The translations under genes and the position numbers were made by a program. DNA of 64,000 nucleotides, taken from the NCBI RefSeq assembly GCF_900699785.1, contig NZ_LR535679.1, positions 682,001 to 746,000 of the forward strand, given 5' to 3'. Each line of letters begins with the position of its first letter. The stretch's first letter is position 1. The notes under the pieces are model-generated. The model saw only the letters and a list, made by a program, of their open reading frames with translations, was not told the origin of the DNA and searched no databases. Shown piece by piece: positions 1-64,000 of this stretch. The DNA comes from Campylobacter showae (lineage in GTDB: Bacteria; Campylobacterota; Campylobacteria; Campylobacterales; Campylobacteraceae).

Positions 1-204
1 GTCAAACGCCGCCCGCATCGCCTCGCGCTTAAGCAGCACGGCATGCCACGAGATGCCCGCTTGAAAGCCCTCCAGCACGATGAGCTCGAAAAATTTCGCA
101 TCGTCTTTTATGAGTTTACCCCACTCCTCGTCGTGATATACGCGCTCCAGCTCGCTTTTCTCTGCCCAGTCGCAGCGGATTTTAGGTTTTTGAGTATTTT
201 GCAA
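1..204 (-). CDS. tag: DNA-3-methyladenine glycosylase I (N-terminal part, cut by window edge)
   Basis: Base-excision repair enzyme that removes 3-methyladenine from DNA. Only the first 68 codons are inside the window. The visible protein has the Tag signature: an early R-C-D-W-A segment (zinc ligand Cys and the family's C-x-W pattern), then Y-H-D-E-E-W-G and L-E-G-F-Q-A-G-I-S-W followed by K-R-E, which match the conserved first third of Tag proteins. No ATG fits; a TTG at 204-202 follows an AAGGGG ribosome-binding site by about six bases, so I choose it as start. Family assignment is firm from motifs; the exact start is inferred. Confidence 0.85.
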   Translation of the reverse strand, partial: MQNTQKPKIRCDWAEKSELERVYHDEEWGKLIKDDAKFFELIVLEGFQAGISWHAVLLKREAMRAAFD

Positions 205-573
205 ATTTGACCCCTTGTTCGTATAAATTTGAGAGATTGTAGCGAAATTTGGGTTAAGAAAGATGGTGGAAAATCAAATTTTACTCGGCAAAATTTGATT
301 TAAAAATTCGGTAAATTTGAAAGTGATTGAAACCGTTTTTACAAAATTTAAAAGCACCGCAAGCCGAATTCTCGAAATTGAATCTTAAATTTGGCTTGCG
401 ATACGAAATAGTATTTGCGAGTATTTTGAGATGGATTTGAATGTTGTGCGGAAAATTTTGTCCAAGATAGAACACGCGGTTCATCGTAGGACAAAATTTT
501 CAAACTCATTCAAAACCAGCGAAGCGACGCCTTGGGCGTGGTTTCTGTAAAGACGCTCAAAAGACGCCGCAAA
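205..573. other. Intergenic spacer, no supported gene
   Basis: About 370 bases between the glycosylase start and the end of the flavoprotein gene. It is AT-rich and carries many AAATTT-containing oligomers. A 67-codon minus-strand reading frame at 281-484 has no recognisable motif and looks like translated spacer. A short inverted repeat (ACGCC-TTG-GGCGT, about 525-537) lies downstream of the flavoprotein stop and may help termination. Confidence 0.5.
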
Positions 574-2130
574 TTAGCCTATATTCTCTCCCGCAATCAT
601 ACCAAACGTTAAGCAGTCAGCTATCGCCACGCTACCTAAGCGGCTAGCTCCGTGTACGCCGCCGGTGATCTCGCCTGCTGCAAATAATCTTGGGATAGGC
701 ATCTCTGTTTGTAGAGAGATGACCTGGGCTTTGGTATTAATATCGATACCGCCCATAGTGTGGTGGAGTTTTGGCGTACCGCGCATAGCGTAGAACGGCG
801 GTTTAGAGATATCTACGCCGTTTGTGGTGGTTTTATCCATAGGTTTACCAAAGTCCTCGTCTTTGCCCGATTTAACGAAGCTATTATATCTCTCGACGGT
901 CTTTTTTAGCTCTGCGGCAGGGATTTTATAAGCCGCCGCTAGCTCGTCTAGAGTTTCAAATTTCTTTAGTACGCCTGATTCCAGCGGTTTAGTGTAGTGT
1001 TCAGGTATGACCATATTTTTTACGCCATCAGAGTCGCAGAAGTTGATCGGATAGATATCGGCTTTTGCGTCGATTACTTTAAACATAGCTTGAGAGCGGG
1101 TGCGGCGGTCTGCTAGCTCGTTCATGTAGCGTTTGCCGGTTCTTGGATCGACTGAGATACCGTAGCGGAAGCTTCCGTTTACGTTAAACATAGAGCCTAC
1201 GCCAAAGCCTTTTTCATCAGGGCATGCCCATGGACCGAATTGTATCCAGCTAAGTTGCACTGGGGTAGCGCCGATCCTAAACGCCTCTTTCATAGCGCCT
1301 GCGGTTGCGCCCGGGTGGTTGGTGCTATCCGTAGTAGGCAGGATTGAAGGGTCTTGAACCTGTCTAAAAAATACGTCGCGGCAAAATCCGCCCGCAGCTA
1401 GCACTACGCCTTTTTTAGCTTTTATAACTTTTTTAGTTCCGGTAGTGTTTTCGGCGTCGTCTTTTTGGCTCTTTGGATCAAATTTATAATCCTCTCTGAT
1501 GATCACTCCGTCTACGCCGCCGTCTTCGCCAAGGACGAATTCGTCAAATTTAGCTCTTTGTCTTAGCTCGCAGCCTTGTAGGTTTTTGAAGTATTCTACC
1601 ATCGGCTGAACGATACCCGAACCCGAGCCGTTAGCGGTCTGAAGCGATCTAGGTACGCTGTGTCCGCCTGCGTGAGTAACTTTATCTATATATTTAGCGC
1701 CGCATTTTAGAGTTAGTTTATATGCGTCTTGCGCGCGAGTAGCGATGGTATCGATGAGGTCTACGTGGTTTAGGCCGCGGCCCGCTTTTAGGCAGTCTTT
1801 GATAAATAGCTCGTTGCTATCTTTGATGCCTTCAGCTTTTTGTTTGTCGCTGTTTGGAACGGCAAATATGCCGCCGTTGATAACGGAGTTACCGCCGACG
1901 CGTCCCATCTTTTCTAGGATTAGGACTTTGTTGCCTTTTTCGGCTGCAGTGATACCCGCCGCAAGTCCGGCAAAACCGGAGCCCACGATAACTACGTCCC
2001 ACTCCTCGTCAAATTTGACGTCTTTAGAGTTTACGGCTGCTTGCGCATTTACTCCGCCTAGAGCTAAAGCTCCGGCACCTACCATACCTAACTTAACAAA
2101 ATCTCTTCTTGAAACGTTTGAGTTTTTCAT
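574..2130 (-). CDS. Tat-exported flavocytochrome c-type FAD reductase (fumarate/urocanate reductase family), flavin subunit only
   Basis: Probable periplasmic terminal reductase of the fumarate reductase/urocanate reductase flavoprotein family, 518 aa. The N-terminus has a twin-arginine signal (S-R-R-D-F-V-K at residues 7-13, followed by an Ala/Gly-rich hydrophobic stretch). The FAD Rossmann motif G-S-G-F-A-G is at residues 50-55, followed by G-G-N-S. Family landmarks seen: T-N-H-P-G-A-T, R-Y-M-N-E with nearby arginines, H-H-T-M-G-G-I, and H-G-A-S-R-L-G-S near the C-terminus; these hold the catalytic His and Arg residues in soluble fumarate reductases. There is no haem c motif and no FMN-binding domain, and no cytochrome gene is adjacent, so the electron donor is unknown. 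The substrate (fumarate, urocanate, an acrylate or other enoate) cannot be decided from sequence alone. Confidence 0.85.
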   Translation of the reverse strand: MKNSNVSRRDFVKLGMVGAGALALGGVNAQAAVNSKDVKFDEEWDVVIVGSGFAGLAAGITAAEKGNKVLILEKMGRVGGNSVINGGIFAVPNSDKQKAEGIKDSNELFIKDCLKAGRGLNHVDLIDTIATRAQDAYKLTLKCGAKYIDKVTHAGGHSVPRSLQTANGSGSGIVQPMVEYFKNLQGCELRQRAKFDEFVLGEDGGVDGVIIREDYKFDPKSQKDDAENTTGTKKVIKAKKGVVLAAGGFCRDVFFRQVQDPSILPTTDSTNHPGATAGAMKEAFRIGATPVQLSWIQFGPWACPDEKGFGVGSMFNVNGSFRYGISVDPRTGKRYMNELADRRTRSQAMFKVIDAKADIYPINFCDSDGVKNMVIPEHYTKPLESGVLKKFETLDELAAAYKIPAAELKKTVERYNSFVKSGKDEDFGKPMDKTTTNGVDISKPPFYAMRGTPKLHHTMGGIDINTKAQVISLQTEMPIPRLFAAGEITGGVHGASRLGSVAIADCLTFGMIAGENIG

Positions 2131-2559
2131 AGCTTCTCCTTAAATTTACTTAGCTATTACCTGTAAATCTTTAATTTACGACTCTACTCTAAATACCTTT
2201 ATTACTCTTGGCGTCTTTTGGGCGTCCTCCTTAGATTAAATTTATTTTAGCTAGTGTTATTATAGGACTTAACTTTAAAGAATAAGCTTAAATGAAGGTG
2301 TAATTTATAATTTATTAGTAATACTTAAAGATTTATTTAGCCTCAAAACGTGATTATATCGGGGTAGAGTAGAGCTAAAATAAATTTGAATTTTATGCGG
2401 TTAAATTTGGGGTGGGGTGTGGGAATTTAGAGACAGAAGAGTTGGCTTGGGTGGAATTGGGGATAAATTAGAATTTTTTGGAAATGGGTAGGCGGAATTT
2501 GAGGGCGCCGAATATTTTATCAGGAAAAAGGAAAGTAAAAATTTGAGAATACTTTTCGG
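2131..2559. other. Long AT-rich intergenic region upstream of the flavoprotein gene
   Basis: About 430 bases with no supported gene. It contains the probable promoter of the flavoprotein gene and otherwise low-complexity AT-rich sequence. Near 2213-2230 the element GGCGTC(C/T)T occurs twice in close succession; I cannot assign it a function. Confidence 0.5.
2259..2264 (-). promoter_or_regulatory. Probable -10 element for the Tat flavoprotein gene
   Basis: A perfect TATAAT on the minus strand lies about 130 bases upstream of the ATG at 2130. Campylobacter promoters depend mainly on the -10 element, and no clear -35 is seen. Prediction only. Confidence 0.4.
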
Positions 2560-2636
2560 TGGTGTCCCCAACAGGATTTGAACCTGTGGCCTCAGAATTA
2601 GGAATTCTGCGCTCTATCCAGCTGAGCTATGAGGAC
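2560..2636 (-). tRNA. tRNA-Arg (CCT anticodon)
   Basis: Cloverleaf folds with acceptor stem GTCCTCA/TGGGGAC, anticodon stem CAGAA/TTCTG around loop TTCCTAA (anticodon CCT), T-arm with GTTCAAAT, discriminator A and encoded CCA. Length is 77 nt. It sits alone downstream of fusA. Confidence 0.95.
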
Positions 2637-2707
2637 AGAAAATATATTAAATTTGCAAAATAAAAGCCATTTTAATCGCAAAGGCTAAAATGTGGATTAA
2701 ATTTAAA

Positions 2708-2730
2708 GGCGAGGATTTAACATCCCCGCC
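2708..2730 (-). terminator. Probable Rho-independent terminator of fusA
   Basis: On the minus strand a 9-bp stem (GGCGGGGAT / ATCCTCGCC, one G-U pair) with a GTTAA loop follows the fusA stop by about 10 bases and is followed by a T-rich run. Confidence 0.7.
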
Positions 2731-2739
2731 AAATTCGGC

Positions 2740-4818
2740 TTAGCCGTTTCTTTTCTTAATAATCTCTTCGCTAACGTTCTTTGGAACTTCCTCATAGTGG
2801 TCAAATTCCATAGAATAAGTCGCGCGACCTTGCGTCATAGAGCGAAGGTCCGTAGAGTAACCAAACATTTGGGCTAGCGGGCAGAAAGCCGTGATAATCT
2901 TGCTTCCGTTTCGCTCGTCCATAGAGTTTACCTGTCCGCGACGTTTGTTTAAGTCGCCGATAACGTCGCCCATATAATCCTCAGGCGTCTCAACCTCGAC
3001 CTTCATCATAGGCTCAAGGATAACCGCACCCGCTTTTCTAGCGCCCTCTTTGAAGCCCATAGAAGCAGCAAGTTTAAACGCCATTTCAGACGAGTCGACT
3101 TCGTGGTAGCTACCGTCAAATAGCGTAACTTTAACGTCTTCGACCGGATAGCCGGCAAGTACGCCGTTTTGAAGCGCTTCTTTGCAGCCTTTTTCAACCG
3201 CAGGGATGTACTCCTTAGGAACTACGCCGCCTTTAATGTCGTTAACGAACTCAAATCCGCTAGCCGCAGGTAGCGGCTCAAGGCGCAAGAATACGTGTCC
3301 GTACTGACCGCGACCTCCTGATTGTTTGGCGTATTTATACTCTTGCTCGACTGTTTTGCGGATAGTCTCGCGGTACGCGACTTGCGGTTGACCTACTTCG
3401 GCATCGACTTTAAATTCGCGTAGCATTCTATCTACGATGATCTCAAGGTGAAGCTCGCCCATACCGCTGATGATGGTTTGACCGCTCTCTTCGTCGGTAC
3501 CTACTCTAAAGCTTGGGTCTTCTTGAGCTAGTTTTTGAAGCGCGATAGCCATTTTTTCTTGGTCGGCTTTAGTTTTTGGCTCGACGGCAACGCTGATAAC
3601 CGGCTCAGGGAAGTCCATCTTCTCAAGGATAACCTTGTCTTTTTCGCTTGCAAGCGTATCGCCGGTTAGGGTATTTTTTAGACCTACGACCGCGCCGATC
3701 TCGCCCGCGTGAAGAATCGAAATTTCCTCGCGTTTGTTTGAGTGCATTTTTAGCAAGCGACCGATTCTTTCTTTATTATCCTGAACTGTGTTGTAAGCAT
3801 AGCTACCGCTCTCAAGACTACCGCGGTAAACGCGGATAAAGGTAAGCTGTCCGACGAACGGGTCGGTCATAATCTTAAACGCAAGAGCCGCAAATTCGCC
3901 GTTATCGGTGCTTTCTACCGTTACTTCGCTACCGTCTTCATAAACGCCCTTAATCGCCTCGATCTCGTCCGGAGCAGGCAAATACGCTACGACTGCGTCA
4001 AGTAGCGGCTGGATACCTTTGTTTTTAAATGCCGTTCCGCAAAGCATCGGAGTTATCGTCATTCTTAAGCAGCCTGCTTTGATCCCTTTTTTAATCTCCT
4101 CTTCGCTTAGCTCCTCGCCCGAGAAAAATTTCTCCATCAAACTATCATCGGTTTCAGAAACCGCTTCGATCAACTTAGTGCGGTACTCTTCGGCTTTTTC
4201 TTTTACCTCTGCAGGGATTTCTATCTCTTTATAGTCGGTCGGCTTTTTGTCGTCTTCCCAAACGTAAGCTTTCATCTTAACAAGATCGACCACGCCTCTA
4301 AAGTTATCCTCTGCACCGATAGGAATTTGAATAGGCACAGGATTTGCTTTTAGGCGGTTTCTGATTTGAGACTCGACGTTAAAGAAATTTGCGCCGATTC
4401 TGTCCATTTTGTTTACGAAAACGATTCTTGGGACGTGATATTTATTTGCTTGTCTCCAAACGGTCTCAGACTGAGGCTGTACGCCGCCGACTGAGCAGAA
4501 TACCGAAACAGCACCGTCAAGAACGCGCATAGAACGCTCGACTTCGATAGTAAAGTCGACGTGGCCCGGAGTGTCGATCAAATTTATCTGGTGATCTTTC
4601 CAAAAGCAAGTGGTCGCCGCAGACGTAATCGTAATGCCGCGCTCTTTTTCTTGCTCCATCCAGTCCATCGTAGCAGCGCCGTCGTGAACCTCACCGATCT
4701 TGTGGCTCATACCCGTAAAGAACAAAATTCTTTCGCTGGTCGTAGTTTTACCGGCATCGATGTGAGCAGCGATACCGATGTTTCTAACCATATGTAAAGG
4801 GGTTTTTCTATCTGCCAT
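2740..4818 (-). CDS. fusA: Translation elongation factor G
   Basis: GTPase that drives ribosomal translocation and, with RRF, ribosome recycling. 692 aa, full length for the family. The G1 motif [10 protein letters not shown] is near residues 17-26, with D-T-P-G-H-V-D-F and N-K-M-D-R following; domains II-V continue to a normal C-terminus. It is the last gene of an rpsL-rpsG-fusA transcription unit: the rpsG stop is only 12 bases upstream. A strong hairpin terminator follows. Confidence 0.98.
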
Positions 4819-4830
4819 ACTAGCCTCCTC

Positions 4831-5313
<483 letters not shown>

Positions 5314-5376
5314 TCAAATTTTATAAATTTTACTCAAACCTATGCCGCTAATGGCATGGTCTGCGAACCTAAATTT

Positions 5377-5784
5377 TTATTTCTTTTTACCCGCTGCGGC
5401 TGCTGCTTGACCAGGTTTTGGACGTTTAGCGCCGTATTTTGAGCGAGAAACTGTTCTTTTCGCAACGCCGGCTGTATCAAGAGCGCCGCGTACGATGTGG
5501 TATTTAACGCCCGGCAAGTCCTTAACACGACCGCCGCGCACTAGCACGATGCTGTGTTCTTGTAGGTTGTGGCCTTCACCGCCGATATAGCTGATCACTT
5601 CAAATCCGCTTGTAAGCCTAACTTTGGCAACTTTTCTCAAAGCCGAGTTTGGTTTTTTAGGAGTCGTAGTATAGACCCTGGTGCAAACTCCTCTTCTTTG
5701 AGGACACTCTTTTAGCGCTGGAGATTTTGACTTAAAAGTCACTTTCTTGCGCTCTTTTCTGACCAATTGATTAATGGTTGGCAC
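5377..5784 (-). CDS. rpsL: 30S ribosomal protein S12
   Basis: Decoding-centre protein of the small subunit. 135 aa, slightly longer than most S12 because of an Ala/Lys-rich C-terminal tail (about 12 residues), a feature also seen in other Campylobacterota. The conserved [11 protein letters not shown] loop and the later P-G-V-K-Y-H motif keep the lysines that are changed in streptomycin-resistant mutants, so the sequence looks wild type. First gene of the rpsL-rpsG-fusA unit. Confidence 0.98.
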
Positions 5785-5883
5785 AGTAATTCCTTTCGAC
5801 TAAATTTATTAAAAAGACTTGATTTTATTTAAATTTGGCTTAATATAAGGTAAATTTCATCTTTAAGGCCGAGTTTTATCATG

Positions 5884-6274
5884 CTAATCTTTTCTAATCG
5901 CGTACTTTCCGCTTCCGCTAAAGATAATGCAAAGCGATAAAGCGATGTAAAGATATAAAATTTCGGCCTTAAAGCCGCCGGCATTTGTAAGCTCTAGTAA
6001 ATTTCCGAGTCCGTGATAGGCGTACATTATCGTTAGGCTCATGCCGATAATGAGCAATGCTGCGATCCTTGAAAATATCCCTAGAATTATCATTAGCGGC
6101 GCAACAACCTCGCCGACATATGAGCCGTATGCAATAATCTCAGGCAAGCCGGCTTTTTGTTAAAATACTTTTTACGCCGCCTATGCCGTGTAAAATTTTA
6201 GCAAAGCCGTGCATAAAAAGACAGATACCAAGCCCCAATCTCGCAAATAAAATTCCCAAATCGAAATTTTTCAT
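5884..6274 (-). pseudogene. DoxX family membrane protein, frameshifted
   Basis: DoxX-like integral membrane protein split over two frames. Frame one starts at an ATG at 6274 (M-K-N-F-D-L-G-I-L-F-A-R) and runs through the typical first membrane segment with H-G-F-A-K-I to a stop at 6140. Frame two (5884-6147) supplies the rest, L-P-E-I-I-A-Y-G-S-Y-V-G-E-V-V-A-P, which is the conserved DoxX continuation, and three more membrane helices. Removing one A from the A5 run at 6154-6158 (minus strand) joins the frames as T-K-A-G-L-P-E. It may be a real mutation, a slippage site or a sequencing error. DoxX proteins are small quinone/oxidoreductase-linked membrane proteins of uncertain role. Confidence 0.8.
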
Positions 6275-6341
6275 TTTTACTCCAAATTTTCAAATTTAAA
6301 GGATTGATTTTATCTGATTAGTTTTAAAGCGAGGTAAATTT

Positions 6342-6367
6342 AAGCCCCGCCGAATTTGGCGAGGCTT
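6342..6367 (-). terminator. Probable Rho-independent terminator of rpoC
   Basis: Minus-strand hairpin with a 10-bp stem (AAGCCTCGCC / GGCGGGGCTT, one G-U pair) and a 6-base AT-rich loop, 14 bases after the rpoC stop, followed by AAATTT. Confidence 0.75.
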
Positions 6368-6380
6368 GTGGGGTTAAATT

Positions 6381-15021
<8,641 letters not shown>

Positions 15022-15057
15022 CTACCTCATGGTATAAGTTTGAAAGAAAGTAAATAA

Positions 15058-15071
15058 CCGCACGTCTGCGG
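15058..15071 (-). promoter_or_regulatory. Small hairpin in the rplL-rpoB gap
   Basis: Inverted repeat CCGCA/TGCGG with a four-base loop, located between the larger hairpin and the rpoB start. Possible part of an attenuator or RNA-processing element. Confidence 0.4.
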
Positions 15072-15091
15072 CATCTTTGTAAAAATTAAAT

Positions 15092-15110
15092 AAGGAGGCG
15101 TCGCCTCCTT
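15092..15110 (-). terminator. Attenuator/processing hairpin between rplL and rpoB
   Basis: Minus strand AAGGAGGCG and CGCCTCCTT form a nearly perfect palindrome followed by ATTTAATTTTT, which looks like an intrinsic terminator. It is inside an apparently continuous rplKAJL-rpoBC transcription unit, so partial termination (attenuation) reducing rpoBC relative to L7/L12 is the natural reading, as known for the Escherichia coli rplL-rpoB gap. Confidence 0.65.
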
Positions 15111-15127
15111 TGTAAAAATAAGTGAAA

Positions 15128-15505
15128 TTATTTAAGTTCGACTTTAGCACCAGCTTCTTCAAGCTCTTTTTTAGCTGCTTCAGCCTCGTCTTTGCTAACA
15201 CCCTCTTTAATAACAGAAGGAGTTTGCTCAACTGCGTCTTTAGCCTCTTTAAGACCAAGACCTGTAAGAGCGCGAACGACTTTAATAACGTTGATTTTCT
15301 TGTCGCCGCCGTCAACTAGAACAACGTTAAATTCTGTTTTCTCTTCAGCTGCATCGGCTGCGCCGCCTGCTGCTGCGCCGCCTGCTACCATTACCGGAGC
15401 AGCGCTTACGCCAAATTTCTCTTCAAATTCTTTTACTAGCTCACTTAGCTCTAATACTGAAAGATTAGAGATAAATTCTAATACGTCCTCTTTAGTAATT
15501 GCCAT
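15128..15505 (-). CDS. rplL: 50S ribosomal protein L7/L12
   Basis: Stalk protein that recruits translation GTPases. 125 aa. N-terminal dimerisation helices, an Ala/Gly-rich hinge around residues 40-52, and the conserved C-terminal domain with G-L-G-L-K-E-A-K. Follows rplJ by 16 bases. Confidence 0.98.
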
Positions 15506-15521
15506 TTTTTATCCTTTTATA

Positions 15522-16004
15522 TTATGCTGATTTTTCTTTTTTCTCTTTAAGCGCATTTAGTCCAATAGTGAAATTTTGGATAGGCGCATTCCAAACTTGC
15601 AAAAGCATAGCAAGTAACTCATCACGGCTAGGCATCTTAGATAGAGCCTTGACCTTCTCGACGCTTGCAACTTCGCCGTCAATATGAGCGGTTTTGATTT
15701 TGAATAGTTCGCTGTTGGTCTCTTCAAATTTAGCCGCAACCTTAGTAGCTGAAAGCTGATCGCCCCAGATAAAGATATTTGTATCTTTTAAGACCATACC
15801 AGACTTTTCAACGTTATTAAGAGCGATATTTGCAAGAGTATTTTTTACGATTTGAACTTTTACGTTTAAAACTCTAGCAGCATCTCTTAATGCTTCTAGT
15901 TTTTTAGTGCTAAGACCGCGATAATCGCAAACTATAATCGCTTCATTTTCTTTAAATTCGGCCTCAAGTTTACTGATTATTTCAGATTTTTCGTTTCTCG
16001 TCAT
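15522..16004 (-). CDS. rplJ: 50S ribosomal protein L10
   Basis: Stalk base protein that anchors L7/L12 dimers on 23S rRNA. 160 aa, normal length. Starts M-T-R-N-E-K-S and contains the D-Y-R-G-L segment and the V-K-N-T-L motif typical of L10. An L10-type RNA leader is upstream. Confidence 0.97.
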
Positions 16005-16036
16005 CTAGTTTTTCTCCTTTCCGACTAGTGATTTCA

Positions 16037-16078
16037 AGCAGAGCGGCATAAAAGCACGATTAAGCAAAAGCCTCTGCT
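16037..16078 (-). promoter_or_regulatory. Probable L10 autoregulatory mRNA leader hairpin
   Basis: In the 110-base gap before rplJ, AGCAGAG and CTCTGCT pair across about 28 bases. Position and shape resemble the L10(L12)4-binding leader that represses rplJL translation in many bacteria. Assignment is by position and stem only. Confidence 0.45.
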
Positions 16079-16114
16079 ATCTCCAATCTAAGATAAAAAT
16101 TTATTAGCTAAAAA

Positions 16115-16819
16115 TTAGCGTAGATCCATAAGCTCTTGAGTCTCAAGTAGAACAGAAGGGCTCATAGTTAATGATAAAGCGGCGCTCTTAATATATCTAC
16201 CTTTTGCTGCCGCAGGTTTTTGTCTATTTACTGCTTTAATAAGGGTTGAAATATTATCGTTTAACTGTTCTTTTGAAAAGCTAACTTTGCCAAGACCGGC
16301 GTGTATATTTCCTTGCTTATCTACGCGGAAATTAACTTGACCGCTTTTTGCGTTATTAACCGCTTGAGCTACATCCATAGTAACAGTGCCTGTTTTTGGG
16401 TTTGGCATAAGACCTTTTGGTCCCAAAATTCGTCCTACTTTACCGACTAAGCCCATTAAATTTGGAGTGGCAATAAGAACGTCGAAATTCATAATTCCTT
16501 TTTGGATATCCTCGACAAGTTCATCGCTACCGACTATATCGGCACCAGCAGCTTTTGCTTCGTCGGCTTTCGCATCTTTTGCTATAACGGCTACACGAAC
16601 GGTTTTGCCGGTTCCCGCAGGAAGCACAACTGAGCCTCTAACCATTTGATCTGCATGTCTTGGATCGACGTTAAGTTTTAATGCTATTTCGACTGTTTCG
16701 TCAAATTTAGCGCTTTTTAGTAATTTTACAGTATCGATAGCTTCTGCTAAAGAGTAAGCTTTAGTGGTATCAACTTTTTCAAGTAGCTTACCAAATCTTT
16801 TTGTAGTTTTTTTTGACAT
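16115..16819 (-). CDS. rplA: 50S ribosomal protein L1
   Basis: 234 aa, full length. Contains the signature N-V-D-P-R-H-A-D-Q and [18 protein letters not shown]1 binds 23S rRNA at the E-site stalk and usually represses its own operon. Between rplK and rplJ. Confidence 0.98.
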
Positions 16820-16871
16820 TAATTTCTCCGCATTTTTAAATTTTATGCTTCCACATTGCCAAATTTAAAAC

Positions 16872-16899
16872 ACACGCGTCATAAAATATTAACGCGTGT
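16872..16899 (-). promoter_or_regulatory. Inverted repeat between rplK and rplA
   Basis: ACACGCGT and ACGCGTGT form an 8-bp stem around a 12-base AT-rich loop, in the 121-base rplK-rplA gap. On the minus strand it precedes rplA, so it could be an L1-binding or processing element. Function inferred from place only. Confidence 0.4.
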
Positions 16900-16941
16900 T
16901 TATAAATTTAACTTTAAAAAAATCCTTATGTGGTAAAAGGA

Positions 16942-17367
16942 TTAGTCTACTACCGTAATCCCTATTGAACGAGCCGAGCCGGCAATAATTTTAGCTGCTT
17001 GCTCTCTATCTTTAGTATTTAAATCGGCAATTTTTTTCTCAACTATTTCAAGCACCTGAGCTTTTGTAAGCTTAGCTACTTTGTTTTTTAACGGATTATC
17101 CGAACCTTTTTCAATGCCTGCAGCTTTTTTAATTAAATCCGTAGCAGGCGGTTGTTTTGTGATAAATGTAAAGCTTCTATCTGCATAAACAGTGATAACA
17201 ACCGGAACCCTAAAGCCAGCCATATCTTTTGTTCTTTCGTTAAATGCTTTACAAAATTCCATAATATTAACGCCTTGCTGACCAAGAGCCGGACCTACCG
17301 GAGGGCTTGGATTTGCTTTTGCAGCAGCAATGTGTAATTTAATTTCGCCTATAACTTTTTTAGCCAT
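16942..17367 (-). CDS. rplK: 50S ribosomal protein L11
   Basis: 141 aa, the family's normal length. Has the conserved [15 protein letters not shown] segment and the C-terminal A-G-S-A-R-S-I-G-I. Binds the GTPase-associated centre of 23S rRNA. Ten bases after nusG. Confidence 0.98.
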
Positions 17368-17377
17368 AAACTTCTCC

Positions 17378-17908
17378 TTATACTATCTTCTCGACTTGTG
17401 AATATAAAATCTCAACTGGAGTACTTCTGCCAAATATCGAAACATTTAGTCTTAGCTTTCCATGTATCATATCGTACTCTTCTACTATACCGGTAAAATT
17501 CGCGAAAGGTCCTTCTGTGATGCGAACATTTTCTCCATTATCGAAGAAAATTTTTGGCTTAGGAGCAGCTCGCTTTTGAACTTTTTCTAAAATTAAATTT
17601 ATATCTTTTTCGCTTAACGGCGTAGGTTTTTTTGCCTCACCTATAAATCTACCGACCTTAGGAAGAGACTGAATTTTGTGCCAAAGAGCCGTATCCAAAT
17701 CAAGATGCGCAAAAGCATATCCTGGATAAAGACTTCTTTCGTTTATTTTTTTCTTACCGTTTTTGATTTCTATTACATCTTCAGTAGGAACTATAATCTC
17801 TTTTAGTTGTTCTTCAATGTGATTATCTCTAACCAAATTTTCAATAGCTCTCTTTACGCTCATTTCGCTACCGGCATAAGTTTGAATCGCATACCATTTA
17901 TGTGCCAT
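17378..17908 (-). CDS. nusG: Transcription elongation/antitermination factor NusG
   Basis: 176 aa. N-terminal NGN domain begins [13 protein letters not shown]; the C-terminal KOW domain has [10 protein letters not shown]. Binds RNA polymerase clamp and couples it to Rho or ribosome. Lies between secE and rplK as in most bacteria. Confidence 0.98.
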
Positions 17909-17917
17909 AATTCAACC

Positions 17918-18097
17918 TTAAATCAGCTTTGAAAGAGAGAAAGACATAATTGCATCAACAAGAGCTAAAAAGAGCGAAACAATAGCCACTACGGCAAAAA
18001 CTGTTATAAAAGCATTTCTTATTTGCTCTTTGAGCGGAAAAATTACCTTTCCAATCTCGGCGCGAGAAAGCTTTATATAATTTACTATTTTTTCCAT
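17918..18097 (-). CDS. secE: Preprotein translocase subunit SecE
   Basis: 59-aa single-spanning SecYEG component. Start set at M-E-K-I-V-N-Y-I-K because the longer open frame runs back through tRNA-Trp. The amphipathic N-terminal part K-L-S-R-A-E-I-G-K-V-I-F-P and one hydrophobic helix match the short SecE form. Directly followed by nusG. Confidence 0.95.
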   Translation of the reverse strand: MEKIVNYIKLSRAEIGKVIFPLKEQIRNAFITVFAVVAIVSLFLALVDAIMSFSLSKLI

Positions 18098-18111
18098 TTT
18101 TAACCTTTTGA

Positions 18112-18187
18112 TGGCAGGGCAAGAGGGATTCGAACCCCCAACCATTGGATTTGGAATCCAGCGCTCTACCGTTGGAGCTATTGCCCT
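18112..18187 (-). tRNA. tRNA-Trp (CCA anticodon)
   Basis: Acceptor stem AGGGCAA/TTGCCCT, anticodon loop TTCCAAA (CCA), T-loop GTTCGAAT, discriminator G and encoded CCA. It lies between rpmG and secE. The outermost anticodon-stem pair is C-A, otherwise the fold is regular. Confidence 0.95.
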
Positions 18188-18195
18188 AAAAAGCC

Positions 18196-18366
18196 TTAGC
18201 TCTTTAACTTAACTTCTTTATGAACAGTATGTTTTTTTAATCTTGGGCAATATTTTTTTAGTTCTAATTTTTCAGTTGTTGTCTTGCTGTTTTTTACTGT
18301 AGTGTAATTTATATCACCTGATTCAGAACATTTAAGACCAACTTTTATTCTATTACCTTTTGCCAT
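18196..18366 (-). CDS. rpmG: 50S ribosomal protein L33
   Basis: 56 aa, [13 protein letters not shown] start, then Y-T-T-V-K-N and [15 protein letters not shown], a clear L33. The gene is only 8 bases upstream of tRNA-Trp and 54 bases after tuf. It keeps two of the cysteines of the zinc-type L33 (one in K-C-S, one in Y-C-P) but not two CxxC pairs. Confidence 0.95.
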
Positions 18367-18419
18367 AAATTCCCTTTGAAAAAGCGGAGAAGAATCTCCG
18401 CTAAAAATTATAAATTAGA

Positions 18420-19619
18420 TTATGCCAGAATCTTAGAAACAACGCCTGAACCGACCGTTCTGCCGCCTTCGCGGATCGCAAAGCGAGTTCCCTCTTCAAG
18501 AGCAACTGGCGCAATAAGCTCAACAGTTATCTTTAGGTTATCACCAGGCATAACCATCTCTGTTCCTTCTGGAAGAGTGATAGAACCTGTAACATCAGTC
18601 GTTCTTACATAGAATTGCGGTCTATAGTTATTAAAGAATGGAGTGTGGCGTCCACCTTCTTCTTTTGTTAAAATATAAACTTCGCCCTCAAATTTAGTGT
18701 GAGGAGTAATTGATTTAGGTTTGCAAAGAACCATACCGCGCTCAACATCTTCTTTTTTTGTGCCTCTTAGAAGAACGCCTACGTTATCGCCTGCTTCACC
18801 TTGGTCCATTTCTTTTCTAAACATCTCGACGCCGGTAACTGTAGTAGTTTGAGTTGGTCTAATACCTACGATTTCGATGGTATCGCCGACTTTTACCACA
18901 CCTTTTTCAATTCTACCGGTAACAACCGTACCGCGACCAGAAATAGAGAAAACGTCCTCAATAGGCATCAAGAAATCTTTATCTGTTGCGCGTACTGGAG
19001 TTGGAATATACTCATCAACTCTAGCCATAAGCTCAAGAACCTTTGCAGACCATTCGCCGTCTGTTCCAGCCTTAGCCTCATTAAGAGCTTGTAGAGCCGA
19101 GCCTGCTACGATTGGAGTATCGTCACCAGGGAAGTCGTACTCGTTTAGAAGCTCGCGAATTTCCATCTCAACTAGTTCAAGAAGCTCAGCATCGTCAACC
19201 ATATCAGCTTTGTTCATGAAAACAACGATATATGGAACGCCTACTTGGCGAGATAGCAAGATGTGCTCTCTGGTTTGAGGCATTGGGCCGTCAGCAGCAG
19301 AAACAACTAGGATAGCACCGTCCATTTGAGCCGCACCGGTAATCATGTTTTTAACATAGTCGGCGTGGCCTGGGCAGTCAACGTGAGCATAGTGGCGATT
19401 TTCAGTCTCGTACTCGATGTGAGAAGTAGCGATGGTAATACCGCGCTCTTTTTCCTCTGGAGCGTTGTCGATATTATCATAGTCTTTTAACTCAGCAAGA
19501 CCTTTTCTTGAAAGAACAGCAGAAATTGCAGCTGTCAAAGTTGTTTTACCATGGTCAACGTGACCGATGGTACCGATGTTTACGTGTGGCTTGTTACGTG
19601 AAAATTTTTCTTTTGCCAT
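18420..19619 (-). CDS. tuf: Translation elongation factor Tu
   Basis: 399-aa GTPase delivering aminoacyl-tRNA to the ribosome. [19 protein letters not shown] and N-K-A-D-M motifs are all intact and the C-terminal beta-barrels are complete. First protein gene of the tuf-rpmG-trnW-secE-nusG series, downstream of a four-tRNA cluster. Confidence 0.98.
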
Positions 19620-19682
19620 CTCTTCCTCCGTAATGATATTTGCAATTCAAATTTATGCTTAATTTTACTTCTCTAAAATCCG

Positions 19683-19757
<75 letters not shown>

Positions 19758-19890
19758 GCTATAAACGCTTGGCGTTAGAGAATTTTTGAAAAGCATAAAC
19801 AACTAAATGAAATTAAAAAGGTGTGCCGTAGAAAATGTATAAAATTTAATATTTTTATCATCTTACAGCTCCCAGTTTAGTTCCAAAATC

Positions 19891-19967
19891 TGGAGCGGGA
19901 AACGGGGCTCGAACCCGCGACCCTCAGCTTGGAAGGCTGATGCTCTAGCCAACTGAGCTACTCCCGC
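19891..19967 (-). tRNA. tRNA-Gly (TCC anticodon)
   Basis: Acceptor GCGGGAG/TTCCCGC, anticodon stem TCAGC/GCTGA with loop CTTCCAA, T-loop GTTCGAGC, encoded CCA. Confidence 0.95.
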
Positions 19968-19975
19968 GCGTAGCA

Positions 19976-20060
<85 letters not shown>

Positions 20061-20117
20061 CTATTTTAAAAAATAAATGCTTTGCAATGGTATTTCTGGT
20101 CAAACACTGTTATGAAA

Positions 20118-20193
20118 TGGAGCTGGTGAACGGACTTGAACCGCCGACCCACTGCTTACAAGGCAGTAGCTCTACCAACTGAGCTACACCAGC
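20118..20193 (-). tRNA. tRNA-Thr (TGT anticodon)
   Basis: Acceptor GCTGGTG/CACCAGC, anticodon stem ACTGC/GCAGT with loop CTTGTAA, T-loop GTTCAAGT, encoded CCA. First of the Thr-Tyr-Gly-Thr-tuf series. Confidence 0.95.
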
Positions 20194-20257
20194 ATCCTGA
20201 TTTATGAAAGTTGGATTATAGCCCAATTTCTTTTCAAAGTCAAGGTTTTTAAGAAAA

Positions 20258-20866
20258 TTATTCCATTTTTTGCATCAATAAAATCAAATTTATCCTATCT
20301 TTCGCTCCTGTTTTTTCAAAAATAGTGCCTACATGCGCTTTTACCGTCCTTACGGTTATTTGTAAAATCTCAGCGATTTCTTGATTTGTTAGCCCTTTAT
20401 AGACCAGTTGTGCTATCTCTTTTTCCTTAGTTGTTAGCTTTTCTAGCAAATTTGACGAATTTGAAGGCAAAATTTCCTTTGTCATCATTTGTATCATGCT
20501 TTGGATAAATTCCGGATAGAGCCAAACCTCGCCTCTTTCGATCGCTTCGAGCGCATCTTGAAAATGCACCTCAAGCATACGCGCGTTTGCATAGCCCTTT
20601 GCACCAAGGTGCAAAAACTCTCTACCTTCGTTAAATTTAGGCTCATGAGAAAGTATCAAAATTTTAATACCCTCCACCGTACTCAAAAGCTCTCTTGCTT
20701 CTTTGTCGGCATCCCAAATATCCACGCAAACTACGTCGTAGTCTTTGCTGTAAGCAAGCTCTAAAAAAATATCTTTTTCCTGCGTCGCTGTTACCTCGCT
20801 CGCAGCCAACTTATCTTTTATCTCGTTTATTACGGCTACATTTCCTGAATATGCCAAAATTCTCAT
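20258..20866 (-). CDS. LuxR/NarL-type response regulator with degenerate receiver
   Basis: 202-aa DNA-binding regulator and last gene of the Lap-type operon, 10 bases after the membrane fusion gene. The C-terminal helix-turn-helix (about residues 140-200) is a clear GerE/LuxR domain: L-T-T-K-E-K-E-I-A-Q-L-V-Y-K-G-L-T-N-Q-E-I-A then T-V-R-T-V-K-A-H-V. The N-terminal 120 residues fold like a receiver: a V-C-V-D strand end could be the phosphoacceptor Asp, but the usual N-terminal acidic pair is missing (starts M-R-I-L-A-Y-S-G-N). No histidine kinase is adjacent. It may therefore work without classical phosphorylation. Likely controls the secretion/adhesin genes, by context only. Confidence 0.85.
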   Translation of the reverse strand: MRILAYSGNVAVINEIKDKLAASEVTATQEKDIFLELAYSKDYDVVCVDIWDADKEARELLSTVEGIKILILSHEPKFNEGREFLHLGAKGYANARMLEVHFQDALEAIERGEVWLYPEFIQSMIQMMTKEILPSNSSNLLEKLTTKEKEIAQLVYKGLTNQEIAEILQITVRTVKAHVGTIFEKTGAKDRINLILLMQKME

Positions 20867-20876
20867 ATCCGCGCTC

Positions 20877-22286
20877 CTATCGTTCTCTCAAAGCGTTTTG
20901 TTTAGCTTTTAATATCGGTTTTAATAAATAATCAAGCACCGTTTTCTTACCGGTTATAATGTCGGCGCTAGCTATCATGCCCACCTTGATGCGAAGCGGT
21001 CTATCTTCGCTTCCTAGGTAATTTTTTTCGGTCGTTATCCTGACTAGATAGTAGCTCTCGCCAGTTTTTTCGTTTGTTTCCGTATCGGCTGAGATTTGCG
21101 TCACTTCGCCCTCTAGTCCGCCGTATATCGCAAAGTCGTAAGCGGTAAGCTTAACCATCGCTTTTAGTCCTTGGCGCAAAAACGCCACGTCCGCAGGCTT
21201 TACCTTTACCTCGGCTATCAAGCTATCCTCGACGGGGACGATCTCGGCGATGTCCATGCCCGGCTTTATGACGCCAGAGACGGTATTTACCATCAGCTTG
21301 CTTACTATGCCGTCCACCGGCGAGCGCACGAGCGTCCTTTCTACTTTGTCGCTTAAATTTACCTGGCTTTCGTTTAGCCTAGAAATTTCAGCCGAAACTT
21401 CGTTAAATTCTTTCTTTGCGCTATTTTGAAAGGCAAGCTTGGCTTCGGTTATTTTATTTTCTACCTCTTTTATCGTAGACTGCACTCTAGGGATAGAGAG
21501 TTTCGCCGCGCTTAGCTCGCCCCTTAGATCGTTTACGCGCCTTTGGAGTTGCAAGTACTCAACCTCGCTCACAAGCCCTTTTCTAAATAACGGCTCGGTT
21601 ATCTGCTTCTCTTTTTGTAGTAGATTATAGCTGCTTTGAGTCTGGTCGATCTTGCTCTCAAGCTCCCTTAGCTCGCTTTGGCGCTGTTTTATTTGCTCCT
21701 CTAGGATGCCGATTTGCTCCCTTAGCCTTGCTTTGTTCGTATCGTAAAGACTCTTTTCAAATCCGACGAATCGGTCGTAGTCCTTATCTCCCGTCTCTTT
21801 CGCATCAAATTCCTCGTCGTTTGACTCGGCGTAAAGGCGCAAGTATTTTGCCTGAAGCTCGTTTAGTCTAAATTTGGACTCGCCGTAGACGCTAGAAAAG
21901 CTCTTGTCGTCGATTTTTAGCAAAATTTGATTTTTCTTTACTTCATCGCCCGCGCGAACGTAAATTTCCTCGATTATGCCGCCTTCCAAATTTTGTACGA
22001 TCTGATTTTTGCCCGACGGGATGATCTTGCCGTTGCCGCGCGTGATCTCGTCTATCTGCGCAAACGACGCCCAAACCACGAGCCAAAAAACGGTTATAGC
22101 AACGATGTATAAAATTTTCCTAGATCCCGACGGCGCCTTAGCCAACACCGCCTCCGATAGGCTTGACATAAAACGAAGATCGTTTGCGTCGTAGTTTTTA
22201 GACTGAATGATCTTTTTTATATTTTGAGTCGAAGCTTCTAAATTTTGCCCGATATTTTCTTGTATTTCTAAATTTTTCTTATCCAT
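20877..22286 (-). CDS. lapC: Type I secretion membrane fusion protein, HlyD/LapC family
   Basis: 469-aa periplasmic adaptor linking the inner-membrane ABC transporter to the TolC-like channel. One N-terminal membrane helix (about residues 62-80), a biotinyl-lipoyl-like half motif around G-N-G-K-I-I-P-S-G, a long coiled coil (about 140-310, many Glu/Gln/Lys/Leu), then the second half with V-R-S-P-V-D-G-I-V and a beta-barrel C-terminus. Same strand and 5 bases after the lapB-like gene. Symbol is by analogy with the Pseudomonas Lap system; related RTX adaptors look very similar. Confidence 0.9.
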   Translation of the reverse strand: MDKKNLEIQENIGQNLEASTQNIKKIIQSKNYDANDLRFMSSLSEAVLAKAPSGSRKILYIVAITVFWLVVWASFAQIDEITRGNGKIIPSGKNQIVQNLEGGIIEEIYVRAGDEVKKNQILLKIDDKSFSSVYGESKFRLNELQAKYLRLYAESNDEEFDAKETGDKDYDRFVGFEKSLYDTNKARLREQIGILEEQIKQRQSELRELESKIDQTQSSYNLLQKEKQITEPLFRKGLVSEVEYLQLQRRVNDLRGELSAAKLSIPRVQSTIKEVENKITEAKLAFQNSAKKEFNEVSAEISRLNESQVNLSDKVERTLVRSPVDGIVSKLMVNTVSGVIKPGMDIAEIVPVEDSLIAEVKVKPADVAFLRQGLKAMVKLTAYDFAIYGGLEGEVTQISADTETNEKTGESYYLVRITTEKNYLGSEDRPLRIKVGMIASADIITGKKTVLDYLLKPILKAKQNALRER

Positions 22287-22291
22287 GCTCG

Positions 22292-24421
22292 CTACTTTCC
22301 GCCAAGCTTAGCTAAAATTTCATCTCTCGGCCCGTCTAGCAGTATCTTGCCGTTATCGACGACGATGAGTCTATCTACTAGCTCGAGCAGAGACGTTTTG
22401 TGCGTTATAAGCAGCATAGTTTTATCTTTCGTGTTAAATTTGAGATTGTTTTTTAGCTTATTTTCCACGCTGCTATCAAGAGAATTGGTCGGCTCGTCGA
22501 GCAATATAATCGGACTATCTAACAAAAAGGCGCGCGCTACGGCGATAGCTTGGCGCTGTCCGCCGCTTATACCCTCGCCGCGCTCATGCACCGGCATATC
22601 AAAGCCTAGCGGATGCGCGTCTACGTATTCGTCTACGCCGCTAACCTTTGCCGCGCGTATAATCTGCATATCATCGACGTGCGGGGCTTTGTAGACGATG
22701 TTGCCTCTTACCGTGCCTTTAAACAAAACCACGTCTTGCGGGACGTAGCCGATATTTCGGCGCAAGTCGGCCGGGTCGATTTGATTTATATCGATGCCGT
22801 CTATCAGGATCGAGCCCTCAGTCGGCGAATAAAGTCCCAAAATAAGCTTTTCAATAGTGGTTTTCCCAGAGCCGTTTCTGCCGATGATGCCCACCTTTTC
22901 GCCTGCGTTTATAGTAAAATTTACCCTATCTAGCGAGGCTTTGGTGCTTTCCGGATAGGTAAAGCATACGTTTTTAAACTCGATCTTGCCGTTAAAGGTA
23001 TTTCGGCGAACGAATTTTTTACCCTCTGGACGCTCGACAGGCATCTCCATTATCTTTTTTAGGCTCTCGTAGGCGGTTTTCGTCTGTTCGTAGTTTGCCA
23101 GCAGGCTCGCAAACTGCCCCATAGGAGCGATAGCGCGCGAGCTAAGCATCACGGCCGCGATGAGTCCGCCCATCGTGAGCTTGGTGTCTTGTATCATATA
23201 TACACCAAAGACGATGATGCCGACCGTATTTAACTGCACGAAAAACGACGTAACCGTATTTATCGACGCCGAGATCAGCTTTGATTTTATGCTTTTATTT
23301 GCTATCTCGCCGGTAGCCTCTTCCCAGTTCCACTGTACGTTTCCGGTCGCGCCCATGGTTTTTATCGTCTCAAGACCGTTTAGCGTCTCGATCAAAATTC
23401 CGTTTTTCTTCGCGCTAGCCTCAAAAGTACTTTTTATGCTGGTTTGGAGCGGATTTTTGATAAAAAGCGTGTAGCAAAGCACGGCTGCCATAAAAAACAG
23501 CGGCACGACTACCAAGTAGCTCGCGATAAAATAAGTAATCAGCAAAAACAGAATCGCAAACGGAAGGTCGATGAGAACAGCCAAAGTGCTTGAAGTGAAA
23601 AAATTTCTAACCGTGTCAAATTCGCGCAGGTTATTAGCAAACGAGCCAACCGATTTTGGCTTAACGGAGAGCTTTATATCCATCACGCGCTCAAAAAGCA
23701 ACGAGCTCATGATGATGTCGCTTTTCTTGCCCGCGACGTCTAGAAAATACGTGCGTATAAATTTTAAAAACAGATCGATAAGATAAACCACGCCCACGCC
23801 AAGAGCTAGTACCCAAAGCGTCTCTACGGCGTTATTTGGTACGACTCGGTCGTAAACGTTCATCGTAAAAAGCGGGCTGGCTAAAACAAACAAATTTATC
23901 ACTATACTAGCTACGATAACGTCGATGTAAATTTTCCTCGAGCGCTTTAGCGTACCCCAAAACCAGTGGCTAGTTTTGGTGTCTATCAAATTTGGCTTAT
24001 TATCCTCGGGGATAAATTCGCGCTTTAGCAGGTAGCTATAGCCCAGATACTCCTCTTTTAGCTTTTCGATTTCTATCAAATTTGAGCCGTTTGGCATATC
24101 GGGAGTTATGATTTTAGCGTGCGTTTTGCCCTCAAAACTCTCTAATATACAAGCCTTTTTCCCGCGTAAAAGCAGGATACAAGGCAGCACCAAGGGCGAG
24201 ATATCCTCGACTCGTTTATTTACCAAACTTGAAACAAACCCTGCCCTAGCCGCCGCTCTGGTAAAAAGAGATTTCGAGCCGCTAAGCGAAAAAAGCTCGA
24301 TATCTTCGTTTTCGTTAGTCGGTAGCCCGGCCACTAGCGCATCGGCGGTATATGGGTTGTTGTGCAGCTTGGTAAATATCACCAAACAATCAAGCAGTTC
24401 GTCGTTTTTCTTTTCTTGCAT
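22292..24421 (-). CDS. lapB: Type I secretion ABC transporter, LapB family
   Basis: 709-aa inner-membrane exporter for a large adhesin. The first ~130 residues are a C39-like domain without the catalytic cysteine (non-cleaving, substrate-holding form typical for RTX exporters). Residues ~165-430 form the membrane domain. The ATPase has Walker A (G-R-N-G-S-G-K-T-T), signature S-G-G-Q-R-Q and Walker B (I-I-L-L-D-E-P-T). Three bases separate it from the lapD-like gene. Its best substrate candidate here is the repeat protein at 61.9-64 kb. Confidence 0.92.
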   Translation of the reverse strand: MQEKKNDELLDCLVIFTKLHNNPYTADALVAGLPTNENEDIELFSLSGSKSLFTRAAARAGFVSSLVNKRVEDISPLVLPCILLLRGKKACILESFEGKTHAKIITPDMPNGSNLIEIEKLKEEYLGYSYLLKREFIPEDNKPNLIDTKTSHWFWGTLKRSRKIYIDVIVASIVINLFVLASPLFTMNVYDRVVPNNAVETLWVLALGVGVVYLIDLFLKFIRTYFLDVAGKKSDIIMSSLLFERVMDIKLSVKPKSVGSFANNLREFDTVRNFFTSSTLAVLIDLPFAILFLLITYFIASYLVVVPLFFMAAVLCYTLFIKNPLQTSIKSTFEASAKKNGILIETLNGLETIKTMGATGNVQWNWEEATGEIANKSIKSKLISASINTVTSFFVQLNTVGIIVFGVYMIQDTKLTMGGLIAAVMLSSRAIAPMGQFASLLANYEQTKTAYESLKKIMEMPVERPEGKKFVRRNTFNGKIEFKNVCFTYPESTKASLDRVNFTINAGEKVGIIGRNGSGKTTIEKLILGLYSPTEGSILIDGIDINQIDPADLRRNIGYVPQDVVLFKGTVRGNIVYKAPHVDDMQIIRAAKVSGVDEYVDAHPLGFDMPVHERGEGISGGQRQAIAVARAFLLDSPIILLDEPTNSLDSSVENKLKNNLKFNTKDKTMLLITHKTSLLELVDRLIVVDNGKILLDGPRDEILAKLGGK

Positions 24422-24424
24422 TTT

Positions 24425-26356
24425 TTATCCGATATTTTCTATTTGAGATATGAAAATTCCCTGCAAATAGTCGATTTCTAGGGTATGCAGTCTCTTTTCT
24501 TGCTCTTCGTTTTCTACGCCCATAGCTATGATTTTTACGCCCTTGCTTCTCATCATCGCTTCAAACGAGCTTCTTTGCTCCGACGTTCTCTCACCCAAAA
24601 AGTCTATCAAATTTGCCACCGGGATTTTGACGTAATCAGGGCTAACGGCATTGAGCCTTTCGATACTTTTCGCGTCAAATCCGAAGTGATCTAGTCCAAA
24701 GCCAAAACCGAGCGCGCGCAATCTCTGGTGAAGTCCGTCAAGAACCGCCACGTCTATGTCGTCTTTGTTCGGGATCTCGATAAAAATTTTAGCAGGCGCA
24801 TATCGTCTTATCTTTTTGAGCGCATTTTCAAGCTCGGTAAAGTGCTGAGTAGAGTTTAAGATATCCTTGCCCAAATTTAGCGCATATTGCATAGTTTTAA
24901 GCTTGCCGTCTCTTAGCATATCGGCAAATTTGTTTAAAACGTAAAGGTCGATATCCACCGCCATCTTTAGCTCGTTTACCATCGGCATAAAGTAGCTCGC
25001 CGTCTGCCATCTACCCTCGCCGTCGACGAGTCTGATAAACAGCTCGCAGTGCGCTATTTCAGCAAAATTTGACGCCACTTTTTGTCCCGCAAATTTAAAC
25101 ATACCGTTTTTAAGAGAGGTTTCGATGAGCTCTTTATACTCCTCTTTTCCTAGCATGATCTCTTTGTCGCTCTTATAGATCAGGGAGGAGAAATTTGAGC
25201 CCTCTTTAGCTCTTGCTAGCGTGATGTCGGCCGTTATGAGCACGTCTTTTAGCGGAGTTTTCGGTCCGTAAGGCACGATCGCGGCAAAGACCGGGTGCTT
25301 GTCCATATCTACGTTAAATTTGATAAATTCTTCTTGTATCGTTAGTAAAATTTTATCGGTTATGGCTTTGACGTTTTGCGTCGTTAAATTTGCGGCTACG
25401 ATCATAAAGTCATCGTCGTTTAGCCTAGCTCGCAGCATACCTATGGCATTTTGGGATATTACTGACGCGATAGTTTTTATAAGCTTTTGCTGCGCGTTAA
25501 AGCCGATCTCTTGTTTTAGATCTCGCAAATCTTTGCAAGTTATCATCGATGCGGCGCCGCTTGAATACTCCTCGCTCGAGATATAATCTTTAAAGTTATT
25601 TTGTAAATACCTTCTGTTAAAAAGTACGGTTTCTTCGTCTTTATAAAGTAGCTCTTCGTATTTGCTTAGCGTCTTGGCGCTTTGCTCAAACACGTCCTTA
25701 ACGCGCGTTATCATCACGTTCATCGCAAGGACGACCTGCCTAATATCTAGCGTAAAAGGAATTTTTTCCTGTAAAATAAAACTGTTTTGCAGTATGGCCT
25801 CGGCTTGCTTTTGAACCTTTTTGAGCGGGATAAAAATTATCTTTACGCCAAAATAACTAATAAGCAGAGCCGATAGCGACATCACGAAAAGCACGAAAAA
25901 TACCTTTTTAACTATGTTGTAAAGCTCGTAATAAGCGATACCGGTGTTGCTTTGTACGTAAATAGTGCCGAATTTACTCCAGCCGAGCATTATCTCGCTT
26001 TGCGCCACCGGAGCTTCTAGTTTTACGTTTTTTACGAACCACTCGGGAACGCTATTTACCACTAGAGGCTGCGAGTTTTCTATCAGCGTCTCGCCATCTA
26101 CTCCGGCTAGCTTTATCATCGAGTAGTATCCGCTGTCAAATACCGAATTTATCATCGTTTCAATGCCGGATAAATCATTTGGATTTGCTACCGACGCTAT
26201 GGCAAGACCTAGCGAATTTGCCGTATGCTTGGCGTTAGTGCCTAGCTGAGCGGAGATATAGTCGTTCGTCGTCGTAAAATTTAAAATCCCGACGGCTACG
26301 AAAATAACCAACATAAAGGAAATTATCGCCAGCATTATTTGTTTTAAAAGCGTCAT
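24425..26356 (-). CDS. lapD: LapD-like c-di-GMP receptor (periplasmic sensor, HAMP, degenerate GGDEF and EAL)
   Basis: 643-aa transmembrane receptor predicted to sequester the periplasmic protease when c-di-GMP is bound. An N-terminal helix (about 8-28), a periplasmic LapD/MoxY-type domain (about 30-150) with the late W-x-x-x-G-x-I-x-V and A-Y-Y-E-L-Y pattern, a second helix, HAMP, then GGDEF and EAL domains. The GGDEF motif is replaced by N-D-D-D-F, and the EAL domain lacks E-A-L (C-E-L-F-I-R-L instead) and has D-H-F-G-F-D for D-D-F-G-T-G. Neither diguanylate cyclase nor phosphodiesterase activity is expected, matching a pure receptor. The stop of the protease gene and this start abut directly. 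Confidence 0.88.
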   Translation of the reverse strand: MTLLKQIMLAIISFMLVIFVAVGILNFTTTNDYISAQLGTNAKHTANSLGLAIASVANPNDLSGIETMINSVFDSGYYSMIKLAGVDGETLIENSQPLVVNSVPEWFVKNVKLEAPVAQSEIMLGWSKFGTIYVQSNTGIAYYELYNIVKKVFFVLFVMSLSALLISYFGVKIIFIPLKKVQKQAEAILQNSFILQEKIPFTLDIRQVVLAMNVMITRVKDVFEQSAKTLSKYEELLYKDEETVLFNRRYLQNNFKDYISSEEYSSGAASMITCKDLRDLKQEIGFNAQQKLIKTIASVISQNAIGMLRARLNDDDFMIVAANLTTQNVKAITDKILLTIQEEFIKFNVDMDKHPVFAAIVPYGPKTPLKDVLITADITLARAKEGSNFSSLIYKSDKEIMLGKEEYKELIETSLKNGMFKFAGQKVASNFAEIAHCELFIRLVDGEGRWQTASYFMPMVNELKMAVDIDLYVLNKFADMLRDGKLKTMQYALNLGKDILNSTQHFTELENALKKIRRYAPAKIFIEIPNKDDIDVAVLDGLHQRLRALGFGFGLDHFGFDAKSIERLNAVSPDYVKIPVANLIDFLGERTSEQRSSFEAMMRSKGVKIIAMGVENEEQEKRLHTLEIDYLQGIFISQIENIG

Positions 26357-27022
26357 CTATCCGTCCTCTTTCATTCTGTCGACTAAATTTAGCCATTTTG
26401 GATTTTGTTTTTTGTTTCCGCCGGGGATGGCCTGCCCCAAGCCTTCTTGTTTTGATAAAAATAGCGAATCGCCGTTAAAACTATAAACGGGCGCTAAGTC
26501 TTTTCTTTGCGTAGCTATTTTGATGTTTGGGTTGATATTGTCTAAAACTAGCGGTATGGACTTTGGGCTATCATAATAAGATAAAACCATGTGCGCTTGG
26601 TTGTAATCAAGCGCTTTTACGTAAGTGAAATAAAGCTTTTGCGTGGAAACGCCGAGCTGCTTTAGGGTGAAGTACTTCGCCGTAACGAAATCCTCGCAAT
26701 CCCCGGCGCCCTTGCCCAAAAACTCCATTCTCGTAGCCCAGTAGTCCTTTTGCCCCCAAACTTCCCTGTCGTCTTTCCACTGTAAGCGGTTAAAAAAATC
26801 ATTTACTTTTACGAGTTTTTCTTGCTCCGTGGCATCCTTTAAGCTCACCATGAGCTCGTTTAAGGCAACCACTCTTTTTTTGGCGTTTTGGCCGTAAACT
26901 TTAGCGATCTTGTCGTAGGTGGAGGCTTTTATAAACTCGCCTCCCGCAAAAATCGCGAACACAAAAAGGGCGCTCGCTAAAAACGCCCTCCTGTATTTGC
27001 CCGCGCTTATGCCAAATTTCAT
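26357..27022 (-). CDS. lapG: LapG-like periplasmic transglutaminase-type cysteine protease
   Basis: 221-aa protease that in the Pseudomonas Lap system cuts the N-terminal retention domain of the adhesin and releases it from the cell. An N-terminal membrane/signal helix (about 11-28) gives export. The catalytic triad is visible: Cys109 in G-D-C-E-D, His144 in Q-A-H-M-V-L, Asp161 in L-V-L-D-N, with the spacing of bacterial transglutaminase-like cysteine peptidases. The acidic residues flanking Cys109 fit the known Ca-binding site of LapG. It lies between the TolC-like gene and lapD. Confidence 0.9.
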   Translation of the reverse strand: MKFGISAGKYRRAFLASALFVFAIFAGGEFIKASTYDKIAKVYGQNAKKRVVALNELMVSLKDATEQEKLVKVNDFFNRLQWKDDREVWGQKDYWATRMEFLGKGAGDCEDFVTAKYFTLKQLGVSTQKLYFTYVKALDYNQAHMVLSYYDSPKSIPLVLDNINPNIKIATQRKDLAPVYSFNGDSLFLSKQEGLGQAIPGGNKKQNPKWLNLVDRMKEDG

Positions 27023-27049
27023 AAAATTTATCTAAATTTTAGTCTAAGA

Positions 27050-28792
27050 CTATCTTAGGTCCTCGGCTATCGAGCACGCGCCTTGGATATATTTTTTAGC
27101 AAATCCAGGCTCAAAGCTATCGGTAATCATGCCCATATTATCAAGAAGCCTAAATTTAGCATATAAAAGCTCTTTTTGAGTATTTACGATCTCAACCAAA
27201 GCGTTGTTGTATTCGCTCTCGGCATCAAGCAAATTTATAAGATCGCGTCTGCCGATCCTAAACTCGTCCCTATACGCATCAAGCGTCTCTTTTGCGTATT
27301 TAACGTGCTCGTTTAGATACTCGAGTCTTTTTTGATTTAGCACGTAAGTCTGCCATGAAAATTTAAGACTCTCCGAAAGCTCTCTTTTTACCCTCTCAAG
27401 CCCGTGAGACGACTCGGTAACGGCTAGAACGGCTTTTTCTTTCTCTAGCTTATCTGAGTTTTTGTTGTAAAGATTATATTTTAGTCTTAGCAAAACGTCG
27501 TAAGAGGTATCTTTATAATCGTCGTAAAATACATCGTTTCTCTCGTGATTTGCGCTGGCTTCAAGATCCACCTTCGGTCTAAAAGCAGCGTTTTTCTCAT
27601 TAACGACCGATTGATTCATTTTTATGTTTGCATCTTGCAAAAGAACGCTCGGGTTACATTTCATAGCGATGTTATATACCGCGCTTTCGCTTCCCGGTAG
27701 CGGCAACTCAAAGCTTGGAGCGACCAAATTTTCCGCCGCGATTCCTTTGCCGTAAAGTTTCTCAAAGGTGCTTAGAGCGTCGTTATAGTTATTTTCGCGA
27801 GAGATCAAATTTGCCTGAGCTAGCGTAAGGCGAGAACCGGCCTGTCTCTCCTCGGAGCCTCTAGCAAAGCCCGAGCTTGTTCTATCTTTGATTTGAGAGT
27901 AAATTTCCTCGTGAGTTTTTACGTTTGATTGTGCGATCTCTAGCAACTCTTTAGTTTGAAGCACGGTGATGTATGCGTTTGCAAACTCAAGCGTAAGTCT
28001 GTCGGCTTTTTGCGCTACGCTATAAGCGGCCGCATCCATCCTGTGGCTTTGAGAGATCATTCTGTTTTTATCGGCTCCGCCGTTGTATAAATTTTCCGTT
28101 AGCGTCGCGTTTGCCGTAAGCCTTTTGCCGCTACCTTTTTGTACGGTTATGCCGTTATCTATTTTTTCTTTTCTGTAGCCGTAAGTTCCGCCGATATCAA
28201 ATGTCGGATAGTAGGCGTTATTGGCGATATTTAGGTCTTTTCCGACTTGCATATAGGCATATTCGGTCTCTTTTAGACCCGGGTTTTCAAGAAGTAAATT
28301 TTTAACCGCCGTGTTTAGGCTCACTTGACCGCTCTCTTGCGCGCCGTTTTCAAGGTAGGCAGCTCCCATCGGTTCCGGCGCTTCTTTAAACGTCAAATCT
28401 TGTTTTTTTCTTAGGCCAGGCTTTGGAGCTTTAGCGGCATCTTTGCTTTCGCCAAAATTTTGCGTTTCATCGCCTGAAGAAACAGAGTCTTTAGCAACTG
28501 CGCTATAAGCGTCTACGTATCCTGCTGCCTTGATTTTAGCCGTTAAATTTTTAATGCTGTCTTTATCTAAAGACTTGGTTTTAACGGCTACGGCACGGTA
28601 TTTACCGAAAGTTCCGCTTACTACTTTTTCCACTCCGTCAAAGTCACCTACCTTGCGCTCTACGCTAGCTCTGGCACTCTCTATCGCTTCTTCTTTTACG
28701 TCGTCGCCGAAGCTGCTCACAAATACGTTATATTCGTCATTTGCGAACAACAAACCGCAAACTAAAAAGCTAATCGCTGCTGCTTTTCTCAT
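27050..28792 (-). CDS. lapE: TolC-family outer membrane channel (LapE-like) with N-terminal SPOR-like domain
   Basis: 580-aa outer-membrane efflux channel, first gene of the Lap operon. Signal peptide at residues 1-17 ends at L-L-F-A-N. Residues ~20-100 (Y-N-V-F-V-S-S-F-G then G-T-F-G-K-Y-R-A-V-A-V-K and I-K-A-A-G-Y-V-D-A-Y) resemble a SPOR peptidoglycan-binding fold, which ordinary TolC proteins lack. A linker follows, and the TolC core covers ~160-570 with V-S-L-N-T-A-V, D-L-N-I-A-N-N-A-Y-Y-P-T, two coiled-coil halves and the final R-R-D-L-I-N-L-L-D-A-E segment. The SPOR assignment is inferred from pattern. Confidence 0.88.
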   Translation of the reverse strand: MRKAAAISFLVCGLLFANDEYNVFVSSFGDDVKEEAIESARASVERKVGDFDGVEKVVSGTFGKYRAVAVKTKSLDKDSIKNLTAKIKAAGYVDAYSAVAKDSVSSGDETQNFGESKDAAKAPKPGLRKKQDLTFKEAPEPMGAAYLENGAQESGQVSLNTAVKNLLLENPGLKETEYAYMQVGKDLNIANNAYYPTFDIGGTYGYRKEKIDNGITVQKGSGKRLTANATLTENLYNGGADKNRMISQSHRMDAAAYSVAQKADRLTLEFANAYITVLQTKELLEIAQSNVKTHEEIYSQIKDRTSSGFARGSEERQAGSRLTLAQANLISRENNYNDALSTFEKLYGKGIAAENLVAPSFELPLPGSESAVYNIAMKCNPSVLLQDANIKMNQSVVNEKNAAFRPKVDLEASANHERNDVFYDDYKDTSYDVLLRLKYNLYNKNSDKLEKEKAVLAVTESSHGLERVKRELSESLKFSWQTYVLNQKRLEYLNEHVKYAKETLDAYRDEFRIGRRDLINLLDAESEYNNALVEIVNTQKELLYAKFRLLDNMGMITDSFEPGFAKKYIQGACSIAEDLR

Positions 28793-28876
28793 AGAAATCC
28801 TTTGTAATTTATTTTAAATTAACGCTGATACATTAACCCGCGATTATATATTATAAAAAATAAAAAAGTTATAAAT

Positions 28877-30130
28877 TTACAAAAGCGCTTTTGCGATTAA
28901 CTCTATCGGGTTTTCGCATTTCACGTCTGAGCCGCCGATATGTAGCGCATTTGAAATTTGCATTTTACAGGCGCTACACTCTGCGCTTACGATTTTTGCG
29001 CCCGAGTTTTTTATCATCTCGGATTTTCTTTGTCCGGCTGCGCGGCTTAGATGATATTTTTCAGACTGCATCGTCACTCCGCCAAAACCGCAACACTCGT
29101 TTGGATCGCTCATTTCTGTTATTTCGTAGTTTTGAGCGAGCAGTTTGCGAGGCTCTTTAAAGACGCCTTGCATTTTTCTAGCGTGACAAGGGTCGTGATA
29201 GGTCACGGAGGCTAAATTTTTGCCTTTTTTAGCCAAAATTTCAGCCAAATTAGTAAATTTCTCAAAGTACTCCGTCGCTAAAAATATCTTCTTGCTCACC
29301 GCCTTTGCACGCTCTCGCCACTGCTCGTCATCGTGAAAGAAGTGCTCGTAGTCGATCTTTATCATCGCCGAACAGGTCGCCTCAGGCACGATGATAGCGT
29401 CTATCTCGCCCAGCATTTTTTCAAAATACTCGATATTTCGCTTTGCCAAGACCTCAACCGTCGCAAAATCTCCCGTAAAATACGCCGGTGCGCCGCAACA
29501 GGCCTGTTTTTTCATCAAATTTAAATTTAACCCAAGCTCACGCGCGATCTTAACCAGAGCCTCGCCGATGCCTGTATACGCGTAGTTTCCCATACAGCCG
29601 ATAAAAACGCCGATGGTTTTATCGCCGCCGTTATCGATAAACTCGGCGTGCGAGTTTAAAAAGCTCTTTTTGCTAGCAGTGGGCAAAAGCCGCTCTTTTT
29701 TCACCATCGGCAGGCTAAATCTCGGACTCATCGCGCCTTCGCGGATCTTAAACGCACAGCTTTGAAACACATATCCCAGCCTCGCACAAAAGTCCATCAC
29801 CGCGCGGTGGCGAAGCAACCAAAAAAACGCTTTTTTGTACCACGCGATACCAAATTTATCCGCGATATCGCGGCGGACGTTTTCTATCGCCGTATCCACG
29901 CGCAAGGAGTTTGGGCATACCTCGACGCAGTTGGTACATAAAAAACAGCTCTCAAAGATATTTTTCGCGCTTTTATCTAGCTTTAGCTCGCCGCGCTCGT
30001 AAGCTCCCACGAGATCCAAAAAGCCGCGCGGAGAGGTCGTTTCGTCGGAGTTTATCTTGTGGATCGTGCAGACTTGGATACATTTGCCACATTTTACGCA
30101 TTTATCTGAAATTTCGCTAAATTTAAACAT
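28877..30130 (-). CDS. Fe-S oxidoreductase with two 4Fe-4S and two CCG domains (GlpC/GlcF-type)
   Basis: 417 aa. N-terminal ferredoxin motifs C-V-K-C-G-K-C-I-Q-V-C and C-F-L-C-T-N-C-V-E-V-C (residues ~11-75), then two cysteine-rich CCG domains (C-C-G-A-P-A near 210 and C-C-G-F-G-G near 345). Such subunits pass electrons between a flavin dehydrogenase and the quinone pool or a heterodisulfide-type partner. No flavin subunit is adjacent. It is 9 bases downstream of hemN, the same pairing as in Campylobacter jejuni, so it may be co-transcribed with it. The donor is unknown. Confidence 0.85.
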   Translation of the reverse strand: MFKFSEISDKCVKCGKCIQVCTIHKINSDETTSPRGFLDLVGAYERGELKLDKSAKNIFESCFLCTNCVEVCPNSLRVDTAIENVRRDIADKFGIAWYKKAFFWLLRHRAVMDFCARLGYVFQSCAFKIREGAMSPRFSLPMVKKERLLPTASKKSFLNSHAEFIDNGGDKTIGVFIGCMGNYAYTGIGEALVKIARELGLNLNLMKKQACCGAPAYFTGDFATVEVLAKRNIEYFEKMLGEIDAIIVPEATCSAMIKIDYEHFFHDDEQWRERAKAVSKKIFLATEYFEKFTNLAEILAKKGKNLASVTYHDPCHARKMQGVFKEPRKLLAQNYEITEMSDPNECCGFGGVTMQSEKYHLSRAAGQRKSEMIKNSGAKIVSAECSACKMQISNALHIGGSDVKCENPIELIAKALL

Positions 30131-30139
30131 ATCCGCCCA

Positions 30140-31501
30140 TCAAACCGTTTTTGAAAATCGGCGTAAATTTTCCGGTATTTTTTTCAAATACGCGTCAAAG
30201 CACATCGCGATATTTCGGATGATTAGCGTGCCGGTCTCGTTTACGCTGATTTTTTCGGGCGTTACGGTTACGAATTCGCTCAAATTTTCAAGCTCGACCA
30301 AATCATCCTTAAAATACTCGAAAAATTTGATGTCAAATTTGGCCTCGACCGCCTTGATATCGAGCGCAAAGTTGCTCATCAGGCTCATTATCACGGCTTT
30401 TCTGATTAGATCGTCATCGTTTAGATATATGCCCTTGCAGTACGGCAAAACGCCGCTATCTAGGGCCTTTTCGTATTCGTCCATGTCCTTGAAATTTTGA
30501 GCGTAGTATCTTTGCCCCTCGCCGATGCTAGTTAGCCCGATGCCGATGAGATCGGCTCCGCCCTTAGTCGTGTAGCCTTGGAAATTTCGATGAAGCGTGC
30601 CGTTAGCAAGCGCGCCGAAAAGCTCGTCGCCAGGCTTTGCAAAGTGATCCATTCCGATCATTTTGTAGTCGTTTTTGATAAAAAACTCGGCCGTGTATTT
30701 TAAAATTTCAAGCTTGATTTTAGGGCTAGGCAGAGTCGCTTCGTCAAATTTGCGCATAGATTTTTTTATCCACGGCACGTGCGCGTAGTTAAACACCGCC
30801 AGGCGGTCGGGAGATAGCGTCAGAGCCTTATCCAGCGTCGCTTTAAAGCTCTCTAGCGTCTGATACGGCAGGCCGTAGATCAAGTCCATATTTATCGAGT
30901 TTATGCCCTTAGCGCGCGCTATATCTACGGCGTTTTTGGTGATCTCGTAGGGCTGGATGCGGTGGATCTCTTTTTGCACGCGCTCGTCAAAGTCCTGCAC
31001 GCCGTAGCTGATACGGTTAAAGCCGTGAGAAACCAGCACGTCAAGCTGCTCACGAGTTAAAAATCTCGGATCGATTTCGCAGCTGTTTTCAGCCTCGGGC
31101 GAGAAGTTTTTAAATTTACCTTTTATCATTTTTATGATTTCATCTAGCTGATCCGCGCCGTAAAACGTCGGGGTGCCGCCGCCAAAGTGCATTTGTAGCA
31201 CAGGCGCGCTCGTGTCGAGATTTGCCGCTAGCAGATCGAGCTCTTTTTGCAGATACTCCATATAGCGCGTTTTGCGATCCTCTTTGCTCGTATAGATCAC
31301 GTTGCAACCGCAAAAATAACAGGCACTGCGGCAAAACGGCAGGTGCAAATAAAGCGAAAGCGGGCGTGAGGCGTCGCGGTTTTTTAGCTCCCGCAGGTAG
31401 TCCTCGTAGCTAAATTTATCGCTAAACTCGGGCGCGGTCGGATAGCTCGTGTATCGCGGTCCCGGGCGCGAATACTTCACGTAAGCGTCAAAATCTATCA
31501 T
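30140..31501 (-). CDS. hemN: Oxygen-independent coproporphyrinogen III dehydrogenase
   Basis: 453-aa radical SAM enzyme making protoporphyrinogen IX for haem in the absence of oxygen. The cluster motif [10 protein letters not shown] (CxxxCxxC plus a further Cys) is near residue 56, with G-G-G-T-P-T and I-S-Y-G-V-Q-D-F later. Length and motifs match HemN rather than the HemW-like paralogues. Its start overlaps the UPF0763 stop by 4 bases. Confidence 0.95.
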
Positions 31502-31989
31502 AGCGTTTTATTCCTCGCATTTTTCATTATATTCTCCATATCGACGAACAAATTCGGATACTGCTTTTTGATACCCTTTACCAGTTTTTCCAAATTTACG
31601 TCTATGCTTTTTTTATTTTTATTTTTTGCGGCGATCTTACGTATCTCGTCCATCGCAACGACCCAAACGTCGGCGAAGTCTATCGGCACGTTTTGCCAGA
31701 TCGTCTTTTCAAGCCTTAGCTCGAAATTTTCTTTTTGGACGTTGCGGTAGGCTTCGATGAGCTGCGAGAGCGATTTTAACGAAACCATCGTGTGTAAATT
31801 TTGATTTTCGTCAATACCGAACCACGGCTCCACCCCGTCCCACGAGCCGCTTTTTAGGCTAAGGCTCATTTGACTCGGATCGCTTGTCGGCACGATCTCA
31901 AATATCGTTTTTTCGCCCTCTTTTATCCCGAGCTCGCCTGAGATTTCATCTATTTTTTCGTATGTTTTTTGTAGATTTTTTTCTTTCAT
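31498..31989 (-). CDS. UPF0763 (DUF2603) family protein
   Basis: 163-aa cytoplasmic protein of unknown function, conserved in Campylobacterota. It has no membrane segment and is charged and helical at both ends. Gene order argF-UPF0763-hemN is the same as in Campylobacter jejuni. I recognise the family from sequence and place; no function can be given. Confidence 0.85.
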
Positions 31990-32002
31990 TTACTTCCTTA
32001 AC

Positions 32003-32923
32003 TTACCCGTTTCTGCGGCGATCGAGCCAAACCATCACGCCTTTTTGCGCGTGCAGGCGATTTTCGGCTTCGGCAAAAATCTCATCCGCATGCGCTTCAA
32101 AAATCGCCTCGCTCACCTCGTATCCGCGGTAGGCCGGCAAGCAGTGCAAAAATATCGCGCCAGACGTGGCTAATTTCATCAAATTTTCATCCACGCAAAA
32201 TCCGGCAAATTCTCTCAGGCGCTTTTCTTTTTCCGCCTCTTGCCCCATCGAGACCCAGGTGTCGGTAGTGACGACGTCGGCGCCCGAGACGGCTTCTTTT
32301 ACGTCATGAGTTAGATAAATTTTAGCTCCCGAAATTTTAGCATTTTTCATCGCTAAATTTAGGATTTCGCCGTCCGGCTCGTAGCCCGCGGGCGTCGCGA
32401 TTCTTAGCTCTAAGCCGAGTTTAGAGGCAAGCATCAGCCACGAGTGAGCCATGTTGTTGCCGTCGCCGACGTAGGCTACGCATCCGCCCGCGTCAAATTC
32501 CAGCATCGTGAGGTAGTCCGCCATCAGCTGCGCTGGGTGAAATTTATCGCTAAGGCCGTTTATCACGGGCACTCGGCTAAATTTGGCAAATTCCTCGAGC
32601 GTCTCGTGACGATTAACGCGAGCCATGACGAGGTCGCACATTCGCGAGATCACGCGAGCGGTATCTTTTATCGGTTCGCCGCGCCCGATCTGGATATCGC
32701 TCGAGCTGAGAAACAGCGCGTGTCCGCCAAGCTCGTTCATCCCCACATCAAAGCTTACGCGCGTTCTAGTCGAGCTTTTCTCAAATATCATCGCTAATTT
32801 TTGATCTTTGAGATACGGTTTAAAATCTCGCGCCTTTGCCTCTTTTTTTATCTCGCGCGCCAAATTTATCATTTCTAAAATTTCGTCTTTACCGAAGTCG
32901 TTTAGCGTCAAAAAGTGTCGCAT
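32003..32923 (-). CDS. argF: Ornithine carbamoyltransferase
   Basis: 306 aa; converts ornithine and carbamoyl phosphate to citrulline in arginine synthesis. S-T-R-T-R-V-S-F (carbamoyl phosphate binding), H-P-A-Q-L-M-A-D and H-C-L-P-A-Y-R-G are present. The open frame runs 11 codons further upstream, but [10 protein letters not shown] is the family start. Followed at 13 bases by the UPF0763 gene. Confidence 0.97.
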
Positions 32924-33117
32924 TTTGCCCCCCCTTAAATTCCCAAATTTGCCCAAAAATTTTTAAGGCGAAGTATCGCGAGATAGATTTGCTTGTTTCC
33001 TACTTCGCTACGCTTGTAGCTAAATAGAAGAAGTAAATTTCGTCCCAAGATAAGGCATGCAGCCTATCGCAGGGCGAAATTTGCGAAATTAAGCAAAAAT
33101 ACTCGCGAGACAAGCCG

Positions 33118-34089
33118 CTATTTTCTTAGTAAAGCGGCGGCTTCTTTAGCATGATAGCTTATTATCAAATCCGCCCCCGCTCTCTTAAACCCGACTAACG
33201 TCTCCATCATCACGCGCTCATAGTCGATGACACCGGCTTTTGCCGCAGCTTTTAGCAGGGCGTATTCGCCGCTCACGTTATACGCGCAGATCGGCAGCCT
33301 CGTCGCTTCGCGCAGATCGCGGATGACGTCTAGATACGCAAGGGCGGGCTTTACCATCAAGATATCGGCCCCTTGCGCCTCGTCCTCTAGGCTCTCGCTC
33401 ACGGCCTCTAGGCGGTTTGCGCTATCCATCTGGTAGCTTTTTCGGTCGCCGAAACTCGGTGCTGATTCCGCTACGTCGCGAAACGGCCCGTAGTATGCCG
33501 AAGCAAATTTGGTCGAATACGCCATAATCGGTAAATTTTCATATCCGCTCAAATCCAGCGCCCCGCGCAAGGTAGCGATGATGCCGTCCATCATGCCGCT
33601 TGGAGCGATCATATCGGCGCCGTTTCTAGCATGGATCAGCGCTTGTTTGGCAGAAATTTCCAGCGTCGCGTCGTTATCGACGGTCTGGTGGACGTGATCT
33701 AGGATACCGCAGTGGCCGTGATCGGTGTATTCGCAAAAGCAAAGATCGGTTATCACGACGAGATCTGCAAATTTATCCTTTATCGCCCGAAGCGCGGTCG
33801 CTATGATGCCATCATCGCTTAGAGCGTCGCTGCCTACGCTATCTTTTAGGCTAGGGATTCCAAACAATATCACCGCTTTTATGCCTAAATTTCGCACGAT
33901 TTCGCACTCTTTTAAAATTTCGTCCAAACTCATCTGAAAGACGCCCGGCATCGAGCTTATCTCTTTTTTCACGCCATTGCCTTCGACGACGAAAAGCGGA
34001 TAGATAAAATCGCTCGCCGCAACGCTATTTTCGCGCACCATCTCTCTGATAGCGGGATTTATCCTGAGTCTTCTAAAACGTTTAAACAT
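33118..34089 (-). CDS. hemB: Delta-aminolevulinic acid dehydratase (porphobilinogen synthase)
   Basis: 323 aa; condenses two aminolevulinate molecules to porphobilinogen. [14 protein letters not shown] zinc/metal site near residue 120, and the Schiff-base lysine region [10 protein letters not shown] near 247. Divergent from ribA across a 61-base promoter region. Second haem gene in this block with hemN. Confidence 0.97.
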
Positions 34090-34150
34090 AATTTTCCTTT
34101 TACTTCGCTACAATTTACGCTTAGTGTAACATAATAGGAGTTAAAATTTT

Positions 34151-34723
34151 ATGAATATCGAGCTTTCAAATACGGCAAATTTACCCTCTCGTTTCGGGAT
34201 ATTTGAGATAAAGGCATTTAAGGAGGGGGAGAAGGAACATTTGGCGATTTACAAAAAACCTTTCGGCGAGGTCGTAAACGTCCGCATCCACTCCGAGTGC
34301 TTAACTGGCGATGCGATCGGTAGCCTCAAGTGCGACTGCCGCGACCAGCTGGAAGCAAGCCTAAAATACATCGAGGAGCACGGCGGCATGGTGATCTACC
34401 TGCGCCAAGAGGGGCGAAATATCGGCCTACTAAACAAAGTAAACGCCTACCACCTGCAAGACCAGGGCTTTGATACCATCGAGGCAAACCACCAGCTAGG
34501 CTTTAAGGCCGACGAGCGAACGTATGAGATCGTGGATTTTATCTTAAAGCACTTCGGCATCGAAAAGATAAATTTGCTAACCAATAACCCAAAAAAACTG
34601 TCGGGGCTAAAATGCGTGCAAATCGTCTCTCGCGTGCCGATCGTCATACACGCGAACAAATTTAACGAAAACTACCTGCGCGTGAAAAAAGAGCAGATGG
34701 GGCATATGCTAGATGAAAATTGA
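34151..34723 (+). CDS. ribA: GTP cyclohydrolase II
   Basis: 190 aa; first step of riboflavin synthesis. Zinc-site cysteines in S-E-C-L-T-G-D-A-I-G-S-L-K-C-D-C and the R-Q-E-G-R-N-I-G-L motif are intact. It is the stand-alone form, without a fused RibB domain. GGAG precedes the ATG. Overlaps rsmG by 11 bases. Confidence 0.97.
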   Translation: MNIELSNTANLPSRFGIFEIKAFKEGEKEHLAIYKKPFGEVVNVRIHSECLTGDAIGSLKCDCRDQLEASLKYIEEHGGMVIYLRQEGRNIGLLNKVNAYHLQDQGFDTIEANHQLGFKADERTYEIVDFILKHFGIEKINLLTNNPKKLSGLKCVQIVSRVPIVIHANKFNENYLRVKKEQMGHMLDEN

Positions 34724-35270
34724 CCTGCCACGAGACTTTGATGTGCAAACGGCGAAATTTAGCGAAATTTTGGCTAAATTTAACCGCGTACACAGCCTCA
34801 CAAACTATAAAAATTTAAACGAGCAGATCGCCGATAGCATAGCTCCGCTTGAAATTTTTCCGCAAATTTGGGGCGCCAAAACGGCGATCGACATCGGCAG
34901 CGGAGCGGGCTTTCCAGCGATATTTCTCGCGATGATTTTAAAGGAGTGCGAGTGGCACCTCTTTGAACCCAGCCCGAAAAAATCGGCGTTTCTAAGCTAC
35001 GTCAAGGCCGAGCTAAATTTAACCAACGTCCGCGTAAAATCTTGCAAGATCGAGGACAGCGAGTCCTTCGCGGCACAGCTAATCACTAGCCGCGCGCTAA
35101 TGAAAACGAAAGATTTGCTTGGGATTTGCGACGGCTTTTTTGACGCGCAAACTCAAATTTTACTCTACAAAGGAAGCAGCGTGCAAAGCGAGCTATACGG
35201 GCTCAAAGCTCAAATTTACGGACGCGGCAACCGAAATTACGTACTTATAAAGGGCGGCGATGTTATTTAA
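34713..35270 (+). CDS. rsmG: 16S rRNA (guanine527-N7)-methyltransferase
   Basis: 185 aa. SAM-binding motif D-I-G-S-G-A-G-F-P-A-I-F-L-A near residue 68, and the L-T-N-Y-K segment near the N-terminus typical of RsmG (GidB). Overlaps ribA upstream and the next small gene downstream, so the three genes are translationally coupled. Confidence 0.95.
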   Translation: MKIDLPRDFDVQTAKFSEILAKFNRVHSLTNYKNLNEQIADSIAPLEIFPQIWGAKTAIDIGSGAGFPAIFLAMILKECEWHLFEPSPKKSAFLSYVKAELNLTNVRVKSCKIEDSESFAAQLITSRALMKTKDLLGICDGFFDAQTQILLYKGSSVQSELYGLKAQIYGRGNRNYVLIKGGDVI

Positions 35271-35487
35271 AATTTTGGCTTTTTTAGCGGTTTTAATTGC
35301 GATTTATTTGATATTTTTTAAAACTCGCGTCAAAAGAGGCGTAAAAGGCGGCGCAAAAAAAGAGGACAAAGAGGCCCAAAATTTCGTCGAATGCAAAAAG
35401 TGCGGCACCTTTATAGAGGCAAAAGACTCCGTAATAAGCGGCGGCGGTTATATCTGTCAAGACTGCATACAAAGCAAAAAGGAGTAG
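35260..35487 (+). CDS. PP0621-type small membrane zinc-ribbon protein
   Basis: 75 aa: one N-terminal hydrophobic helix (residues ~3-20), a Lys/Arg-rich linker and a C-x-x-C ... C-x-x-C zinc ribbon (E-C-K-K-C-G-T and I-C-Q-D-C). Architecture matches the small PP0621 family, function unknown. Overlaps the rsmG stop by 11 bases and is 2 bases from the next gene. Confidence 0.8.
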   Translation: MLFKILAFLAVLIAIYLIFFKTRVKRGVKGGAKKEDKEAQNFVECKKCGTFIEAKDSVISGGGYICQDCIQSKKE

Positions 35488-35489
35488 AA

Positions 35490-35891
35490 ATGCAATTAAT
35501 CGGACACGAACTCGTGCCGTACGAAAAGCTGTATTTTTGCACGAATACAGACGAAATCGACGCGAAATTACAAAATATGTTTTATTTTAATAGCGAGATG
35601 ATAAGAGCGGCGCAAGAAAAAGGGGCTAAATTTAGCGTAGCTTGCGAGAACGTAAGCGAGTGCATAATCGCAAATGCGGCGGGCGCGAACCTGCTTGTTA
35701 TGTCGAGGCGAGAGTTTACGCCAAAGGCCGCAAATTTGGCCCAATTTTATCTCTTTGACGCCAAAGTCGCTTGTATAATCGGCGATGAAATCGAACTTAG
35801 CGAGATAGCGGGGTATCAAGCCGACGTAGCGATATTTGATAACGCTATCGTTTGGGATAGATCAAAAAAGGAAACAAATGGAACTTTTTAA
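35490..35891 (+). CDS. Conserved hypothetical protein between the PP0621-type gene and htpX
   Basis: 133 aa, soluble. The start [11 protein letters not shown] is chosen because an AAGGAG lies just before it; the open frame further upstream runs through the previous gene. Contains a C-E-N-V-S-E-C pair and an alternating alpha/beta pattern (L-L-V-M-S, V-A-I-F-D), which suggests a small Rossmann-like fold. The end overlaps htpX by 14 bases. I do not recognise the family. Confidence 0.8.
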
Positions 35892-36753
35892 AACCGCGTT
35901 TTTGATGACCGTGCTGATGCTGCTTTTTGTTGCCGTGGGCGGCGCGATAGGCGGCACTAGCGGTATGATGGTCGCATTTTTGATTGCGCTTGGGATGAAT
36001 TTCTTTTCATATTTTTTCTCGGATACGCTCGTGTTAAAGCACTACCAAGCCGTGCCGGTAGACGAAGCGCACGCGACGGGGCTTTATCAGATCGTGCGCG
36101 AGCTTTGCGCGAAGGCGAATTTGCCGATGCCAAAGATCTACATCATACCAGAAGCCGTTCCAAACGCTTTCGCCACGGGTCGTAACCCCAGCCACGCCGC
36201 AGTAGCCGTGACCGAGGGGCTGCTAAATCTGCTAAACAAAGACGAGATCGAGGGCGTGCTAGCTCACGAGCTAAGCCACGTGCGCCACTACGACATCCTA
36301 ACTGGCTCTATCGCGGCGGTATTTGCTGGCGCGATCGCGATACTAGCGAATTTTGCGCAGTTTGGCGCGGCAAATCGTCAAGGCAAGCAAAATCCTCTAA
36401 TGCTAATCGCTCTAGCCGTCATCATGCCGCTAGCCGCCACGATCATACGCATGGCGATCTCGCGGGCGCGGGAGTTTGAGGCAGATAGGGGCGCTGCGAT
36501 GATAACGGGCAAGCCTCAGCACCTAGCCGGCGCACTGCGAAAGCTCGAGGACTACGCGCGCGGACGCGTGATGGCAAACGCCGACGAACAAAGCGCGCAT
36601 ATGTTTATCATCAACCCTTTTAGCGGCGTAAAAAGCGCGCTAGGCTCGCTGTTTCGCACGCACCCGAGTACTCAAGACCGCATCGCCGCGCTAGAAAATT
36701 TACGCTCGCAATTAGAGGGTGAAAACGGTGTGAAAGAGTATTTTAGAAAGTAA
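35878..36753 (+). CDS. htpX: Membrane zinc metalloprotease HtpX
   Basis: 291-aa M48 protease that degrades misfolded membrane proteins. Two N-terminal helices, then H-E-L-S-H (HExxH, near residue 130), two more hydrophobic segments, and the third zinc ligand in F-E-A-D. Start [11 protein letters not shown] with a GGAAAC spacer. The last ~49 codons and the terminator are copied in a downstream tandem duplication. Confidence 0.96.
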
Positions 36754-36795
36754 ATTTGACGGGCAAATTTAAGCGCAGGTCTTGCCGTCAAATTT
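36751..36795 (+). terminator. htpX terminator hairpin (first copy)
   Basis: AAATTTGACGG and CCGTCAAATTT flank a ~20-base loop just after the stop codon. The same hairpin recurs at about 36940-36984 in the second repeat unit. Confidence 0.6.
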
Positions 36796-36942
36796 ATCAT
36801 CAACCCTTTTAGCGGCGTAAAAAGCGCGCTAGGCTCGCTGTTTCGCACGCACCCGAGTACTCAAGACCGCATCGCCGCGCTAGAAAATTTACGCTCGCAA
36901 TTAGAGGGTGAAAACGGTGTGAAAGAGTATTTTAGAAAGTAA
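36793..36942 (+). pseudogene. Orphan copy of the HtpX C-terminal 49 codons
   Basis: Identical in DNA and frame to the end of htpX (F-I-I-N-P-F-S-G-V to Y-F-R-K-stop), with no start codon or ribosome-binding site. It is a duplication remnant. Confidence 0.85.
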
Positions 36943-37236
36943 ATTTGACGGGCAAATTTAAGCGCAGGTCTTGCCGTCAAATTTAAGCGCCGAGGTTAGG
37001 CTTGTGTGGGTTAAAATTTAAGCAGCAAAATCGCATAAACTCAGGTTTTCGCGCGCCAAATTAAGACTTTAATTCGACCTAATTTCGGCTAAATTTACGG
37101 TTTTTCGAGCTTGCGAATTTACGAATTTTCGCCGCGTTTTCTCGCGAAAGACGGCTACGTTTTAAACGCTTATTTTACAAAAGCCGCGTCAAATTTGACC
37201 GCCCGCGTCAAAGTAAATTTATCAAAAAGGCAAAAC

Positions 37237-38073
37237 ATGAAAATAGCCGTAAACGGCGCGAGCGGATTTATCGGCGGCGAACTTTGCCGCTTTTTTAGAG
37301 CCCAGGGGCACGAGATAGTAGCTATCCCAAGGGCCGCCTACGCCGACAAAGACGCGCTCCAAAATCTCATCAAAGGCTGCGACGCGGTTATAAATTTAGC
37401 CGGCGCCTCCATCGCCGCAAGATGGAGCGAGGCCTACAAAAAGCGCCTTCGCGCAAGCAGGATAGAGACTACGCGCACGCTGGTTTGCGCTATAAACGAG
37501 CTAGAAAATCCGCCCTTTTTCATCAGCGCTTCAGCCGTCGGGATATATGAAAACGGGCTTGGCCACGACGAGAGCTCGGTCAAATTTGACCGCGGATTTT
37601 TGGGTGAACTAGCATGCGAGTGGGAGAGCCAGGCCGCTAAAGCGCGAACTCAAACGGCGATATTTCGCTTAGGCGTGGTGCTAGGTCGAGGCGGCGCGCT
37701 AGCTAAGATGCTGCCGGCATTCAGGCTCGGTCTTGGCGGCAAGATCGGTAGCGGCGAGCAGGCGTTTTGCTGGATTTGCGTAACGGATTTGCTGGAAGCG
37801 TTTAAATTTGTCTTACAAAACCGTCAAAGCGGCGTTTTTAATCTCGTTTCGCCGACTCCTAGTACAAACGGCGAATTTACTCAAATTTTAGGCGAGGTTT
37901 TGGGGCGACCGACGTTTTTTAAAGTGCCTAAATTCGTGCTAAATTTGATGCTGGGCGAGGGATCAAGCGTACTGCTTGAGGGTGCGAAAGTTTATCCGCA
38001 AGCCTTGATAAAAAGCGGATTTAGCTTTAAATTTAGCGATCTAAAAACGGCGCTTCGGGATATTTTGAAGTAA
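37237..38073 (+). CDS. TIGR01777/SDR39U1-type NAD-dependent epimerase
   Basis: 278-aa atypical short-chain dehydrogenase. Rossmann motif G-A-S-G-F-I-G-G at residues 8-15, then N-L-A-G-A-S-I-A-A-R-W and S-A-S-A-V-G-I-Y typical of the family (also called YfcH/SulA-inhibitor-like). ATG at 37237 follows AAAAAGG; the longer open frame upstream is AT-rich spacer. The substrate is not known for the family. Monocistronic by spacing. Confidence 0.9.
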   Translation: MKIAVNGASGFIGGELCRFFRAQGHEIVAIPRAAYADKDALQNLIKGCDAVINLAGASIAARWSEAYKKRLRASRIETTRTLVCAINELENPPFFISASAVGIYENGLGHDESSVKFDRGFLGELACEWESQAAKARTQTAIFRLGVVLGRGGALAKMLPAFRLGLGGKIGSGEQAFCWICVTDLLEAFKFVLQNRQSGVFNLVSPTPSTNGEFTQILGEVLGRPTFFKVPKFVLNLMLGEGSSVLLEGAKVYPQALIKSGFSFKFSDLKTALRDILK

Positions 38074-38631
38074 ATTTAGATAATTTTGCCTGCTTAGCCA
38101 AATGCTCCGCTTCGGTTTTTGCAAAATGCGGCTCGCGCCAACCCAGCGTAAATTTGACGCCGCTACGAAAATTTAGCCGCATAGAATCTCGTCCGATTTT
38201 ATCGCAAATCCAAATTAAAAACGCCGGCGTAGAGGCATAAAAGCAAATACGGTAGTGCCCTAAAACATAAAATGCTTTGCCCGCTGATATGGCGGGCTAT
38301 AAATCAGTAAACAAAATTTAGCAAACCTGACGCTTGGGTAAAATTAGCATGATGCCGCCCAAGAAAAAGCGATAAATTTTTACGACTGCCGAACGATGTC
38401 ATAAATTTACAAAATCGCGAGCCGATATTAGGTAAAATTCTGATAAATCTTATGCAAAAGGTAAAAAAATGAGAACAGATAAAAATATGGAGCAAATAGC
38501 GTTAAGAGCGTTATTTTAGCAGATAGGGACATAGGGTAAAAAATGAGAACTCAAAATGCAAAATTTAGGCATTTTTTTTTGCAATTTGAAAGCTAAAGTT
38601 TCAAATTGCTTCAAAAACTTCAAAGATAGCT
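38074..38631. other. Long spacer with degenerate sequence and inverted repeats
   Basis: About 560 bases without a supportable gene. A minus-strand open stretch around 38060-38295 encodes plausible protein-like sequence but has no start codon before a stop. The element GGTAAAAAA(A)TGAGAAC occurs twice (about 38460 and 38536). GCCCGC/GCGGGC forms a small hairpin near 38279-38297. Confidence 0.5.
38581..38609. repeat. Perfect 11-bp inverted repeat
   Basis: GCAATTTGAAA and TTTCAAATTGC flank a 7-base loop. Nine Ts precede it on the plus strand, so polarity does not fit a classical terminator for the minus-strand remnant downstream of which it lies. Confidence 0.7.
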
Positions 38632-39019
38632 TCAAAGTCCCTTTAAATCACACCTTTTCTGATATGTGCCGACGCGTCCTACGATAGCGCAATTTTCTAA
38701 ATTTTCGCCGTCTATTACGATAGGCTCGTATTTTTCATCATCCGAAAATAACGTTACGGCTCTTGTTATCGGGTTTTTCTAATCGTTTGACGAATACGTC
38801 TCCGCCGTAGTTTATGACGTATATATTGCCGCTTATTACGCCACCTGCATTTGCCGTACTTATAAAAAGAAGTTCGCCGTTAGCGATAGTAGGCTCCATA
38901 CTGTCGCCTTTAGCGTTAATGATATAAACCTTAGATAGGTCTCCGCTAATACGTAAAAAGCCTCGCGGAAAGCTTTCGTTAAAATCTAAAATTCGGCGTA
39001 AATTTGAATCAGACGACAA
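38632..39019 (-). pseudogene. S24 (LexA/CI-type) repressor remnant, N-truncated and frameshifted
   Basis: C-terminal self-cleaving peptidase domain of a phage-type repressor. The first frame (38738-39019) has G-D-S-M-E-P-T-I with the catalytic Ser, and V-F-V-K-R-L with the catalytic Lys. It then runs into a stop. Shifting by one base in the A5C3 tract near 38779-38786 restores P-I-T-R-A-V-T-L-F-S-D-D and the normal ending V-G-R-V-G (to 38632). No DNA-binding domain precedes it: a stop lies a few codons upstream and there is no ATG. A prophage or mobile-element leftover is the likely origin. Confidence 0.8.
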
Positions 39020-39133
39020 ATTTACGCTTTTAAAGATAGCAGGCTAAGCTCATAAATTTGGAAAGCTAGCTTTGATCGGTAGTTATGCGCGCAGAGTTTG
39101 CCGCCTGCGCACTCAAGCGGACTGTGAGAAGTT

Positions 39134-40135
39134 TTACTCAAACCGCCTCGAGATGCTAGGCGAGAGCTTGGTTAAAACATCATAACTGATCGTTCCGAAA
39201 AAATCCGCCCAAACGCTAGCGTCATCAAATACGCAAATTTTATCGCCCGCATCTTCGCAGCAAAAGCTATCCATCGACATTTTGCCGAGCAACCGCCGTC
39301 CGCAGGCAGCCTTTAGCTCGCCCTCGCCCGCGTAGCGCAGCAATCCGTCTCCGTAGCCCAGGTCGTAAACGGCGATTTGCATGTCCTCGTCCGCGCAAAA
39401 TTTAGCGCCGTATCCCGCGCATTGCCCTTTTTTTAGCACTCTGCCGCTAACCTTATGCGCCCAGAGCGACGCCACGCGCTTTAGCCCCAAACTATCGTCA
39501 AACTGCGCGTAGCCGTAGGCGGCGATGCCCACGCGCACGTACTCGTCCACTAGCTCGCCGAAGCGCTCGGTCGCAGCGGAGTTATGCGAGTGAAAGGCCA
39601 AACCGTCGCCGCAAATTTCGCGCACCACGGCTTTTGCCGCGGCGAAATTTCGCCTCTGCACAAAATAATCGCTACTAAGCTCTTCGGCGCTTCTAAAGTG
39701 CGTAAATGCGCCGCAAATTTGCAGTCCGTGCGCCAAGGCCGACTCGCATGCCGCGCGCACTTCGCCCACCGAGACGCCGTTTCGGTGCATGAGCGTATCG
39801 ACGGCGATATGCACGCGTGCGCCTTTTTTAAATTTAGCAATCAGCGAAATGTCGTTTATGGCGTAGATAAATCGCTCGCTCTCGCCGCCCGTAGGGATAT
39901 GCGAAAGGATGAGGATGTGCTCGAAAAAGGGCTCCAGCTCGCGCGCCTCGACTTCGTTTTTGACTGCGCAAAATTTGATGCCGTAGCTCGCCGCCTCACG
40001 CCCCACAAGCGCCGCTCCGTGCCCGTAGGCATTGTCTTTTAACACCAAAATCACGCGATCTTTGCCGCCGGCTTTGGCGCAAATTTTAGTTAGATTGTGG
40101 ATGTAGGCGGATCTGTTTAAAACGAGTTCAGACAT
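39134..40135 (-). CDS. alr: Alanine racemase
   Basis: 333-aa PLP enzyme making D-alanine for peptidoglycan. The cofactor lysine is K33 in V-L-K-D-N-A-Y-G-H-G, and the C-terminal beta-barrel has the A-G-Y-G tyrosine motif and the G-Y-G-D-G-L segment. Slightly short compared with the usual ~360 aa. Starts 8 bases inside the small gene upstream. Confidence 0.95.
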   Translation of the reverse strand: MSELVLNRSAYIHNLTKICAKAGGKDRVILVLKDNAYGHGAALVGREAASYGIKFCAVKNEVEARELEPFFEHILILSHIPTGGESERFIYAINDISLIAKFKKGARVHIAVDTLMHRNGVSVGEVRAACESALAHGLQICGAFTHFRSAEELSSDYFVQRRNFAAAKAVVREICGDGLAFHSHNSAATERFGELVDEYVRVGIAAYGYAQFDDSLGLKRVASLWAHKVSGRVLKKGQCAGYGAKFCADEDMQIAVYDLGYGDGLLRYAGEGELKAACGRRLLGKMSMDSFCCEDAGDKICVFDDASVWADFFGTISYDVLTKLSPSISRRFE

Positions 40136-40370
40136 TGAATTTTACGCCAAACGCCTCATAAACGTTAGGAAGCAGCTTCCTAATACTATAATCGTAAGAG
40201 TAAAATTTAGCGTAAAGCGCCTTTAGATCTGCCTCTTTAACCGCCGCGAAGTCAAACACGTCAGTGCCCGCAACCTTTGGCACTTGGCGGTCTAGCTCGG
40301 CGAAAAACTCGCCTCTAGCCTTTAAAATTTCCTCGATCTGATTTTTTACTATTTCTTTTTTTTCTTGCAT
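40128..40370 (-). CDS. Small conserved hypothetical protein
   Basis: 80 aa, charged, helical, no membrane segment; begins M-Q-E-K-K-E-I-V-K-N-Q. It overlaps the alr start and directly abuts the LD-carboxypeptidase gene (no gap), so it is surely co-transcribed with these cell-wall genes. I do not recognise the family. Confidence 0.75.
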   Translation of the reverse strand: MQEKKEIVKNQIEEILKARGEFFAELDRQVPKVAGTDVFDFAAVKEADLKALYAKFYSYDYSIRKLLPNVYEAFGVKFNV

Positions 40371-41306
40371 TTACTTCTCCGTTAAGATTTTAAATTTATC
40401 TTTATCTAGCCGCACGTAGAGCTCTTTTTGCCCCTTAAATTCGTGACTGGGCGCAGTATAATCCTCGTCAAAAACCACTCTAAAAAGATTTTGCCCTTTG
40501 ACGTTTGGGTACGGCGTCACGCTAAAATTTGAAGCTTTTATGCTCTTTTTTTCGTTTAGCGCGAAAATTCTCTTTTTATTTTCGGCAAATTTAGCCCTCG
40601 TTAGAGCGTTTTTGCCGTCTATTTTTACAAATTCGTCCGCATAAAAGCCGAGGTAAATTTTAGTTTCGTTATCTCGCCACGCCTGCAACCACTCGTGCAG
40701 ATGTGCCAGCACGCGCGCGACGTCGTCTTTGCTAGCGTCTACCTTCTGGCTTTCGCTGATTATCACGACGCCCTCGCTGCCGATCAGTTGGCCGAATTTC
40801 ACCAGCGCATCGTTGTTAAACGCCACACAACCGCGCGTTTTTACCTCGTCCTCGCGTTTGCCTTTCATCGGCAGGCCGTGTATCCAGATGCCTCCGCCCG
40901 TTTTTTGCGCAGCCTTATCGTGGGCGTTTGGGTACGATAACGACATAGCAAGCGGCCCGTAAAAGGGATCGGGCGGCGTAAATTTGTCCGTGATGTCGTA
41001 AACCCCGACCGGCGTTTTTAGGTCGCCTTCTTTAAATTTATCCCCGCTTTTGCCAGTTATCACGCTTTGAGAAAAGATTTGCTCCAGCGCGCCGCCCGCA
41101 TACTCGAAGCTTTGCAGGGTTTTTTGCGCTTTATTTACGACGATGATTTTGGTTTTAGCCTCGTAGTAGCCGTATCTGACGTCGGCTGCGGCTAGCTTTT
41201 CCAGCCAGTATTTTGTACCCGTCAAATTTGCGTCCGCTAGAACATTGGCGGATAAAATTTGAGAAAAAAAGACAGAAAAAATAAGTAAGCCGAGTAGTTT
41301 TTTCAA
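40371..41306 (-). CDS. pgp2: Peptidoglycan LD-carboxypeptidase, YkuD fold (Pgp2/Csd6 type)
   Basis: 311-aa periplasmic enzyme that trims tetrapeptide to tripeptide stems and is needed for helical shape in Campylobacter and Helicobacter. Signal peptide residues 1-20. The YkuD catalytic motif has His143 in W-I-H-G and Cys160 in T-R-G-C-V-A-F. The last ~110 residues form the extra NTF2-like domain known for Pgp2/Csd6. Its operon with a small gene and alr supports a cell-wall role. Confidence 0.88.
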   Translation of the reverse strand: MKKLLGLLIFSVFFSQILSANVLADANLTGTKYWLEKLAAADVRYGYYEAKTKIIVVNKAQKTLQSFEYAGGALEQIFSQSVITGKSGDKFKEGDLKTPVGVYDITDKFTPPDPFYGPLAMSLSYPNAHDKAAQKTGGGIWIHGLPMKGKREDEVKTRGCVAFNNDALVKFGQLIGSEGVVIISESQKVDASKDDVARVLAHLHEWLQAWRDNETKIYLGFYADEFVKIDGKNALTRAKFAENKKRIFALNEKKSIKASNFSVTPYPNVKGQNLFRVVFDEDYTAPSHEFKGQKELYVRLDKDKFKILTEK

Positions 41307-41395
41307 AATTTTCCTAACGTTGAGTATTTTCGTAATAAAGGCCAGAATTATATTACATTTTCTCTTAAAAATTTTAAAAAGCTTTTATTTTGTGT

Positions 41396-41401
41396 TACAA
41401 T
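41396..41401 (+). promoter_or_regulatory. Probable -10 element for the copper-delivery operon
   Basis: TACAAT preceded by TGTGT, about 37 bases before the PCuAC start codon, in an otherwise AT-rich 131-base gap. Prediction only. Confidence 0.4.
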
Positions 41402-41437
41402 AGCGAATATCAAAATTATACGTAAAGGACGCAAAAA

Positions 41438-41932
41438 ATGAAAAGCAAATTTTTAGCTTTATCTCTATTAGTCGCCTCTTTGGGCTTTGCAAATGCCGCA
41501 GATATCGAGATCGTTGATATCTACGCTAAAGCTACGCCTCCTGGCGCCAAAAATACGGCTCTATTTTTTGAGATCAAAAACTACACCAACAAACCTATAA
41601 AATTAATCGGCGCTAGCTCGCCGGCAGCAGCTACGGGCGAGATACATACGCACAAAGAAGTAGACGGCATGAAAAAGATGGTGCAGATAGATAGCATCGA
41701 AGTAGCGCCGGAAAGCGCCGTGAGCCTAAAACCTGGCGGTCTGCACGTGATGCTGATGAACATCAAAGCTCCGATCAAAGAGGGCGACAAACTAGATGCT
41801 ACGCTAGAGTTTGATAACGGACAAAAACTCGAGCTAAAAGATATCGTCGCAAAGTCGGTCGTAGCTAAAAAAGACGGCGAACACGGACACGATCACGGCG
41901 CGCACGATCACGACGGACATCATAAGCATTAA
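41438..41932 (+). CDS. Periplasmic copper chaperone PCu(A)C
   Basis: 164-aa Cu(I) chaperone that supplies copper to CuA sites. Signal peptide residues 1-20 (ends F-A-N-A-A). The family metal motif H-x10-M-x21-H-x-M is visible (I-H-T-H-K-E-V-D-G-M-K-K-M ... G-L-H-V-M-L-M). A His/Asp-rich tail of about 18 residues adds metal-binding capacity. Its stop overlaps the next start by one base. The nos operon follows two genes later, so NosZ is a likely client. Confidence 0.92.
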   Translation: MKSKFLALSLLVASLGFANAADIEIVDIYAKATPPGAKNTALFFEIKNYTNKPIKLIGASSPAAATGEIHTHKEVDGMKKMVQIDSIEVAPESAVSLKPGGLHVMLMNIKAPIKEGDKLDATLEFDNGQKLELKDIVAKSVVAKKDGEHGHDHGAHDHDGHHKH

Positions 41933-42393
41933 TGAAAAAATTTCTCATTATTTTAGTCCTGCTAGTCAGTGTTTTAGGTACTTCGGCGTACCTGTTTTTT
42001 AAACCGCAAGCGCAAGAGGACTTTTTGAGCGCAGAGGACGTGGGGGCAAATTTAACCCCGCTTTCTTGCGATATGAACGCCGAGCACTCCTGCGGCGTAG
42101 AGTTTCGCGGCAAGACGGTTAAATTTAGCCTCTCGCCAAAGCCCGTTTACACGATGCAACCGACTATCGTGCGTATCGAGGGACTAGAAGGGTTTAAAAA
42201 CCCGAGTCTTGAGATCCACGGCGTAAATATGGACATGGGCGTCATCAAAGCCGAAGTCGAAAAGCGCGACAACGCCTACGTATCAAACATCGTGCTAAGC
42301 GCGTGCCTGATAAACATCATGAGGTACCGTTTCGAGGTGCTAGAAAACGGTAAAAAAAGCGGACTTTATATAGACTTCGACTTGCATCAATAG
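41932..42393 (+). CDS. Membrane-anchored periplasmic protein, probably copper-related
   Basis: 153 aa; one N-terminal helix (residues ~4-22) and a periplasmic domain with beta-strand pattern. Notable residues: Cys pair in S-C-D-M-N-A-E-H-S-C, H-G-V-N-M-D-M-G-V, and a later Cys in L-S-A-C-L. The Met/His/Cys content and place between PCuAC and SCO suggest copper handling. The H-G-V-N-M-D-M stretch loosely recalls YtkA/FixH-like folds. Family not certain. Confidence 0.75.
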   Translation: MKKFLIILVLLVSVLGTSAYLFFKPQAQEDFLSAEDVGANLTPLSCDMNAEHSCGVEFRGKTVKFSLSPKPVYTMQPTIVRIEGLEGFKNPSLEIHGVNMDMGVIKAEVEKRDNAYVSNIVLSACLINIMRYRFEVLENGKKSGLYIDFDLHQ

Positions 42394-42421
42394 GCGCAAA
42401 TTTCACTTGAAAGGGCAGATG

Positions 42422-42952
42422 ATGAAAAAGCTTCTTATCGTACTTGTACTGATTTTAACGGTTCTTGGTGCAGGTTATCTCGCACTCTACTCAAACAAAT
42501 ACGCCCTTACCGGCCAAGGCGCAAACGGCGCGGTGAGTCTAAAGAGCTTTGAGGGCAAAAATAAGATTATCTACTTCGGCTACACCACCTGCCCAGACGT
42601 CTGCCCTGCGGCTCTAGGTATCCTTTCGGGCGTTTTAAACGAGCTTAAACGAGACGATATCGTAGTGATTTTCGTCACTCTCGATCCGGAGCGCGACGAG
42701 GCTAAAAACGTCGACGAGTATGCGAAGTATTTTTATCCGAATTCTTACGGCATAGTGTTAGACGATCTGCCTAAGGTTGCAAAAAACTACGGCGTGAAGT
42801 ATCAAAAGGTGCTGCTTGAAAAATCGGCGATAGAGTACTCCGTCGCTCATAGCTCCTCGCTTTATGTGTTAGACAAAAACGATAAATTCGTCGCCGAAAT
42901 CTCCAATCTAACGGCGCAAAACATCAAGAAAACGCTGGAAAATCTGAAATAA
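42422..42952 (+). CDS. SCO1/SenC copper chaperone/thioredoxin-like protein
   Basis: 176 aa from the second of two adjacent ATGs, chosen because AAGGG is then six bases upstream; the first (42419) is possible. N-terminal membrane anchor, thioredoxin fold with C-P-D-V-C-P (CxxxC) and the copper His in V-A-H-S-S. SCO proteins deliver copper to CuA centres. With PCuAC it forms a copper-insertion pair just upstream of nos, where a NosL gene is not found. Confidence 0.9.
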   Translation: MKKLLIVLVLILTVLGAGYLALYSNKYALTGQGANGAVSLKSFEGKNKIIYFGYTTCPDVCPAALGILSGVLNELKRDDIVVIFVTLDPERDEAKNVDEYAKYFYPNSYGIVLDDLPKVAKNYGVKYQKVLLEKSAIEYSVAHSSSLYVLDKNDKFVAEISNLTAQNIKKTLENLK

Positions 42953-42981
42953 TAACAGCTTTATTATTTCGTAAATTGTAG

Positions 42982-42998
42982 GTGTTACGTTATAACAC
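42982..42998. promoter_or_regulatory. Inverted repeat GTGTTA-N5-TAACAC upstream of nos
   Basis: A 6-bp perfect inverted repeat centred at 42990, about 50 bases upstream of the FNR-type box. It could bind a second regulator of the nos operon or end the SCO transcript. Confidence 0.45.
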
Positions 42999-43032
42999 AA
43001 AGATATTTTTTTATACTCAATTATTAACGATT

Positions 43033-43046
43033 TTGATTTAAATCAA
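43033..43046. promoter_or_regulatory. Perfect FNR/CRP-family box TTGAT-N4-ATCAA
   Basis: The palindrome matches the canonical FNR consensus at every defined position. Its centre (43039.5) is 41.5 bases upstream of the start point predicted from the TATAGT -10 element, the classical class II activator position. Confidence 0.75.
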
Positions 43047-43068
43047 TATACTTTAAGCCTTCCAGTTG

Positions 43069-43074
43069 TATAGT
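43069..43074 (+). promoter_or_regulatory. Predicted -10 element of the nos operon
   Basis: TATAGT preceded by TTG; start point expected near 43081, about 29 bases before the first ATG. Fits the spacing from the FNR-type box. Confidence 0.55.
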
Positions 43075-43109
43075 TTCATTAATAGAAAATTTAAATTTGA
43101 AAGACTTTT

Positions 43110-44189
43110 ATGAAAATTATAGCGCTCGTATGCGCTCTATTTGTTTTCTCCTTCGCAAGCGATGTTAGCGCTACGGCTAGCATCGACGTAAAAAGCTGCG
43201 CGTATAGCGAGCAGAACAAAACCCTAGCCGTCTACGATACCAAAAATTCGCTAAAAATACTTAATCAAAAAGACTTAAAACCCATAAGCAAATTTGACTT
43301 TAAAACAAACGAGATAACCTCGCTAGCCTTTGACGGCGCAAATTTATATGCAGGATTTGCGAGCGGCGAGATAGCTAAATTTAGCGAGGATTTTAGTTCT
43401 TATGCTAGCGCGCTAAATCTTTCAAATTTAAGCCTTGATGCGCAGGTAACGCACCTTCACGTCGCAAACGGCAAAATTTACGCGGTCGCCGGCAAAAACG
43501 TCTTTATCTCTTACGATCTTGCGTCAAAAAAGCTGACGCGCGCAAATTTTGACGGCGCATACCGTATCGCAACCTGTCAAATTTTAAACGGCGCCGCGCT
43601 GGTAACTAGCTGGGATAGATCGGTTTTTGCCATAAATTTAAACACGATGCAGGCAAAAAACCTAGGCAGATTAAAATCCGTAGCTCTGAGCGCGGCAGAG
43701 ATAAATTCAGGCGTGATTTTCGGACTTGCTAGCGGCGAGATAGCTAGCCTCAAATTTGACGCAGACGAAAATTTGACGAATGAAAATTTAGCAAGCAAGC
43801 AGCCTAGCGCGGCAAATTTGACCGCCGAAGCAAATTTGACGAAAATAAACGACAAATACAACGCTAGCTCAAATTTGACCTCCGTCAAAAACGCGCAAAA
43901 CAGAGCAGATTTAAATTTAACTAACGGCAAAGCAAACGCAAATTTGACGGACGCAGAAATTCAAATTTACAAAATCTCAAATTCGCGCGTTAAAAGCCTG
44001 CTGGTCGTGCAGGATAAAGTTTATATCGGGCTTGGAAACGGCGAAATTTTACGAAGCGACGCGGAGTTTAAACAGATAGAAAAAATAGGCAAAAACTCCG
44101 ACGCCGTGATAAAAATTTTTAACGACGAAGATAGCATCATAGCCGTTAGCATAAACGGCGAGATCCAAATTTACAAGAAAAAATCTTAG
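43110..44189 (+). CDS. Periplasmic NapL-like beta-propeller protein with glycosylation-type insert
   Basis: 359 aa, first gene of the nos operon. Signal peptide residues 1-16 (S-F-A-S). The body consists of short WD40/PQQ-like strands with G-E-I-A and L-Y-A-G-F-A-S-G-E repeats, most like the NapL accessory protein of Campylobacter nitrate reductase. Residues ~215-285 are a low-complexity insert rich in N-L-T triplets; Asn221, Asn242 and Asn269 lie in D/E-x-N-x-T contexts, the PglB glycosylation sequon. Sixteen bases before nosZ. A role in N2O reductase maturation is inferred from place only. Confidence 0.75.
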   Translation: MKIIALVCALFVFSFASDVSATASIDVKSCAYSEQNKTLAVYDTKNSLKILNQKDLKPISKFDFKTNEITSLAFDGANLYAGFASGEIAKFSEDFSSYASALNLSNLSLDAQVTHLHVANGKIYAVAGKNVFISYDLASKKLTRANFDGAYRIATCQILNGAALVTSWDRSVFAINLNTMQAKNLGRLKSVALSAAEINSGVIFGLASGEIASLKFDADENLTNENLASKQPSAANLTAEANLTKINDKYNASSNLTSVKNAQNRADLNLTNGKANANLTDAEIQIYKISNSRVKSLLVVQDKVYIGLGNGEILRSDAEFKQIEKIGKNSDAVIKIFNDEDSIIAVSINGEIQIYKKKS

Positions 44190-44204
44190 GAAAGGAGATT
44201 TTCA

Positions 44205-46799
44205 ATGAACAAACTACTTAGTTGCGGTATCGTTGCGGCTGCAGGCCTCGCGTTTTCCGTTAGCAGTGCGTGTGCATCGGATAGCGACCTGCAAGCTATC
44301 ATGAAAGCGCGCGGTCTAACGGAAAAAGACATCCTGGCGGCTGCTAAAACGTATCAGCCGAGCGGCAAGAAGGACGACTATATCGTCTTCTCATCAGGAG
44401 GCCAAAGCGGGCAAGTGATGGTTTACGGCGTGCCTTCAATGAGGATTTACAAATTTATCGGCGTCTTTACGCCCGAGCCTTGGCAGGGATACGGATACGA
44501 CGAGGAGTCTAAGGCTATCCTAAAAAGCGGAGCTATTAGAGGCAAAGAGATAACTTGGGGCGACACTCACCACCCTGCTCTAACCGAGAAAAACGGCGAA
44601 TACGTCGGCGATTATCTTTTCATCAACGACAAAGCCAACCCTCGCATCGCGGTGATAAATTTGCACGATTTCGAAACTACGCAAATCGTCGTTAATCCAA
44701 TCGTAAAAAGCGAACACGGCGGCAGCTTCATCACTCCAAATAGCGAATACGTCATCGAAGCGGCGCAGTACGCGGCTCCGCTAGATAACGGCTACCACTC
44801 GATAGACGAGTACGAAAGCGCATACCGCGGTGCGGTAACGTTTTGGAAATTCGACTATCCAAAAGGCAAGATAGACGAGAAAGCCTCCTTCTCGCTCGAG
44901 CTTCCTCCGTACTGGCAGGACCTAAGCGACGCCGGTAAGGGCGAGAGCTTCGGCTGGGCGTTTACAAACTCGATAAACTCCGAGATGTATACGGGCGGTA
45001 TCGAAAAGGGCTTGCCTCCGTTTGAAGCGGGCGCCAGCAGAAACGACACTGACTATTTGCACGTTTATAACTGGCAAATTTTAGAAAAACTAGCTCAGGA
45101 TAAGAAAAACTACATGGAGATAAACGGCCATAGAGTAGTTACCATAGACGCCGCGGTTAAAGCCGGCGCGCTATTTTTGATCCCTGAACCAAAGAGCCCG
45201 CACGGCGTAGACGTCACTCCTGACGGTCGCTATATCGTTATCGGCGGCAAGCTAGATACTCACGCGACGGTTTATGATTTTAAAAAGATCAAAAACCTAA
45301 TCGACAAAAAAGAGTTCGCCGGCACTGATCCGTACGGTATCCCTGTGCTTGATATGGCAAAGAGCTTGCAAGGACAAGTGGAACTTGGCCTTGGACCTCT
45401 GCACAACTCTTTTGACGAGAAAGATGGCATCATCTATACCTCTCTTTACGTCGATAGCCAGATCGTGAAATGGGACTATAAAAATCTAAAAGTTCTAGAT
45501 AGGATCAACGTCCACTACAACATCGGACACCTTGATACTATGGAGGGCAAATCGTCAAAACCTAAGGGTAAATACGCTATCGCTCTTGATAAACTTTCAA
45601 TCGATCGCTTTAACCCGGTAGGTCCTCTTCACCCGCAAAACCACCAGCTTATCGACATCACGGGTGCTAAGATGGAGCTTTTGTACGATATGCCGATACC
45701 TCTTGGCGAGCCTCACGACGTAGTTTCTATCGCGGCTAGCAAGCTAAAACCGGCCACTACCTATACTATGGGAACAAACTCTCGCACGGGCAAAGAAAGT
45801 CCGTTCGTAACTCTTGCCGGACAGGAGAGAGTCGAGCGTAACGGCAAAAACGTAACCGTCTACGCTACGATGATCAGAAGCCACATCAACCCTGAACACA
45901 TCGAAGTAAATAAAGGTGACAACGTAACTATCCACCTAACGAACCTAGAGCGCGCCCAGGACGAGACGCACGGATTTACCGTGGATCTTTACAACATCCA
46001 CGCCTCTTTAGAGCCGGGTAAAACAGCGACCGTAAATTTCGTAGCGGACGAAGAGGGCGTATTCCCTTACTACTGCACCGAGTTTTGCTCTGCGCTGCAC
46101 CTTGAGATGATGGGTTACTTGCTAGTTAAAGATCCGAACAAAAAATACGAATCCGCCAAAGCAAGCAAGCTAAAAACCCTAAGCCCGGAAGCTCTAAAAG
46201 CCGAATACGATAAAGTAATCGCTACGAACAAAGCTACCGACGAGGTTATCCAAAGCGTCGTTACGTATCTAAAAGAGAAGCATTACGAAAAATATCCTAA
46301 GGTAAAAGAGCTAGTTACGGACGCGCTAGATCAATACGGCAAAATCCCTGAAGCAAAAGCAAAAGCCGACGAAGCCTATAAAAAAGGCGACGTAAACGGC
46401 GCGATACTATGGGAGTACCAAGTATGGCAGTATATGGTTAAAACCGCAGACGTCGGCCTAAGAGCTAAAAACAATCTCGCTAAAGAGATCGCCACGCCTA
46501 TGAGCCCGGCTGCCGCCAAAGGCGAGGAAGCCTATCTAAAAGGCGGTTGTAACGGCTGCCACGTCATCGGTCAGGTTAGCTCGGGTCCAGATCTAACCGG
46601 CGTTCTTTTGCGTCACGAAAACGGCGAGAAATGGGTGTTTGACTTTATCAAAGATCCAGCTAAATTTTACGGCGACGAGTATATCAAGTCTATGATCGAT
46701 TACTTTAACCTAAGAATGCCTAATCAGCACATGAGCGATCAAGAGATCAAAGATATCATCGAATACCTAAAATGGATCGACGAAAACGCAGGAATGTAA
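44205..46799 (+). CDS. nosZ: Nitrous oxide reductase, clade II with fused cytochrome c domain
   Basis: 864-aa periplasmic enzyme reducing N2O to N2. A Sec (not Tat) signal at residues 1-24. N-terminal seven-bladed propeller with the CuZ histidines (for example H-H-P near 125 and later H-G-V and H-x-N positions), a cupredoxin CuA domain with C624-T-E-F-C628 and His632, Met635, and a C-terminal monohaem cytochrome c with C-N-G-C-H at 782-786. The fused haem domain is the mark of Campylobacterota cNosZ. Two hairpins separate it from nosB. Confidence 0.97.
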   Translation: MNKLLSCGIVAAAGLAFSVSSACASDSDLQAIMKARGLTEKDILAAAKTYQPSGKKDDYIVFSSGGQSGQVMVYGVPSMRIYKFIGVFTPEPWQGYGYDEESKAILKSGAIRGKEITWGDTHHPALTEKNGEYVGDYLFINDKANPRIAVINLHDFETTQIVVNPIVKSEHGGSFITPNSEYVIEAAQYAAPLDNGYHSIDEYESAYRGAVTFWKFDYPKGKIDEKASFSLELPPYWQDLSDAGKGESFGWAFTNSINSEMYTGGIEKGLPPFEAGASRNDTDYLHVYNWQILEKLAQDKKNYMEINGHRVVTIDAAVKAGALFLIPEPKSPHGVDVTPDGRYIVIGGKLDTHATVYDFKKIKNLIDKKEFAGTDPYGIPVLDMAKSLQGQVELGLGPLHNSFDEKDGIIYTSLYVDSQIVKWDYKNLKVLDRINVHYNIGHLDTMEGKSSKPKGKYAIALDKLSIDRFNPVGPLHPQNHQLIDITGAKMELLYDMPIPLGEPHDVVSIAASKLKPATTYTMGTNSRTGKESPFVTLAGQERVERNGKNVTVYATMIRSHINPEHIEVNKGDNVTIHLTNLERAQDETHGFTVDLYNIHASLEPGKTATVNFVADEEGVFPYYCTEFCSALHLEMMGYLLVKDPNKKYESAKASKLKTLSPEALKAEYDKVIATNKATDEVIQSVVTYLKEKHYEKYPKVKELVTDALDQYGKIPEAKAKADEAYKKGDVNGAILWEYQVWQYMVKTADVGLRAKNNLAKEIATPMSPAAAKGEEAYLKGGCNGCHVIGQVSSGPDLTGVLLRHENGEKWVFDFIKDPAKFYGDEYIKSMIDYFNLRMPNQHMSDQEIKDIIEYLKWIDENAGM

Positions 46800-46808
46800 T
46801 CAAAATTT

Positions 46809-46832
46809 GATTCGGGCTTAGCGGTCCGAATC
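46809..46832 (+). promoter_or_regulatory. Hairpin 1 after nosZ
   Basis: GATTCGG/CCGAATC, 7-bp stem with a 10-base loop, 9 bases after the nosZ stop. No T-run follows directly, so RNA stabiliser or partial terminator is more likely than full termination. Confidence 0.5.
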
Positions 46833-46848
46833 AGTACGCTAAATTTAA

Positions 46849-46872
46849 GGCTCGGCGCGCGTAACCCGAGCC
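46849..46872 (+). promoter_or_regulatory. Hairpin 2 between nosZ and nosB
   Basis: GGCTCGG/CCGAGCC, 7-bp GC-rich stem with a 10-base loop, about 60 bases before the nosB start. Together with hairpin 1 it may set different mRNA levels for nosZ and the accessory genes. Confidence 0.5.
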
Positions 46873-46934
46873 TCCTATGTTAAATTTAAAAAGCGTTTTG
46901 CGAAAAATTTTTTAAATTTAATAAAGGAGAAACG

Positions 46935-47696
46935 ATGAAGAAGTATCAAATTTACACTATTATCGCGTTAGTCTTGATGACCGTTTGTTTTACGATCCCG
47001 GTGCTGGGCTTTTTCGGAGCCAAAGCCAAGATCGCCGCGGGCGAGCCGCTTGCCGGGTATTCGTATAAAATTTACGACCTTTACACCTCGTTTCAGTACA
47101 AAAACCACCTGATGCCAAAGGACGTCGCCAGTAGCCTAGAAAAGATGATCGAGCAAAAAGCCGAGATCGGCACGCCGTCTTTTCCTATCTGGTACGTCGC
47201 GCTTGAAGCGCCAAACTATCCAAAAGACGCCTTTCCAGACGGCATTCCGGTTTATTTTCACGTTGACGGATACAGCGGCGACGTGCACGAGATGAACACC
47301 ATAAACCACTACATCGGCATGTATCCGATGGAGCACGGCGGCAACGTCGAGCGCGCGATTGCGCCTTATTATCTGCTCATTTCCACGCTTTGCATGCTAG
47401 CCTTTTTATACTATGACGGCAAATTTAACTCCCTGCTAATGGTGCTTCCAACCATCGCTCCGCTACTTTTTATGGGCGCGTTTGCGGGCTGGCTTTATTG
47501 GTACGGGCACAATATGCAAGAGTGGGGCGCGTTTAAGATCAAACCGTTTATGCCGACCGTGCTTGGCGACGGCAAGGTCGCACAGTTTACCACGCACTCG
47601 TATCCTAGCATAGGATTTTGGGTGATGATGGCTATGAGCGCGCTTTGTATCCTAGCCGTATTTTCAAAGAAAAAAGAGCTCAAAGACGCGAAATGA
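46935..47696 (+). CDS. nosB: NosB membrane protein of clade II nos clusters
   Basis: 253 aa. One N-terminal helix (residues 7-28), a ~115-residue extracytoplasmic domain (with T-P-S-F-P-I-W-Y and H-V-D-G-Y-S-G-D-V-H), then three helices (about 147-165, 170-195, 228-245). Length and place directly after nosZ match NosB, found only in clusters with clade II NosZ; biochemical role unknown. Overlaps nosD by 4 bases. Confidence 0.88.
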   Translation: MKKYQIYTIIALVLMTVCFTIPVLGFFGAKAKIAAGEPLAGYSYKIYDLYTSFQYKNHLMPKDVASSLEKMIEQKAEIGTPSFPIWYVALEAPNYPKDAFPDGIPVYFHVDGYSGDVHEMNTINHYIGMYPMEHGGNVERAIAPYYLLISTLCMLAFLYYDGKFNSLLMVLPTIAPLLFMGAFAGWLYWYGHNMQEWGAFKIKPFMPTVLGDGKVAQFTTHSYPSIGFWVMMAMSALCILAVFSKKKELKDAK

Positions 47697-48928
47697 AATT
47701 TAAGCTTTTGCTCTTTTGCGCGCTAAATTTGACGGCCTTCGCCGGCCCGCTGCAAGACGCTATAAACGCTGCGGAACCCGGCGACATCTTGCGCCTAAAC
47801 GACGGCCTTTACGAAGGAAATATCGTAATCGATAAACCGCTCTCGATAATAGGCAAAGGCGATGGCGCCGTGATACGAGGCGACCGCAAATCAAGCGTGA
47901 TAAAAGTAACGGCAAAAAACGTTAAACTCATAAATTTAAACATCGAAGGCAGCGGCACGAGCCAGATGGAGCTGGACGCCGGCGTTAGCTGCCTAAAAGG
48001 CAATAATCTTTTGGTAGAAAAAAGCCGCTTTAAAGACGTACTGTTTGGTATCGAGCTATCAGAGTGCAACCAAGCCGTCATCAGAGACAACAACATCACC
48101 TCAAAAGAAGGCTTTGACGTGCCTAGACGCGGCGACGCCGTGCGCGCGTGGTATTCGCACGAAAATTTGATCGAGCGAAACTACGTCTATAACAGCCGCG
48201 ATATTGTGGCGTGGTTTTCCAGTAACAACGTAATCCGCAAAAATTTCGGCAAAAATAACCGCTACGCCGTGCATACGATGTATTCGGCGGACAACCTCAT
48301 CGAGGATAACGAATTTAGCGGCGGAGCAGTGGGGATGTATTTTATGTTTTCTACGAATTCTCTCGTGCGCCGAAACGTGATAATCAACTCAAACGGAGCG
48401 TTTGGCGTGGGTATCGCGCTAAAAGATGCCTCGGGATTTAACATCAGAGAAAATACCTTTTTGTATAACTCGCGCGGCATCTACTCCGACCGCTCGCCGC
48501 TAAATCCGGGCACCGTAAACACCATAGAAAACAATCAAATTTTATACAACGTCATCGGGCTGCAAATGCACGCGACGCAGGAAAAAAGCGTGTTTAAGGG
48601 CAATGATTTTATCGGCAACATGGAAACGGCTATCAACGATACTCCGGGTTCAAAGATCGAGCTAAACGAGTGGAGCGGTAATTATTTCGACGAATACGAA
48701 GGCCTAGACGTCGATAGAGACGGGATCGGCGATACGCCATACTTGCACTTCGTTTACGCCGACAAGCTTTGGCAGTATTATCCCACTCTGCGCTTTTTCT
48801 ACGGTTCGACCGTGATTAGCGGGCTAAATTTCCTAGCTAAGCTTGCGCCGTTTTCCGAGCCGCTTAAGCTTTTAGAGGACGGCTCTCCTAAAATGCGCCC
48901 CAATAACGCTCAAAAGGCAACGCTATGA
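47693..48928 (+). CDS. nosD: NosD periplasmic copper-cluster maturation protein
   Basis: 411 aa. Start M-K-F-K-L-L-L-F at the ATGA overlap with nosB. Signal peptide residues 1-17. Parallel beta-helix (CASH/NosD repeats) shown by repeating N-x-I and L-I-E-x-N patterns from ~60 to ~330. NosD works with the NosFY ABC transporter in building the CuZ cluster. Overlaps nosG by 4 bases. Confidence 0.95.
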   Translation: MKFKLLLFCALNLTAFAGPLQDAINAAEPGDILRLNDGLYEGNIVIDKPLSIIGKGDGAVIRGDRKSSVIKVTAKNVKLINLNIEGSGTSQMELDAGVSCLKGNNLLVEKSRFKDVLFGIELSECNQAVIRDNNITSKEGFDVPRRGDAVRAWYSHENLIERNYVYNSRDIVAWFSSNNVIRKNFGKNNRYAVHTMYSADNLIEDNEFSGGAVGMYFMFSTNSLVRRNVIINSNGAFGVGIALKDASGFNIRENTFLYNSRGIYSDRSPLNPGTVNTIENNQILYNVIGLQMHATQEKSVFKGNDFIGNMETAINDTPGSKIELNEWSGNYFDEYEGLDVDRDGIGDTPYLHFVYADKLWQYYPTLRFFYGSTVISGLNFLAKLAPFSEPLKLLEDGSPKMRPNNAQKATL

Positions 48929-49605
48929 ATAGACGAAATTTTATCGCCCTAACGGCAGGCGCGGCAGCGGCAGGCTACGGCATCGGATATTTTTTACCTA
49001 AAACGCGCGCGGACGAGCTTTTTTTACGGCCTCCCGGAGCGGTTAAAAATTTCGAATCGCTCTGCATAAAATGCGGCCAGTGTGTGCAGGTTTGCCCCTA
49101 TCACAGTATCGAGCTACTAGACATCGCGCAGGGCTACTCAAACGGCACGTCCTACATTGACGCGCACAAGCGAGGCTGCTATCTGTGCGACCTTTTTCCT
49201 TGCGTTTTAGCCTGTCCCAGCGGCGCGCTAGATCACGCCACGACGCAAATCAGCGACGTAAAGATGGGCGTTGGAGTGCTGCGAGGGCGCGAGGCCTGTC
49301 TTGCTTATAAAAACGAAAACGTAAATTTAAGCGGCGTTACGAAAATGCTCGAGCGTAAAATTTACAACGACCGCGAGCAAGCCGTAAAAGACGCCGTTCA
49401 AAATAGCGTGGATAAGCCCTGCGATCTGTGCGTTAGCCTCTGTCCGGTCGGAGACGCCGCCATATCGATGGCTAAAAGCGACGGGCGAAATTTGCCCGAA
49501 TTTAAACAAGGCTGCGTCGGATGCGGAGTGTGCGCCGAGGTTTGCCCGGCACAGATCATCGATATAGCGCCAAACCGCAGCTATGACGAAATTTACAAAG
49601 GATAA
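48925..49605 (+). CDS. nosG: NosG, NapG-like periplasmic ferredoxin
   Basis: 226 aa with a twin-arginine-like start (M-N-R-R-N-F-I-A-L) and Ala/Gly-rich signal. Four cysteine clusters: C-I-K-C-G-Q-C-V-Q-V-C, C-Y-L-C-D-L-F-P-C, C-D-L-C-V-S-L-C and C-V-G-C-G-V-C-A-E-V-C. With NosH it should form a menaquinol dehydrogenase, like NapGH, that feeds cytochromes c and NosZ. Two bases before nosC1. Confidence 0.92.
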   Translation: MNRRNFIALTAGAAAAGYGIGYFLPKTRADELFLRPPGAVKNFESLCIKCGQCVQVCPYHSIELLDIAQGYSNGTSYIDAHKRGCYLCDLFPCVLACPSGALDHATTQISDVKMGVGVLRGREACLAYKNENVNLSGVTKMLERKIYNDREQAVKDAVQNSVDKPCDLCVSLCPVGDAAISMAKSDGRNLPEFKQGCVGCGVCAEVCPAQIIDIAPNRSYDEIYKG

Positions 49606-49607
49606 AA

Positions 49608-50180
49608 ATGAGAAATAAAATTTTAGGCTGTCTCGTCGCCCTCGCCGCCGCCGCGCTGATAACGGGCTGCGAGAGCAAGGATGATAAAAAACCGACGACG
49701 CAAGCGGCAAAAACGCAAGCGACTCCCGCCGCCGCAGGCATGATAGAGACGCAAAAAGCGGACGCTAACGCAACCGCGCAAAAAGACTACGATCAGTTTA
49801 TGACCTACGATATAAACGGTAAAAAAAGAGTCAAATTCGGCCTGGACGACGAGGAGAGCGAGACTAGCCGCTCAGTCGGCGCACTAGCGATGGTGCGAAG
49901 CCCGCTGCAAAGTATAAATTTAAAACTCATCAAAGGGCGACTTAGCAAGGACTTTATCGTAAAATGCTCCGCCTGCCACGACGACTACGCCAACGGCATC
50001 ATCGGCCCGTCGCTGCTAAATAAAACCTCGGATCAAATTTACGACATGATCGCCGCGTATAAGAGCAAGCAAAAGGCAAATCCTTTGATGAAAGATCTGG
50101 TGCGCGGCATGGACGATACGCAGATCAGAGCGATGGCTAACGAGATTAGCGAATTTAACGAGCAATTTAGAAAAAAATAG
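49608..50180 (+). CDS. nosC1: Monohaem cytochrome c lipoprotein, NosC1
   Basis: 190 aa. Lipobox L-I-T-G-C at residues 17-21 indicates membrane attachment, followed by a long Ala/Thr/Lys linker. A single haem site C-S-A-C-H with downstream Met in A-N-P-L-M or A-M-V. It probably carries electrons from NosGH to the NosZ haem domain. Order nosG-nosC1-nosC2-nosH is as in Wolinella. Confidence 0.9.
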   Translation: MRNKILGCLVALAAAALITGCESKDDKKPTTQAAKTQATPAAAGMIETQKADANATAQKDYDQFMTYDINGKKRVKFGLDDEESETSRSVGALAMVRSPLQSINLKLIKGRLSKDFIVKCSACHDDYANGIIGPSLLNKTSDQIYDMIAAYKSKQKANPLMKDLVRGMDDTQIRAMANEISEFNEQFRKK

Positions 50181-50189
50181 GAGGCTAAA

Positions 50190-50645
50190 ATGGGAAAGAA
50201 AATAGCGATAATCTTTGGAGTTTTGGTACTTGCGCTCATGGTTTTTATGCTGACTAGCCAGCCCTCAGCACCCATAAAGGACGCCAGCAGGCCCGAGCTA
50301 AAACCGGCGCAGCAAACGCAGCAAAAAGTCGTAAACGAAGAGCTAAATTTGCAAGATAGCGAAGAGATAAAAAAGATCAAACAGCTACAAAACAGCGTCT
50401 CAAATCAGCCTAGCGAGGGCGTTAGCAAACGATACCTAACCTCCTGCGCGCCTTGCCACGGAGCAAACGGCAAGGGCGTGATGGCGCCTAGCATCGCGGG
50501 CAAAAGCAAGGACGAAATCCTAGCTTCGCTAAAAAACTACAAAGAGGGCAAGGTGCCAAATAGCCTGATGAAGGGGCTTCTTACAAATGTTTCAGACGAG
50601 GATCTAGGCGCGTTAGCTGATGAAATTTCAAAATTTAAAGAGTAG
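50190..50645 (+). CDS. nosC2: Monohaem cytochrome c, NosC2
   Basis: 151 aa, N-terminal helix (residues ~4-22) as uncleaved anchor or signal. One haem site C-A-P-C-H-G-A-N-G-K-G near residue 88 and a downstream N-S-L-M-K-G. C-terminal half resembles NosC1 (A-N-E-I/A-D-E-I-S-x-F ending), so the pair likely arose by duplication. Confidence 0.9.
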   Translation: MGKKIAIIFGVLVLALMVFMLTSQPSAPIKDASRPELKPAQQTQQKVVNEELNLQDSEEIKKIKQLQNSVSNQPSEGVSKRYLTSCAPCHGANGKGVMAPSIAGKSKDEILASLKNYKEGKVPNSLMKGLLTNVSDEDLGALADEISKFKE

Positions 50646-50648
50646 AAA

Positions 50649-51554
50649 ATGGACAAGTACGCCACGCGCTGCACGGTCGCCAAAGTCCCGTTTCTAAGCA
50701 CGCTCACGGTAAAAAACGCCGAGGGCAAAAAGCGCCTTAGCATCCGCGCTTGGCGGCTTATCGTTATCGCGCTCGTGCATATTTTGTTCGTGCTTTCTTA
50801 CCGCGCGGATATTCAAATTTTAGAAGGCGACATCAGCGGATCAAGGATTTTAGGCTTTCATTTGACCGACGCTTTTATGAGCTTTCAGGTATTTGCCGCG
50901 ACGCACGAGTTTCCGACAAATTTGATCATCGGCACGGCTACGATTTTACTTTTTTATGCGCTTGTGGGCGGACGAGCCTTTTGCGGCTGGATTTGCCCTT
51001 ATACTTTTCTGGGTGAGATCGGCGAGAAAATACACGAAAATTTAGCCGCCAAAAAGATAATCAAACGCCGAAATTTCGATCCGAAATGGCGCTACGTCTT
51101 TACCGCGCTTTTTATAGCGATGAGCTTTGCTAGCTCGCAGCTCGTGTTTGAGATTTTTAGCGTGACGGGTATCGTGTCTAGGTTTGTTATTTACGGCTAT
51201 TTTCACGCGATTTGGTTTGCCCTTTTCGTGCTTTTAGTCGAGATTTTCTACTCCCGCAGAGGCTGGTGCCGCTACGTCTGCCCCATCGGCGCGACCTACT
51301 CGCTGCTAACCCGCACCAACGCCGTTAAAGTCAGCTGGAACAAAGATCGCTGCGATCACTGTTTAGTCTGCATCGATACCTGCCTCGTGCCGCACGTGCT
51401 TGAAATCACGAAGAAAAACGCCAAACTAGACGGCGACGAAAATAAAAAAGAATTTCGTCTCGTGGGCGGCGACTGCACGCTTTGCGGACGCTGTATCGAC
51501 GTGTGTCACCACGACGCGCTGAAATTCGACAACGGCTTTAAAAAGCTCATCTAA
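50649..51554 (+). CDS. nosH: NosH, NapH-like membrane ferredoxin
   Basis: 301-aa quinol-oxidising membrane subunit. Four membrane helices with the C-G-W-I-C-P and C-R-Y-V-C-P-I-G motifs on the cytoplasmic side, and two C-terminal [4Fe-4S] sites (C-D-H-C-L-V-C-I-D-T-C and C-T-L-C-G-R-C-I-D-V-C). Three bases after nosC2; partner of NosG. Confidence 0.92.
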   Translation: MDKYATRCTVAKVPFLSTLTVKNAEGKKRLSIRAWRLIVIALVHILFVLSYRADIQILEGDISGSRILGFHLTDAFMSFQVFAATHEFPTNLIIGTATILLFYALVGGRAFCGWICPYTFLGEIGEKIHENLAAKKIIKRRNFDPKWRYVFTALFIAMSFASSQLVFEIFSVTGIVSRFVIYGYFHAIWFALFVLLVEIFYSRRGWCRYVCPIGATYSLLTRTNAVKVSWNKDRCDHCLVCIDTCLVPHVLEITKKNAKLDGDENKKEFRLVGGDCTLCGRCIDVCHHDALKFDNGFKKLI

Positions 51555-51564
51555 AAGGATAAAT

Positions 51565-52224
51565 TTGATAATCTTAAAAGACATCACCAAGGCTTTTGGC
51601 TCGCAAAAGATACTGCAAAACGTAAATTTAAGCATAGAAAAAGGACAAAAAACGGTCGTGCTAGGACAAAACGGCGCGGGCAAAAGCTCGCTGATGCGCA
51701 TAATCCTGGGCGAATTTAAACCAAACAGCGGCGAGGTGCGAGTAAACGGCTTTGATCCTTTTACCGCGCGCAAAGAAGCCCTTAGCGTGATATCTTTCGT
51801 CCCGCAAACGCCGCCGCCGCTTAAATTTAACCTAAAAGAGCTTTGCGAGTTCGTCTGCAAAAGTTCAAACGTTGCCCAGGAAAACATAGAGAAATTTTGC
51901 GAGAAAATGGAGCTTGATCTAAAAGGAAATTTTCACAAGCCCTTTTACAAACTCTCAGGCGGTATGAAGCAAAAAATGCTAATCGCAATCGCCTTTGCTA
52001 AAGATACCGAAGCTATGATGTTTGACGAGCCGACGGCAAATTTAGACCCCAAAGCCAGGCGAAATTTTATGGACTTGTTAGGCGAGTTCGCGCGCGAAAA
52101 GACGCTGGTTTTCATCTCGCACAGGCTTGATGAGGTGCAGGGTATATCAAACCGCTACGTCGAGATGGATCTGGGGCAGATCATAAAAGACGAGCTAATC
52201 TCTCAAGGAGGCGCTCATGCGTAA
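51565..52224 (+). CDS. nosF: NosF ABC transporter ATPase
   Basis: 219 aa. Walker A G-Q-N-G-A-G-K-S-S, signature L-S-G-G-M-K-Q-K and Walker B M-F-D-E-P-T. TTG start preceded by AAAAGG; no ATG fits the conserved N-terminus I-I-L-K-D-I-T-K-A-F-G. Powers maturation with NosD and NosY. Overlaps nosY by 8 bases. Confidence 0.93.
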   Translation: MIILKDITKAFGSQKILQNVNLSIEKGQKTVVLGQNGAGKSSLMRIILGEFKPNSGEVRVNGFDPFTARKEALSVISFVPQTPPPLKFNLKELCEFVCKSSNVAQENIEKFCEKMELDLKGNFHKPFYKLSGGMKQKMLIAIAFAKDTEAMMFDEPTANLDPKARRNFMDLLGEFAREKTLVFISHRLDEVQGISNRYVEMDLGQIIKDELISQGGAHA

Positions 52225-53044
52225 CCTGTTACTCATCGCCAAACTAGACGTCGCCGAGTCGCTACGCTCGCGCTGGTTCCTCATCTATATGCTAGTTTTT
52301 ATGGGGCTTATCGTTACTTTTATCTTTAGCGGCGTGACGGACTCGCGGGTGCTGGGTTTTAGCGGACTTACGCGGCTTTTGTTGCTTTTTATCCAAATTT
52401 GCATCGTTATCGTGCCTATTTTTATCCTCATCTCGACCGTGCGCAGCATCAGCGCCGACCGCGATACGAATCTGCTCGAATACATGCTTAGCTTCCCCGT
52501 TAGCCTGGGCGAATACTATTTCGGCAAAGCTTTGGGGCGCATTTTCGTTATTTTCGTGCCGCTTTTGCTCTCTTTCGTTTTAGCAGTAGTCGCGGGTCTG
52601 GTTAAAAAAATCGAAATCCCGTGGGATATCCTAAGCCTCTACACCGCCCTACTTTTCGCGCTTAGCTTCGTGTTTTTGTCATTTGGATTTCTCATCTCCT
52701 CGGCTATAAAAAATCAAGAAATGGGTCAAGGCGTCGCGTTTTTACTCTGGCTTATCTTGCTGGCGTTTTTGGATCTCGCGCTGATCGGCTTTTTGATGAA
52801 AACTAACGTACGCGAGGATATCATCTTTTTTATCGCGCTCATTAACCCGATCGAGGTCTTTAGGATCGCGGCGATTAGCCTGTTTGATCCGAATTTAGCC
52901 GTTATCGGAGTGGCGTCAAATTTCGTGCTAAACAACTTTAGCGCGTTTGGATTTGTTATTTACTCGATTTTTTACCCGCTGATTTTAGGCGCGATTATGC
53001 TTGTCGGCGGATATTTTATCTTTAGCAGCAGGGATTTGGTGTAA
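52217..53044 (+). CDS. nosY: NosY ABC transporter permease
   Basis: 275 aa, six predicted membrane helices, with the S-A-D-R-D-T-N-L-L-E-Y-M-L-S coupling segment near residue 82 that is conserved in NosY. Last gene of the cluster; three palindromes follow and no nosL is seen. Confidence 0.93.
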   Translation: MRNLLLIAKLDVAESLRSRWFLIYMLVFMGLIVTFIFSGVTDSRVLGFSGLTRLLLLFIQICIVIVPIFILISTVRSISADRDTNLLEYMLSFPVSLGEYYFGKALGRIFVIFVPLLLSFVLAVVAGLVKKIEIPWDILSLYTALLFALSFVFLSFGFLISSAIKNQEMGQGVAFLLWLILLAFLDLALIGFLMKTNVREDIIFFIALINPIEVFRIAAISLFDPNLAVIGVASNFVLNNFSAFGFVIYSIFYPLILGAIMLVGGYFIFSSRDLV

Positions 53045-53071
53045 ATTTGACTCGTTTGCTGAGTCAAATTT
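53043..53071 (+). terminator. nos operon terminator hairpin
   Basis: AAATTTGACTC/GAGTCAAATTT, 11-bp perfect stem with a 7-base loop, overlapping the nosY stop codon. Confidence 0.65.
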
Positions 53072-53092
53072 ACGTTATTTCGCTAGCTTTGG

Positions 53093-53125
53093 CGGGCTTA
53101 AATTTAACTCGCAAATTTAAGCCCG
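53093..53125. terminator. Bidirectional 13-bp palindrome between nosY and aas
   Basis: CGGGCTTAAATTT/AAATTTAAGCCCG with a 7-base loop; strong in both directions. Confidence 0.6.
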
Positions 53126-53140
53126 TTTCGTCGAATTTGC

Positions 53141-53175
53141 AAATTTAGGGCGTCAAATTTTGCCGCCCTAAATTT
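53141..53175 (-). terminator. Terminator hairpin after the aas-like gene
   Basis: AAATTTAGGGCG/CGCCCTAAATTT, 12-bp perfect stem with an 11-base loop, 12 bases downstream of the aas-like stop on the minus strand. Confidence 0.6.
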
Positions 53176-53186
53176 ACCGCTCAAAT

Positions 53187-56100
53187 TCACGCTTCCTCCG
53201 CCGCGCCTAAATTCCCCTCACCAGCAACAAGCTCGGCCGCTAGCTTTTTACTTGATTTAAAGTCCACCTTACCCGTTCCCAGCACCGGTACGGCACCTAC
53301 TTTATAAATCTTTGAAGGCTGCATGATAGAAGGTATCGCAGAAGCTCTGATACGCGCGGCTAGCTCCTCCTGGCTTATCTCGCCGCTAAAGAGCATGACG
53401 ACTTGCTCGCCCTTTTTCTCGTCGGCGACATTGGTGCAGACAAAGGTAACCTCATCGCCCAGCACGCCTGAGATTTGAGCCTCGAGCGCGCCCAGGCTTA
53501 TCATCTCGCCGCCGATTTTAGCAAAGCGAGATAGCCTATCCGTGATGGTTAAAAAGCCCGCCTCGTCTAAAAAGCCGATGTCGCCGCTGTTATAGTAGCG
53601 CACGCCGTCTAGCTCGACGATCGCTTCTTTCGTGCGCTCCTCATCTAGATAGTAGCCCTTCATCACCTGATGGCCGCCGATTAGGATTAGGCCTGCTTGC
53701 CCATTTTCTAGCTTTTCTAGGCTTGTTGGATCACAGATTCGTATTATCGTGCCGGCTGTCGGTAGACCCACGCTGCCCTCTTTTGAAAAAACGAGCTCTT
53801 TAAAAAACTCGGGCTCTAGTACGTTTGCGGTATTTACGCTAACGACGGGCGAAGTCTCGGTCGTACCGTAGCCTTCGTAAATTTCGACGCCGAATTTCAT
53901 CTTAAACTCGCGCTTAACGGCTGCGTTTAGCTTCTCCGCACCCGCGATGGCGTAGCGGATCGTAGAAAACATCAGCGGATTTAGCTTTTTGTTTTTGGTA
54001 TAGAGCCTAAAAAACGTCGAAGTGCCAAACATTATCGTCGCGTGGTATTTGGCAACCATCTTGCCCACGGCAAAGGCGTCTGTAGGATCGGGCACGTGAG
54101 CCGAGGCGATACCCTCGCTAAGCGGGAAAAATGTCGCCGCGGTAAGCCCGAACGAATGAAATATCGGTAGCGATGCTAAGATCACGTCGTTGCCGTCCGT
54201 GTTTACGATCTCTGAAATTTGCTTGATGTTAGCCATTATGTTTTTATGCGTTAGCACGATGCCCTTTGGCGTGCCTTCGCTGCCGCTGCTAAAGAGTATC
54301 GTCGCATCGTCGTCTATGCGAACGTCGCGAAAATATATAAGCTCAATCAGCCAGCGCGGCATCAAAACCGCCTTTAGCATCGCGCAAATTTTATCAGCCT
54401 TGCTTATGCCCTGCGCGACGTCTTCGAGATAGATTAGTCTGCCTTTTAGAGATTCTTCTAGCTCAAAGCCGCGAGCCTTTAGTTTGGCGATAAACTGGCG
54501 CGACGTGATTATACTTCTTAGCCCCGCCTTGTCCGCGCAGCCGATCAAATTTTGCTCGCTGAGCGTGTAGTTTAGATTTACGCTTATCTTGCCTCTAATA
54601 AATAACATCAAATTTATAATGCTACCCATCACCGAGGACGGCAGTATCACGCCGACGTTTCGCTCTTTTAAAAACGAGAATTTAAATTTAGACAAAAATA
54701 CTAGCACCGTAGCGATAACCTTGAGATTGTTTAGATCAGCGCCCGTGCTATCTACCATCGAGCGTTTAAACAGATCCGCTTTAGCGTGTTTTAGCCAGCT
54801 AAACTGCATAGGCTCTAGAGTTTTTAGATACTCGGCCCAGCTAAAAAACGATAGCTCGACTACTTTTTCGCGCACCTGTGGGGCTTTGGTTTCAGGTGCC
54901 AAAGGCGCGCCGAAGCTCACCCTGATAGCGCGCTTGCCGTCTACTTTACGGCTGATTCTTTGGTAGTATTTTTGAGCGCGCGAGAAGCTCGAACCCCAAA
55001 GACCGCGCAGATAAAACGGCACGATGACGGAGTTCGTATCGCTTGCGGCTATCTCGTAACCGTGCTGGAACTCGTCTATCTGGCCGTTATAGCTGATGTG
55101 CCCCTCAGGAAACAGCGCCACCACGTCGCCCGCGTCTAGGCACTCGCGGATCTTTTCTAGCGCACTTTTGCTAGCTCCCGCGCCTATCGGGATCACGTCA
55201 AATAAATTTAACAGCCATTTTAGGTACCAAATTTCATAAAAGCTCTTATGCATCGCAAATCTGATCGGACGCGGAGAGGCCATCTGCAGCACCGCCCAGT
55301 CTATCCAGCTCATGTGGTTGCCAAGCAGCAGCGCGCCGCCTTTTTGCGGGATATTTTCGACGCCGTCGACGTTGATCGTATAGCCGATCCTAAAAAACGG
55401 CATGATAAGCAAACGCGCGAAAAGATGCGGCAGGTATTTTATCGTCGCCAGCGCGCAGATAAGCACGCTAAAGGAGGTAATGACGAAGATCCCCGGCGTA
55501 CTAACGGCAAATATGCTAAACGCCATCGCAAGCAGTAAAAACGCCGCCATAAAGATGTTTTGGATAAAGTTACTGCCCGCCAGCGTGCGGCCCATCTGCT
55601 CTTCGGGCGTGAAAAACTGGATATTTGCGTTTAGCGGCACAATGAAAATACCGCCGCTAAAGCCGAACAAAAAGGACGCCAGCGTCATAAACGCCGCGCT
55701 AGAGCCCTGAGCGAACATAAGCAGCGAAGCAAAAAGCCCGAGCGCGCCAAAAGGCACGATGCCCATCTCGATGTGATTTTTCGAGTAGCTGCCAGCTAAC
55801 GCCGAGCCGGCGACCAGACCGATAGTGCTAACGGCTAAAATAGCCTGCACGATCATGACGTTGTTATCCGCGCTCATAGCCTTGTAGTGAGCGGGGAAAA
55901 CGGCGATAACCAGCTGCGCCACCGCCCAGAAAACAGAAAGCCCAAGCGTACATAAAAAGGCGTTTTTGTTGTTAAAGATGTGCCTCGTGTTTTCTTTTAA
56001 GTAGCCTAGTTTAAAGTACTTTTTCGCGTCAAATTTAAGCCCTGCGTCGGTTGCTTCAAAAAACGGAATCTTAAACGTAAAAATCGTCTCGGCTACCGAG

Positions 56101-56669
56101 CAAACAAAAAGTATCGCACCGATAAACCAGACTGATTTTATCATCTCTCCGGCGTCCGTGCTCGCTACGGCGTAGCTCTCGAAAATCGCCGAGAAAACAA
56201 ACGAGCCAAGCAGTATCGCCACGATAGTAAAGGCCTGCACGATACCGTTTGCCGCGCCCAGCTTCTCGCCGCCCACGATTTTTTTGATAAGGCCGTATTT
56301 GGCGGGGCTATATACCGCGCTTTGCACCGCTAGCAGCAGCGTCGTGCCAAACGCCACGTAAAACCAACCGCAAAGGTAGCTTATAGTGATAAAAAGCGTG
56401 AGTAAAATTTCGCTTGCCGCCGCATATCTCGTGATGCGGGTGCGCGAAAATTTATCGTTTAAAAAGCCCGAAACGCTAAAAAGCATAATGTAGGGCAGCA
56501 AGATTAGCAAATTTACGAGCGAGGTCAGGATGATCTGTAAATTTTCATCCTCGATGCTCTTAAAAAGTATGTTTTGGATCGTGATTTTGTGGCCAAGATC
56601 TACGACTGCGTTGATAAACATAACGATCAAAAAGGGCAAAAAGCCCCTAACCGAAAAAACGCCTTTCAT
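53187..56669 (-). CDS. aas: Aas-type fusion: MFS transporter, PlsC acyltransferase and acyl-ACP synthetase
   Basis: 1160-aa three-domain membrane protein for lysophospholipid uptake and reacylation. Residues 1-~400 form a LplT-like MFS transporter. Residues ~420-620 form a PlsC-type acyltransferase with N-H-M-S-W-I-D (HX4D) and F-P-E-G-H. Residues ~640-1140 form an AMP-dependent acyl-ACP synthetase with S-S-G-S-E-G-T-P-K-G and E-G-Y-G-T-T-E-T-S-P. The lplT-aas functions, two genes in enterics, are one chain here. Overlaps the merR gene by 4 bases, so both are co-transcribed. Confidence 0.92.
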   Translation of the reverse strand: MKGVFSVRGFLPFLIVMFINAVVDLGHKITIQNILFKSIEDENLQIILTSLVNLLILLPYIMLFSVSGFLNDKFSRTRITRYAAASEILLTLFITISYLCGWFYVAFGTTLLLAVQSAVYSPAKYGLIKKIVGGEKLGAANGIVQAFTIVAILLGSFVFSAIFESYAVASTDAGEMIKSVWFIGAILFVCSVAETIFTFKIPFFEATDAGLKFDAKKYFKLGYLKENTRHIFNNKNAFLCTLGLSVFWAVAQLVIAVFPAHYKAMSADNNVMIVQAILAVSTIGLVAGSALAGSYSKNHIEMGIVPFGALGLFASLLMFAQGSSAAFMTLASFLFGFSGGIFIVPLNANIQFFTPEEQMGRTLAGSNFIQNIFMAAFLLLAMAFSIFAVSTPGIFVITSFSVLICALATIKYLPHLFARLLIMPFFRIGYTINVDGVENIPQKGGALLLGNHMSWIDWAVLQMASPRPIRFAMHKSFYEIWYLKWLLNLFDVIPIGAGASKSALEKIRECLDAGDVVALFPEGHISYNGQIDEFQHGYEIAASDTNSVIVPFYLRGLWGSSFSRAQKYYQRISRKVDGKRAIRVSFGAPLAPETKAPQVREKVVELSFFSWAEYLKTLEPMQFSWLKHAKADLFKRSMVDSTGADLNNLKVIATVLVFLSKFKFSFLKERNVGVILPSSVMGSIINLMLFIRGKISVNLNYTLSEQNLIGCADKAGLRSIITSRQFIAKLKARGFELEESLKGRLIYLEDVAQGISKADKICAMLKAVLMPRWLIELIYFRDVRIDDDATILFSSGSEGTPKGIVLTHKNIMANIKQISEIVNTDGNDVILASLPIFHSFGLTAATFFPLSEGIASAHVPDPTDAFAVGKMVAKYHATIMFGTSTFFRLYTKNKKLNPLMFSTIRYAIAGAEKLNAAVKREFKMKFGVEIYEGYGTTETSPVVSVNTANVLEPEFFKELVFSKEGSVGLPTAGTIIRICDPTSLEKLENGQAGLILIGGHQVMKGYYLDEERTKEAIVELDGVRYYNSGDIGFLDEAGFLTITDRLSRFAKIGGEMISLGALEAQISGVLGDEVTFVCTNVADEKKGEQVVMLFSGEISQEELAARIRASAIPSIMQPSKIYKVGAVPVLGTGKVDFKSSKKLAAELVAGEGNLGAAEEA

Positions 56670-57316
56670 TTGTTCTCCTTTTTGTAGGCATCGAATGTGT
56701 GGAAATTTAAGATGTAAGGTTTTAGGATCAAGATATTGTCGAAAACGAGCTTTAGAGCCGCGTTTTTATCCTTTGCTTTCGCGTAAATTTCGCGCGCGCA
56801 CTCGGCTTCGATTTTGGCCGTTTGTTTGGCTAAATTTATATAGGTCTGTAAAATTTCCCGCCCGTGCTCACTTTTTTGCGTTTCTAGCACGATTTGCAGG
56901 ATCTCGACCTCTTTTTGCGTTAGCTTGCCGCCTCGCATAAAGATAAATCCATCTTCGATAAATTTATCTAGCTCAGTCTCCGTGATACCCAGCCTCTCGC
57001 ACGCTTGCTCGGCGCTTAGCGTCTGGGCGAAATTTGACCCCATAAAGGTGTCGAGCGAATCAAAAAGCACCTCGTAGCAGCGCTTAAAGCTAAAGCCCTT
57101 TTGCTGCGTGAGCGCCTTTACCTCTTTTAGGCTGAGGTGGAAATTGCTCTGGACGTATTTGATGAAATTTAGCATCAAAAGCGTATCCTCGCCATACTGA
57201 TGTACGTTGTCTTTTACCTTCACGGGCTCGGGCAGAAGTCCTTCTTTGACGTAAAAGAGTATCGTTGATTTGGGCGTTTGCGAGAGTTCGCAAAGCTCGC
57301 TCATCTTGTAGCTCAT
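56666..57316 (-). CDS. MerR family transcriptional regulator
   Basis: 216 aa. N-terminal winged helix with M-S-E-L-C-E-L-S-Q-T-P-K-S-T-I-L-F-Y-V-K-E-G-L-L (residues 5-28), the standard MerR DNA-binding signature. Residues ~100-125 (S-A-E-Q-A-C-E-R-L-G-I-T-E-T-E-L) look like a second helix-turn-helix. The rest is helical without a Cys metal site, so a metal sensor is unlikely. First gene before aas; a palindrome in the divergent promoter is a candidate operator. Confidence 0.88.
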   Translation of the reverse strand: MSYKMSELCELSQTPKSTILFYVKEGLLPEPVKVKDNVHQYGEDTLLMLNFIKYVQSNFHLSLKEVKALTQQKGFSFKRCYEVLFDSLDTFMGSNFAQTLSAEQACERLGITETELDKFIEDGFIFMRGGKLTQKEVEILQIVLETQKSEHGREILQTYINLAKQTAKIEAECAREIYAKAKDKNAALKLVFDNILILKPYILNFHTFDAYKKENK

Positions 57317-57380
57317 CTCTTTCCTTTCGTTAAATTTGACGAAATATTACGCAAATTTAGCTTAGAAAACCATAAAGCGT

Positions 57381-57400
57381 AAAGCGTCACTTGACACTTT
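57381..57400. promoter_or_regulatory. 20-bp inverted repeat, candidate MerR operator
   Basis: AAAGCGTCA-CT-TGACACTTT, 9-bp arms with one mismatch, between the divergent merR and amidohydrolase genes and overlapping the -35 element of the latter. Confidence 0.55.
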
Positions 57401-57419
57401 CTAAAATTTAGGCTATGAT
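57391..57419 (+). promoter_or_regulatory. Sigma70-type promoter of the amidohydrolase gene
   Basis: TTGACA and TATGAT separated by exactly 17 bases, about 28 bases before the ATG. A -35 of this quality is unusual in Campylobacter. Confidence 0.65.
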
Positions 57420-57446
57420 TTCGCCAAATTTTAAAAAGGAGAAACG

Positions 57447-58814
57447 ATGTTTCGAGATGTTTTTAACCGCGCGAACGAGCGCTTGGACGCTTTGGGTTTT
57501 GACGTAAATTTAAGAGCCGGCAAAACGGCGACAAGCTTTGGTTTAGTAGCTCGCAAAACGGAGGAAAATTTAACTCGCGCAAATTTAACCAAGCAGAACG
57601 CGCGGGTAAATTTGAGCTCAAATTTGAGAGCGAGCGAGACGGCTGCGCCAAAAACGCTCGGGTTTTGCCAAAACGCGGCGGATCAAATTTGCGCCAAAGA
57701 TAAATTTGCCAAAGCGAGCGTAAATTTAACCGCAAACGAAGCAAATTCGGGCGGATTTTCGCGGGGTAAATTTAACGAAACCGCCGTGCGGGAAAGCGAA
57801 TTTGGCGGCTTGCAAAGCGCAAATTTAACGCAGATAAAAACCGTCGATATCCACTCACACTTGCTTAGCTCGGACGTGAAATTCGACCGATTTTACGACA
57901 AGCTAGCGCTTGCGTTTTTCGCTAAAAAATTCGACATAAACAGGAGCGAGCTTATAAAAAACGGCTTTGAGGGCTACAAAAGCAACTTCGCGCGGCTGAT
58001 AAAAAGCTCGAATTTCGTCCAAAAGTCCGTGGTTTTCGGCGTCGATGCGAAATTTGACGAGAGCGGAAACCTCGTGCACAAGGACAAAACCGTCTGCGCC
58101 TCAAACGAAGATGTTTTTGCCTTTTACGAGCAAAATCCAAACGAGGTCGTGCCGTTTTTTAGCGTAAATCCAAACCGCAAAGACGCGCTAAATTTGATCG
58201 AAAAATACCACAAAATGGGCTTTAAAGGCGGCAAGCTTTTGCACTCTTACTGGGAGACGGATCTAAACGACAAGCGATATGAGCCCTATTTTAGGCTACT
58301 TAGCGAGCTTGGGCTACCGCTTGTTATCCACGTGGGCGACGAAAACTCGCTCGCCTCAAATAAGGCGCTTGAGAGCATCGAGCAGCTAAAATCCCCGCTA
58401 AATCTTGGTTGCCGCATCGTCTGCGCTCATATGGGCGCCTCAAGCGACGGCGTTTTGTCTATGTTTTCGCGCGATCCAGAGAAACTGGGCGCCAACTACC
58501 TCACTCTACTTCGTTGGCTGCGCGAATTTGACGGGCTTTACGCCGACATTTCGGCGCTGCTTTGCATAAACAAGGCCCGCATCCTGCCGCATCTAAAAAC
58601 CCAAACTCAAATCCACGACAAAATCCTTTTCGGCACCGATTTTCCCGTGCCTTTTAGCGTGATTTTAAGCAGTTACGACCTGCCTTTTCGCGAGCGACTG
58701 GCGCTAAATCGTATCCAAAATCCGCTCGATCGATACGTGCGCGCGATGAGTTTGTATTTTGGCGAGGATTCGCCGATTTTTAGTAATTATAAAAAGATTT
58801 TGGGAGTGATTTAA
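57447..58814 (+). CDS. Amidohydrolase (PF04909-like) with long low-complexity N-terminal extension
   Basis: 455 aa. The TIM-barrel hydrolase starts near residue 130: metal motif H-S-H at 136-138, then G-F-K-G-G-K-L, P-L-V-I-H-V-G-D, C-A-H-M-G-A-S and F-G-T-D-F-P-V-P with the catalytic Asp. Substrate unknown. The first ~130 residues have no counterpart in normal amidohydrolases; they are Asn/Ala/Thr/Lys rich with repeated N-L-T/N-L-S encoded by AAATTT elements. A good ribosome-binding site (AAAAAGGAG) precedes the ATG, so the extension appears to be translated. Confidence 0.82.
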   Translation: MFRDVFNRANERLDALGFDVNLRAGKTATSFGLVARKTEENLTRANLTKQNARVNLSSNLRASETAAPKTLGFCQNAADQICAKDKFAKASVNLTANEANSGGFSRGKFNETAVRESEFGGLQSANLTQIKTVDIHSHLLSSDVKFDRFYDKLALAFFAKKFDINRSELIKNGFEGYKSNFARLIKSSNFVQKSVVFGVDAKFDESGNLVHKDKTVCASNEDVFAFYEQNPNEVVPFFSVNPNRKDALNLIEKYHKMGFKGGKLLHSYWETDLNDKRYEPYFRLLSELGLPLVIHVGDENSLASNKALESIEQLKSPLNLGCRIVCAHMGASSDGVLSMFSRDPEKLGANYLTLLRWLREFDGLYADISALLCINKARILPHLKTQTQIHDKILFGTDFPVPFSVILSSYDLPFRERLALNRIQNPLDRYVRAMSLYFGEDSPIFSNYKKILGVI

Positions 58815-59899
58815 GTAACAATTGGACACCTAAACGTCATATGTTTTTCACCAAAATCCACAACCAACTCTTTGCCGTTTTCTAGACATATATAGATCGC
58901 ATTTTTGATTTCACCAAACCTACTGCTGGGAGGATATACCTGACAAACCCTGTTTCGCTTAAAAACAGACCTATCCAAAGGATACTTTGCATACGGATTA
59001 TGAAAAATAAATAATCCATCCTCAACAAGCTCATATGTGTTTTCCGCAACAAGGCCATCTAAGGTTAGAAACATCAAAGTTTTTTTGTATTTTCTTAGTT
59101 TAGACCAAGTTGCATTACAACTAAAAATAACAGCACTAATCTCACTCATGTATTCGTCATTAAAAAACCCTAAAGGTATCTCGGCATCATTATCTTTTTT
59201 AATGCTATTCAAATAAATCGTTGGCGGACAAATATAATCTTCGTGGTTGTTATAATACGCTTCTTCGTCAACGTAATAATCGTATAGCAATGCCATTATA
59301 GCTCGACAATACTGATGATAAAAAAATGGTTGCTCAAAAGGAGCTACAGCGATAATAAAAGGCCTATTTTTTACATAGTCTAGCTTTGAATAATCATTTT
59401 TGTATTTTCTATATTTACTTAATATGGCATTTGATAATCGTATCATAGAGTACCTATTTGCTTCATTCATATTTTTTAAATAATAATCATATGCCTCTGG
59501 GTTAAAAGGGTTAGCCAATGGCTCTTCTTTATCCCACTCATTGGGCTTTTCATCATCTGCTTTATTTGCAGTAGTAGCTTCAACTATAAAATCGATATTA
59601 TTCATATTTAATAAAAAATCCGGTCTACTATAACTCTAATTAAATTTAAAACCATAATCGCTAAAAATTTTATACAGATATATTTCCCAAAAACTAGAAT
59701 TGAAAGTAGTTTGAAATTCTTTAATAAATTTATTATCTCTATCCGGGAAGCCTATGCACCAAGACTGCAATATTGATTTTTCTTGTTCCCAGCTCTCGCC
59801 AGCCAATAGACCATTTTTTATCTCATTATCTTTTTCAAGTATCCTGGCAAAATTTGGATGAAATCTTTCTTTTTCTACCTGCGGTGTAAACAAATCCAC
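58811..59899 (-). pseudogene. PD-(D/E)xK-like nuclease candidate interrupted by one in-frame TAG
   Basis: Two reading frames lie in the same phase: 59636-59899 (87 aa, GTG start after AAAGGAG) and 58811-59605 (264 aa from a downstream ATG). Only a TAG at 59636-59638 and nine open codons separate them. Read through, the junction gives S-R-P-D-F-L-L, ten residues later F-I-V-E-A-T, a PD-x(n)-E-x-T pattern resembling PD-(D/E)xK nucleases with the Lys replaced. Preceding W-E-I-Y-L-Y-K-I-F also fits that fold. Base composition is much more AT-rich than both neighbours, suggesting acquisition. No partner modification gene is nearby. Function not proven. Confidence 0.7.
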
Positions 59900-60116
59900 A
59901 TTAAACTCCTTTTGAAATAAAACTCATAAAATTATTACTTACAATATTTGACAACTATAATTTTATTAACTTAAAAATTTAGTTCATTTTTTAAAATACA
60001 ACTCAATTTTGGTCATACATGGCATTAAATTTAACCAAAAGAAGAAAAACACCACTAAATTTGACTGCAAATTTATAAACTGAAAACCTCAAATTTGACG
60101 CTAAATTTTAAAGCAG

Positions 60117-61061
60117 CTACCACCTGCCGCTAGCCCCGCCTCCGCCAAAGCTTCCGCCCCCTCCGCTAAAACCTCCGCCTCCTGAGCTTCTGCCTCCGCC
60201 GCTAAATCCGCCGCCGTAACCGCCAGAGCCGCCACCGCCGTACAAGCCTCTACCGCCGGTTTTCATATTTCGCATTAGGTAAAAAAGTAGCACGAAAAGA
60301 ACGAGCACTATCGCGCCTCTAACAAGCAGATCCTCGATACCAAACGTCCCTGCGACTACGCCCGAGATAAAACCCGATAACGTCGCGCTGGCTCCGATTC
60401 GCAGGGCTGCCGCGCCAAAAATAGCCGAAGCAAATACCATCACCATGCCAACTACTATCCCGTAGGCTTCCACAGGCGTCTCATCTTGCTTTTGTATCTC
60501 CTCCCTCACGCCCTCGTCCCCGTCAAGTAGCGCTATGATCTTTTGCGTGCCTATCTTTATACCGTTTTGGATATCGCCTTTTTTAAATTCAGGGATTATG
60601 TAGTAGTTTATGATGTTGCTGCTAAGTGCGTCCGTTAGAGTACCTTCTAGGCCGTATCCTACCTCTATGCGTACTTGTTTGTCGTTTGGAGCTACTACTA
60701 ATACTACTCCGTTATCTTTACCTTTTTGTCCTATGCCCCAATGTCTAGCTAGTTCTAGGGAGTACTCTTCTATTTGAGAGTTGCCTAGAGACTTTATAGT
60801 AGCTACTACTACTTGATTTGTGGTGTTGTTTTCGTGAGTAGCTAGAGCGATTTCAAGCTCCTCTTTGACCCCCTGACTTAACACCCCCGCCTGATCTACT
60901 ACTCTACCAGTTAAGGCAGGGAAAGCGGGAGCCTTTTTATCTAAAATTTGGCTCGTAGCCTCTTTAGCGGAGGCATTTTGCTCCGCCGCAGACAAATTTG
61001 GCGCAAAATGCCCCAAAACTAGCGTAAAAACGCAAAATAAAGTAGATAAAATGCGTTTCAT
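60117..61061 (-). CDS. TPM-domain membrane protein with Gly-rich tail (YgcG type)
   Basis: 314 aa. Start M-K-R-I-L-S-T-L-F-C chosen; the longer open frame adds 24 unlikely residues. Signal peptide to about residue 24, TPM domain ~60-190 (V-V-D-Q-A-G-V-L-S, G-I-G-Q-K-G-K-D-N-G-V-V-L-V-V, R-I-E-V-G-Y-G-L-E), two or three helices (~205-275), then a Gly/Ser-rich C-terminal tail of ~45 residues. Family linked with photosystem repair in plants and of unclear role in bacteria. Pairs with lemA, 19 bases upstream. Confidence 0.9.
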   Translation of the reverse strand: MKRILSTLFCVFTLVLGHFAPNLSAAEQNASAKEATSQILDKKAPAFPALTGRVVDQAGVLSQGVKEELEIALATHENNTTNQVVVATIKSLGNSQIEEYSLELARHWGIGQKGKDNGVVLVVAPNDKQVRIEVGYGLEGTLTDALSSNIINYYIIPEFKKGDIQNGIKIGTQKIIALLDGDEGVREEIQKQDETPVEAYGIVVGMVMVFASAIFGAAALRIGASATLSGFISGVVAGTFGIEDLLVRGAIVLVLFVLLFYLMRNMKTGGRGLYGGGGSGGYGGGFSGGGRSSGGGGFSGGGGSFGGGGASGRW

Positions 61062-61080
61062 TTTTTGTGCCTTGGTTGGG

Positions 61081-61674
61081 TTATTTGGCGAAGGATACGT
61101 CCGGTACGGCTTGTTCGGCTTCGCTAGCTTCAAAGGTTACGCGCGGTTTTAGCTCGGGATAAATCATTTCGGCGATAAATTTGCCCGGAATTTTGCGCAG
61201 AGCGACGTTGTAGTCCTTGACGGCTGCGATATAATCCTTTCTAGCGACCGCGATGCGATTTTCCGTACCCTCAAGCTGGCTTTGCAGGGAGAGGAAATTT
61301 TGATCGGCTTTTAACTGAGGGTAGTTTTCGGTTATAGCCATTAGCCTAGATAGCGCGCCGCCTAGAGTTTTTTGAGCGTTTTCAAACTCTTTTAGCTTAG
61401 CGGGATCATCTACCGAGCTAACGTCGATCGTCATTTGAGAGGCTTTGCTTCTAGCTTCGGTTACTTCTTTAAACACGCTCTCCTCGTGGCTAGCGTAGCC
61501 TTGGACGGTTTTTACCAAATTTGGGATAAGATCGGCGCGGCGTTTGTATTGATTTTGCACCTGAGCCCACTTCTCCTTGACCGTTTCGTCGAGTACTGGG
61601 AAGGCATTGACGTACTTCAAGGCGATACCGCCGATAACGCCTAAGACGACTAGAAAAATGACTAGATTTTTCAT
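61081..61674 (-). CDS. LemA family protein
   Basis: 197 aa. One N-terminal helix (residues 4-22), then the coiled LemA domain with Y-K-R-R-A-D-L-I-P-N-L-V, E-N-Y-P-Q-L-K-A and N-x-x-L-R-K-I-P-G. LemA and TPM proteins often occur in pairs; function unknown, membrane-associated. GGAG precedes the ATG. Confidence 0.93.
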   Translation of the reverse strand: MKNLVIFLVVLGVIGGIALKYVNAFPVLDETVKEKWAQVQNQYKRRADLIPNLVKTVQGYASHEESVFKEVTEARSKASQMTIDVSSVDDPAKLKEFENAQKTLGGALSRLMAITENYPQLKADQNFLSLQSQLEGTENRIAVARKDYIAAVKDYNVALRKIPGKFIAEMIYPELKPRVTFEASEAEQAVPDVSFAK

Positions 61675-61862
61675 GGGTGCTCCTTTGAGAAATTTCTACC
61701 TTGATTATACACTTAAATGCTTTTAAAATTAATAATTTAAAAATGAAAGTCGGATAAATTTGAAGTTAAATTTTGAGCTAAATTTGAGAAAACTAGGAAT
61801 AAATTTGAATAATAAATTTGCAGCAAGAGATTTTGCTTCCCTTGCCGCATAGCGTTTAAAAC

Positions 61863-64000
61863 TTAAAAGTCCGTTTGGATCTTTTCGTCGATTTGTATGT
61901 GTACGGTTTTGCCGTCTACGCTATCTACGCTATCATACACTTTATAGCCGACATCAGCCTTGCTTTGATCGTCCGATAGCCTCCACTGTCCTTGACCTTT
62001 AACCTTATCGTGCTCGTCGCCTTTTATTTTTAGTACCGTATCGGCATTATCGGTGATATCTAGCACGTCCTTAGCTTTTAGGGTTAGCTCTACCGCTCCG
62101 CCTGCGCCGTCGGTGCCTAGCTGTACGGCTTCAAAGCTTTCAACCTTATGATCCAAGTTGTTTACTTGGCTCAAGTCGATACTGTCGTTAAATACCAACG
62201 TATCTTCGCCTAGTCCGCCGTACATCCTCTCTTGAGTCGCTTTGTATGTGACGGTGTCGTTAGCAGTGTCTTTTTCCACGTTTATCGTAGGGAAAAGGAC
62301 GGTAGCGCTTTCGTTGCCGTTTTGATCCACCGTTTTAGCGGTAATATTTACCTTGTTATTGTCTTTTTCGGTATTTATTAATATATCGGTAGAAACATGA
62401 CCGCGATCTATATCTTCCTGAGTCAAAGCAGGCAACTCTTTGGTTATCGTTTTGCTTGCATCGTGAGGATCGGTATAGCTCACTACGACTTTATCTCCGG
62501 CTACCGTATCGTCAGGTAGGTAAACGCTTATACCCGTTGAACCCTTATCTCCGTCCTGGCTATTTTCCGCTACCGTTAGTCTGCCGTCATAGTTGGTTTC
62601 TTCGCTATATCCTATCGTGCTTATATTTTGCATTTTTTCCAGGACGGCCTCATCGTTGCTTGCGACCCTATTATTGTTATACGCATCGGTTAGCGTAGCC
62701 TCTACAGAAACCTTGGTTTGATCATCCGGCTTCATACTTACGTTGCGAATTCGCACTGCGCCGCCCTCTACTTCTAGAGTTTCTGATCCATCGCTGCTTA
62801 CTGCTCTAAATTTCTTGACTCCGTTTGCATCTCTATACTCTTGGATAGTATATGACTTATTACTTATGCTTACGCTGCCCTCTTTAATATTAATATTTAG
62901 CTTATCGCCGTTTATTATATTGCTTGGAAGTCCTACCGCGATAGTAGTTTGAGCATATCCGCGGTCTGCGGTATCTTCTATCCTGCTAATCTTACCGTCG
63001 TCATCGACATCCTCTTCAAATCTAGCAGTTAGCTCTCCGTTCCAGTCGCTATTTAGTTTATTTTTAGCTTCGGCCGTAGGAGTTTTGTCTATTCCGAATT
63101 CGTCAGAGAGTGTTGCTTTTGCAACGATTTCGGTATTGTTTTGCATAGGTACGTTTTTAATTTTTACCGTATCGTCCTCTACGTCTAGCCTTGAGCCGTC
63201 CGTACCGACAGCTTGTAGCTTGCCGTTTGATTTTTCAAAGGTATAGACCTTGTCGGCTCCGTTTATATTTACGGTTAGTTTATCTCCAGCCACTACGCCG
63301 TTAGGAAGAGTTACGCTAATCGTAGTAGTAAGAACGCTATTGTCGCTTGATGCTTCGCTTCTATCTATTACGCCGTTTCTATTAGCATTGTCTTCGTCAA
63401 AGCTTACAGATACGTTTTTATTGGTTAACTCAGGAGTTAGCTCAAGATCCTTATCTGCAACGGCCGCTTTTTGCGCTCCAGCGCTATCGACCACTTTAGC
63501 GCCGACTAAGGTTTCTTTGCCGGCTATCATAGACACGGGAACTTTTATGATGCCGTTTTTGCCGGTATCAAATTCAACCCCGTCGTTACCTCTAACCTTA
63601 TAGCTTCCATCAGGATTTACGCCTACTATAGAGAATTCTTTTGAGATATTCTCGGTAGTTCCATCCGGTTTTGGCTGTTTTATGCTAACTTGTACTTTAT
63701 CGCCGGCTACCGCATTGCTAGGGATCGTAACTAGAGCATTTGTCTTGTGGATATTGCCGTCTAGGTCTGCTTCCGTTCTAGTTAACTTACCGTTTCTGTT
63801 TACGTCTTCTTCAAAGCCCAAATAAAGAGGTCTATGTCCGGCGCCGCTTCCTAGGATCGTGCTATTAGCTGCAGACGCGGCTTTTCCGATTCCGTCTGCT
63901 CCGGTTACTTTAGCATCTACTCCAGTACTTTCGGTATCGCTGATACGTATATTTTTGATTTCTACAGTATTGTTTTGTTTTACCTCAACCTCGGTACCGT
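61863..64000 (-). CDS. Large Ig-repeat adhesin with EF-hand-like loops, type I secreted (C-terminal part)
   Basis: The frame is open from the stop at 61863 to the window edge, at least 712 codons, with no start inside. It has about four repeats of ~125-140 aa, each with a Ca-binding loop (D-V-N-R-N-G-K-L-T-R-T-E, N-A-N-R-N-G-V-I-D-R-S-E, D-V-D-D-D-G-K-I-S-R-I-E, E-T-N-Y-D-G-R-L-T-V-A-E) followed by a V-A-G-D-K-strand segment. The last ~130 residues contain one RTX-like G-G-L-G-E-D-T-L-V-F and a T1SS-type end (V-L-D-I-T-D-N-A-D-T-V-L). Extracellular, anchored through its unseen N-terminus if LapA-like. The natural substrate for the LapBCE exporter of this window. Confidence 0.85.
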   Translation of the reverse strand, partial: GTEVEVKQNNTVEIKNIRISDTESTGVDAKVTGADGIGKAASAANSTILGSGAGHRPLYLGFEEDVNRNGKLTRTEADLDGNIHKTNALVTIPSNAVAGDKVQVSIKQPKPDGTTENISKEFSIVGVNPDGSYKVRGNDGVEFDTGKNGIIKVPVSMIAGKETLVGAKVVDSAGAQKAAVADKDLELTPELTNKNVSVSFDEDNANRNGVIDRSEASSDNSVLTTTISVTLPNGVVAGDKLTVNINGADKVYTFEKSNGKLQAVGTDGSRLDVEDDTVKIKNVPMQNNTEIVAKATLSDEFGIDKTPTAEAKNKLNSDWNGELTARFEEDVDDDGKISRIEDTADRGYAQTTIAVGLPSNIINGDKLNINIKEGSVSISNKSYTIQEYRDANGVKKFRAVSSDGSETLEVEGGAVRIRNVSMKPDDQTKVSVEATLTDAYNNNRVASNDEAVLEKMQNISTIGYSEETNYDGRLTVAENSQDGDKGSTGISVYLPDDTVAGDKVVVSYTDPHDASKTITKELPALTQEDIDRGHVSTDILINTEKDNNKVNITAKTVDQNGNESATVLFPTINVEKDTANDTVTYKATQERMYGGLGEDTLVFNDSIDLSQVNNLDHKVESFEAVQLGTDGAGGAVELTLKAKDVLDITDNADTVLKIKGDEHDKVKGQGQWRLSDDQSKADVGYKVYDSVDSVDGKTVHIQIDEKIQTDF

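Follow-up and report, generated by a model that had tools for sequence, protein, structure and literature searches.

Does a run of lap-like genes in the oral bacterium Campylobacter showae make up a complete Lap-type adhesin-retention system, and what does the regulator gene at its end control? The window analyzed here is a 64,000-nucleotide stretch of DNA (NCBI RefSeq assembly GCF_900699785.1, contig NZ_LR535679.1, positions 682,001 to 746,000) that carries tolC-lapG-lapD-lapB-lapC-luxR at 28792..20258 on the minus strand, all six reading frames being open. We consider it likely that these genes encode a complete Lap-type system with a dedicated transcriptional arm, in which LuxR activates the adhesin genes via a palindrome. 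Gene content and key residues were read from the window; the sequences of relatives supplied the substrates and their cut sites, the co-occurrence of the parts, intact GGDEF domains, and a palindrome that keeps a fixed position in the promoter.

In the mechanism that we infer, LapB, LapC, and TolC would secrete large adhesins that remain anchored by an N-terminal retention module left behind in the periplasm. High c-di-GMP would bind the EAL domain of LapD, the periplasmic domain of which would hold LapG; when c-di-GMP falls, LapG would be freed to cut the adhesin at a LEETAAG site, and the adhesin would be shed. While LapD and LapG would govern retention of the protein, the regulator encoded by the last gene of the operon probably switches on the adhesins through one short palindrome, TTGTACNNNNGTACAA, which it would bind before adhesin genes scattered over the chromosome. 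Since the lap genes and luxR stand together, one operon would bear export, a release switch, and a transcription factor for the same substrates.

The first-pass annotation had described a compact operon with gaps of 0 to 27 bases and had placed all six reading frames correctly (Table 1); from tolC to luxR, the gaps are 27, 0, 3, 5, and 10 bases. The grouping is not due to chance, given that the six-gene order is identical in all of the same-genus genomes examined (16/16). The operon is flanked by hemN in 16/16 and, at its other end, by tuf in 15/16 (in the sixteenth, the contig ends). An extra gene lies between lapC and luxR in 14 of these 16 genomes, and the tolC frame is broken in one. Identity of the window is 96.2% over 16.6 kb to the nearest genome (G001) and 95.7% over 12.6 kb to C. 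showae CC57C (G154). Scans of positions 19500-32000 predicted 15 promoters and 18 terminators, neither above shuffled sequences (18.1 and 17.7, respectively).

Table 1. Genes of the lap operon in the window, in the order tolC to luxR
Gene	Assignment	Position	Strand	Length (aa)	Profile matches
tolC	TolC-family outer-membrane channel, LapE role	27050..28792	-	580	OEP, TIGR01844
lapG	Periplasmic cysteine protease (BTLCP)	26357..27022	-	221	Peptidase_C93, CystProtLapG
lapD	Predicted inner-membrane c-di-GMP receptor	24425..26356	-	643	LapD_MoxY_N + GGDEF + EAL
lapB	Type I secretion ABC transporter, LssB subfamily	22292..24421	-	709	TIGR03375
lapC	HlyD-type adaptor	20877..22286	-	469	TIGR01843
luxR	NarL/FixJ-fold regulator with predicted pseudo-receiver	20258..20866	-	202	GerE

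All parts of a type I exporter, LapB and LapC plus a TolC-like LapE, are present in the window as profile matches. LapB scored 941.5 bits against the LssB model TIGR03375 (cutoff, 693.1) and LapC 398.1 bits against the HlyD model TIGR01843 (cutoff, 208.65); TolC, at 208.6 bits, fell just below the TIGR01844 cutoff of 225.15 and passed that of Pfam OEP (8.2e-43). TolC bears an N-terminal extension of >100 amino acids in 24/25 loci compared within the genus, whereas lap loci from elsewhere all lack it, and residues 21-90 of this stretch are predicted to form a beta-alpha-beta-beta-alpha core (pLDDT 74-86 by blocks). We do not claim a SPOR domain here: Foldseek returned no match at an E value of 0.001, and the sole Pfam match was to DUF3887 at an E value of 0.029.

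LapG has the Cys-His-Asp triad and the acidic residues adjoining the Cys that characterize BTLCP proteases. The triad, C109/H144/D161, is intact exactly as first annotated. An alignment of 17 LapG-type proteins shows it to be invariant, together with D108 and E110 on either side of the Cys, which by analogy may be calcium residues. The protein scored 221.5 bits against CystProtLapG, under the model cutoff of 320, and matched the PDB structures 4u65 (4e-46) and 4fgo (5e-42).

The candidate substrates come from relatives; adhesin genes do not adjoin the exporter in the genus genomes inspected, and none lies within the window. Among the checks that the first-pass annotation had named were a retention module with an Ala-Ala-Gly-like cut site and an active GGDEF protein; relatives have both the modules and intact GGDEF domains. 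Retention modules over the NF033682 cutoff occur in all 16 same-genus genomes (relatives, not the window itself), with two such genes in G001 and two in C. showae CC57C; weak matches below the cutoff also occur in eight LapG-less genomes. From 27 picked NF033682 matches, 26 retention-module open reading frames (ORFs) were read, the match at L069 having no ORF and being dropped. Their cut sites are of the TAAG type, reading [TAPS]AA[GA] in 24 of the 26; of the 24 ORFs that belong to the genus, 23 read LE[EA][TS]AAG. Intact GGEEF or GGDEF motifs are present in five of the ten GGDEF domains of G001, and the 45 LapG-bearing same-genus genomes have 9-15 GGDEF domains each. The idea that c-di-GMP signaling is sparse in other campylobacters stood for genera g12 and g15 (1-4 and 1-3 domains per genome) and failed for the LapG-less g13 and g14 (9-11 and 0-13). 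With intact cyclase domains and retention modules both occurring in the nearest relatives, the Pseudomonas-type Lap logic proposed at first is supported. Far from being confined to this genome, the system is the rule in the genus, where 45 of 48 genomes have LapG.

Is the regulator part of the system? The operon could instead be a classical Pseudomonas-type Lap system in which luxR is a mere neighbor serving some other regulon, another factor binding the palindrome. Across 150 genomes of the family, strong LapG matches and the LapD domain each occur in 53 and strong LuxR matches in 52; LuxR accompanies LapG in 51, counts that are not independent since the genomes are related. Two genus members that are 99% complete, G129 and G133, jointly lack LapG, LapD, LuxR, retention modules, and exact palindromes, absences that may represent one loss event. 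The 52 genomes with a GerE match over the cutoff are exactly the 52 with this LuxR, which is the sole such protein in 51 of them, including G001; the second, in G007, is barely over the cutoff. Among the best 80 of 312 LapG loci, luxR lies 3' of lapC in all 43 named loci that bear lapC, spanning two phyla, at a distance of ≤664 bases in 41. The pairing with LapG, in presence and in absence, and the lone GerE protein argue against a mere neighbor.

The palindrome itself points the same way. At ≤2 mismatches, it stands 5' of 23 of the 26 retention-module ORFs; among 338 control ORFs, taken from the 16 lap loci and from 19 adhesin loci, 8 are so preceded. One of the three ORFs without it is from outside the genus. 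In 22 of the 23, a -10 hexamer (five or six matches) lies at +23 or +24 from the palindrome, the center of which is ∼31 bases before the -10 box. Exact palindromes occur in 42 of the 150 family genomes and are confined to LuxR-bearing members of this genus, whereas a reversed control pattern had an exact match in one genome. G001 and C. showae CC57C each have just two sites at ≤1 mismatch, and these stand 5' of their two retention-module genes, but the reversed control at one mismatch likewise gave two sites in G001. G129, without LuxR, has one site at one mismatch. Among the 46 LuxR-bearing genus genomes, four have no exact site; one-mismatch sites in G034 and G044 (6 and 8) were below the reversed control (10 and 12), and G043 had none. 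Of at least 75 palindrome sites listed, 37 have a retention-module match 66-88 bases downstream, a figure that reflects a selection of matches. Nine of the 38 remaining listed sites were fetched: five precede retention-module-like proteins, and four, three of which were followed further, are one conserved C. concisus-type site that precedes only small ORFs. A tenth fetched site, at locus G013, also precedes a retention-module-like protein.

Beyond the genus, the picture divides. In 12 of 16 luxR loci from Campylobacterota outside the genus, a site (≤1 mismatch) occupies the interval from luxR to the neighboring ORF, which is a recognized retention-module gene in eight of the 12, again contrary to a neighbor-only role. 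In favor of such a role, no exact site was found in any of the six genomes of the family sample that have LuxR but belong to other genera, and in gammaproteobacterial lap loci luxR is retained while this palindrome is mostly missing (site within two mismatches in 1/19). A core like TACGACTTTGGTATGA, which recurred by eye in those gammaproteobacterial loci, did no better than shuffles. There is also no palindrome 5' of tolC in the window, from which we conclude that LuxR probably does not control its own lap operon; a two-mismatch match within luxR (20599-20614) is at chance level (three found in the window, 1.49 expected, equaled in 15 of 100 shuffles). On balance, we regard luxR as a mere neighbor as unlikely and prefer LuxR as the activator of the adhesin genes.

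How might this regulator be switched? The first-pass annotation had called its receiver atypical, and comparison of 54 LuxR proteins, near-identical ones included, extends this to the family. Phosphorylated NarL-family receivers have an acid pair, an Asp, and a Lys. The conserved acid pair after strand 1 is missing here (position 9 is acidic in 9/54), the phospho-acceptor position 49 is Asp in 19 proteins and His in 19, and Asn94 stands near the usual place of the Lys in 53. The phospho-acceptor Asp is nevertheless kept in 17 of the 19 genus LuxRs. Pro76, Tyr92, and Trp115 are invariant and Asn94 and His101 near-invariant in the family; the LuxR alignment (A5) comprised 40 proteins, that of the window and those of 39 of the 43 named loci. 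Judged by these residues, the receiver appears to be a conserved, non-phosphorylatable pseudo-receiver.

VpsT offers a comparison, sharing the NarL/FixJ fold, a pseudo-receiver, and a helix after the receiver. Its c-di-GMP motif is W[FLM][TS]R. LuxR in the window reads W115-L-Y-P; W115 aligns with the Trp of the VpsT W-L-T-R but the Arg has no counterpart, and we do not assign LuxR to the VpsT type. Trp115 is present in 54/54 proteins and position 118 is Pro in 46, Gln in 7, and Val in 1, Pro118 of the window taking the place of VpsT R134, the role of which is given in the accessible part of PMC3359988. A tentative and rather doubtful extension is that the pseudo-receiver acts as a switch that binds a ligand. 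This might be c-di-GMP, held where VpsT holds it but via a different motif; one messenger would then set both adhesin transcription and retention through two receptors in one operon, in Campylobacterota and perhaps Gammaproteobacteria. The available text of PMC12632262 calls the switching of bacterial pseudo-receivers a mystery.

LapD consists of LapD_MoxY_N with a GW loop, followed by a degenerate GGDEF domain and an EAL domain, and scored 300.7 bits against the LapD equivalog model, under the cutoff of 1020. The periplasmic domain bears PxWF and GW motifs and keeps the LapG-binding Trp (W126); the profile search gave no HAMP match, and a linker stands at the place of the LapD HAMP domain. 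Both GGDEF and EAL had at first been called degenerate. This is right for GGDEF, which reads RLNDDDF in the window and is likewise degenerate in the other 11 LapDs aligned, but overstates the case for EAL, since the motif Glu (E438) is retained. The alignment shows that R442 (equivalent to LapD R450, the c-di-GMP-contact Arg), N494, E527, D556, K577, E615, and Q632 are kept as well, so that the domain retains most of the catalytic residues of EAL. LapD might on these grounds double as receptor and active phosphodiesterase, lowering c-di-GMP while reading it, as the retention of E438 and of all but R442 of these residues, unlike in Pseudomonas fluorescens LapD with its KVL motif, would suggest. 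The clear EAL loss, however, is the second Asp of DDFG, which reads DHFG (His557) in the window. All 11 LapDs aligned from the genus have His there, with a following loop that is not DFGTG-like; we consider an active enzyme quite improbable and retain LapD as a predicted receptor. A second degenerate GGDEF protein (642-649 aa) is not a second LapD, since G001, G154, and G006 have one LapD_MoxY_N match each. That the operon is a relic, its transport and regulator genes no longer used, is scarcely credible: the window lacks adhesin genes, but the six ORFs are open, LapG matches its C. showae CC57C counterpart at 100% identity, and every one of the genus genomes searched has retention modules over the cutoff.

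The closest known system is P. fluorescens Lap (LapA, LapB, LapC, LapE, LapD, and LapG), with which this one shares the LapD domain order, a type I exporter, a retention module with a TAAG cut site, the LapG triad with its flanking acids, and, by comparison with the accessible part of PMC3032553, the GW loop, PxWF, and the R450 equivalent. Unlike in that system, the adhesin genes stand apart from the exporter, the EAL Glu is kept (the P. fluorescens motif is KVL in the same portion of PMC3032553), the LEETAAG cut site lacks the upstream DP, and the operon ends in a LuxR-type regulator gene. Shewanella oneidensis Bpf (BpfA, BpfG, BpfD, and AggABC) shares the LapD/LapG-type switch and type I exporter; it is a seven-gene cluster, and what is available of the main text of PMC4523816 mentions no LuxR or transcriptional regulator. 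Desulfovibrio vulgaris Dvh (DvhG and DvhD) follows the same logic outside Gammaproteobacteria, one protease serving two adhesins, but has an HD-GYP/dCache receptor, whereas the receptor here has the LapD domain order (PMC13090378, accessible part). CsgD is, like VpsT, a LuxR-type biofilm regulator with an unusual receiver, the alignment covering VpsT alone; unlike for either, the target here would be a set of type I adhesins and the gene lies inside the lap operon. As in the control of Pseudomonas lapA by FleQ and Fis described in the accessible sources, adhesin transcription here would be regulated besides LapD/LapG. FleQ and Fis are global regulators encoded away from the lap genes; the regulator here would be dedicated, with its operator mainly before retention-module genes.

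The literature searched, the scope of which left out most subscription papers, contains no description of a c-di-GMP-controlled Lap system in campylobacters; a C. showae paper reports RTX and hemolysin-type proteins, LapD being unnamed in its available text (PMC6567213). New here are luxR after lapC in two phyla, its pseudo-receiver, and the palindrome before retention-module genes. Since most genes for Lap substrates carry this operator, promoter sequence would make the substrates of a genome recognizable, and the palindrome promoters would be a ready reporter for the Lap system. The lap luxR would also provide a regulator of the pseudo-receiver kind for which the targets are probably in hand.

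The tolC, lapG, lapD, lapB, lapC and luxR ORFs form the compact operon (gaps of 0 to 27 bases) described in the first-pass annotation, with intergenic gaps of 27, 0, 3, 5 and 10 bases. Next to tolC are a gene for an iron-sulfur-type protein and one that is hemN-like, both named by eye from translations, and on the luxR side four tRNA genes and then tuf. The window is C. showae-like: its LapG and the LapG of C. showae CC57C are 100% identical, and 12.6 kb common to both is 95.7% identical. Results at genome level (adhesins, GGDEF proteins, genome-wide palindrome sites) come from the window's relatives. TolC carries an extra N-terminal domain (residues 1-141), of which residues 22-89 are predicted to fold as beta-alpha-beta-beta-alpha; the stretch ahead of the channel part exceeds 120 residues in 24 of 25 genus loci and reaches at most 73 in other lap loci. 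The tolC frame is broken in one genome, G010. In 14 of 16 genus loci a DUF5416-type gene (PF17437, tested on the L053 copy) separates luxR from lapC; it is missing from the nearest relative (G001), G006, CC57C and the window.

Coordinates of the operon and associated features
Feature	Sequence	Positions	Strand
tolC-lapG-lapD-lapB-lapC-luxR (ORF reading)	window	28792..20258	minus
N-terminal domain of TolC	window	28370-28792
Palindrome inside luxR	window	20599-20614
DUF5416-type gene	L053 (and equivalents)	15601-16098
Broken tolC frame	L051	7877-9543
Second LapG-like protease	L053	16744-17370
Second LapG-like protease	L056	17074-17700
Second LapG-like protease	L057	16865-17497
Second LapG-like protease	L060 (and equivalents)	16615-17253
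Short retention-module-like protein	L077	near 17103

LapG matches the solved LapG structures 4u65 and 4fgo, and its triad (Cys109/His144/Asp161), previously read as intact, is invariant together with flanking D108 and E110 across 17 aligned proteins, four of them paralogs from genes 3' of luxR in some relatives. This second LapG-like protease gene, found 3' of luxR in 8 of 16 genus genomes, encodes a protein about 30% identical to LapG with the triad intact in all four aligned; it is absent in the window, where the four tRNAs follow luxR. LapD contains a LapD_MoxY_N domain (1.2e-35) and matches solved LapD cytoplasmic and output domains. The earlier reading of both LapD motifs as degenerate stands for GGDEF (12 of 12 LapDs aligned), while the EAL Glu is kept in 11 genus LapDs; His557 in place of the second Asp of DDFG is the clear loss among the residues we take to be catalytic. 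The PxWF motif and GW loop (W126) are invariant in 12 LapDs. In the available portion of PMC3032553, the LapG anchor of P. fluorescens LapD, W125, sits in this loop and KVL replaces EAL, whereas the genus LapDs keep the Glu. R442 of the EAL domain here aligns with R450 of the P. fluorescens protein. LapD is taken as a predicted c-di-GMP receptor.

Among the best 80 of 312 LapG loci, a LuxR gene lies 3' of lapC in all 43 lapC-bearing named loci, which by record title belong to Campylobacterota and Gammaproteobacteria. The distance is at most 664 bases in 41 of them; in the remaining two it is about 2.1-2.3 kb. The AlphaFold2 model (mean pLDDT 90.2, pTM 0.62) shows a receiver fold, then a sixth helix, then an HTH domain, and Foldseek places VraR, LiaR, FixJ and NarL at the top, with VpsT at rank 15. 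The receiver is atypical, as had been proposed: across 54 proteins there is no conserved acid pair, Asp and His each occupy the acceptor position in 19 (17 of the 19 genus proteins have Asp), Asn94 stands near the usual Lys place in 53, and Pro76, Tyr92 and Trp115 are invariant. This residue pattern fits the definition in the available part of PMC12632262, by which the LuxR receiver is a pseudo-receiver. In an alignment with VpsT, W115 falls on the Trp of the WLTR motif, but membership in the VpsT type was rejected because the Arg is replaced by Pro. GerE domains scored above cut-off in 52 genomes, and LuxR is the sole such domain in 51.

A palindrome, TTGTACNNNNGTACAA, spotted by reading the DNA upstream of adhesin genes in relatives, occurs at two mismatches or fewer upstream of 23/26 retention-module ORFs versus 8/338 control ORFs drawn from lap and adhesin loci (Fisher 1e-26, computed ignoring kinship). 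A -10 hexamer (at least 5/6 matches) starts 23 or 24 bases past the palindrome in 22 of the 23, so that the palindrome would lie where an activator touches the -35 region; at other offsets, matches reach at most 4 in all 23. The exact palindrome is present in 42 of 150 family genomes, all LuxR-bearing members of the window's genus (reversed control, one genome); the same scan found none in four LuxR-bearing genus genomes or in any of the six LuxR-bearing genomes of other genera. G001 and CC57C each hold only two sites at one mismatch or fewer, all exact and all upstream of the two retention-module genes (reversed control, 2 and 0), and G006 has three such sites, two of them so placed. Genome-wide, one-mismatch sites in G034 and G044 do not exceed the reversed control. 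Among Campylobacterota loci outside the genus, 12/16 have a site at one mismatch or fewer in the stretch from luxR to the following ORF, and for 8 of these 12 that ORF was recognised as a retention-module gene; only 1/19 gammaproteobacterial lap loci has a site within two mismatches. We infer that LuxR binds this operator. A perfect-arm palindrome inside luxR, TTGCACCAAGGTGCAA, is two letters off the operator, at chance level. In L193, L194, L195 and L200 (C. concisus-like genomes, inferred from kinship), a conserved palindrome promoter precedes small ORFs, of 51 aa in L200, as well as an ORF of 116 aa, with no retention module found behind it.

The retention domain and Ala-Ala-Gly-like cut site sought as marks of Lap substrates are both present in relatives. 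NCBIfam retention_LapA scores above cut-off in 16/16 same-genus genomes, [TAPS]AA[GA] falls within the first 150 residues of 24/26 module ORFs read, and LE[EA][TS]AAG at residue 99-130 of 23/24 from the genus, the exception being a 189-residue protein. G001 has two module matches, at distances from lapG of about 42 kb and 108 kb; one of the two is under cut-off. Proteins of 170-189 residues resembling the module alone (L196, L197, L199, L201, L202, L077) share the palindrome promoter; the one in L077 lacks the cut site. The search for active GGDEF proteins returned intact GGEEF or GGDEF motifs in 5 of 10 G001 domains. LapG-bearing same-genus genomes hold 9-15 GGDEF domains each. Sparse c-di-GMP signalling in other campylobacters, as assumed earlier, agrees with genera g12 (1-4) and g15 (1-3) but not with the LapG-less g13 (9-11) and g14 (0-13), so GGDEF number alone does not track LapG. 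A degenerate GGDEF protein (642-649 aa open frame) occurs in G001, CC57C and G006 (L178, L179, L180); in G006 an adhesin gene lies about 7 kb away.

Across the 150 family genomes, whose relatedness makes them non-independent samples, we detected LapG in 54, of which 53 are strong matches, the LapD domain in 53, LuxR in 54 (52 strong) and retention modules in 48 above cut-off or 61 at E 0.001, of which eight are LapG-less, outside the genus and weakly scoring. LapG occurs in 45/48 genomes of the window's genus. G160 (68% complete) has LuxR and retention modules without a LapG match, and the profile comparison found no LapG, LapD, LuxR or retention modules in G129 and G133 (both 99% complete).

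The Lap half belongs to an already known kind of system. The literature searched yielded no description of a pseudo-receiver LuxR whose operator lies chiefly upstream of Lap substrate genes and at a constant distance from the promoter's -10 box, and the available portions of PMC3032553, PMC4523816, PMC6890996 and PMC13090378 name no such LuxR gene. We consider it likely that a Lap retention system is joined here to a LuxR that activates adhesin genes via the palindrome, with confidence slightly reduced because sites are missing in other genera of the family. One operon would thus carry the genes for exporting these adhesins, for releasing them and for their transcriptional control.
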